Positions 1-24,303 of a DNA stretch of 24,303 bases are shown piece by piece. How positions within the stretch are numbered: the stretch's first letter is position 1; each line of letters begins with the position of its first letter. The stretch spans positions 1 to 24,303 of IMG/VR virus record IMGVR_UViG_3300034375_005124. One strand, 5' to 3'. Position numbers and translations under genes: made by a program. The notes beneath the pieces were generated by a model. It made no database searches. It was not told where the DNA came from and saw nothing but the letters and a program-made list of their open reading frames with translations. Origin of the DNA: a virus.

Positions 1-1
1 T

Positions 2-3000
2 CCATTGTATAGAACTGGTGCTGATGACAAATATCATAAATTTCAAAGATATTCTGATGAAGATGTTATGGTTGTTGGTGGTACTAATAAGCGTGTTGGT
101 ATAGGTACATCCTCGCCTAGCACTAGCCTCCATGTTATAGGGGGAGATGGAACGGTTGCAAGATTTGAAGAATCGGTAAGTGGTAAATATGCTATTGCAG
201 ATGGCAATAGTTTTGTTGCATCTAAAGAACTATACATTAAAGCTGGGGCGGTATCAAATAACCATATATATTTTCAAAATAGTTCAAGTACCAATATGGC
301 TCTTCTATCTAATGGAAATTTGGGCATCGGTACAACCTTGCCTAGTGGTAAAGCTCACATTTTTTCGGGATCTGCTGGTGGTTCTAGTGCAATATTTAAT
401 CAAGCAGATGAGCTTGTAATTGAAAATAGCGACCATGCTGGAATTACTATAAAATCACCAGCGAATAAAGAATCAAGTGTATTTTTTGGAGATGCTGACG
501 ATAGCTCAAGGGGTGGCATAAGATATAATCACGATGGCGACACAATGACTTTTCAAGTTGCTAGTGCTAAATTAATTCTTGACCTCAACTCTCGCATTAG
601 TCTATCTAATAATGATAATGGTTCATCAAATACAGTTTTTGGTTATCAAGCTGGTAATTCTATAGCATCAGGTTCACTTGGAAATGCTTTATTTGGTGAA
701 TCAGCTGGTGCTGGAATATCAACAAATGACTATAATACATTCATAGGTAATAATGCTGGTAGGTTTTATGGTCATGCATCAGCTACAAAAAATACTGCTG
801 TAGGTTATCAATCAATGTATGTAGGTGGTAACGCATCTACAAATTCAGCTTTTGGCAATACTGCATTAGGATATCAAAGTTTATATTTAGTTACTACTGG
901 AAGTAACAATGTATCTTTAGGTTATATAGCAGGAGATAGTCTAACTACTGGCTCATCTAATGTTATTGTTGGCTCAGGTGCAGGAGTTAATGCAACTACA
1001 CAAAGTCAATGTGTATTAATTGGAGCTGACGCTGGATTTTTATTAAACAATAATAATGCAAATGGTACAATAGCAATTGGCTATCAAGCTGGTTATTTAA
1101 TAAATCAAGGAATTAATAATACTGTTGTAGGTAAACAAGCCATGAAAGGCATTACAACTGGAGATAATAATATTGCTATTGGTGCTTTAGCATTAGGTGA
1201 TGCAGATGCTGGTGTTTATTCAGGTAACTCAAGTTCAAATATTGCAATTGGTTCTAGTGCTATGGGCGGTACTATGGCAAATATTACTTCTGATAATAAT
1301 ATAGCTATTGGTACAAACTCACTAAGCGGTAGTTTAAATGGAGTATCTGATAATATAGGAATAGGTACTAGTGCCTTAGAAAACTTAACTACTGGAGATA
1401 GCAATATAGCTATTGGACTTGGAAGTTTGCGAGCAATAAATGACGATGGAAGAAATATCGGAATAGGAGCAGAATCATTAAAATCATTTAATGGCAGTGG
1501 AGATACTTACAATGTTGCAATTGGACATAGGTCGCAATATGCTAGAACTGGTGGTGTACAAAATACTGCTTTAGGTGCTTTTTCTCAATATGGTGGAATA
1601 ACTGGAACTGCTCCAACTGGAGATGGAAATACATCTGTTGGTTATGCAACATTGCATAATCTTACAAGCGGTGCTTATAATGCAGGATTTGGAATACAAG
1701 CTGGCTATAATAATAAAACTGGTGTGTATAATCATAGCTTTGGTTATCAAGCTGGATATTATAATGAAACTGGTTCACACAATACTGCTGTTGGGGGAAA
1801 GGCTTTATTTGGTGCTAGTGGGCAAAGTCATTCAGCCAATACTGCAGTTGGATATGAAGCATTAAAAGTATTAACAACTGGTGCTTCAAATGTTGCACTA
1901 GGAAGTGGAGCTGGTCTTAGAGTAACCTCTTCAAGTGAAAATATTTTAATAGGTAGAAATAGCGGAGCTGGACTTACAACTGGCTATAACAATACTTATA
2001 TTGGTCATGCAGTAGCAAGTCATTCAAGTGCTAGTACTAATCATTCAAATACTTTTGTAGGAAGTGCAGTTGCAAGTAGTGGTGTTTTTACTGGTGCTTA
2101 TAATGTTGGAATGGGTAGGAATGCTTTATTGGCATTAACAAGTGGTCAACAAAATAGTGCGGTTGGAAACACATCATTATCTTCAAATACTTCAGGTAAT
2201 TTTAATTCAGCATTTGGATATGAGTCTTTAAGATATAATCAAACTGGAACTTCAAATACTGCTTTAGGTCATTCATCTCAAAGAGGTGCAAGTGGTAATT
2301 CTCATACGAACAATACTTCTGTAGGTCATCATTCTTTATATTCAATTACTACTGGTGGTGGTAATACTGCAATCGGAAAAGGTGCTGGAGATGCAATTAC
2401 TACAGACCAAAATGTAGTAGCTATTGGTTATAATGCCTACTCATCTAATGATGTATCTGCTGATGCTGAAGGCAGTTCAGGTCATGGTAGTGGTAATATT
2501 GCAATCGGCTATCAATCAATGGAATCTTTTAATCATGTTGATTTTTTAAGAAATACTGCGGTTGGCTTTCAAACAATGTCAGCTGGCACAAGTAATGCTT
2601 CTCAAGATAATGTAGCTTTGGGGTACAGAGCTTTACAATTAGTGACAGATGGAGACAGAAATGTAGCACTTGGTGCATATGCTGGAAAAGCCATCACAAG
2701 CGGAACAGAAAATATTGCGATAGGTAAAAGTGCCTTATTAGCTTTAACAACTGGCAATAGTAATGTAGCGATAGGTCAAAGTACAATGTCATCTGCTGAT
2801 GGCGGAGAGGATATGAATGTTGCCATTGGCTACCAAACTATGAATTTAGTTAATAACGATGATGCTAACCATAATATTGCATTAGGTTATCAAGCATTGC
2901 AAGTCACACGAACTACTGGTTCTGTAGCAATAGGAAATCAATCTCTAAAAGCTAATACATCAGGTGAGTATAATACTGCAATAGGTTATATGGCTGGAAA

Positions 3001-3640
3001 AACAATTAATAGTGGTTATAGTAATACAATAATTGGATATGAAGCTTTACTTGCAGTTACTGGTGGATACCAAAATGTTGCGATTGGTCATCGTAGTGGT
3101 AATCAAATTAACACTGGAGATTCTCATGTTCTTATTGGCTATAGTGCTGGTACAACCTTAACAGATGGTAGACGTTGTACAGTAGTAGGTGATGAGTCTG
3201 ACGTATCTGCAAGTGGTGCATTAAATCAAACTGTTATTGGTCAAGGAGCAACTGGAGTACAAGATAACAGTGCTATAATTGGTAACTCAGCTTGTGCCGA
3301 TGTTTTTATGGGTGACAATGGATCAGCTTGGAGTACAACGTCAGATGGTAGGTTAAAAGAAAATATTGAAGAATGGTCTACTGGCTTAGATGCAATAAAC
3401 AAACTAAGAATTGTAGAATACAATTTTAAAGAAGATAATCCATACAAGTATGACCACAAGAAAAAACGTCAAGGTATCATAGCACAAGAAGCTATAGAAG
3501 CAATACCTGAAATGATTAAAGATGATGGTGAATGGTTAACTGCTAACCAAGAACCAATGATTTGGGCATTAGTAAATGCCGTAAAAGAATTGACAAAGAA
3601 AGTCAATATATTAGAAACTAAACTAAATAAGGAAAACTAA
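2..3640 (+). CDS. Tail fibre / trimeric adhesin with S74 intramolecular chaperone (5' partial)
   Basis: The reading frame is open from the left edge, so the true start lies outside the window; the TTG at position 5 need not be the start. At least 1211 residues are visible. Residues ~1-200 are a variable region with GIGT and GNLGIGTT motifs typical of phage fibre shafts. From ~210 to ~1100 there are dozens of degenerate repeats of the type N-T-A-[IVL]-G-[YH]-Q-[AS], as in YadA/Hia-like head domains, which form left-handed beta rolls in trimers. The C-terminus is an S74 peptidase (endosialidase-type chaperone): S-D-G-R-L-K-E-N-I at about 1113-1121, with Ser-Asp at the usual self-cleavage point, then G-I-I-A-Q-E near 1157-1162 and a terminal helix. 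In this family the chaperone drives trimerisation and then cuts itself off. Expected role: receptor binding at the virion tail. The lysis genes follow directly. Family calls come from motif recognition; the receptor is unknown. Confidence 0.9.
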   Translation, partial: PLYRTGADDKYHKFQRYSDEDVMVVGGTNKRVGIGTSSPSTSLHVIGGDGTVARFEESVSGKYAIADGNSFVASKELYIKAGAVSNNHIYFQNSSSTNMALLSNGNLGIGTTLPSGKAHIFSGSAGGSSAIFNQADELVIENSDHAGITIKSPANKESSVFFGDADDSSRGGIRYNHDGDTMTFQVASAKLILDLNSRISLSNNDNGSSNTVFGYQAGNSIASGSLGNALFGESAGAGISTNDYNTFIGNNAGRFYGHASATKNTAVGYQSMYVGGNASTNSAFGNTALGYQSLYLVTTGSNNVSLGYIAGDSLTTGSSNVIVGSGAGVNATTQSQCVLIGADAGFLLNNNNANGTIAIGYQAGYLINQGINNTVVGKQAMKGITTGDNNIAIGALALGDADAGVYSGNSSSNIAIGSSAMGGTMANITSDNNIAIGTNSLSGSLNGVSDNIGIGTSALENLTTGDSNIAIGLGSLRAINDDGRNIGIGAESLKSFNGSGDTYNVAIGHRSQYARTGGVQNTALGAFSQYGGITGTAPTGDGNTSVGYATLHNLTSGAYNAGFGIQAGYNNKTGVYNHSFGYQAGYYNETGSHNTAVGGKALFGASGQSHSANTAVGYEALKVLTTGASNVALGSGAGLRVTSSSENILIGRNSGAGLTTGYNNTYIGHAVASHSSASTNHSNTFVGSAVASSGVFTGAYNVGMGRNALLALTSGQQNSAVGNTSLSSNTSGNFNSAFGYESLRYNQTGTSNTALGHSSQRGASGNSHTNNTSVGHHSLYSITTGGGNTAIGKGAGDAITTDQNVVAIGYNAYSSNDVSADAEGSSGHGSGNIAIGYQSMESFNHVDFLRNTAVGFQTMSAGTSNASQDNVALGYRALQLVTDGDRNVALGAYAGKAITSGTENIAIGKSALLALTTGNSNVAIGQSTMSSADGGEDMNVAIGYQTMNLVNNDDANHNIALGYQALQVTRTTGSVAIGNQSLKANTSGEYNTAIGYMAGKTINSGYSNTIIGYEALLAVTGGYQNVAIGHRSGNQINTGDSHVLIGYSAGTTLTDGRRCTVVGDESDVSASGALNQTVIGQGATGVQDNSAIIGNSACADVFMGDNGSAWSTTSDGRLKENIEEWSTGLDAINKLRIVEYNFKEDNPYKYDHKKKRQGIIAQEAIEAIPEMIKDDGEWLTANQEPMIWALVNAVKELTKKVNILETKLNKEN
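626..3340 (+). repeat. Array of YadA-head-like coding repeats in the fibre gene
   Basis: Tandem degenerate coding repeats, each about 14-30 codons, built around Asn-Thr-Ala-(Ile/Val/Leu)-Gly-Tyr-Gln-(Ala/Ser) with a following Leu-Thr-Thr-Gly-x-x-Asn turn. DNA words such as ggttatcaagctgg and aatactgc recur many times. Such arrays can expand or contract by recombination and so change fibre length. Confidence 0.8.
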
Positions 3641-3642
3641 AA

Positions 3643-3882
3643 ATGGCAGATAAGTATACAAAAAAAGCCGTTGAATCTTCAGAAGGTTCTGCACCAGCAG
3701 ATGCTTGGAAAGATGCTCCAGTTGAAAAGGAACATCAACCAGCTAAAATAAAATCTGAAGTTTCATATAGGTCACTTGAAAACGAAGTCACAAATCTTGA
3801 TGCTGAAGCTAAAAGAATAGCTGATAGAAAAGCTAAACTTGTTGCTGAAATGGCTGAAGTTAAAAAAGCAGTAGAGGCATAA
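3643..3882 (+). CDS. Small hydrophilic coiled-coil protein, unknown function
   Basis: A 79-residue charged protein starting two bases after the fibre stop; the fibre 3' end supplies an aaggaaaac ribosome-site-like stretch. The N-terminal half is rich in Ala, Ser, Pro and Lys and looks disordered. Residues ~42-79 have a heptad-like pattern of Leu, Ala and Val with Glu and Lys, consistent with a coiled coil. There is no signal peptide or membrane segment. Its place between fibre and holin-like genes suggests a virion-associated or lysis accessory role, but this is inference only; I do not recognise a family. Confidence 0.7.
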   Translation: MADKYTKKAVESSEGSAPADAWKDAPVEKEHQPAKIKSEVSYRSLENEVTNLDAEAKRIADRKAKLVAEMAEVKKAVEA

Positions 3883-4212
3883 TTGGACACATCTGTTTTA
3901 ATTGAAAGTTGGTCTACATTAGGTGTAACTGGTGTTATGGCATTATTATTTGGTTTTATGATAGCCAATATTATAAAAAGCCAAAATACTCAGAATCAAA
4001 CTTTAAATGAGTTAGCTACTTCTCAAGCTAAAGCAGAAGAAACAATAGATAATTTAGAGTCAATACTACTAAAACTTTTATCAAGAATGGATAAATCAGA
4101 TGATAGGTTGGCTACACGCTTTGATAACTTGGTAAAAGAAACCAATGATATGGACAATCAATTATCAGAGATCAAAGGCGTGATTAGTCGTCTAAATGGA
4201 AATAATCGATGA
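3883..4212 (+). CDS. Membrane-anchored coiled-coil protein, holin-like
   Basis: 109 residues starting at TTG directly after the previous stop codon, with AGAGG five bases upstream deciding the start. Residues ~9-32 form one hydrophobic membrane segment (from Ser-Thr-Leu-Gly-Val to Ile-Ile-Lys-Ser). The rest is a long amphipathic, charged helix with Glu, Asn, Leu and Asp periodicity, probably a coiled coil. An N-terminal anchor with a coiled-coil tail is seen in holin-like or spanin-like phage proteins, and the endolysin lies four genes downstream. The gene overlaps the next one by ATGA, indicating translational coupling. The role in lysis is inferred from position; no catalytic motif is present. 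Confidence 0.75.
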   Translation: MDTSVLIESWSTLGVTGVMALLFGFMIANIIKSQNTQNQTLNELATSQAKAEETIDNLESILLKLLSRMDKSDDRLATRFDNLVKETNDMDNQLSEIKGVISRLNGNNR

Positions 4213-4328
4213 ATGAAGACTGGACAGATTATTTAAAGATAATAGTATTTTTATTTTTAATTCTTGGTGGGTTAGTATTTTTTGGTAGTTGTGATAGCGG
4301 ATGGTCTGTTGGAAGTCTTGATTTGTAG
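4209..4328 (+). CDS. 39-residue membrane peptide or lipoprotein in the lysis cassette
   Basis: This short ORF starts with the ATG of an ATGA overlap with the preceding gene. It has a polar N-terminus of about 9 residues, a strongly hydrophobic stretch (~10-26, Ile-Ile-Val-Phe-Leu-Phe-Leu-Ile-Leu-Gly-Gly) and then Phe-Gly-Ser-Cys-Asp. The Phe-Gly-Ser-Cys sequence resembles a loose lipobox, so it could be a small outer-membrane lipoprotein (o-spanin-like) or simply a small transmembrane peptide. The tight coupling supports a real gene. There is no family match I can name. Confidence 0.55.
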   Translation: MNEDWTDYLKIIVFLFLILGGLVFFGSCDSGWSVGSLDL

Positions 4329-4350
4329 TAACTGAAGTAAAGGTGTAATA

Positions 4351-4521
4351 ATGGAAAATGAGTTAATCAATTATATGTCTAATAATTGGCAATGGGTCTT
4401 ATTAATATTTATGATTTTAGAAAAGATTGTGAAAATGTCTCCTTCTGATAAAGATGATATTATAATAGATGTGTTGTGGCAAGGTGTTAGCAAAATAGTT
4501 GGAAAGGAAAAAGAAGCATGA
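4351..4521 (+). CDS. 56-residue single-pass membrane protein, candidate holin
   Basis: The start ATG follows a purine-rich gtaaaggtg stretch about 10 bases upstream. Residues ~12-28 (Trp-Gln-Trp-Val-Leu-Leu-Ile-Phe-Met-Ile-Leu) form one membrane segment, followed by a Lys-Ile-Val-Lys-Met-Ser-Pro junction and a charged C-terminus ending Lys-Glu-Lys-Glu-Ala. Size, topology and position two genes before the endolysin fit a small class III-like holin, but the same shape occurs in many phage membrane peptides. It overlaps the next gene by ATGA, consistent with coupled expression. Confidence 0.6.
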   Translation: MENELINYMSNNWQWVLLIFMILEKIVKMSPSDKDDIIIDVLWQGVSKIVGKEKEA

Positions 4522-4706
4522 GTTGGGTATCAGGATATGTCAGAAGACAAGTACGCAGACATGGTGTTACTGGATACATTGTAAAGGTTTTGGAGTTTAT
4601 TGCCAAAATAACTACAAGTAAAAAAGATGATGCAATGGTTGCTGATATAAAAAGTTTTGTAGAAAACTACTCTTCAAAGAAAAAATCTAAATCTAAACCT
4701 AAGTAA
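4518..4706 (+). CDS. Small basic protein, unknown
   Basis: 62 residues, overlapping its upstream neighbour by ATGA and its downstream neighbour (the endolysin) by one base in TAATG. It is strongly basic: Arg-rich near the N-terminus (Tyr-Val-Arg-Arg-Gln-Val-Arg-Arg-His) and Lys-rich at the end (Ser-Lys-Lys-Lys-Ser-Lys-Ser-Lys-Pro-Lys). The middle could form an amphipathic helix; there is no clear membrane segment. The overlaps show that it belongs to the lysis operon. I do not recognise a family; a membrane-surface or nucleic-acid-binding role is only a guess from its charge. Confidence 0.6.
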   Translation: MSWVSGYVRRQVRRHGVTGYIVKVLEFIAKITTSKKDDAMVADIKSFVENYSSKKKSKSKPK

Positions 4707-5101
4707 TGGCTAAGTATAAGTTTGGTAAACGCAGTCGTAAAAGATTAGAAGGTGTACATCCAGATTTAGTTAAAGTAGCAGAAGAATGTTTAAATTTAAT
4801 GGACATTGCTATAATTGAAGGTGTAAGAAGTTTAGATAAACAAAAAGACTACTTACGCACTGGTGCTACTAAAACACTTAAATCAAAACATCTCATTGGT
4901 CACGCACTCGACCTAACGCCATATCCAGTTGATATGACATCTGATATGGGTATTAAAAGACATTATTATATGGCTGGAATGCTTAGGGGTATTGCTCATA
5001 TGATGGATATAAAAATCAGATCTGGTGCTGATTGGGATAATGATGGGCAAATTACAGATCAAACTTTTATGGATTTAGTTCATATAGAAAAAATAAAATA
5101 G
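4706..5101 (+). CDS. Endolysin, M15-family L-alanyl-D-glutamate / DD-carboxypeptidase-type peptidase
   Basis: This 131-residue zinc peptidase would cleave peptidoglycan stem peptides to lyse the host. Visible M15 motifs are S-K-H-x-x-G-x-A-x-D-L at residues 60-70, with His62 and Asp69 as zinc ligands, and D-L-V-H-I-E near the C-terminus, with Asp123 as the likely catalytic acid and His126 as the third zinc ligand. This D-x-x-H layout is that of the T5-type endolysin. The N-terminal Glu-Gly-Val-Arg-Ser (38-42) and the later Gly-Ala-Asp-Trp-Asp-x-Asp-Gly are also typical. Length matches single-domain phage M15 lysins; there is no signal peptide, so export needs a holin. The start overlaps the previous stop by one base. 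A strong hairpin follows downstream. Confidence 0.9.
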   Translation: MAKYKFGKRSRKRLEGVHPDLVKVAEECLNLMDIAIIEGVRSLDKQKDYLRTGATKTLKSKHLIGHALDLTPYPVDMTSDMGIKRHYYMAGMLRGIAHMMDIKIRSGADWDNDGQITDQTFMDLVHIEKIK

Positions 5102-5160
5102 GTTATATGCCGTAATAATTGCTATATTAAAGGGTTGAGAAAAGCGGTAATAATACTGCT

Positions 5161-5203
5161 AAAAACCCTCGGTTTTGGTAACCTCCATTCATCGAGGGTT
5201 TTT
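5161..5203 (+). terminator. Hairpin terminator after the lysis operon
   Basis: AAAAACCCTCG at 5161-5171 pairs with CGAGGGTTTTT at 5193-5203, giving an 11-bp stem with a 21-base loop; T residues continue to 5204. It lies 60 bases after the endolysin stop and separates the late operon from attP. The long loop makes it less canonical than the terminator at 12550. Confidence 0.65.
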
Positions 5204-5223
5204 TCATTTCATTAGTATACAAA

Positions 5224-5241
5224 TGTCCGTTATCTGTCCGC
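5224..5241 (+). promoter_or_regulatory. Integrase arm-type sites, left pair
   Basis: Two direct repeats, TGTCCGT at 5224-5230 and TGTCCGC at 5235-5241, are spaced 11 bp (one helical turn). They lie left of the tRNA-like core and match three copies on the other side. In integrases of the lambda type, such short direct repeats flanking the core bind the N-terminal arm-binding domain. Confidence 0.6.
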
Positions 5242-5267
5242 TTTTATTAATTTATAGAGGATGTAAT

Positions 5268-5292
5268 AAGGGTTCGAATCCCTCTCTCTCCA
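5268..5292 (+). other. attP: attP core: 3' end of a tRNA gene (T-arm plus acceptor strand)
   Basis: 5273-5279 TTCGAAT is a canonical T-loop, closed by AGGG (5269-5272) and CCCT (5280-5283). It is followed by the acceptor strand TCTCTCC (5285-5291) and discriminator A5292. No 5' half of a tRNA precedes it, so only the 3' end is present, as expected when a phage integrates into a tRNA gene and restores its end. The acceptor implies a host tRNA starting GGAGAGA (tRNA-Ser is one possibility; the isotype cannot be decided). The integrase gene lies about 110 bp to the right, and arm-like repeats lie on both sides. Phage genes on both sides argue for an intact attP. Confidence 0.75.
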
Positions 5293-5367
5293 CTAGGCTT
5301 TTGCTTGTTTTCCCTCAAAAACGAGACTGTCGTTGTAGTTCATTCTACGGCATTTATAGCTATAATC

Positions 5368-5401
5368 TGTCCGCTATATGTCCGCTCATAAATCTGTCCG
5401 C
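5368..5401 (+). promoter_or_regulatory. Integrase arm-type sites, right triplet
   Basis: Three copies of TGTCCGC at 5368-5374, 5379-5385 and 5395-5401, spaced 11 and 16 bp. The last copy runs into the integrase stop codon. With the left pair they flank the tRNA-like core. Together they look like P and P' arms of a heterobivalent tyrosine integrase. Confidence 0.6.
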
Positions 5402-6339
5402 TAGATTTTATCAATGATTCTACTGTAATCATCGGTATCCATATGAATGTAGGTCTTTACTGCTTTAGAATCGTGTCCAGTAATATTCTTTATATCACTT
5501 TCACTTATACCTTCTTTAGCTAATTTGGTAGTGACGCTATGCCTTATCGCATGAAAGTCAGTCTCATATCCAAATGTAGCCATGATCTCTTGATATCTTT
5601 TTCTACTACGAGCAATATGATTTGAGTTTGGATATATATTATATATCCTATCACCGTAGTCTAATATTTTTTGTGGAAGAGGTATTGGTTTAGGTATACC
5701 GCTCTTTTGTTGTATTACACCTTGCTTAACTTGATTCTCAGTAAGGCATCCAGCATCGTAAACTCTTAGTCCAGTATATAATAATAAACTCCAGAATATT
5801 TTATCTTTCTCATTGTTAGTGATAGCAATGGCTTTTTTAATATCATCAACCGGTATAGGTCTTCTAGGCTTTGTAGCATTCTTAGACGGCATCCTTATAC
5901 CTTTTAATGGATTTCTCTCAGTATACTCTTTAGTATGTAAGGCATAATTCATCATAGCACTAAGAACCATTAATTTATTACGAGCAGTTTTTGAAGTATT
6001 TTCTAAATCCATGAGTAGATAATTTTTATAATCATCAAATACAGATGGTTTTAATTCATCTACGTTTGGATCATATTTTAACCATTCAAAAAAATTATCA
6101 ACATGCCTTTTATTTGCCCTTGAATCTTTAAGAAGTTTTACAGTCTCTTTATACTCTTTTATTAATTGGCTGAGTTTAACTGTAACTATACCTTTAGCAT
6201 TCCAATAATGTTCATCAAGAATTTTTTGTCTTCTTTTTGCTTCTTTCTTACTACTTGTTTGTAAAGACTTTTTTATTCGTGACTTACCACTACCTTTACT
6301 ATAATACCATGTGTTTTTATCTTTATATAAACTTGACAT
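5401..6339 (-). CDS. int: Phage integrase, tyrosine recombinase
   Basis: 312 residues. It catalyses site-specific recombination between attP (beside its 3' end) and the host tRNA gene. N-terminal residues ~1-50 form a basic AP2-like or arm-binding region, ~55-145 a SAM-like core-binding domain, and ~160-312 the catalytic domain. Catalytic residues are visible in order: Arg192 in T-G-L-R-V-Y-D, Lys212 in the beta-hairpin, His263-x-x-Arg266 in F-H-A-I-R-H, His289 in T-G-H-D, and nucleophile Tyr297 in K-T-Y-I-H. Length and motif spacing are normal and nothing appears broken. The start ATG is preceded by AGGGAG. The gene sits eight bases after the repressor stop, so both are read from the repressor promoter, as in many compact lysogeny modules. 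Confidence 0.95.
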   Translation of the reverse strand: MSSLYKDKNTWYYSKGSGKSRIKKSLQTSSKKEAKRRQKILDEHYWNAKGIVTVKLSQLIKEYKETVKLLKDSRANKRHVDNFFEWLKYDPNVDELKPSVFDDYKNYLLMDLENTSKTARNKLMVLSAMMNYALHTKEYTERNPLKGIRMPSKNATKPRRPIPVDDIKKAIAITNNEKDKIFWSLLLYTGLRVYDAGCLTENQVKQGVIQQKSGIPKPIPLPQKILDYGDRIYNIYPNSNHIARSRKRYQEIMATFGYETDFHAIRHSVTTKLAKEGISESDIKNITGHDSKAVKTYIHMDTDDYSRIIDKI

Positions 6340-6347
6340 ATATCTCC

Positions 6348-7085
6348 CTATTCATTTGCCCACCTTATTGTAGCAGTTCCAGTTCCATTCATCCAATTAA
6401 CTCTATACTCAACATCACATGCAAATACTCTACCGTTTTTCGCAGTGTATTTTACCGGGACGACTGCAATTAACATTGTTGTATTATCTTTAAGGTCTTT
6501 ATATGCTACCATAAATTTTTTAATAATTTTGAGCATTTCAGTTTTTTGTTCCGGTGTTCTTAATTTATGTATGTTATGGTCTTTATATTTTACCATTTCA
6601 CCAATCATCAATAATTTGGTCATTTCATCCTCAGTATATCCTAGTTTTTTCGCCATTATAGGTACATATTTATCTGCATCATCATTATACATAACTTTTA
6701 TAGTTGGCACTGGTAACCAATTCATTTCTATTTCAAAATTAAATATTATTTGATCCAAAGTATTGTCGTATATACTCTCAGGTTGTTTTTCCCGTTCTAA
6801 TCTGGCTATTTTTTCCGCTTGTAGCTTTATAAGCATACTTTGTTGATTCACTGTGAGTTCTCCTTCCTCAGTATTGTTTTTATTTACTTCACTTGTAAAA
6901 TAAGATTCAGGTAATCCGAAACCCTTTCTTATTTTATGGAGTACTTTACCACTTGGCACTCTGCCTCCATTTTCATAATAAGCTAACCCACTAGTACTAA
7001 TGTCAACTATTTTACAAAATTTTTTTCTACTCAGGTTTTTAGATTCTCTAAATACCTTAATCATTTTACCTAACTCTATAGTCAT
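6348..7085 (-). CDS. XRE-family repressor-like regulator
   Basis: 245 residues when started at the ATG at 7085, chosen because GGAGG lies about 7 bases upstream; an ATG eight codons earlier lacks such a site. Residues ~5-55 are a Cro/C1-type helix-turn-helix (Leu-Ser-Arg-Lys-Lys-Phe-Cys-Lys-Ile-Val-Asp-Ile-Ser, then Tyr-Tyr-Glu-Asn-Gly-Gly-Arg-Val-Pro). A Lys/Glu-rich stretch around ~75-95 may be coiled coil. The remaining ~150 residues do not resemble a LexA-type protease: I see no Ser-Lys dyad motif. It faces a divergent promoter pair and lies upstream of int, the position of a lysogeny repressor. Induction is therefore unlikely to use RecA-driven self-cleavage; an anti-repressor or ligand is possible (inference). 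Confidence 0.8.
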   Translation of the reverse strand: MTIELGKMIKVFRESKNLSRKKFCKIVDISTSGLAYYENGGRVPSGKVLHKIRKGFGLPESYFTSEVNKNNTEEGELTVNQQSMLIKLQAEKIARLEREKQPESIYDNTLDQIIFNFEIEMNWLPVPTIKVMYNDDADKYVPIMAKKLGYTEDEMTKLLMIGEMVKYKDHNIHKLRTPEQKTEMLKIIKKFMVAYKDLKDNTTMLIAVVPVKYTAKNGRVFACDVEYRVNWMNGTGTATIRWANE

Positions 7086-7138
7086 ATAAATACCTCCATA
7101 CTTATACATAACTAATTATTTATTTGCACATACCACTA

Positions 7139-7180
7139 TTTAACACTAATTTATACTATTAATATATAATCAATGTTAAA
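7139..7180. promoter_or_regulatory. Overlapping divergent promoters with TTTAACA inverted repeat
   Basis: TTTAACA (7139-7145) and TGTTAAA (7174-7180) form a perfect 7-bp inverted repeat. Rightward promoter: TTAACA 7140-7145, 19-bp gap, TATAAT 7165-7170. Leftward promoter: TTAACA 7179-7174, 18-bp gap, TATAAA 7155-7150. The inverted repeats therefore double as the -35 boxes of two promoters that fully overlap, and the extended arms match at about 10 of 13 positions, suggesting operator half-sites too. Promoter calls are by eye. Confidence 0.55.
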
Positions 7181-7198
7181 CACAAAGTAACAATAAAT

Positions 7199-7387
7199 AT
7201 GAATACAGAGCAATACATTTATTTCACTACTGCGGAGGTAGCTGAAATACTGAAGATAGATAGGCAGAGTGTTCTTGATATGATCCACAAAAAAGAGATA
7301 GGTTTTTTAAAACAAGGCTATCGTTCCTACCGCATACCAAAGGAATCACTTGACAAATATATATCACAAAAGACCACAAAAATTTAA
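7199..7387 (+). CDS. Excisionase-like / MerR-type helix-turn-helix protein
   Basis: A 62-residue small DNA-binding protein. Residues ~9-55 match the HTH_17 (excisionase family) pattern: Phe-Thr-Thr-Ala-Glu-Val-Ala-Glu-Ile-Leu-Lys at the first helices, then Val-Leu-Asp-Met-Ile-His-Lys-Lys-Glu-Ile, then the wing Tyr-Arg-Ser-Tyr-Arg-Ile-Pro-Lys-Glu-Ser-Leu. It is the first gene of the rightward operon, opposite the repressor, so it may act as a Cro-like antagonist, an excisionase, or both. The ribosome site is poor (acaataaat), and the ATG lies only about 20 bases after the predicted transcription start, so translation may be weak. Family call is solid; the role is inferred. Confidence 0.8.
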   Translation: MNTEQYIYFTTAEVAEILKIDRQSVLDMIHKKEIGFLKQGYRSYRIPKESLDKYISQKTTKI

Positions 7388-7409
7388 AATATTTTTACCA
7401 CAAATTATT

Positions 7410-7516
7410 AATCGGTTGTCTGCTATTATAGCTCCGATTCAAGCCTTCCGCATATCACATCTCAGAGCGATTAGGATGAGTAATACCTCCACTTATCCAT
7501 ATGTGGGCAACCGATT
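7410..7516 (+). ncRNA. Candidate structured RNA (stacked stems with pseudoknot) leading the nuclease gene
   Basis: In the 147-base gap between the HTH gene and the nuclease gene, three nested stems pair almost without a break on the 3' side: P1 7410-7418/7508-7516 (9 bp, perfect), P4 7448-7455/7499-7506 (8 bp, one G-U) and P3 7474-7481/7491-7498 (8 bp, one G-U, loop 7482-7490). A further pairing, 7431-7434/7465-7468 plus 7436-7437/7462-7463, joins the two 5' bulges and would make a pseudoknot. The structure ends 18 bases before the next start codon. No known riboswitch or ribozyme class is recognised. It could instead be a DNA operator. Confidence 0.45.
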
Positions 7517-7534
7517 TAATTACAAAGGATAAAC

Positions 7535-8380
7535 ATGAAATTACCAGAAGATTCGATATCACCTTTTGAAGAACAGAGTATAGCTAGGTCTAATACTACA
7601 TTAGGTAGATATTACCATTTATATGGAGCGACTCCGGTAAAAGTTCCTTCTGTTACTACAGTACTAAGTAATGTTATAAATAAGGGATATGCGTTTGATA
7701 TGTGGCTAAAAAATTACGGTCATTTTTCAGATTGGTACAGAAATTTTAAAGCAAATAAAGGAACGGCAGTTCATTATTGTGTAGAAAAATTAAAAAATGG
7801 TGAAACATTAAGTTTTGGCGAGATCAAAGAAATAGTATTTAGGTACTGTAATGTTATTGATATTGCCATGAATGGTGGTAAGAGTGCGTTACTCAGAAGT
7901 GTTTGTATGTACATTGAGTCATATATGGCATATTACGAGGAACACAAGCCACTGTTATTAGCATGTGAGTATCAGATGTATTCTCAAGGTCTAGGCTTTG
8001 CCGGTACGGCTGATGAGATTTGTGAAATTGGTTCTTTAGCTCAAAGGACAATCTTAGATATAAAGACCGGTTCGCAATCTGATAGTCACATAATTCAAGG
8101 TAATGCATACGCAATGCTCTGGAATGAATTAAATCCAGATTACAAGGTCGGTCATGTTGCGGTGCTTTATCTTAAGGACTCTTTCAAATTGAAACCAACA
8201 TTCACGCTGAAGATGGAAGCAGTTAATACTACAATGTGGGAAGATATACTTAAAATATATCAGAATAAGTATATGAATAAAGATGGTGGATATAAGCAAA
8301 AAGCAAAATGGAGTCCTAGAGTACAATTCAACATAAGAAAGGAAATAGCAGATGTCAGAATGGACACAGTTGAAATTTAA
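7535..8380 (+). CDS. PD-(D/E)XK exonuclease, Cas4/RecB-like
   Basis: 281 residues. The nuclease motifs occur in the Cas4/RecB order: His80 in G-T-A-V-H-Y, Glu145, Asp160 in F-A-G-T-A-D, Asp175-Ile-Lys177 in I-L-D-I-K-T-G, and the Q-x-x-x-Y motif at 188-192. I see no cysteine cluster like the Cas4 iron-sulfur site. The substrate is probably DNA ends; the next gene is an SSB-like protein overlapping by 29 bases, so the two may act together in recombination or replication. The ribosome site AAAGGAT lies seven bases before the ATG. The gene follows the structured leader at 7410-7516. The catalytic-fold call is strong; exo- versus endonuclease activity is not decided by sequence. Confidence 0.85.
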   Translation: MKLPEDSISPFEEQSIARSNTTLGRYYHLYGATPVKVPSVTTVLSNVINKGYAFDMWLKNYGHFSDWYRNFKANKGTAVHYCVEKLKNGETLSFGEIKEIVFRYCNVIDIAMNGGKSALLRSVCMYIESYMAYYEEHKPLLLACEYQMYSQGLGFAGTADEICEIGSLAQRTILDIKTGSQSDSHIIQGNAYAMLWNELNPDYKVGHVAVLYLKDSFKLKPTFTLKMEAVNTTMWEDILKIYQNKYMNKDGGYKQKAKWSPRVQFNIRKEIADVRMDTVEI

Positions 8381-8831
8381 CATGGATGTACCAGTCAATG
8401 TTACGCTACAAGCGTGGGGTGACGGTAATCTTGTTAGAGAAGATAACTTTGGTAAGCCACAATACTTTGTGGGTGATAAGGTAACATTTACCGCCTCAGA
8501 GGGTTTACATAATCTTATCCAACATCTTAACCTACAGAGCGGTAGTTCTATCACTATTGAAAAAAAATCTAGTGAGAAAAGTAAATATGGAATATTTCAT
8601 ATTGATGGTAAAGATTTAGATGGGTATCAAAATGGGTCTGCACCGGTTCAGAACAATGCACCTGAACAACCTCCGGTAGCAGTAAACCAACCTATCAACA
8701 ATCACGCATCTACAAACAATGTAAGTAGCGTCACAAATAACGGTACTAGCGTTGATGAAGTAAGGTCTGGTGTACAAAAAGCCATTACTCAGCTAGAGCA
8801 AGTCTTAAAAGACATGGATTTGCCGTTTTAA
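8352..8831 (+). CDS. Single-stranded DNA-binding protein-like, with SSB C-terminal tip
   Basis: 159 residues. N-terminal ~90 residues are beta-rich and could form an OB fold (Val-Asn-Val-Thr-Leu-Gln-Ala-Trp, Val-Thr-Phe-Thr-Ala, Ser-Ile-Thr-Ile-Glu). Residues ~95-140 are a low-complexity Asn/Pro/Gln/Ser linker. The protein ends Lys-Asp-Met-Asp-Leu-Pro-Phe, close to the universal SSB tip (Asp-Asp-Asp-Ile-Pro-Phe) that docks host replication and repair enzymes. The domain-linker-acidic-tip plan is that of SSB, although the N-terminal domain is too diverged for me to assign it by sequence alone. The start overlaps the nuclease gene; AGGA lies upstream of the ATG. Confidence 0.65.
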   Translation: MSEWTQLKFNMDVPVNVTLQAWGDGNLVREDNFGKPQYFVGDKVTFTASEGLHNLIQHLNLQSGSSITIEKKSSEKSKYGIFHIDGKDLDGYQNGSAPVQNNAPEQPPVAVNQPINNHASTNNVSSVTNNGTSVDEVRSGVQKAITQLEQVLKDMDLPF

Positions 8832-8845
8832 TATAGTGTGTGTCG

Positions 8846-8901
8846 GGGGTGTTAGGTTTCTTTTGCGTCATGTGTTGCAATCCTTCTTGTCCTAGCACCC
8901 C
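8846..8901 (+). other. Long imperfect hairpin between SSB-like gene and next gene
   Basis: GGGGTGTTAGG (8846-8856) pairs with CCTAGCACCCC (8891-8901) over 11 bp with one G-U; the 34-base loop holds a weak inner TTGC/GCAA pairing. It is followed by TTTATAAT and then the next ATG at 8910. It could be an intra-operon attenuator, a processing site, or a cover for the next start region. The T tract is too short for a confident terminator. Confidence 0.45.
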
Positions 8902-8909
8902 TTTATAAT

Positions 8910-9377
8910 ATGAGAAAAACATACGAAACATCATTAGATAGAATAAGAGAAATTAATTTTGTTAATTATATGAAGGATAAACACAATTTAGATTTATACA
9001 AATTACCGATTAAGTATAGCGTTGACTATATAGCTGAAGCGAATGGTAAGCCGGTAGGCTGGATAGAGCTTAGATGGAGAAAACATAATCGCAATAAGTA
9101 TCCAGAATTTATGATAGCTCAATACAAAGTAAAGAAAATGATAGACCTATACGAGTCTACATCAATACCAAGTTTTTTATATATAAGGCACAATGATTGC
9201 ATTAGTTACCTAGAGGTAAGAAAAAAGCACTCTATGGGTAATAATACAATGGGTAAACCGGCAGTCAGGTGGGGAGGCATGAATCAAATGAGGGATGATC
9301 AGGACAGAGAGCCTTGCGTTTATATCCCTATAGATAATTTTATGATAATGGAGGGTATCATTGGGGAAGACGAATAA
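8910..9377 (+). CDS. Probable PD-(D/E)XK-like nuclease domain protein
   Basis: 155 residues. Residues ~35-95 show a D-(x)13-E-x-R arrangement (Asp39 in Val-Asp-Tyr-Ile-Ala; Glu53-Leu-Arg55 in Trp-Ile-Glu-Leu-Arg-Trp-Arg-Lys), then a Tyr-Pro segment, a Lys-Lys-Met helix and a Pro-Ser-Phe-Leu-Tyr-Ile strand. This resembles small phage restriction-endonuclease-fold proteins, with Arg in place of the usual catalytic Lys, so activity is doubtful. There is no ribosome site: TATAAT abuts the ATG and the hairpin at 8846-8901 lies just upstream. The next gene begins inside its last 17 bases. The nuclease fold is an inference. Confidence 0.55.
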   Translation: MRKTYETSLDRIREINFVNYMKDKHNLDLYKLPIKYSVDYIAEANGKPVGWIELRWRKHNRNKYPEFMIAQYKVKKMIDLYESTSIPSFLYIRHNDCISYLEVRKKHSMGNNTMGKPAVRWGGMNQMRDDQDREPCVYIPIDNFMIMEGIIGEDE

Positions 9378-10452
9378 GATACGAGGTGGTTACTATATCA
9401 AAGCTAGGAAAATTATGGAAAGTGAAATAGCTCACGCATCCCCGGTTACACGAGAGGTCTTTGACCATTTAATACATCAGGCAAACTTTGCTGATAGTAA
9501 GAAATTTAAAAGAGGTCAGTGGTTCGGCACATTCGACCACATTGCAGAGGGGTTACATTGGTACGAAGGATTCCGCAAAACCAAATATAGTACTAAACAA
9601 ATCCGCTCTGCAATCGACTTCTTAAAAGATAAAAATGTTATAGAAACAAAGAAAAGTTTCAGGGGTCTGGTCATTACTATTAATAAATATAATGAGTATC
9701 AAGACCCTAAAAACTACTCAAACATGGGAGTCCCTACGGTGTATGCTACGGAAGGCACAATGGAGGTCATGCCGGAGGTCACAACGGAGGGCAGTCATTT
9801 GTCGTCAGTAAATGAGCCTATGGCGGTCACAACGGAGGTCACAATGGAAGGCACAACGGAAGGCACTTTCAGGGCAGAATCAGGGCAGACTACACTAAAA
9901 GAAGACAATAAGAATACTATTAAGAAAGAAACAATAAATAAAAAAGAGATTGTTAATCTTATGAAAAAGCTCGATGTAATCTTTTTTAACCATCATGTAC
10001 AACTTGGTGTTTATTCACATTTAGTTGAGAAAGCGGTAATAGGAATTGGTGGGCAAAGTAGAGTAGCAAAGACTATTGATTTTTATTTAGACAAGGTAGG
10101 GAAGGGTAGCGTGGAAAAAAAATACATCTACAAACACCCAAAGAATTTCTGGACGGAGGGCATATTTGCCATACACAATGAGATGTACCAGAAGGAAACA
10201 GTAGTAGCGAAGGCTGAAACTGTTACCAAGTATTGTATTGAATGTCATCAATCAACAGAATTTAAAAAAGGTGAGGCTTTGAACACTTGCCCTAAATGTG
10301 GCGAGGGAGATTTATTTAATAAAAGAATGTACGACCATGAACGGTCAGTACGAGGTCAATTACCAGAACCAGAGGAACAGACAGAAGAACAAGTATGGGA
10401 AAGCAAAAAACTAATAGACAGTCTAGTAGAGTCTTTTCAGACACCGAAGTAG
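9361..10452 (+). CDS. Replication initiator-like protein (winged helix, zinc ribbon), origin inside gene
   Basis: 363 residues starting at TTG; GGAGGG five bases upstream fixes the start, which overlaps the previous gene. Residues ~10-115 look like a winged-helix DNA-binding domain of phage initiators/replisome organisers (Lys-Ile-Met-Glu-Ser, Ser-Thr-Lys-Gln-Ile-Arg-Ser-Ala-Ile-Asp-Phe-Leu, Ile-Thr-Ile-Asn-Lys-Tyr-Asn). Residues ~130-170 are a low-complexity Thr/Glu/Val/Gly linker encoded by eight 12-bp DNA repeats. Residues ~185-280 are helical and could bind a helicase or loader. A four-Cys zinc ribbon lies at ~292-316 (Cys-x-x-Cys and Cys-x-x-Cys). The layout of an initiator gene carrying iterons and then an AT-rich tract parallels lambda O. 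No helicase gene is visible in this window, so host helicase recruitment is likely (inference). Confidence 0.6.
   Translation: MGKTNKIRGGYYIKARKIMESEIAHASPVTREVFDHLIHQANFADSKKFKRGQWFGTFDHIAEGLHWYEGFRKTKYSTKQIRSAIDFLKDKNVIETKKSFRGLVITINKYNEYQDPKNYSNMGVPTVYATEGTMEVMPEVTTEGSHLSSVNEPMAVTTEVTMEGTTEGTFRAESGQTTLKEDNKNTIKKETINKKEIVNLMKKLDVIFFNHHVQLGVYSHLVEKAVIGIGGQSRVAKTIDFYLDKVGKGSVEKKYIYKHPKNFWTEGIFAIHNEMYQKETVVAKAETVTKYCIECHQSTEFKKGEALNTCPKCGEGDLFNKRMYDHERSVRGQLPEPEEQTEEQVWESKKLIDSLVESFQTPK
9748..9867 (+). repeat. Eight 12-bp iterons, candidate replication origin
   Basis: Two blocks of four 12-bp units, consensus AYGGAGGKCACA, at 9748-9795 and 9820-9867, separated by 24 bp that contain CATTT (9796-9800) and AAATG (9810-9814) as an inverted repeat. 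The units stay in frame as four-residue repeats such as Thr-Glu-Val-Thr and Met-Glu-Gly-Thr. An AT-rich stretch follows. Block size and position inside a presumed initiator gene suggest initiator-binding iterons. Confidence 0.6.
9899..9960 (+). other. AT-rich tract next to iterons, candidate DNA-unwinding element
   Basis: Directly after the iteron array the coding DNA is mostly A and T for about 60 bases, encoding a Lys/Asn/Ile-rich stretch. In lambda-type origins such a tract is opened by the iteron-bound initiator. The match is positional only; no function is proven by composition. Confidence 0.4.
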
Positions 10453-10907
10453 ACATTGCCTTAGATAATTGGGAGCGTCAACATGGTACAAATAAAACCT
10501 ATTCTACAAATACTGTTGGAGTATATGGGGAGTTAAGCGTGTATCGTACATTAATTAGACAAGGCTACGCTTCTAAGATTTACAAACCTATATCAGATGA
10601 GAACCATGTTGATTTAGTTGTCGAAACAAATCAGCACAAATTTGATAGAGTACAGATCAAAACCATTACTAAAATGAACTCAGCTACAAGCATTGAGGTT
10701 AAGATGGGTAAATATATTAAATCAAATAGGGTAGATGTTGTTGCAGTTTACTTTGCACCAAAAGATGCAGTTGCTTTTGTACCATATAAAAATACACATA
10801 GCATCACTCTTGCACTTACTACCGCTAAAAACAATCAGGGTAACCGTAATTGGTTCTGGCAGTATGAAAGATACCCGGAATTTTCAGGAGGACACATTGT
10901 CGAGTAA
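10395..10907 (+). CDS. PD-(D/E)XK endonuclease (PDDEXK_5-like)
   Basis: 170 residues. Residues ~40-125 match small endonuclease-fold proteins: V-G-V-Y-G-E-L (Glu46), H-V-D-L-V-V (Asp73), V-Q-I-K-T (Gln87-x-Lys89), and later Val-Asp-Val-Val-Ala-Val-Tyr. This is the order of a restriction-like catalytic core with Q-x-K in motif III. The start overlaps the initiator gene by 58 bases in another frame; its ribosome site is weak, so coupling to upstream translation is likely. Substrate unknown; candidates are branched or foreign DNA. It lies in a run of nuclease genes in the replication operon. Confidence 0.7.
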   Translation: MGKQKTNRQSSRVFSDTEVDIALDNWERQHGTNKTYSTNTVGVYGELSVYRTLIRQGYASKIYKPISDENHVDLVVETNQHKFDRVQIKTITKMNSATSIEVKMGKYIKSNRVDVVAVYFAPKDAVAFVPYKNTHSITLALTTAKNNQGNRNWFWQYERYPEFSGGHIVE

Positions 10908-11181
10908 ATCTAAAGCAAAAGGTAATCGTTTCGAAAGAGAGTGCGTTGATAAACTTACTGAAATGGGATATGATGCTAAAAGAGCATGGGGTTCTAATGG
11001 TAAGGCACTAGGGTTCGATGAAGATGTAGACATCTTAGCAGATGATATAAAAATTCAATGTAAGGTTCGTAAGACTGTACCCAAGTGGTTAGCTCTTGGG
11101 AGTTGTGATTGGGTACTGTTTAAAGAGGACAGAGGTGAAATATATAAAATAACCAGATTAAAGGATGATAATGAAAATTAA
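10897..11181 (+). CDS. Hjc-like Holliday-junction resolvase / PD-(D/E)XK nuclease
   Basis: 94 residues, starting at TTG because CAGGAGGA sits seven bases upstream; no ATG fits as well. Motifs: K-G-N-R-F-E-R-E (Glu13), R-A-W-G-S-N-G-K (residues 29-36), E-D-V-D-I (Asp45) and I-Q-C-K-V-R-K (Gln54-x-Lys56). The N-terminal K-G-x-x-F-E-R-E and the R-A-W-G-S block are shared by archaeal Hjc-type resolvases and short phage relatives. Likely role: resolving four-way junctions during phage recombination, replication or before packaging. It overlaps the previous gene's stop and the next gene's start, so it is translationally embedded in the operon. Confidence 0.75.
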   Translation: MSSKSKAKGNRFERECVDKLTEMGYDAKRAWGSNGKALGFDEDVDILADDIKIQCKVRKTVPKWLALGSCDWVLFKEDRGEIYKITRLKDDNEN

Positions 11182-11389
11182 CATAGTAACAGATGATAAA
11201 GGTATAGACCTGATATTAAAAGCATTAGGTATTTTAATTATGAAGGGTAAAGAGTCTTCAGCTTCTAATGAGGATGTCCAGAATGCTCATACCATGAAAA
11301 AGATGATTAATGAAGGCATGGAAAATGGTGAGATTATTGAGTACGAAGGCATTGCCCCTTCTAATTGTGAGGAAGGTGTTTGTGACTAA
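11165..11389 (+). CDS. Small acidic protein, unknown
   Basis: 74 residues, starting 17 bases before the resolvase stop; AAGG lies just upstream of the first ATG, and a second ATG two codons later is an alternative. The N-terminal half could be an alpha/beta unit (Met-Lys-Ile-Asn-Ile-Val-Thr, then Leu-Ile-Leu-Lys-Ala-Leu-Gly-Ile-Leu-Ile). The C-terminus contains two cysteines (Asn-Cys-Glu-Glu-Gly-Val-Cys-Asp), possibly half of a metal site. No family recognised; operon membership is the main clue. Confidence 0.6.
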   Translation: MIMKINIVTDDKGIDLILKALGILIMKGKESSASNEDVQNAHTMKKMINEGMENGEIIEYEGIAPSNCEEGVCD

Positions 11390-11412
11390 CCGGAGGTAGA
11401 TAGGATGCGGTC

Positions 11413-11673
11413 TTGTTGGCTATATATGATAAGGAAAAGTCTATTCAATGGGTAATAGATGCAATAGAGATAAGTAAAGAAAGAGAAGTCCCACAAAAGA
11501 ATCTTATAACAGATACTACAACTGATAACGCTGATAAAAGCGTAATGCGTTGTGGTAAATGTGATGTTGGTTGGGAAGAGACATATAGATATGGTAGAAG
11601 ATTATATTTGTATTACCGGTCTTATGTCAGACTTGGAAAGGAATTAAGGACATGTCCAAAGTGCAAAGGGTAG
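11413..11673 (+). CDS. Small zinc-ribbon protein
   Basis: 86 residues with TTG as the earliest possible start, because an in-frame TAG stands at 11401; the ribosome site is weak. The C-terminal half carries Cys-Gly-Lys-Cys around residues 47-50 and Cys-Pro-Lys-Cys at the end, a C4 zinc-ribbon pattern, with an aromatic, Arg-rich stretch between them. N-terminal ~40 residues are helical and charged. Such proteins often bind nucleic acid or act as small regulators, but the role here is unknown. It overlaps the MazG-like gene by 22 bases. Confidence 0.55.
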   Translation: MLAIYDKEKSIQWVIDAIEISKEREVPQKNLITDTTTDNADKSVMRCGKCDVGWEETYRYGRRLYLYYRSYVRLGKELRTCPKCKG

Positions 11674-11972
11674 GGGAGAAGCTACCTATAAATGATAGAA
11701 TTGTTGATATGATAGCTGAACGAATGCTTGTAGGAGCTAAGAAATATGGTGATGAGATACAACTAGACGACCCCAGAGATATGGTAGAGGAAACATTAGA
11801 GGAAGTAATGGACGGTCTGGTTTATTGTGCGATTAAACTGATTCAGATTCAGGATAAATGTCAACATCTTAATTATACTTACATACCTTCTGAACCAGAG
11901 AATAATGTTTCTGAAAACCTTGTATGTGATGATTGTAATGAGAACCTACCTATGCATGGGGAAATAGTATAA
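11652..11972 (+). CDS. MazG-like / all-alpha NTP pyrophosphatase-type protein
   Basis: 106 residues. The N-terminal ~70 residues show the pattern G-A-K-K-Y-G (about 28-33) followed by E-E-T-L-E-E-V-M-D-G-L-V-Y (about 46-58), like the metal-binding E-x-x-E and E-x-x-D helices of small phage MazG-like nucleotide pyrophosphohydrolases. The tail (~70-106) contains Cys-Gln-His and Cys-Asp-Asp-Cys, a possible zinc ribbon fused behind it. Likely role: removing unwanted nucleotides or signalling nucleotides during replication (inference). The overlap with both neighbours places it in the early operon. The family call is tentative, because the second Glu/Asp pair cannot be checked without alignment. 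Confidence 0.55.
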   Translation: MSKVQRVGEKLPINDRIVDMIAERMLVGAKKYGDEIQLDDPRDMVEETLEEVMDGLVYCAIKLIQIQDKCQHLNYTYIPSEPENNVSENLVCDDCNENLPMHGEIV

Positions 11973-12151
11973 TGTGGAATTGCGGTAGGTGTAATGACAT
12001 GCTTAAATGGGAAAATGATTATGAATACCAAGATGTAGGTATTTTAGATAAGGAAGGCATTGCAACTTTATATACATGTATGCGATGTGATATATCTGTT
12101 GAAGTTTTTATTGATGATGATAGAAATGATTTAGATGCTGAAGAAGAATAA
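11972..12151 (+). CDS. 59-residue zinc-ribbon peptide
   Basis: The short ORF starts within the previous stop codon (TAATG). It has Cys-Gly-Arg-Cys at residues 4-7 and Cys-Met-Arg-Cys at 36-39, a classic two-knuckle C4 zinc ribbon, and a very acidic C-terminus. The perfect start-stop overlap and the paired knuckles support a real gene. It resembles other small phage zinc-ribbon proteins of unknown role. Confidence 0.65.
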   Translation: MWNCGRCNDMLKWENDYEYQDVGILDKEGIATLYTCMRCDISVEVFIDDDRNDLDAEEE

Positions 12152-12383
12152 TAGACCAGAATGGTTACAAAATTTATCAGACAAGGAATGTTATGACGAT
12201 GACCCACAATGGCAAGAATGTGTTAAGAGATATGTTCAAGCAGAAGAATATCTAGGGATCAAGGAATTAATATTTGTGAAGCATCAGGTTTTTAAATATC
12301 CCGGCTTACTTATTCATTTAAGTCCGGCACGATTTGAAATGTTATTATCATTACTTAGAGAGAGGTGGAAAGCATTGCAGTAG
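12135..12383 (+). CDS. Last gene of early operon, unknown
   Basis: 82 residues, overlapping the zinc-ribbon gene by 17 bases; no clear ribosome site, so coupling is likely. The first 30 residues are rich in Asn, Asp, Trp and Glu. The rest is predicted helical (Tyr-Val-Gln-Ala-Glu-Glu-Tyr-Leu and Phe-Glu-Met-Leu-Leu-Ser-Leu-Leu-Arg-Glu-Arg-Trp). No motif or family recognised. It is the last rightward gene before the bidirectional terminator. Confidence 0.55.
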   Translation: MLKKNNRPEWLQNLSDKECYDDDPQWQECVKRYVQAEEYLGIKELIFVKHQVFKYPGLLIHLSPARFEMLLSLLRERWKALQ

Positions 12384-12427
12384 TGTTTGGCGACAGACAG
12401 TCTATCAACAATACTTAACAATAAAAC

Positions 12428-12455
12428 GCATCTCGGGAACATATAAACGAGGTGC
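12428..12455. other. Hairpin in the convergent gap
   Basis: GCATCTCG (12428-12435) pairs with CGAGGTGC (12448-12455), 8 bp with one G-U and a 12-base loop. No T tract follows. Apart from this hairpin and the terminator at 12550, I see nothing in 12384-12590 except ORFs shorter than 20 codons. Confidence 0.35.
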
Positions 12456-12549
12456 ATGGTAAGTGGAAAATATCTTAGTATTAGGTTTATTTACGAGATA
12501 AGAGACTGATAAAGATACTGCAATAAATGCCTATGTATAGGTAAAAAAA

Positions 12550-12579
12550 AAAGACCCCAGAGTAAAATCTGGGGTCTTT
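12550..12579. terminator. Bidirectional terminator between convergent operons
   Basis: A perfect 12-bp stem (AAAGACCCCAGA with TCTGGGGTCTTT) and a six-base loop. On the minus strand the stem runs into a T tract (10 consecutive T), a strong intrinsic terminator for the leftward operon. On the plus strand a shorter TTT follows. It sits between the last rightward gene and the last leftward gene. Confidence 0.9.
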
Positions 12580-12590
12580 CAATTACCTCC

Positions 12591-12767
12591 TCATGATGTG
12601 ACAACCTTACGAAGTACTTGTCCAAAGTATTGTTGTAGTGTTAGTCCTTTTAACATGGCATTGGATTTCAGTTGCAAGTAATCTTGCTCTGTAATGTTTG
12701 CCCTGATTGAAACTACATTATCAATTTCTTCTTCAATGTACTTCTGTCTCTGTCTGTATTCGTTCAT
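12591..12767 (-). CDS. Ribbon-helix-helix-like DNA-binding protein
   Basis: 58 residues, started at the ATG of an ATGA overlap with its upstream neighbour; AGAGGA precedes it, whereas an ATG 17 codons earlier would lie inside that neighbour. A charged N-terminal helix (Glu-Glu-Glu-Ile-Asp) is followed by a beta strand Val-Val-Ser-Ile-Arg-Ala-Asn-Ile-Thr and two helices, the second Leu-Thr-Leu-Gln-Gln-Tyr-Phe-Gly-Gln-Val-Leu-Arg. This is the Arc/CopG fold pattern, in which the strand dimerises and enters the major groove. It is last in the leftward operon and may regulate it (inference). Fold call by pattern only. Confidence 0.65.
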   Translation of the reverse strand: MNEYRQRQKYIEEEIDNVVSIRANITEQDYLQLKSNAMLKGLTLQQYFGQVLRKVVTS

Positions 12768-13027
12768 ACGATTATGTCCTCTTTTTTTATGTATTGGTCT
12801 GGGTAGGCTAGATACCAAAATATATCAGGGTCTAAAACCGGTGTTTCAAACCCTATATTTGGAAAGTTATCTAAAAACTCAATAGCATCTTCCTTACTAT
12901 CAAATTCACCGATTGTATCAGCGAATCTGGATGTACAACGATCAGGATTTATAGAGAGAACTATATCTAGCCACCATTTTTCTTTTTCGCAGTCCTTCCA
13001 GATTACACTATGCCTCGGATAGCTCAT
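12764..13027 (-). CDS. Unknown phage protein, 87 residues
   Basis: The start overlaps the upstream gene by 20 bases and the stop overlaps the downstream gene by ATGA, so it is coupled on both sides. The sequence is acidic and Trp-rich (Lys-Trp-Trp-Leu-Asp near residue 18; Asp-Ile-Phe-Trp-Tyr near 70), with a central Glu-Phe-Asp-Ser-Lys-Glu-Asp-Ala-Ile-Glu-Phe-Leu helix that resembles the short 'sKEdAi' helix of other small phage proteins. No signal peptide or membrane segment, and no family recognised. Confidence 0.6.
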   Translation of the reverse strand: MSYPRHSVIWKDCEKEKWWLDIVLSINPDRCTSRFADTIGEFDSKEDAIEFLDNFPNIGFETPVLDPDIFWYLAYPDQYIKKEDIIV

Positions 13028-13442
13028 TTTTCCCTTTCCTTACTCTTTTCTCTAAACAATCATTGCATAATAAGTCATCTTCTGTAAATAGACTATTTAA
13101 CCATTCGTCATCTCCGTAATGTATTTTGTGTAAGTCACCAAATATTCCACCGTCATGTCCATCGTGTTTACTACCGCAATCCGTACAATGACATATTCCA
13201 TCACCTCCATCTACAAGGTTTATTGTTGCTCTTAGGTTGTTATTCACAAAACTTATTACATCAGCGGTATTTTCAAAAAAATAACCTCTGTTTAGTAATA
13301 AATGTCTGAAGATAGGTGCTAACATCCCATCAAATACAACATCAGCATTCATAGTAGTATCAATCTCATTGCTGAACTTTTCTAGCGTAGCATCCATCTT
13401 ATCACATACCTCTGCAAGGTCTTTCTGGTCATTCCTCTTCAT
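13008..13442 (-). CDS. Zinc-finger-like phage protein, unknown
   Basis: 144 residues from the ATG at 13442, chosen because GGGGTG stands just upstream; an ATG nine codons earlier would have no ribosome site. N-terminal ~70 residues are helical (Asp-Lys-Met-Asp-Ala-Thr-Leu-Glu-Lys-Phe). The C-terminal half holds Cys-His-Cys-x-x-Cys, a His/Asp/Gly-rich loop and a later Cys-x-x-Cys (Cys-Asn-Asp-Cys-Leu), probably one zinc site. It overlaps both neighbours in the leftward operon. Function unknown; metal binding is the only supported property. Confidence 0.6.
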   Translation of the reverse strand: MKRNDQKDLAEVCDKMDATLEKFSNEIDTTMNADVVFDGMLAPIFRHLLLNRGYFFENTADVISFVNNNLRATINLVDGGDGICHCTDCGSKHDGHDGGIFGDLHKIHYGDDEWLNSLFTEDDLLCNDCLEKRVRKGKNELSEA

Positions 13443-13935
13443 CTTCACCCCAAAACCTCTCTGAGACATTTTTCACATCAATCTCCATATATTCGTATCC
13501 TTCAGCTTCCATGTATTGTTCAATAGCTTTACAAAGGTGATTTCGTTTTTCTTCATCTGATGTGTACCACTCTACAAAATTAGTCAATATCGTCTCCTTT
13601 ATTTTTACTGCTTCATTCCAATCACTTAGATACACTTTGCCTTTCGCTCCGGTATCAATGACTTCTGGTATATGAATTGGTTTTGCATCTGTATCTGTAT
13701 CTGTATTCCAAAATTCAAAAACTTCATCATGAGTTTTTATGCGTTCATCAGCCTCCCATCCGGCATCGATTCTTTCATTTATCCAATCTTTTAAGTTATC
13801 CAGATACCTATTTCTTTCTTCTGGATCATTAATAAAATCGGTAATGATATTGCAGAACTCCTCTTTTGCCATTAGACAGTTATCCAAATCCAAATCAAAG
13901 TATTGAATCAATGCATTATATGGTAATCTCTTCAT
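13429..13935 (-). CDS. Acidic phage protein, unknown
   Basis: 168 residues starting three bases after the upstream stop; GGGAG lies in that junction. It is strongly acidic, with many Asp and Glu and a Glu-Asp-Glu-Glu-Glu end, and mostly helical. A short Thr-Asp repeat lies near residue 77. Acidic small proteins of this size can be DNA mimics, but the charge alone does not show it. No conserved motif recognised. The downstream gene overlaps it by 14 bases. Confidence 0.6.
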   Translation of the reverse strand: MKRLPYNALIQYFDLDLDNCLMAKEEFCNIITDFINDPEERNRYLDNLKDWINERIDAGWEADERIKTHDEVFEFWNTDTDTDAKPIHIPEVIDTGAKGKVYLSDWNEAVKIKETILTNFVEWYTSDEEKRNHLCKAIEQYMEAEGYEYMEIDVKNVSERFWGEDEEE

Positions 13936-14130
13936 CTATTCACTCCCTTCATAATTACGTCCTATGTAATCTGGAGTACTAATAAAGCGTTGAAAAACCT
14001 TACCTTCCACGCTCCAACTTTCAATCTTTTCGCCATATTTCCACCATTGTGTAGCCTCAGTTTTATTATTAGCTTTTACCTTATAAGTAGAAAAAACTAC
14101 TTCTCGTACTTCTACAATATATTCCTTCAT
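13936..14130 (-). CDS. DpnD/PcfM-like small protein
   Basis: 64 residues; the ATG overlaps the upstream stop by one base. N-terminal pattern Glu-Tyr-Ile-Val-Glu-Val-Arg-Glu-Val-Val, then Val-Lys-Ala-Asn-Asn-Lys-Thr-Glu-Ala, then an aromatic helix resembles the DpnD/PcfM-like beta-beta-alpha family, the same plan as the gene at 15516-15737. The two may be diverged paralogues. The role of this family is not well known. Located in the coupled lower half of the operon, without a hairpin leader of its own. Confidence 0.5.
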   Translation of the reverse strand: MKEYIVEVREVVFSTYKVKANNKTEATQWWKYGEKIESWSVEGKVFQRFISTPDYIGRNYEGSE

Positions 14131-14591
14131 TATCCGTATATCACCTTTCCAAATAGAGCTATCTGCACTATTTCATCACAATCACCGGCATCTAAATGGT
14201 CACCTTCGTGTCCAATAGAGAACCTTTTATTTTGTTGCATCCATTTTTCCAGACCTTCAATTAAACCATCGTACTGTAGGTATTTTATGTGGCAAGAATC
14301 TTCTGGCTCTAACATTGTAAAGCCTATAGAATATTTATCTCGGTCATCGTCTTCATTATGGTCATAGTTAAATACTAATGATAGCATTTTTGACTTTATT
14401 AAATCATCAAACGCATAATCTGGTAGCTCGTTGTATTTATCAAAAACAATATCATCAAATTCTGGGTCGTATTTATCACCCCATAATCCAACTTCTCTGC
14501 ACCAATAATTAATACCACCATCAAAAGCTCCTTGCAAGATATTACAAAGGGTTTTATCGGTCATTTCGTTTTTTACATTAATCGTAAACAT
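14130..14591 (-). CDS. Conserved-looking phage protein, unknown
   Basis: 153 residues with its own hairpin leader and a GGAGG site. The N-terminal Thr-Leu-Cys-Asn-Ile-Leu-Gln-Gly-Ala-Phe-Asp-Gly-Gly-Ile-Asn-Tyr-Trp is a signature I recall from phage hypothetical proteins in which an 'L..aF.GG.nYW' motif is conserved. The middle is acidic (Asp-His-Asn-Glu-Asp-Asp-Asp-Arg-Asp) and the C-terminus contains His-Glu-Gly-Asp-His-Leu-Asp-Ala and Ile-Val-Gln-Ile-Ala-Leu-Phe-Gly. The repeated His and Asp residues could bind metal. No enzymatic function is known to me. Confidence 0.65.
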   Translation of the reverse strand: MFTINVKNEMTDKTLCNILQGAFDGGINYWCREVGLWGDKYDPEFDDIVFDKYNELPDYAFDDLIKSKMLSLVFNYDHNEDDDRDKYSIGFTMLEPEDSCHIKYLQYDGLIEGLEKWMQQNKRFSIGHEGDHLDAGDCDEIVQIALFGKVIYG

Positions 14592-14637
14592 TTGTTTACC
14601 TCCATTTGTTTGTTGAGATTTATCGCTCCATGCGATA
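14592..14637 (-). promoter_or_regulatory. Hairpin leader cassette, copy A
   Basis: On the minus strand: stem TATCGC/GCGATA (plus coordinates 14621-14626/14632-14637), then AATCTCAACAAAC, then TGGAGGTAAAC before the ATG at 14591. It is the most diverged copy and the only one with a non-GC-rich stem. Confidence 0.6.
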
Positions 14638-14638
14638 G

Positions 14639-14682
14639 AAGGTAGGAAGGGAATCGAACCCTATCTAGTACCATACTACCTT
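14639..14682 (-). other. tRNA-like mini-helix (acceptor plus T-arm)
   Basis: On the minus strand AAGGTAG (14682-14676) can pair with CTACCTT (14645-14639), and inside lies AGGG-TTCGATT-CCCT (14662-14648), a textbook T-arm. Only 13 bases occupy the place of the D and anticodon arms. No full cloverleaf can be built from the neighbouring sequence. It lies between the stop at 14698 and leader copy A. It may be a tRNA remnant or a tRNA mimic. Confidence 0.4.
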
Positions 14683-14697
14683 TATACAAGATGATCT

Positions 14698-15150
14698 TTA
14701 ACCCATCGGGAATTGATCCTTGTGCCTATTAAGATTTAATGCAAAATACTTATGTGACACTCTGGCGGTATCAATCCCTAAATGTTCTGGGTCGCTTAAC
14801 CATCGTTTTTCAATATCAAAAAATGGATACTTTTTAGGGTTTTGGTTACCAGACTTAATAACCTTAGTTACTCTAACTGTATCTGATCCTATGTATTTTT
14901 TGAATTGATTTTTAACAACTAAAACATCTCCAACTTTTACTTTATTTGGTTGAGCAATGTTTTCTGTTGTTTCATGTATTTTGATACTTCTGCGATCCAA
15001 TCTATAAATAACATAAACCGGTATTCTGTAATCAGTTCGACAGACCGAGCAAGTAAAATAAAGAAATGTTTTTTCTTTATTCATTCGATAATCTCTGACT
15101 TCAAGATCATCAATTTCCTTCTCGCAACATCTATGTACTTGTTCTTGCAT
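14698..15150 (-). CDS. Cys-rich phage protein, unknown
   Basis: 150 residues with hairpin leader B and TGGAGGTTA before the ATG. N-terminal residues contain Cys-Cys (8-9) and later Cys-Ser-Val-Cys (about 34-37), a possible zinc knuckle set. The middle (~70-95) reads Val-Lys-Val-Gly-Asp-Val-Leu-Val-Val-Lys, like a small beta-barrel or KOW/SH3-type strand pair. The end, Phe-Ala-Leu-Asn-Leu-Asn-Arg-His, is polar. The combination suggests a nucleic-acid- or protein-binding module, but no family is recognised. Confidence 0.6.
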   Translation of the reverse strand: MQEQVHRCCEKEIDDLEVRDYRMNKEKTFLYFTCSVCRTDYRIPVYVIYRLDRRSIKIHETTENIAQPNKVKVGDVLVVKNQFKKYIGSDTVRVTKVIKSGNQNPKKYPFFDIEKRWLSDPEHLGIDTARVSHKYFALNLNRHKDQFPMG

Positions 15151-15210
15151 ATTATAACCTCCATTTTATTTTAAAAAAATCTTTGGGCGGTCAGGATTGT
15201 ACAACCGCCC
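15151..15210 (-). promoter_or_regulatory. Hairpin leader cassette, copy B
   Basis: Stem GGGCGGT/ACCGCCC (plus 15185-15191/15204-15210). On the minus strand it is followed by AAAGATTTTTTT and then ATGGAGGTTATAAT before the ATG at 15150. Confidence 0.75.
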
Positions 15211-15219
15211 TATCTAGTA

Positions 15220-15450
15220 TTAACCTATTCCATTATTACACCTCCTTGCTTTTACTCTCTCGTGAACCATTGCGACCCTATCTCTATAATTCTGTAAATC
15301 TAAAACCCACGGGTCTTCAGAATCATACTTACAAGGGTTGTTGTCTACTTGGTCTATTGTCTCATCAATAGATTTAAGCAACAAAGCGAACCGCTTCGCA
15401 TTAGTCCAAGAATGTAAAATAATAGTACATATTTTATCATTTATTGGCAT
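15220..15450 (-). CDS. Small helical protein, unknown
   Basis: 76 residues with hairpin leader C and AGGAGGTTA before the ATG. The sequence is mostly helical: Asn-Ala-Lys-Arg-Phe-Ala-Leu-Leu-Leu-Lys-Ser-Ile, an Asp-rich loop, and Val-Ala-Met-Val-His-Glu-Arg-Val-Lys-Ala-Arg-Arg. It has three Cys but no paired knuckle. No family recognised. It is a separate cassette with non-coding sequence on both sides. Confidence 0.55.
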   Translation of the reverse strand: MPINDKICTIILHSWTNAKRFALLLKSIDETIDQVDNNPCKYDSEDPWVLDLQNYRDRVAMVHERVKARRCNNGIG

Positions 15451-15501
15451 TGGTTAACCTCCTTTTGTTGAGAAAATTCTTGCCCCGGAATTACTCCGGG
15501 G
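15451..15501 (-). promoter_or_regulatory. Hairpin leader cassette, copy C
   Basis: Stem CCCCGGA/TCCGGGG with a five-base loop (plus 15483-15489/15495-15501). On the minus strand it is followed by CAAGAATTTTCTCAAC and AAAAGGAGGTTAACC before the ATG at 15450. Confidence 0.8.
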
Positions 15502-15515
15502 TCTTGGTTATAGTT

Positions 15516-15737
15516 TTAATTGCCTTGTTTTTTTCTTCTACGAAGAATACCGGGAGGGGTTATATCGACACTTATTGTCTCACAATCAACTATTTGTTTT
15601 CTTATAAGTTTATAATTATCAGGGTAACCCTTTTCCCATTCATAATAAAAATAATCTTCGGCATCTTCTTTTGATTTAGCTTCTACCTCGATTACTTTAC
15701 GCACAGTCTCATAAACAACTACATCGTATGTTTTCAT
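15516..15737 (-). CDS. DpnD/PcfM-like small protein
   Basis: 73 residues with hairpin leader D. The sequence starts Met-Lys-Thr-Tyr-Asp-Val-Val-Val-Tyr-Glu-Thr-Val, then Val-Ile-Glu-Val-Glu-Ala-Lys-Ser-Lys-Glu-Asp-Ala-Glu, then an aromatic helix, matching the DpnD/PcfM-like pattern (two strands and an 'A.s.eeA' helix). The C-terminal Arg-Arg-Arg-Lys-Lys tail is basic and could contact nucleic acid. Related proteins occur in mobile elements, but I know of no firm function. Confidence 0.6.
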   Translation of the reverse strand: MKTYDVVVYETVRKVIEVEAKSKEDAEDYFYYEWEKGYPDNYKLIRKQIVDCETISVDITPPGILRRRKKQGN

Positions 15738-15791
15738 GTTATAACCTCCATTTGTTAAGAAAATTCTTTGCCGGGATTTATCCGTCCCGGC
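15738..15791 (-). promoter_or_regulatory. Hairpin leader cassette, copy D
   Basis: Stem GCCGGGA/TCCCGGC (plus 15770-15776/15785-15791). On the minus strand it is followed by AAAGAATTTTCTTAAC and AAATGGAGGTTATAAC before the ATG at 15737. This copy is close to the consensus. Confidence 0.8.
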
Positions 15792-15800
15792 TCGGTTTGT

Positions 15801-16106
15801 TTATTTGTTCATCTCCTTTTTAAGCTTGGCTTGTAGTTTCTTACTAGACTTAACAAACGCTTTTATGCATTCGGTTTGGTCTTTGTAATGTTTGATAACT
15901 TGAGGTACAACAAGAGAGCCGTTATTAAATGGCTTTGGTTCAGTATCTTTTATTACAGTTATTTGGTCTGAACCTTTACTTGTTTTAGTAAAATCAAGGT
16001 CTTGATATATAATAAGTCCTTGTTTTGTGATTTCACCGTATACCGGTTTATCTCCCGGGAAACTAAGGTATTTATGTTCCCAAGCTTTGACAAACTGTCT
16101 ATTCAT
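15801..16106 (-). CDS. Small basic phage protein, unknown
   Basis: 101 residues with hairpin leader E. The first ~60 residues are beta-rich (Lys-Tyr-Leu-Ser-Phe-Pro-Gly, Val-Tyr-Gly-Glu-Ile, Gly-Leu-Ile-Ile-Tyr-Gln-Asp). The end is a Lys-rich helix (Lys-Ser-Ser-Lys-Lys-Leu-Gln-Ala-Lys-Leu-Lys-Lys). No motif or family recognised. The basic tail may bind nucleic acid, but this is weak inference. Confidence 0.55.
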   Translation of the reverse strand: MNRQFVKAWEHKYLSFPGDKPVYGEITKQGLIIYQDLDFTKTSKGSDQITVIKDTEPKPFNNGSLVVPQVIKHYKDQTECIKAFVKSSKKLQAKLKKEMNK

Positions 16107-16163
16107 TGTATAACCTCCATTATTATTAAGAAAAATCTTTGCCGGGGTCTTACCCTCCCCGGC
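16107..16163 (-). promoter_or_regulatory. Hairpin leader cassette, copy E
   Basis: Stem GCCGGGG/CCCCGGC (plus 16141-16147/16157-16163). On the minus strand it is followed by AAAGATTTTTCTTAAT and AATGGAGGTTATACA before the ATG at 16106. Confidence 0.8.
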
Positions 16164-16185
16164 TAGGGTTTAGCGTGTCCTTCTG

Positions 16186-16404
16186 TTATTTTTTAGGCTT
16201 TATAAACATATTAGAACCGTCCATATCAAACCATCTTCTAATTTTCCTATCTAGTATTTCAATTTGCTCTTTGCGTTGGTCTTTGTCCCATGTGGCACTA
16301 AATCCCATAGTCATTACATCAAGCAGAAATTCAAGGGTCTTTTTGTGTCCCTTCTCAGGTTCTAGGTTTCTGTATATTTCGTATATGTTTGTATTATGTT
16401 GCAC
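16186..16404 (-). CDS. Small helical protein, unknown (GTG start)
   Basis: 72 residues starting at GTG, fixed by leader copy F, in which GGAGGTAATACA stands at the same distance from the start as in the other cassettes. The sequence is charged and helical (Lys-Thr-Leu-Glu-Phe-Leu-Leu-Asp-Val-Met and Lys-Glu-Gln-Ile-Glu-Ile-Leu-Asp-Arg-Lys-Ile-Arg-Arg-Trp). No known motif. This shows how the repeated leader can be used to choose starts in this region. Confidence 0.55.
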   Translation of the reverse strand: MQHNTNIYEIYRNLEPEKGHKKTLEFLLDVMTMGFSATWDKDQRKEQIEILDRKIRRWFDMDGSNMFIKPKK

Positions 16405-16460
16405 TGTATTACCTCCATTAGTTAAGAAAAATCTTTACCCGGTATTATTCGCCCCCGGGT
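16405..16460 (-). promoter_or_regulatory. Hairpin leader cassette, copy F
   Basis: Stem ACCCGG/CCGGGT (plus 16437-16442/16455-16460). On the minus strand it is followed by AAAGATTTTTCTTAAC and TAATGGAGGTAATACA before the GTG at 16404. Confidence 0.75.
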
Positions 16461-16471
16461 TGGGTCGGTTG

Positions 16472-16876
16472 TTAGCTAACTCTAAAGAAATACCAATCGC
16501 CGAACTCGTGTTCGCTATGGTCATAGTGTGCGAAGTGATGACCGTAGCCATCGTGCTTAATGTACTGCTCTGTAACTGTGTCAATGTGTTTTACTAGCAT
16601 TTTACCAAGTCCTTCGTAACCGTTGCACTCTTGCAGTTTTTCGATGATTTCAATATCAAGATTTAAAATATCAGCAATGAACCACGCATTAAAAGAGCCT
16701 AAGATATACAAGTCGCTCTGTAACTCATCGGCTAATATATCGTCTATATCGTTAGCATGTATGAAGCGGTAATCGTTGACCTCGAAATCCGTTTCTTTTA
16801 TCATATTTAAACGAACTTCTTTTATATCTGATTTATCAAAATCAAATGATCTTAGAGTTTTATTTATTGTTACCAT
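16472..16876 (-). CDS. Phage protein with His/Tyr-rich C-terminus, unknown
   Basis: 134 residues with hairpin leader G. The first ~90 residues are alpha/beta with Asn-Ala-Trp-Phe-Ile-Ala-Asp-Ile-Leu. The C-terminus reads Gly-Tyr-Gly-His-His-Phe-Ala-His-Tyr-Asp, then Glu-His-Glu-Phe-Gly-Asp-Trp-Tyr-Phe-Phe. The closely spaced His, Asp and Glu suggest a metal site. I recall similar C-termini in phage hypothetical proteins, but no function. It is one of the longer genes of the cassette island. Confidence 0.6.
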   Translation of the reverse strand: MVTINKTLRSFDFDKSDIKEVRLNMIKETDFEVNDYRFIHANDIDDILADELQSDLYILGSFNAWFIADILNLDIEIIEKLQECNGYEGLGKMLVKHIDTVTEQYIKHDGYGHHFAHYDHSEHEFGDWYFFRVS

Positions 16877-16935
16877 TTTGTAACCTCCATTAGTTTTAGT
16901 TGAGAAAAATTTTTGCCGGGTATAAACCCCCCGGC
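16877..16935 (-). promoter_or_regulatory. Hairpin leader cassette, copy G
   Basis: Stem GCCGGG/CCCGGC (plus 16915-16920/16930-16935). On the minus strand it is followed by AAAAATTTTTCTCAAC and CTAATGGAGGTTACAAA before the ATG at 16876. Confidence 0.75.
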
Positions 16936-16944
16936 TAGGTGTGG

Positions 16945-17133
16945 TTATGCAAACTGCCTTAAAATAGCGTTGGCGGTATCTATTGCCGGTTGCTTTTCTG
17001 ATTCATAGCTTGATCCTTCCATAGATTGAATGCCTTTTTTACTAGTAGTATTTATTACGTACTCTTGCCAGTTATTATCGTAAGCAACTGTAATAATTAC
17101 GTTACTGTTTTCTAGTGTTGTTATAGTGTGCAT
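16945..17133 (-). CDS. First gene of leftward operon, small protein, unknown
   Basis: 62 residues with hairpin leader H. Predicted beta-rich first half (Thr-Ile-Thr-Thr-Leu, Asn-Val-Ile-Ile-Thr-Val-Ala-Tyr) and a helical end (Ala-Ile-Asp-Thr-Ala-Asn-Ala-Ile-Leu-Arg-Gln-Phe). No known motif. As promoter-proximal gene it is likely the most strongly expressed member of the island. Confidence 0.55.
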   Translation of the reverse strand: MHTITTLENSNVIITVAYDNNWQEYVINTTSKKGIQSMEGSSYESEKQPAIDTANAILRQFA

Positions 17134-17195
17134 TGTTTAACCTCCGTTAGTGTTGAGAAATAAAATTTTCCCGGGAAGGGGGAAAGCGTCCCGGG
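17134..17195 (-). promoter_or_regulatory. Hairpin leader cassette, copy H
   Basis: Stem CCCGGGA/TCCCGGG (plus 17170-17176/17189-17195). On the minus strand it is followed by AAAATTTTATTTCTCAAC and AACGGAGGTTAAACA before the ATG at 17133. No gene lies upstream, so this copy cannot simply be the terminator of a preceding gene. Confidence 0.75.
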
Positions 17196-17223
17196 TCGCC
17201 TCTCATAAATGGAGGAGGTATTT

Positions 17224-17292
17224 ACAACCGCTACCCCTTAGGACGGTTGTCGAATCCGGTTGCCGGTCATGGCGATTAGCTCGGGGCAACCG
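17224..17292 (-). promoter_or_regulatory. Leader with paired inverted CGGTTG blocks
   Basis: Two stems in the leftward leader: ACAACCG 17224-17230 with CGGTTGT 17244-17250, and CGGTTGCC 17257-17264 with GGCAACCG 17285-17292. Because all four arms share CGGTTG or CAACCG they can also pair in other combinations, as an RNA switch or a set of operator sites would. The same words in the same order occur at 7413-7513. Confidence 0.45.
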
Positions 17293-17323
17293 TTAAGATT
17301 CATAAATTATCAAAAAACAATAT

Positions 17324-17357
17324 GTCACAAATTACCACTTTGTAACATTCGTGTCAA
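17324..17357 (-). promoter_or_regulatory. Probable leftward promoter with operator-like inverted repeat
   Basis: On the minus strand, TTGACA (17357-17352), a 17-base gap, and TAATTT (17334-17329) preceded by TGG as an extended -10. Overlapping it is an inverted repeat, GTCACAAA/TTTGTAAC (17324-17331/17339-17346), matching at 7 of 8 pairs, a good place for a repressor. It would drive the island ending at 12591. Confidence 0.45.
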
Positions 17358-17395
17358 GTGCTACAATGAAAATAAGTTAAAAGATTGACGAGAAA

Positions 17396-17704
17396 TAATT
17401 TTTTTTAGTGTGTTAATTTGTGTAAATGTGAACGGCAGAGAGTGCAATTTTACTCGGCACTAAGTCCCAAATATTTTAAGATTTGTTGCATCTTCTCAGG
17501 CTTCGACTGTGCCAAGGGTTTTAGACCCTCGATGAACCGAGGAGAAACAGAGGAAAGCGGACATATAAAGGACATTACGCAAACATTTATATATATAGCG
17601 ACCCCCCTCCCCATAGTCGTAATTGTACCGGTCATCGTAGTCATGGTATAGTATTAATTTTTTCATCCAGATATTTTGCTTAACTTTTATCACAATTTAT
17701 CACA
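17396..17704. other. Non-coding gap upstream of the packaging genes
   Basis: About 300 bases without a gene I can support. Open frames on both strands exist but have no ribosome sites and no recognisable protein pattern. The gap holds the arm-like repeat at 17553-17575, a small GGGTTTTAGACCC hairpin at 17517-17529, an alternating AT stretch near 17585-17597 and a tandem 10-mer at 17687-17706. It separates the leftward and rightward operons, so a late promoter is expected here, but I cannot point to one. Confidence 0.5.
17553..17575 (-). repeat. Distant copy of the attP arm-type repeat pair
   Basis: Read on the minus strand, this 23-mer matches 5222-5244 at 21 of 23 positions, including two TGTCC half-sites 11 bp apart. 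It also matches the right attP arm pair at 5368-5386 at 17 of 19 positions. It lies about 12 kb away in opposite orientation. Confidence 0.55.
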
Positions 17705-17706
17705 AT
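17687..17706 (+). repeat. Tandem 10-bp direct repeat at a start codon
   Basis: TTATCACAAT occurs twice in perfect tandem (17687-17696, 17697-17706), and the second copy ends in the AT of the start codon of the following small gene. It may be a protein-binding site; it could also be chance in AT-rich DNA. Confidence 0.4.
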
Positions 17707-17794
17707 GAAAAAACACGAATTAGTAGCAATAGGAGTATATATCAGTATTTTATTAACTATATATATAATAGTAAAGTTGGTCGCAAATGTCTAA
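17705..17794 (+). CDS. 29-residue single-pass membrane peptide
   Basis: A short ORF with Met-Lys-Lys-His-Glu and then a hydrophobic stretch of about 22 residues (Val-Ala-Ile-Gly-Val-Tyr-Ile-Ser-Ile-Leu-Leu-Thr-Ile-Tyr-Ile-Ile-Val). It overlaps the next gene by eight bases, a typical phage arrangement. There is no ribosome site, and AT-rich DNA easily encodes such peptides, so confidence is low. Confidence 0.35.
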   Translation: MKKHELVAIGVYISILLTIYIIVKLVANV

Positions 17795-18092
17795 GAAGCC
17801 TCCTATAAAAAAGAACGCAACCCACTGGGGAGAATGGATACGCAATCATCCTAAGACCCCAGACCTTTTACAAAAACTATTTAATATAGCTATGGATGAG
17901 AAGCATCCGAACCATGTAAAAGCTATTAATATTCTTATTGACCGGATCGCTCCAAGTCTAAAAGCATCTGAACTTAAGATAGAAGGTGATATAACCCCGG
18001 GGGTCATAGTCTTACCCGAAAAAAGTATTACAAAAGAGTCCCAGACCGCTCCTAAAATAGAAAAGATTAAAAACAAACCAGCCGAGGCTTAG
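17787..18092 (+). CDS. Small terminase subunit candidate
   Basis: A 101-residue basic protein two genes before the large terminase. Residues ~14-55 (Trp-Gly-Glu-Trp-Ile-Arg-Asn-His-Pro, then Leu-Leu-Gln-Lys-Leu-Phe-Asn-Ile-Ala-Met, then His-Val-Lys-Ala-Ile-Asn-Ile-Leu-Ile-Asp-Arg-Ile-Ala-Pro-Ser-Leu-Lys) look helical and DNA-binding-like, similar in my memory to short phage proteins placed ahead of TerL. A Val-Ile-Val-Leu-Pro-Glu strand follows, then a Lys-rich tail. In the usual plan TerS recognises the packaging site and feeds DNA to TerL. Shorter than most TerS proteins; the call rests mainly on position. Confidence 0.5.
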   Translation: MSKKPPIKKNATHWGEWIRNHPKTPDLLQKLFNIAMDEKHPNHVKAINILIDRIAPSLKASELKIEGDITPGVIVLPEKSITKESQTAPKIEKIKNKPAEA

Positions 18093-18094
18093 GC

Positions 18095-18382
18095 TTGGAG
18101 GCAGATGCGAAATCGATTAAGATGGATCGACTTGATGATAATTATATTATTAGGCTCAACATTCGCTATGCAATTAACGGCATTATACTTATCGGCTCGT
18201 TGTGCGGTCTATACTATAATACTGCACACAAAATTGAACTCTTGGAGCGGAATGTAGCAGAATTGCAAGATAGAGTAAACGCTTTAGAAGCTAAACATCA
18301 AGAAGAAATAGAAAAAGTTATGAGCTGGTATGAAGAATTGTCTATTAACCCACTAACTGGATTTAAAAAGAAACGTAAATGA
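18095..18382 (+). CDS. Membrane-anchored coiled-coil protein
   Basis: 95 residues from TTG, with GAGG seven bases upstream; an ATG nine codons later is an alternative. Residues ~23-41 (Ile-Arg-Tyr-Ala-Ile-Asn-Gly-Ile-Ile-Leu-Ile-Gly-Ser-Leu) form one membrane segment. Residues ~46-80 are a clear coiled coil (Ile-Glu-Leu-Leu-Glu-Arg-Asn-Val-Ala-Glu-Leu-Gln). The C-terminus is Asn-Pro-Leu-Thr-Gly-Phe and a Lys/Arg run. The stop overlaps the terminase start by ATGA. The role between TerS and TerL is unknown; spanin-like or DNA-entry functions have no direct support. Confidence 0.65.
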   Translation: MEADAKSIKMDRLDDNYIIRLNIRYAINGIILIGSLCGLYYNTAHKIELLERNVAELQDRVNALEAKHQEEIEKVMSWYEELSINPLTGFKKKRK

Positions 18383-19761
18383 GTCAAAATGTAATATGGC
18401 AACCACACCCCGGTCAGCAGACTTTTGCCTTACAAGTTGATGCGTTTGAAATATTATTTGGAGGTGCAAGGGGTGGTGGTAAAACTATGGCTGGTATGGC
18501 ATGGTTGGTACATCCAGATTATATAACAAATCCAAGTTATAGGGCATTAGTTGTTCGTAGAAACTATGATGATCTTAGAGACTGGATTGATAGAGCTAGG
18601 TTTTTTTATCGAACTATGGGAGTGCAAGTAACCGGTAACCCGGCTGAATTTAGATTTCCCTCTGGTGCAAAGTTTAGAACTGGTCACCTATCAGAAGATC
18701 AGGCTTACACAAAGTATCTTGGACACGAATACAGTTCTATATTAATAGAAGAGCTTACTCTTATCCCTACTGAAATGGACTATTTAAGGTTAATTAGTTC
18801 ATGTAGAAGTTCAAGTAAAAGTCTCAAGCCTAGAATCTTCCTTACTACCAATCCGGGTAACATAGGTCATGCATGGGTTAAAGATAGATTTATTGAGGGT
18901 GGTAGAAACCAAATTGTAGTAGACAAAGATTCTGGCAGAACAAAGATATTTATACCGAGTAAGATTGAAGATAACCCTACATTAGTAGAAACAGACCCGG
19001 ATTATGTCAACTACCTTAAATCACTACCGGAAGAAATGCGTAAAATGTGGTATGAAGGGGATTGGGATGTATATGAGGGGCAATTCTTTACAAAATTTCG
19101 ACAAGCTCATCATGTAGTAGAACCGTTTGAGATACCAGATTCGTGGTATAAATACAGAATGATTGACTACGGATATAGAAACTATTTTGTTTGTTTATGG
19201 GTAGCCGTAGATAATGACCGCAATGTTTTTGTATACAGAGAACACGCTGAAAAAGAACAAGAATTAAGTAGACATATATCTAAAATAAATGAATTAAGTG
19301 GTGACGAAGAGTATATGGGTACTATATGTGACCCTTCTATGTGGATTCGTAACCCACAAAACACAAACCGCTCTGATGGTGTAATGCCGTCTCATATGTC
19401 TATCGCTGATATTATGTTATTTAATGGCATACCTTGCCAAAGAGCGAATAATGATCGTGCTTCTGGGTGGAATGTTGTTAGGGAATATATTGATTGGAAT
19501 GAAAAGGAAGGTAAAGAGTCCATGCTTAAAATATTCCCACAATGCAAGTACTTAATAAAAACATTTCCTATGCAGACATATAGCAAAACTAGACCTGAAG
19601 ACTTAGATACAAAAGGCGAAGACCATGCAGTTGACGCTTTACGCTATGGTCTTATGCATCTTGGAAGTCCAAATGAGCCGGAGAAACCAAAGCCTTGGCT
19701 ACAAAAAGAATTAGACAAGTTAAAGGCAATGGACGACGATTATACTGGGGTACGAAATTGA
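18379..19761 (+). CDS. terL: Large terminase subunit
   Basis: This 460-residue packaging motor threads phage DNA into the procapsid and cuts it. The ATPase domain has Walker A G-G-A-R-G-G-G-K-T at 28-36, Walker B I-L-I-E-E at 121-125 and the coupling motif T-T-N-P at 156-159. The RNase H-like nuclease domain shows Asp263 in R-M-I-D-Y-G-Y, Asp318 in I-C-D-P-S and Asp419 (with Asp415) in E-D-H-A-V-D-A-L-R-Y-G. Length and motif order are normal and both activities look intact. The start overlaps the previous stop by ATGA. The packaging strategy (cos or pac) cannot be read from this alone. Confidence 0.95.
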   Translation: MSQNVIWQPHPGQQTFALQVDAFEILFGGARGGGKTMAGMAWLVHPDYITNPSYRALVVRRNYDDLRDWIDRARFFYRTMGVQVTGNPAEFRFPSGAKFRTGHLSEDQAYTKYLGHEYSSILIEELTLIPTEMDYLRLISSCRSSSKSLKPRIFLTTNPGNIGHAWVKDRFIEGGRNQIVVDKDSGRTKIFIPSKIEDNPTLVETDPDYVNYLKSLPEEMRKMWYEGDWDVYEGQFFTKFRQAHHVVEPFEIPDSWYKYRMIDYGYRNYFVCLWVAVDNDRNVFVYREHAEKEQELSRHISKINELSGDEEYMGTICDPSMWIRNPQNTNRSDGVMPSHMSIADIMLFNGIPCQRANNDRASGWNVVREYIDWNEKEGKESMLKIFPQCKYLIKTFPMQTYSKTRPEDLDTKGEDHAVDALRYGLMHLGSPNEPEKPKPWLQKELDKLKAMDDDYTGVRN

Positions 19762-19949
19762 TTGTAGAAATATATGATATAAAAAATAAGAAATGGGTAG
19801 AAAAGGAAATAGATGCGGAAGACCTCATGGAAATACCTACCAGTAAAAGCGAGAAATATGACTTTGCGAAAGCGATTGAAAAGGTGGTGGATATTTCTGT
19901 TGCTAAAAATATTGATGAAGATTTTGAGATTGACTGTGCAAAAGCATGA
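19758..19949 (+). CDS. Small acidic protein after terL, unknown
   Basis: 63 residues from a TTG overlapping the terL stop by four bases (TTGA). An ATG at 19695 in the same frame lies 67 bases inside terL and gives an 84-residue version with an unusual basic N-terminus, which I consider less likely. The protein is rich in Glu, Asp, Lys and Ile (Val-Glu-Ile-Tyr-Asp-Ile-Lys-Asn-Lys-Lys-Trp), with no known motif. It is coupled by ATGA to the next small gene. Possibly a head-assembly accessory by position. Confidence 0.5.
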   Translation: MIVEIYDIKNKKWVEKEIDAEDLMEIPTSKSEKYDFAKAIEKVVDISVAKNIDEDFEIDCAKA

Positions 19950-20083
19950 TTAAAGATAGACTTAAAAAATTAAAGAAATGTACAGATATAACTTTAAAAA
20001 TTAAACTTGACGAGCAAGACATAGATCATTCGCATTTTATTAATAGGGAAATAAGGAATATTTCACATGGAAAAAGAATATAA
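19946..20083 (+). CDS. 45-residue basic peptide, unknown
   Basis: The start ATG overlaps the previous stop (ATGA), and the stop lies 17 bases inside the portal gene. Basic N-terminus (Lys-Asp-Arg-Leu-Lys-Lys-Leu-Lys-Lys-Cys), then a Thr-Leu-Lys-Ile-Lys-Leu strand and His-rich middle. The overlaps favour translation, but there is no recognisable family. Confidence 0.45.
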   Translation: MIKDRLKKLKKCTDITLKIKLDEQDIDHSHFINREIRNISHGKRI

Positions 20084-21815
20084 GCCTAGCGAAAAAGAGC
20101 AAGAAACTATCGATAAAGTAAACGATATGTTTCAAGTGGCAAAAAAGGCTAGGGAATCCACTGAAAAAATATGGCGAGAGTCTGAAGCTCTATATATGGG
20201 TCACCATTGGGAGGGCATGAATATGCCTGAATTTAAAAACCAAATAACATTAGAGTTTATTGCATCCGCTATTGACACAATGATACCAGTTTTATCCTCC
20301 AGACCGCCTAGAATTGATGTTATCGCTATTGGTAACGACCAAAAATCACAGAATTATGCAGATACGGCACAAGCCGTAATGGATGAGTTCTGGATGATTA
20401 GAGATATGCAGAACTTAGTATCTGAATGGTTGCTTGATTATTTAATATATGGAAACGGAATATTAAAAGTACATTGGAATCCAGACGATGATCTACCGGA
20501 TTGTGATGTTGTTGACCCTTTTAACTTCTATACAAACCCTTCTGCTACCAAACTAGAAAATGCTGACTGGTGTTTAATTGCTACACCTACTCCAATTTGG
20601 AGATTAAAAGAGATGTACGAAAATGGTAAGTATGTACAGTCTGAAAGCAATTTATCTAAGCACGAAGCATTAAAGATGAATCAAAATAATACTGGTGATA
20701 GCTATGTGCAAGTAACAGATACGCAGAAAAAAGAGACAAACTATTTTAAAGACAAGTCTCACGCAATGAAAGATTTAGAAGAAAGAGCATTGTTAATAGA
20801 AGTATATAGTAGAGGTCACTATAAAGAAGATGATGATAATTATATACCGGGACAAATTAAAATGTGTGCCGTTGCAAATAATGTTTTGTTGTACGAAGGG
20901 CAAAGTAAATATCCATTCTTTAATAAAAAGAATCATATAGGTCACCCATTTCCATTCGTAAATATTAAAAATGGAGGTTCTGCTCATTCTTTTTGGGGTA
21001 AGCCAGAACCTAGAAGACTAAAATCCATTAATCTTGCTATGGATAGGGTTATTAGTCAGACAATGGATAATATTCATATGACCGCTAATCCAATGTGGAT
21101 TGTTGACCAAAATACAGATGTACAAGACCAAATAACAAATAAACCGGGTCAAATCATACGAAAAAGGGGAGCTGGGCAAGTATCGATGCAACAACCAGCA
21201 TCTATGCCTAATTATGTGTTCAACTTTTATCAACAATTAGAAAACGTATTTGAGACGATTAGCGGTGTTAATAAAGCTACGCAAGGTAAAGACTCAAGTA
21301 ATGTAACATCTGGCGTTCAGGCTCAAATTTACCGCCAAGCAAGTACAACTAAGATAGATTATAAATCAAGGGCAGTAGAAAAAGCTATACAATGTTTGGG
21401 CACAATGTGGATGGCTATGTTTAAAAATCTTGGGACGACAGTATTAAATGTTCCTTACTACGACCCGGAAGGTAATCAAGAGGTGCGTTCTGTTATGGGT
21501 ATTATGTTTGCTGATTTTGATATGCATGTTAGATGTAGAGCTGGTTCTATGATGCCAGAAAATAAACAGTTTGTTGAGAACAAGATCATGCAGTTAGCAC
21601 AATTAGGTATTGTTACTGACCCAGAATATATTGTTGAACATATGAATCTACCGGCAAAGGAAAGATTAATAGCATTGATGCGTCAACAGAAAGAAGAGGC
21701 AAAGAACGCTGAAAATCCTCTAGGTCAATATGGCAATACAGAAGATGAGGTTTATAAGAATTTACGAGATAATCCAGACCAAATGGCAAACTTACCTCCA
21801 GAGGTAACTGGTTAA
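20067..21815 (+). CDS. Portal protein
   Basis: 582 residues directly downstream of the terminase block and upstream of the scaffold and capsid genes. Portal proteins form the dodecameric ring through which DNA enters. N-terminal helices (Trp-Arg-Glu-Ser-Glu-Ala-Leu-Tyr-Met-Gly) are followed by Pro-Val-Leu-Ser-Ser-Arg-Pro-Pro-Arg (74-82), a signature of P22-like portal relatives. The central body holds Leu-Ile-Tyr-Gly-Asn-Gly-Ile-Leu-Lys-Val (126-135) and Val-Val-Asp-Pro-Phe-Asn-Phe-Tyr. The long C-terminal helical part contains Ser-Gly-Val-Asn-Lys-Ala-Thr-Gln-Gly. The tail is Gly/Asn/Pro-rich. AAGGAA stands upstream of the ATG. Length is in the usual range. Confidence 0.85.
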   Translation: MEKEYKPSEKEQETIDKVNDMFQVAKKARESTEKIWRESEALYMGHHWEGMNMPEFKNQITLEFIASAIDTMIPVLSSRPPRIDVIAIGNDQKSQNYADTAQAVMDEFWMIRDMQNLVSEWLLDYLIYGNGILKVHWNPDDDLPDCDVVDPFNFYTNPSATKLENADWCLIATPTPIWRLKEMYENGKYVQSESNLSKHEALKMNQNNTGDSYVQVTDTQKKETNYFKDKSHAMKDLEERALLIEVYSRGHYKEDDDNYIPGQIKMCAVANNVLLYEGQSKYPFFNKKNHIGHPFPFVNIKNGGSAHSFWGKPEPRRLKSINLAMDRVISQTMDNIHMTANPMWIVDQNTDVQDQITNKPGQIIRKRGAGQVSMQQPASMPNYVFNFYQQLENVFETISGVNKATQGKDSSNVTSGVQAQIYRQASTTKIDYKSRAVEKAIQCLGTMWMAMFKNLGTTVLNVPYYDPEGNQEVRSVMGIMFADFDMHVRCRAGSMMPENKQFVENKIMQLAQLGIVTDPEYIVEHMNLPAKERLIALMRQQKEEAKNAENPLGQYGNTEDEVYKNLRDNPDQMANLPPEVTG

Positions 21816-21871
21816 TTGAATTTTTTGGTAATGGGAACGATAAGAAATTTTAATAATAAAATGGAGTATAT

Positions 21872-22768
21872 ATGTCTTCAGAAAATGTAATAGGTGGAAC
21901 TTACGGTGTAGAAGTACCGGGCGAAGTGGCTGATGCGTTGTTTACAACGGATGAAACTTCTGATACTGTAACGGAAACTGTCGGTGAGTCAACAACCGAG
22001 GAACAATCTGCGTCTCCCTCCGAGGAGCAACCAGAGAGTTCTGAATTAGAACCTTCAATAGAAGAAAACGAAGAGTTTATCCAGTTGGATGAATTACATC
22101 TTGACGATGAAGTTTATAGTGTCGATCAATTAAGGGAAGCTCTGGAAGATAATCGAAATAAAAAAGAATGGCAAACATCGAATACACAAAAAGCACAAAC
22201 TTTGTCAGATGAACGGAAAGCACTCAAAGCTAAAATTGATGACATAAACGCTGTTGTAAATGATGAAGATACGATGAATACTCTTAAAGATGTGCTTGGG
22301 GATGACCATCCTTTATTAAAATCGCTAAATGAAACTATTGAAGTGTCTACTAGTAATGAACCAGAACCAGAAGAGGTAAACACTAAATCGGATGATCGTG
22401 TTACTCAACTAGAGGATCGCATAGCTCAAATGGAAGTGCAAAAGGCGGTGGATGCTGAAATCGCCCAGCTAGTCCATAATCACCCCGAACTAGGTGAACG
22501 TCCTGACGCAGTGGCAGAAATTATTAACACTGCTTTAGAGCGTAACATTCCTAGCTTAGAGGATGCATTTACTTTGGCATCGAACTCTGGGTCTTCGGAC
22601 AGTTCAGTATTAAAGGCAATTCAATCAGAAGCAAAAGCTAAAGAACTTAAATCTATACCAGAATCAGACGGTAAAGCTCGTGGTGACCACGAAGTGAAGC
22701 TAAAAAAAGCTGGTAGTTATGATGAGGCAAGGGAAATAGCTTTTGATAAGTATAATATATTTAAGTAA
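21872..22768 (+). CDS. Capsid scaffolding protein
   Basis: 298 residues, strongly acidic in the first ~90 (many Glu, Ser and Asp) and helical afterwards with a probable coiled coil around 170-195 (Val-Thr-Gln-Leu-Glu-Asp-Arg-Ile-Ala-Gln-Met-Glu). It lies immediately before the major capsid gene, the typical scaffold position; acidic, helical scaffolds guide capsid shell assembly and then leave. The C-terminal Tyr-Asp-Glu-Ala-Arg-Glu-Ile-Ala-Phe-Asp-Lys-Tyr probably forms the capsid-binding helix. GGAG precedes the ATG. I see no protease motif, so release would be by exit, not self-cleavage (inference). Confidence 0.75.
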   Translation: MSSENVIGGTYGVEVPGEVADALFTTDETSDTVTETVGESTTEEQSASPSEEQPESSELEPSIEENEEFIQLDELHLDDEVYSVDQLREALEDNRNKKEWQTSNTQKAQTLSDERKALKAKIDDINAVVNDEDTMNTLKDVLGDDHPLLKSLNETIEVSTSNEPEPEEVNTKSDDRVTQLEDRIAQMEVQKAVDAEIAQLVHNHPELGERPDAVAEIINTALERNIPSLEDAFTLASNSGSSDSSVLKAIQSEAKAKELKSIPESDGKARGDHEVKLKKAGSYDEAREIAFDKYNIFK

Positions 22769-22779
22769 GGAAAAGATAA

Positions 22780-23763
22780 ATGAGTTTAAATTTTGACAAT
22801 TTATCTGCCCTAACTAGAGATCAATATATACCGAACTTAGTCGATAACATTAAGAAATCTAATGTATTGACTATGAGACTTCTTGGTGCTTCTAAGCCAA
22901 CTGCAAGTGGTAACAAAGTATTGCAACCAGTTGAATATGCTAGGCAAACTGCTAAAGGTTTTTACTCTGGATATGATGTACTAGATACATCTCCAAGTGA
23001 AGTCTTTACTGATGCACAGTATGACTGGGTACAAGCCTTTGGAACAATCACAATTAGTGGTAAAGAAGAAGCCTTGAACGATGGTAAAGAGCGTGTAATT
23101 GACCTATTAGAAGCTAAAGTAAAGAACATGGAAGTAGCTATGAAAGAACTTTATGGTGAAACTTTGTACGGTACTGGAGATGGTTCTGATGGGAAATTCG
23201 TGGGTCTTCAACATATAATCAAAGCTGACAGAACACTTGGTGGAATTAATAGTACTAATTACTCTTGGTGGGATGGTGGTTACATAAAAGCACTTTCGTC
23301 TTCAGACGCTGGTGTTGCTGGTACAACCGCTACTTATGCTGAAACTGTTAATATTATTGAAAAGCAAATTAGAACTGCTTTTGGTTCATTGACCAAAGGT
23401 TCTGATTCGCCAACAATGATAGTAACAACTCAGATTATTTTTGATGCCCTTGAAGAAGCTCTTTCTGACCAAGTTAGGTATAATGGTTCTCAGGCATCTG
23501 TTGGAGAATCTGGATTTTTAGAACTGAAATATCGTGGAGTATCTATTTTTGTAGACGAGCATTGTCCGGCTGGACATATGTATTTCTTGAATGAGAATTA
23601 CATGGGTTTTCGTCATCACAGAAAAAGAAACTTTTCGTTTGAAGGTTTTCAAAAGCCAGTTAACCAAGATGCTAGAATCGCTAAGATGCTTTGGTTAGGA
23701 GCTTTGACTTGCTCTAACCCTTCAAGGCTAGGTTTAATTAAAAACTTAGCTATCGCTTATTAG
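22780..23763 (+). CDS. Major capsid protein
   Basis: 327 residues after the scaffold gene with AAGGA ahead of the ATG. An N-terminal helix (residues 11-30) is followed by an E-loop-like segment (Lys-Val-Leu-Gln-Pro-Val-Glu-Tyr at 47-54; Ala-Phe-Gly-Thr-Ile-Thr-Ile-Ser-Gly), a spine helix with Glu-Ala-Lys-Val-Lys-Asn-Met-Glu-Val-Ala-Met, a Gly-rich insertion (Tyr-Gly-Thr-Gly-Asp-Gly-Ser-Asp-Gly-Lys-Phe), and a P-domain-like end with Leu-Lys-Tyr-Arg-Gly-Val-Ser-Ile-Phe-Val-Asp. The layout fits an HK97-fold major capsid protein. No N-terminal cleavage site is evident, consistent with a separate scaffold gene. Confidence 0.85.
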   Translation: MSLNFDNLSALTRDQYIPNLVDNIKKSNVLTMRLLGASKPTASGNKVLQPVEYARQTAKGFYSGYDVLDTSPSEVFTDAQYDWVQAFGTITISGKEEALNDGKERVIDLLEAKVKNMEVAMKELYGETLYGTGDGSDGKFVGLQHIIKADRTLGGINSTNYSWWDGGYIKALSSSDAGVAGTTATYAETVNIIEKQIRTAFGSLTKGSDSPTMIVTTQIIFDALEEALSDQVRYNGSQASVGESGFLELKYRGVSIFVDEHCPAGHMYFLNENYMGFRHHRKRNFSFEGFQKPVNQDARIAKMLWLGALTCSNPSRLGLIKNLAIAY

Positions 23764-23774
23764 GAGTTACTGAT

Positions 23775-24158
23775 ATGAGTATGCCTTTTGGTAAATCTGC
23801 TGGTGACCCTAAAGCAAAGCAAAAAGTCTGGGCAAAAGCCAGTGGTGCAGTTACTGCTGGATACCCAGTCGCAATAGCATTGAGTTCTGATGGAGCTGAG
23901 TATGTATGTAAAGTACATGCAGTCGCTACTACATCAATGCCGGGTAAATACGGTATTGCAGAAGGAGCTATTGCAAGCGGTGCGTATGGATGGGTTATAG
24001 TTAGAGGTGAAGCTAGTGCAGTTAGTGGTGGAACTGCTGGACAAGTAGTTACCGCTATAAGCAATGCCGGTGTTTTAACATCTGGTGTGTTATCTGGTTC
24101 TAATGGTGCTGATGCAATCGGCACATGCATTGGTGCTGGTAAAATAGTTATTCACTAG
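23775..24158 (+). CDS. Capsid decoration / cement-like protein
   Basis: 127 residues, very rich in Ala, Gly and Val, directly after the capsid gene, with GGAGT upstream of the ATG. It is predicted all-beta: Val-Thr-Ala-Gly-Tyr-Pro-Val-Ala-Ile, Tyr-Gly-Ile-Ala-Glu-Gly-Ala-Ile-Ala-Ser-Gly-Ala-Tyr-Gly-Trp-Val and a C-terminal Ala-Ile-Gly-Thr-Cys-Ile-Gly-Ala. This resembles DUF2190-type or similar head-decoration proteins that sit on the capsid lattice. The call is from position and pattern; a head-stabilising role is likely but not shown. Confidence 0.6.
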   Translation: MSMPFGKSAGDPKAKQKVWAKASGAVTAGYPVAIALSSDGAEYVCKVHAVATTSMPGKYGIAEGAIASGAYGWVIVRGEASAVSGGTAGQVVTAISNAGVLTSGVLSGSNGADAIGTCIGAGKIVIH

Positions 24159-24174
24159 AATAGTTGTAAGTAAT

Positions 24175-24200
24175 TACCCCCGATTTTCTGCTCGGGGGTA
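24175..24200 (+). terminator. Hairpin after the capsid/decoration genes
   Basis: TACCCCCGA (24175-24183) pairs with TCGGGGGTA (24192-24200), a perfect 9-bp stem with an eight-base loop. It is followed by TATATT rather than a clean T tract, so termination may be partial, dampening downstream expression relative to capsid genes. Confidence 0.6.
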
Positions 24201-24212
24201 TATTAAAAATGT

Positions 24213-24303
24213 ATGAAAAAAAAAGATTCAAGATTAAAACGAGCTGGGGTAATGGGTTACAACAAACCCAAACGGCTCAAGAACGACCCCGGTGGGAAGT
24301 CAC
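24213..24303 (+). CDS. Small basic protein (3' partial)
   Basis: The gene starts at the ATG at 24213 and is open at the right edge. Visible residues Met-Lys-Lys-Lys-Asp-Ser-Arg-Leu-Lys-Arg-Ala-Gly-Val and then Gly-Tyr-Asn-Lys-Pro-Lys-Arg match, in my memory, a short conserved basic protein common next to capsid genes of marine and environmental phages. Another frame starting at 24208 is open too but has no such pattern. Function unknown. Confidence 0.65.
   Translation, partial: MKKKDSRLKRAGVMGYNKPKRLKNDPGGKS

Follow-up and report, generated by a model that had tools for sequence, protein, structure and literature searches.

A folded, conserved RNA between two early genes of a temperate phage carries a loop complementary to start sites of the repressor and of leftward genes

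The locus

The window (the whole stretch of DNA analysed, an IMG/VR record of 24,303 bases) derives from a temperate tailed phage. The integrase and repressor genes run leftward. The rightward early operon comprises, in order, HTH_17, the element studied here, exonuclease, an SSB-like gene, a PDDEXK_14 protein, a DnaD-like loader and a second PDDEXK protein. Flanked by the HTH_17 and exonuclease genes, the element thus sits between genes 1 and 2 of this operon, about 230 nt 3′ of a presumed early promoter.

5401–6339, leftward: integrase
6348..7085 (−): HTH_3 repressor gene (Pfam PF01381, E 1.2e-9)
7085–7083 (−): repressor start codon
7165–7170: TATAAT, presumed early promoter
7199..7387 (+): HTH_17 protein of 62 amino acids, first gene of the rightward early operon, directly 5′ of the element (Pfam PF12728, E 2.2e-14)
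7535..8380 (+): exonuclease gene, directly 3′ of the element (phrog_298, E 2.4e-21)

The repressor start is more likely at 7085, as judged by alignment with the repressors of two homologous contigs (L003 and L004); the open frame extends to 7109. The SSB-like gene takes its name solely from its position and low-complexity tail, and had no match in Pfam or PHROGs. In the phage collection nothing matched the integrase, and TerL had distant matches only. Read as coding sequence, 7350–7532 gave no Pfam or PHROGs match, and a coding function was rejected upon inspection of the alignment, in which the frame is shifted by indels in both L003 and L004.

Several other features of these genomes were observed. 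A strong intrinsic terminator at 12549–12580 (−), with a 13-bp stem (GACCCCAGA...TCTGGGGTC) and a T run, lies at the junction of the rightward early and the leftward operon. At 5–3640 (+) the window encodes a highly repetitive tail-fibre-like protein with GNxAxGxxA-type repeats, the final segment of which resembles an S74-type intramolecular chaperone (both by eye only). The leftward stretch 14130–17133 (−), like the leftward operons of L002, L003 and L004, is a run of small genes, nearly all without a known family, each preceded by a near-identical ribosome-binding module (AATGGAGGTTATAacATG) in a cassette-like manner. The repressors of these four phages have a common N-terminal DNA-binding part and entirely different C-terminal halves, which differ even when the window is compared with L002, its closest relative; this is a possible case of immunity diversification.

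Fold and conservation of the RNA

Homologous contigs were found via the exonuclease protein. The element is carried by four sequences: the window, L002 (exonuclease 98% identical to that of the window), and L003 and L004 (81–83%). These few sequences form one clade with about three independent lineages. Pattern scans of viral contigs and genomes, followed by a P1 filter and inspection of folds, returned the same contigs only, among the matches listed. A covariance model of the element (R1) found no second copy at related loci, and the flanking gene pair occurs without an RNA between in L013, L043–L048 and L051.

The RNA at 7410–7516 has a folding energy of −30.7 kcal/mol (z −3.48), better than all 200 dinucleotide shuffles. 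Its conserved structure is organized as follows.

7400..7409 (+): AU-rich unpaired 5′ flank ACAAATTATT; 10 of 10 positions identical in the window, L003 and L004
7410..7423 (+): closing stem P1, 5′ arm AATCGGTTGTCTGC; 13 bp in all four sequences, with two-sided changes in two pairs
7431..7434 (+): P2, 5′ arm GCTC; a strand of the pseudoknot proposed in an earlier note, here nested within the conserved fold
7445..7458 (+): conserved unpaired core CTTCCGCATATCAC (CCCTCCGCATATNAC in L003 and L004); 86–93% identical
7465..7468 (+): P2, 3′ arm GAGC; pairs with the 5′ arm
7474..7481 (+): P3, 5′ arm GGATGAGT; two-sided changes in four pairs, 96.9% of cells paired
7482..7490 (+): P3 loop AATACCTCC; loop and next base hold the invariant ACCUCCA, the proposed antisense seed
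7491..7498 (+): P3, 3′ arm ACTTATCC; pairs with 7474..7481
7503..7516 (+): P1, 3′ arm GTGGGCAACCGATT; pairs with 7410..7423

P1, at 13–15 bp, encloses the whole RNA of about 107 nt, including the inner hairpin P3. When the alignment was searched for helices that pair in all four sequences, two stood out: P1 with 13 bp (7410–7422/7504–7516) and P3 with 7 bp. Over the four sequences 97.1% of cells in the structure are paired, as against 42–44% when the partner is slid by one column, and nine cells are changed on both sides compared with 3.9 ± 1.3 in shuffled controls (0 of 500). Compensatory changes occur in six pairs across P1 and P3; the arms of P3 are 50% identical between the window and L003, with pairing retained.

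The conserved stems contain 76 Watson–Crick pairs, 13 G-U pairs and no A-C pair in the four sequences, indicating that the RNA of the + strand is under selection. This bears on the notion of a DNA element such as a cruciform, a replication origin or a protein-binding site, for which the P1 arms would supply a long inverted repeat near the replication genes. However, pairing is kept on the + strand only, and the minus strand of 7388–7534 folds no better than chance (z −0.72); we consider a DNA element extremely improbable. The unpaired regions are also informative. The P3 loop is 78–100% identical among carriers and the 5′ flank 7400–7409 is 100% identical, versus 33–42% for the adjoining 7388–7399. 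Set against the other unpaired positions of the element (40–53%) and the third codon positions of the neighbouring gene (75–81%), the identities of loop, core and flank show that the conserved loops are under constraint and not just young. We conclude that a folded, evolutionarily maintained RNA lies between the two early genes, a conclusion that is well supported.

The earlier note, made from the window alone, had placed in front of the nuclease/SSB operon a structured RNA that it could assign to no class, a view that folding, covariation and the Rfam search described below support. The stems that it listed are physically present in the window: P1 as 9 bp (7410–7418/7508–7516), P3 (7474–7481/7491–7498; 8 bp, one G-U) and P4 (7448–7455/7499–7506; 8 bp, one G-U), giving 25 pairs in total with two G-U. 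Two of its four helices, P1 and P3, are conserved in homologues, but the other two fared differently. P4 is paired in 65.6% of cells over the four sequences, being complete only in the window and L002 and broken in L003 and L004, in which its partner strand is altered and in part used instead to lengthen P1; in the window and L002 it may compete with inner P1, and the minimum-energy fold of L002 uses it. The fourth helix, a pseudoknot between 7431–7437 and 7462–7468, contains a C-A mismatch already in the window and shrinks to CTC/GAG, 3 bp that are invariant in all four sequences, so that covariation is silent on them either way. Once P4 is dropped these pairs are nested, and no pseudoknot is left. 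A fold seen in a single sequence can thus vanish once relatives are compared.

No match to the Rfam 15 covariance models, including that of C4 antisense RNA, was found with the window, the homologues, or the element alone under permissive filters; a hit to FsrA, in L003 only, is at chance level (10.4 bits versus a cut-off of 80). The description of the fold as typical of riboswitches or ribozymes found no positive support. Its compact junction and many invariant unpaired bases could befit a new class of metabolite riboswitch or of self-cleaving ribozyme, but with no Rfam class even at permissive thresholds, no expression platform, no pseudoknot and a distribution confined to one phage group in the searched collections, among the matches listed, this is very unlikely.

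The P3 loop matches ribosome-binding sites

The invariant ACCUCCA is complementary to TGGAGGT, which serves as Shine–Dalgarno motif for the divergent repressor and many leftward genes but for almost no rightward one. This complementarity to start sites makes plausible the control role that the earlier note had suggested for the ACCTCC loop, the most useful part of that note. The proposed targets are:

7089..7098 (−): Shine–Dalgarno region of the repressor mRNA, TGGAGGTATT; proposed main target, 10-nt perfect complement to the P3 loop
14598..14604 (−): proposed further target, TGGAGGT Shine–Dalgarno sequence ahead of the leftward gene with start 14591
15157..15163 (−): proposed further target, TGGAGGT ahead of the leftward gene with start 15150
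15744..15750 (−): proposed further target, TGGAGGT ahead of the leftward gene with start 15737
16113..16119 (−): proposed further target, TGGAGGT ahead of the leftward gene with start 16106
16411..16417 (−): proposed further target, TGGAGGT ahead of the leftward gene with start 16404
16883..16889 (−): proposed further target, TGGAGGT ahead of the leftward gene with start 16876

In the window, the distance from TGGAGGT to the start codon is equal for the repressor and these six genes. Rightward genes of the window have mostly AAGGA-type sites; one, at 11413 (TTG start), has a 7-nt complement to the loop.

The match between loop and start sites was noticed before it was tested, and the statistics given here are after the fact. 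With start sites taken partly from our own crude gene calls, starts with at least 7 nt of complement to the loop number, leftward and rightward respectively, 4 and 0 in the window, 6 and 1 in the L002 contig, 9 and 0 in L003 and 7 and 0 in L004; other 14-mers from the same contigs reach the leftward count with a frequency of 0.0008–0.0035. The complement at the repressor site is 10 nt long in the window and in L002, 9 nt in L003 and 7 nt in L004; once the cost of opening the target is taken into account, the repressor ranks, in the same order, 3 of 47, 2 of 53, 4 of 54 and 2 of 54. A T precedes GGAGGT in 26 of the 32 leftward GGAGGT sites of the carriers; this T pairs with the A of the loop and not with 16S rRNA (CCUCCUU). 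TGGAGGT...ATG occurs 5–8 times per carrier contig versus 0–1 times in seven related contigs without this type of RNA, in which GGAGGT start sites are near-absent. The seed is predicted to be accessible, with an unpaired probability of 0.98–1.00 in the four carriers, and for the P3 loop the corresponding value is 0.99–1.00.

Other observations weigh against an antisense reading or say little about it. ACCUCC is a generic anti-Shine–Dalgarno sequence. Complementarity of the whole element to start sites is not unusual (0.15–0.24 of random windows). The change in the L004 loop (ACAACCUCC) is not mirrored at the L004 repressor, which retains 7 nt only; loop and site change together solely between the clade of the window and the phage of L014, described below. 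RNAcofold of the element with the repressor start was uninformative, loop–loop contacts being beyond its model.

Two further pairings were tried and rejected. If the core (7445–7458) is taken for a further antisense seed directed at the start at 14130, 11 of 12 pairs form, which is within chance expectation. The ACCUCC loop can also be paired with a segment of the HTH gene (GCGGAGGT), but by inspection this helix is broken in L004. Codons for RIPKES in the HTH gene (CCTACCGCATACCAAAGG, 7325–7345 of the window) resemble, perhaps by chance, the core of the element (CCTTCCGCATATCAC, 7444–7460).

The position of the element also invites comparison with antitermination. In phage HK022, putR lies about 270 nt past the start site, and a put RNA comprises stem-loops spanning about 70 nt (PMC9378689). 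The element is likewise a structured RNA a few hundred nucleotides 3′ of a rightward early promoter, after a small first gene, and has conserved unpaired residues on the + strand. It might accordingly be a cis-acting nascent-RNA element like putR, or an antiterminator-protein site like lambda nutR, which would be made soon after the early promoter and modify RNA polymerase so that the early operon is read through. However, put consists of two adjacent stem-loops, whereas here one long stem of 13–15 bp encloses everything; related phages with the same operon have no RNA there; our scan found no convincing terminator inside the operon to overcome; and antitermination would not account for the way the loop matches start sites. 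We regard antitermination as unlikely.

A different RNA at the same place in related phages

Two further contigs, L014 and L015, have another structured RNA at the same place (z −5.88 and −3.52, respectively), with a long P1 of very different sequence in each, an inner hairpin with the loop CGCUACCC and a near-identical ACAUACYAAA stretch. As neither was matched by model R1, this RNA is at most analogous, not homologous, to the element. A search for its pattern returned only L014, L015 and chance matches. In the phage of L014 (G004), the repressor and the RNA are unrelated to those of the window; there the repressor start ranks 1 of 55 for the exposed loop, which pairs with AAUGGGUAGC over the repressor AUG (ten pairs, one G-U). 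The seed has an unpaired probability of 0.98–1.00 in L014, too, and of 0.85 in L015. The L015 contig has an L014-type RNA and yet, over the 17.7 kb covered, no integrase or HTH_3 match, which counts against an antisense reading; the absence of HTH_3 is weak evidence, since the profile also missed the repressor of the L014 phage.

Two side observations concern these contigs. The RIPKES codons of the window match a conserved stretch of the L015 RNA (ACCACATACCAAAGG, L015:1428–1445) at 15 of 16 positions by eye, which may be chance. Directly 5′ of the HTH_17 gene in L015 (1040–1200) and L013 (2620–2760), a promoter-like TATAAATT precedes the hairpin ACGAC-UCUCCU-GUCGU, behind which stands a strong intrinsic terminator (GAAAAGCCUC...GGGGCUUUUC); this arrangement resembles an attenuator, or a small RNA standing on its own, with another C-rich, anti-Shine–Dalgarno-like loop.

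A structured RNA at the same place in L014 and L015 would also fit a cis-acting leader governing translation or stability of the exonuclease/SSB mRNA, for instance through autogenous binding by the SSB-like protein or exonuclease or as an RNase processing site. The element ends about 8–14 nt 5′ of the exonuclease Shine–Dalgarno sequence in all carriers, and in T4 gene 32 an SSB regulates itself through a leader structure. However, no stem covers or sequesters the exonuclease Shine–Dalgarno sequence or start, the loop does not match the exonuclease's own start site, and the likeness to a gene 32-type autogenous pseudoknot leader fails at the pseudoknot, which is not conserved, P4 being broken in L003 and L004. 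A cis-acting leader is therefore, in our view, quite unlikely.

A possible antisense role in immunity control

The interpretation that we put forward, to which we give somewhat less than an even chance, is that the early lytic operon gives rise to an antisense RNA of the c4 kind, which keeps the repressor and leftward genes from being translated. We infer this function from complementarity, in essentially one clade and one analogue. Early transcription would yield the RNA, which might be excised from the operon mRNA or be active while attached; with no terminator after P1 and no separate promoter evident, a free RNA would need processing. The P3 loop would then pair with TGGAGGT ribosome-binding sites. 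In all four carriers the repressor site is part of a small hairpin whose loop carries GGAG (z −1.5 to −2.7), so that in this clade pairing would begin as a kissing contact. Translation of the repressor and leftward genes would drop, favouring the lytic programme, and rightward genes would be spared by their mostly different, AAGGA-type Shine–Dalgarno sequences.

Among known systems, the functionally nearest are two phage RNAs, c4 and OOP. The c4 RNA of phages P1 and P7 has 77 nt, and its unpaired loops are complementary to the ribosome-binding region of ant and block its translation (PMC12197685). The element resembles it as a phage RNA with a loop complementary to a ribosome-binding region of its own immunity circuit, but c4 represses the antirepressor and thereby favours lysogeny, whereas the predicted targets here are the repressor and leftward genes; sequence and architecture also differ, with no Rfam match. 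In phage lambda, OOP RNA reduces cII and promotes lysis (PMC12197685). The element would likewise be an early phage RNA that lowers a lysogeny regulator; however, OOP is encoded in cis and overlaps its target, whereas the seed of the element is a 10-nt loop about 390 bp away on the opposite strand. RNAs of the FsrA, RsaE, SprX and LhrC kinds in Gram-positive bacteria pair with the Shine–Dalgarno sequences of several mRNAs through exposed C-rich hairpin loops; these are independent genes with terminators, whereas the element lies inside an operon between two genes.

A broader scheme, which we regard as possible and rather doubtful, is an RNA-based control of lysis and lysogeny: the RNA would kiss the Shine–Dalgarno hairpin of the repressor and silence the leftward operon sharing the TGGAGGT address, and other phages of the group would each target their own repressor with an unrelated loop in this position. 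For such phages, a route to target prediction suggests itself, namely to read the loop and search the start sites. If the proposal is true, one short loop would switch the repressor together with a set of genes sharing one ribosome-binding motif, and a layer of RNA would be added to immunity control in phages of uncultured hosts.
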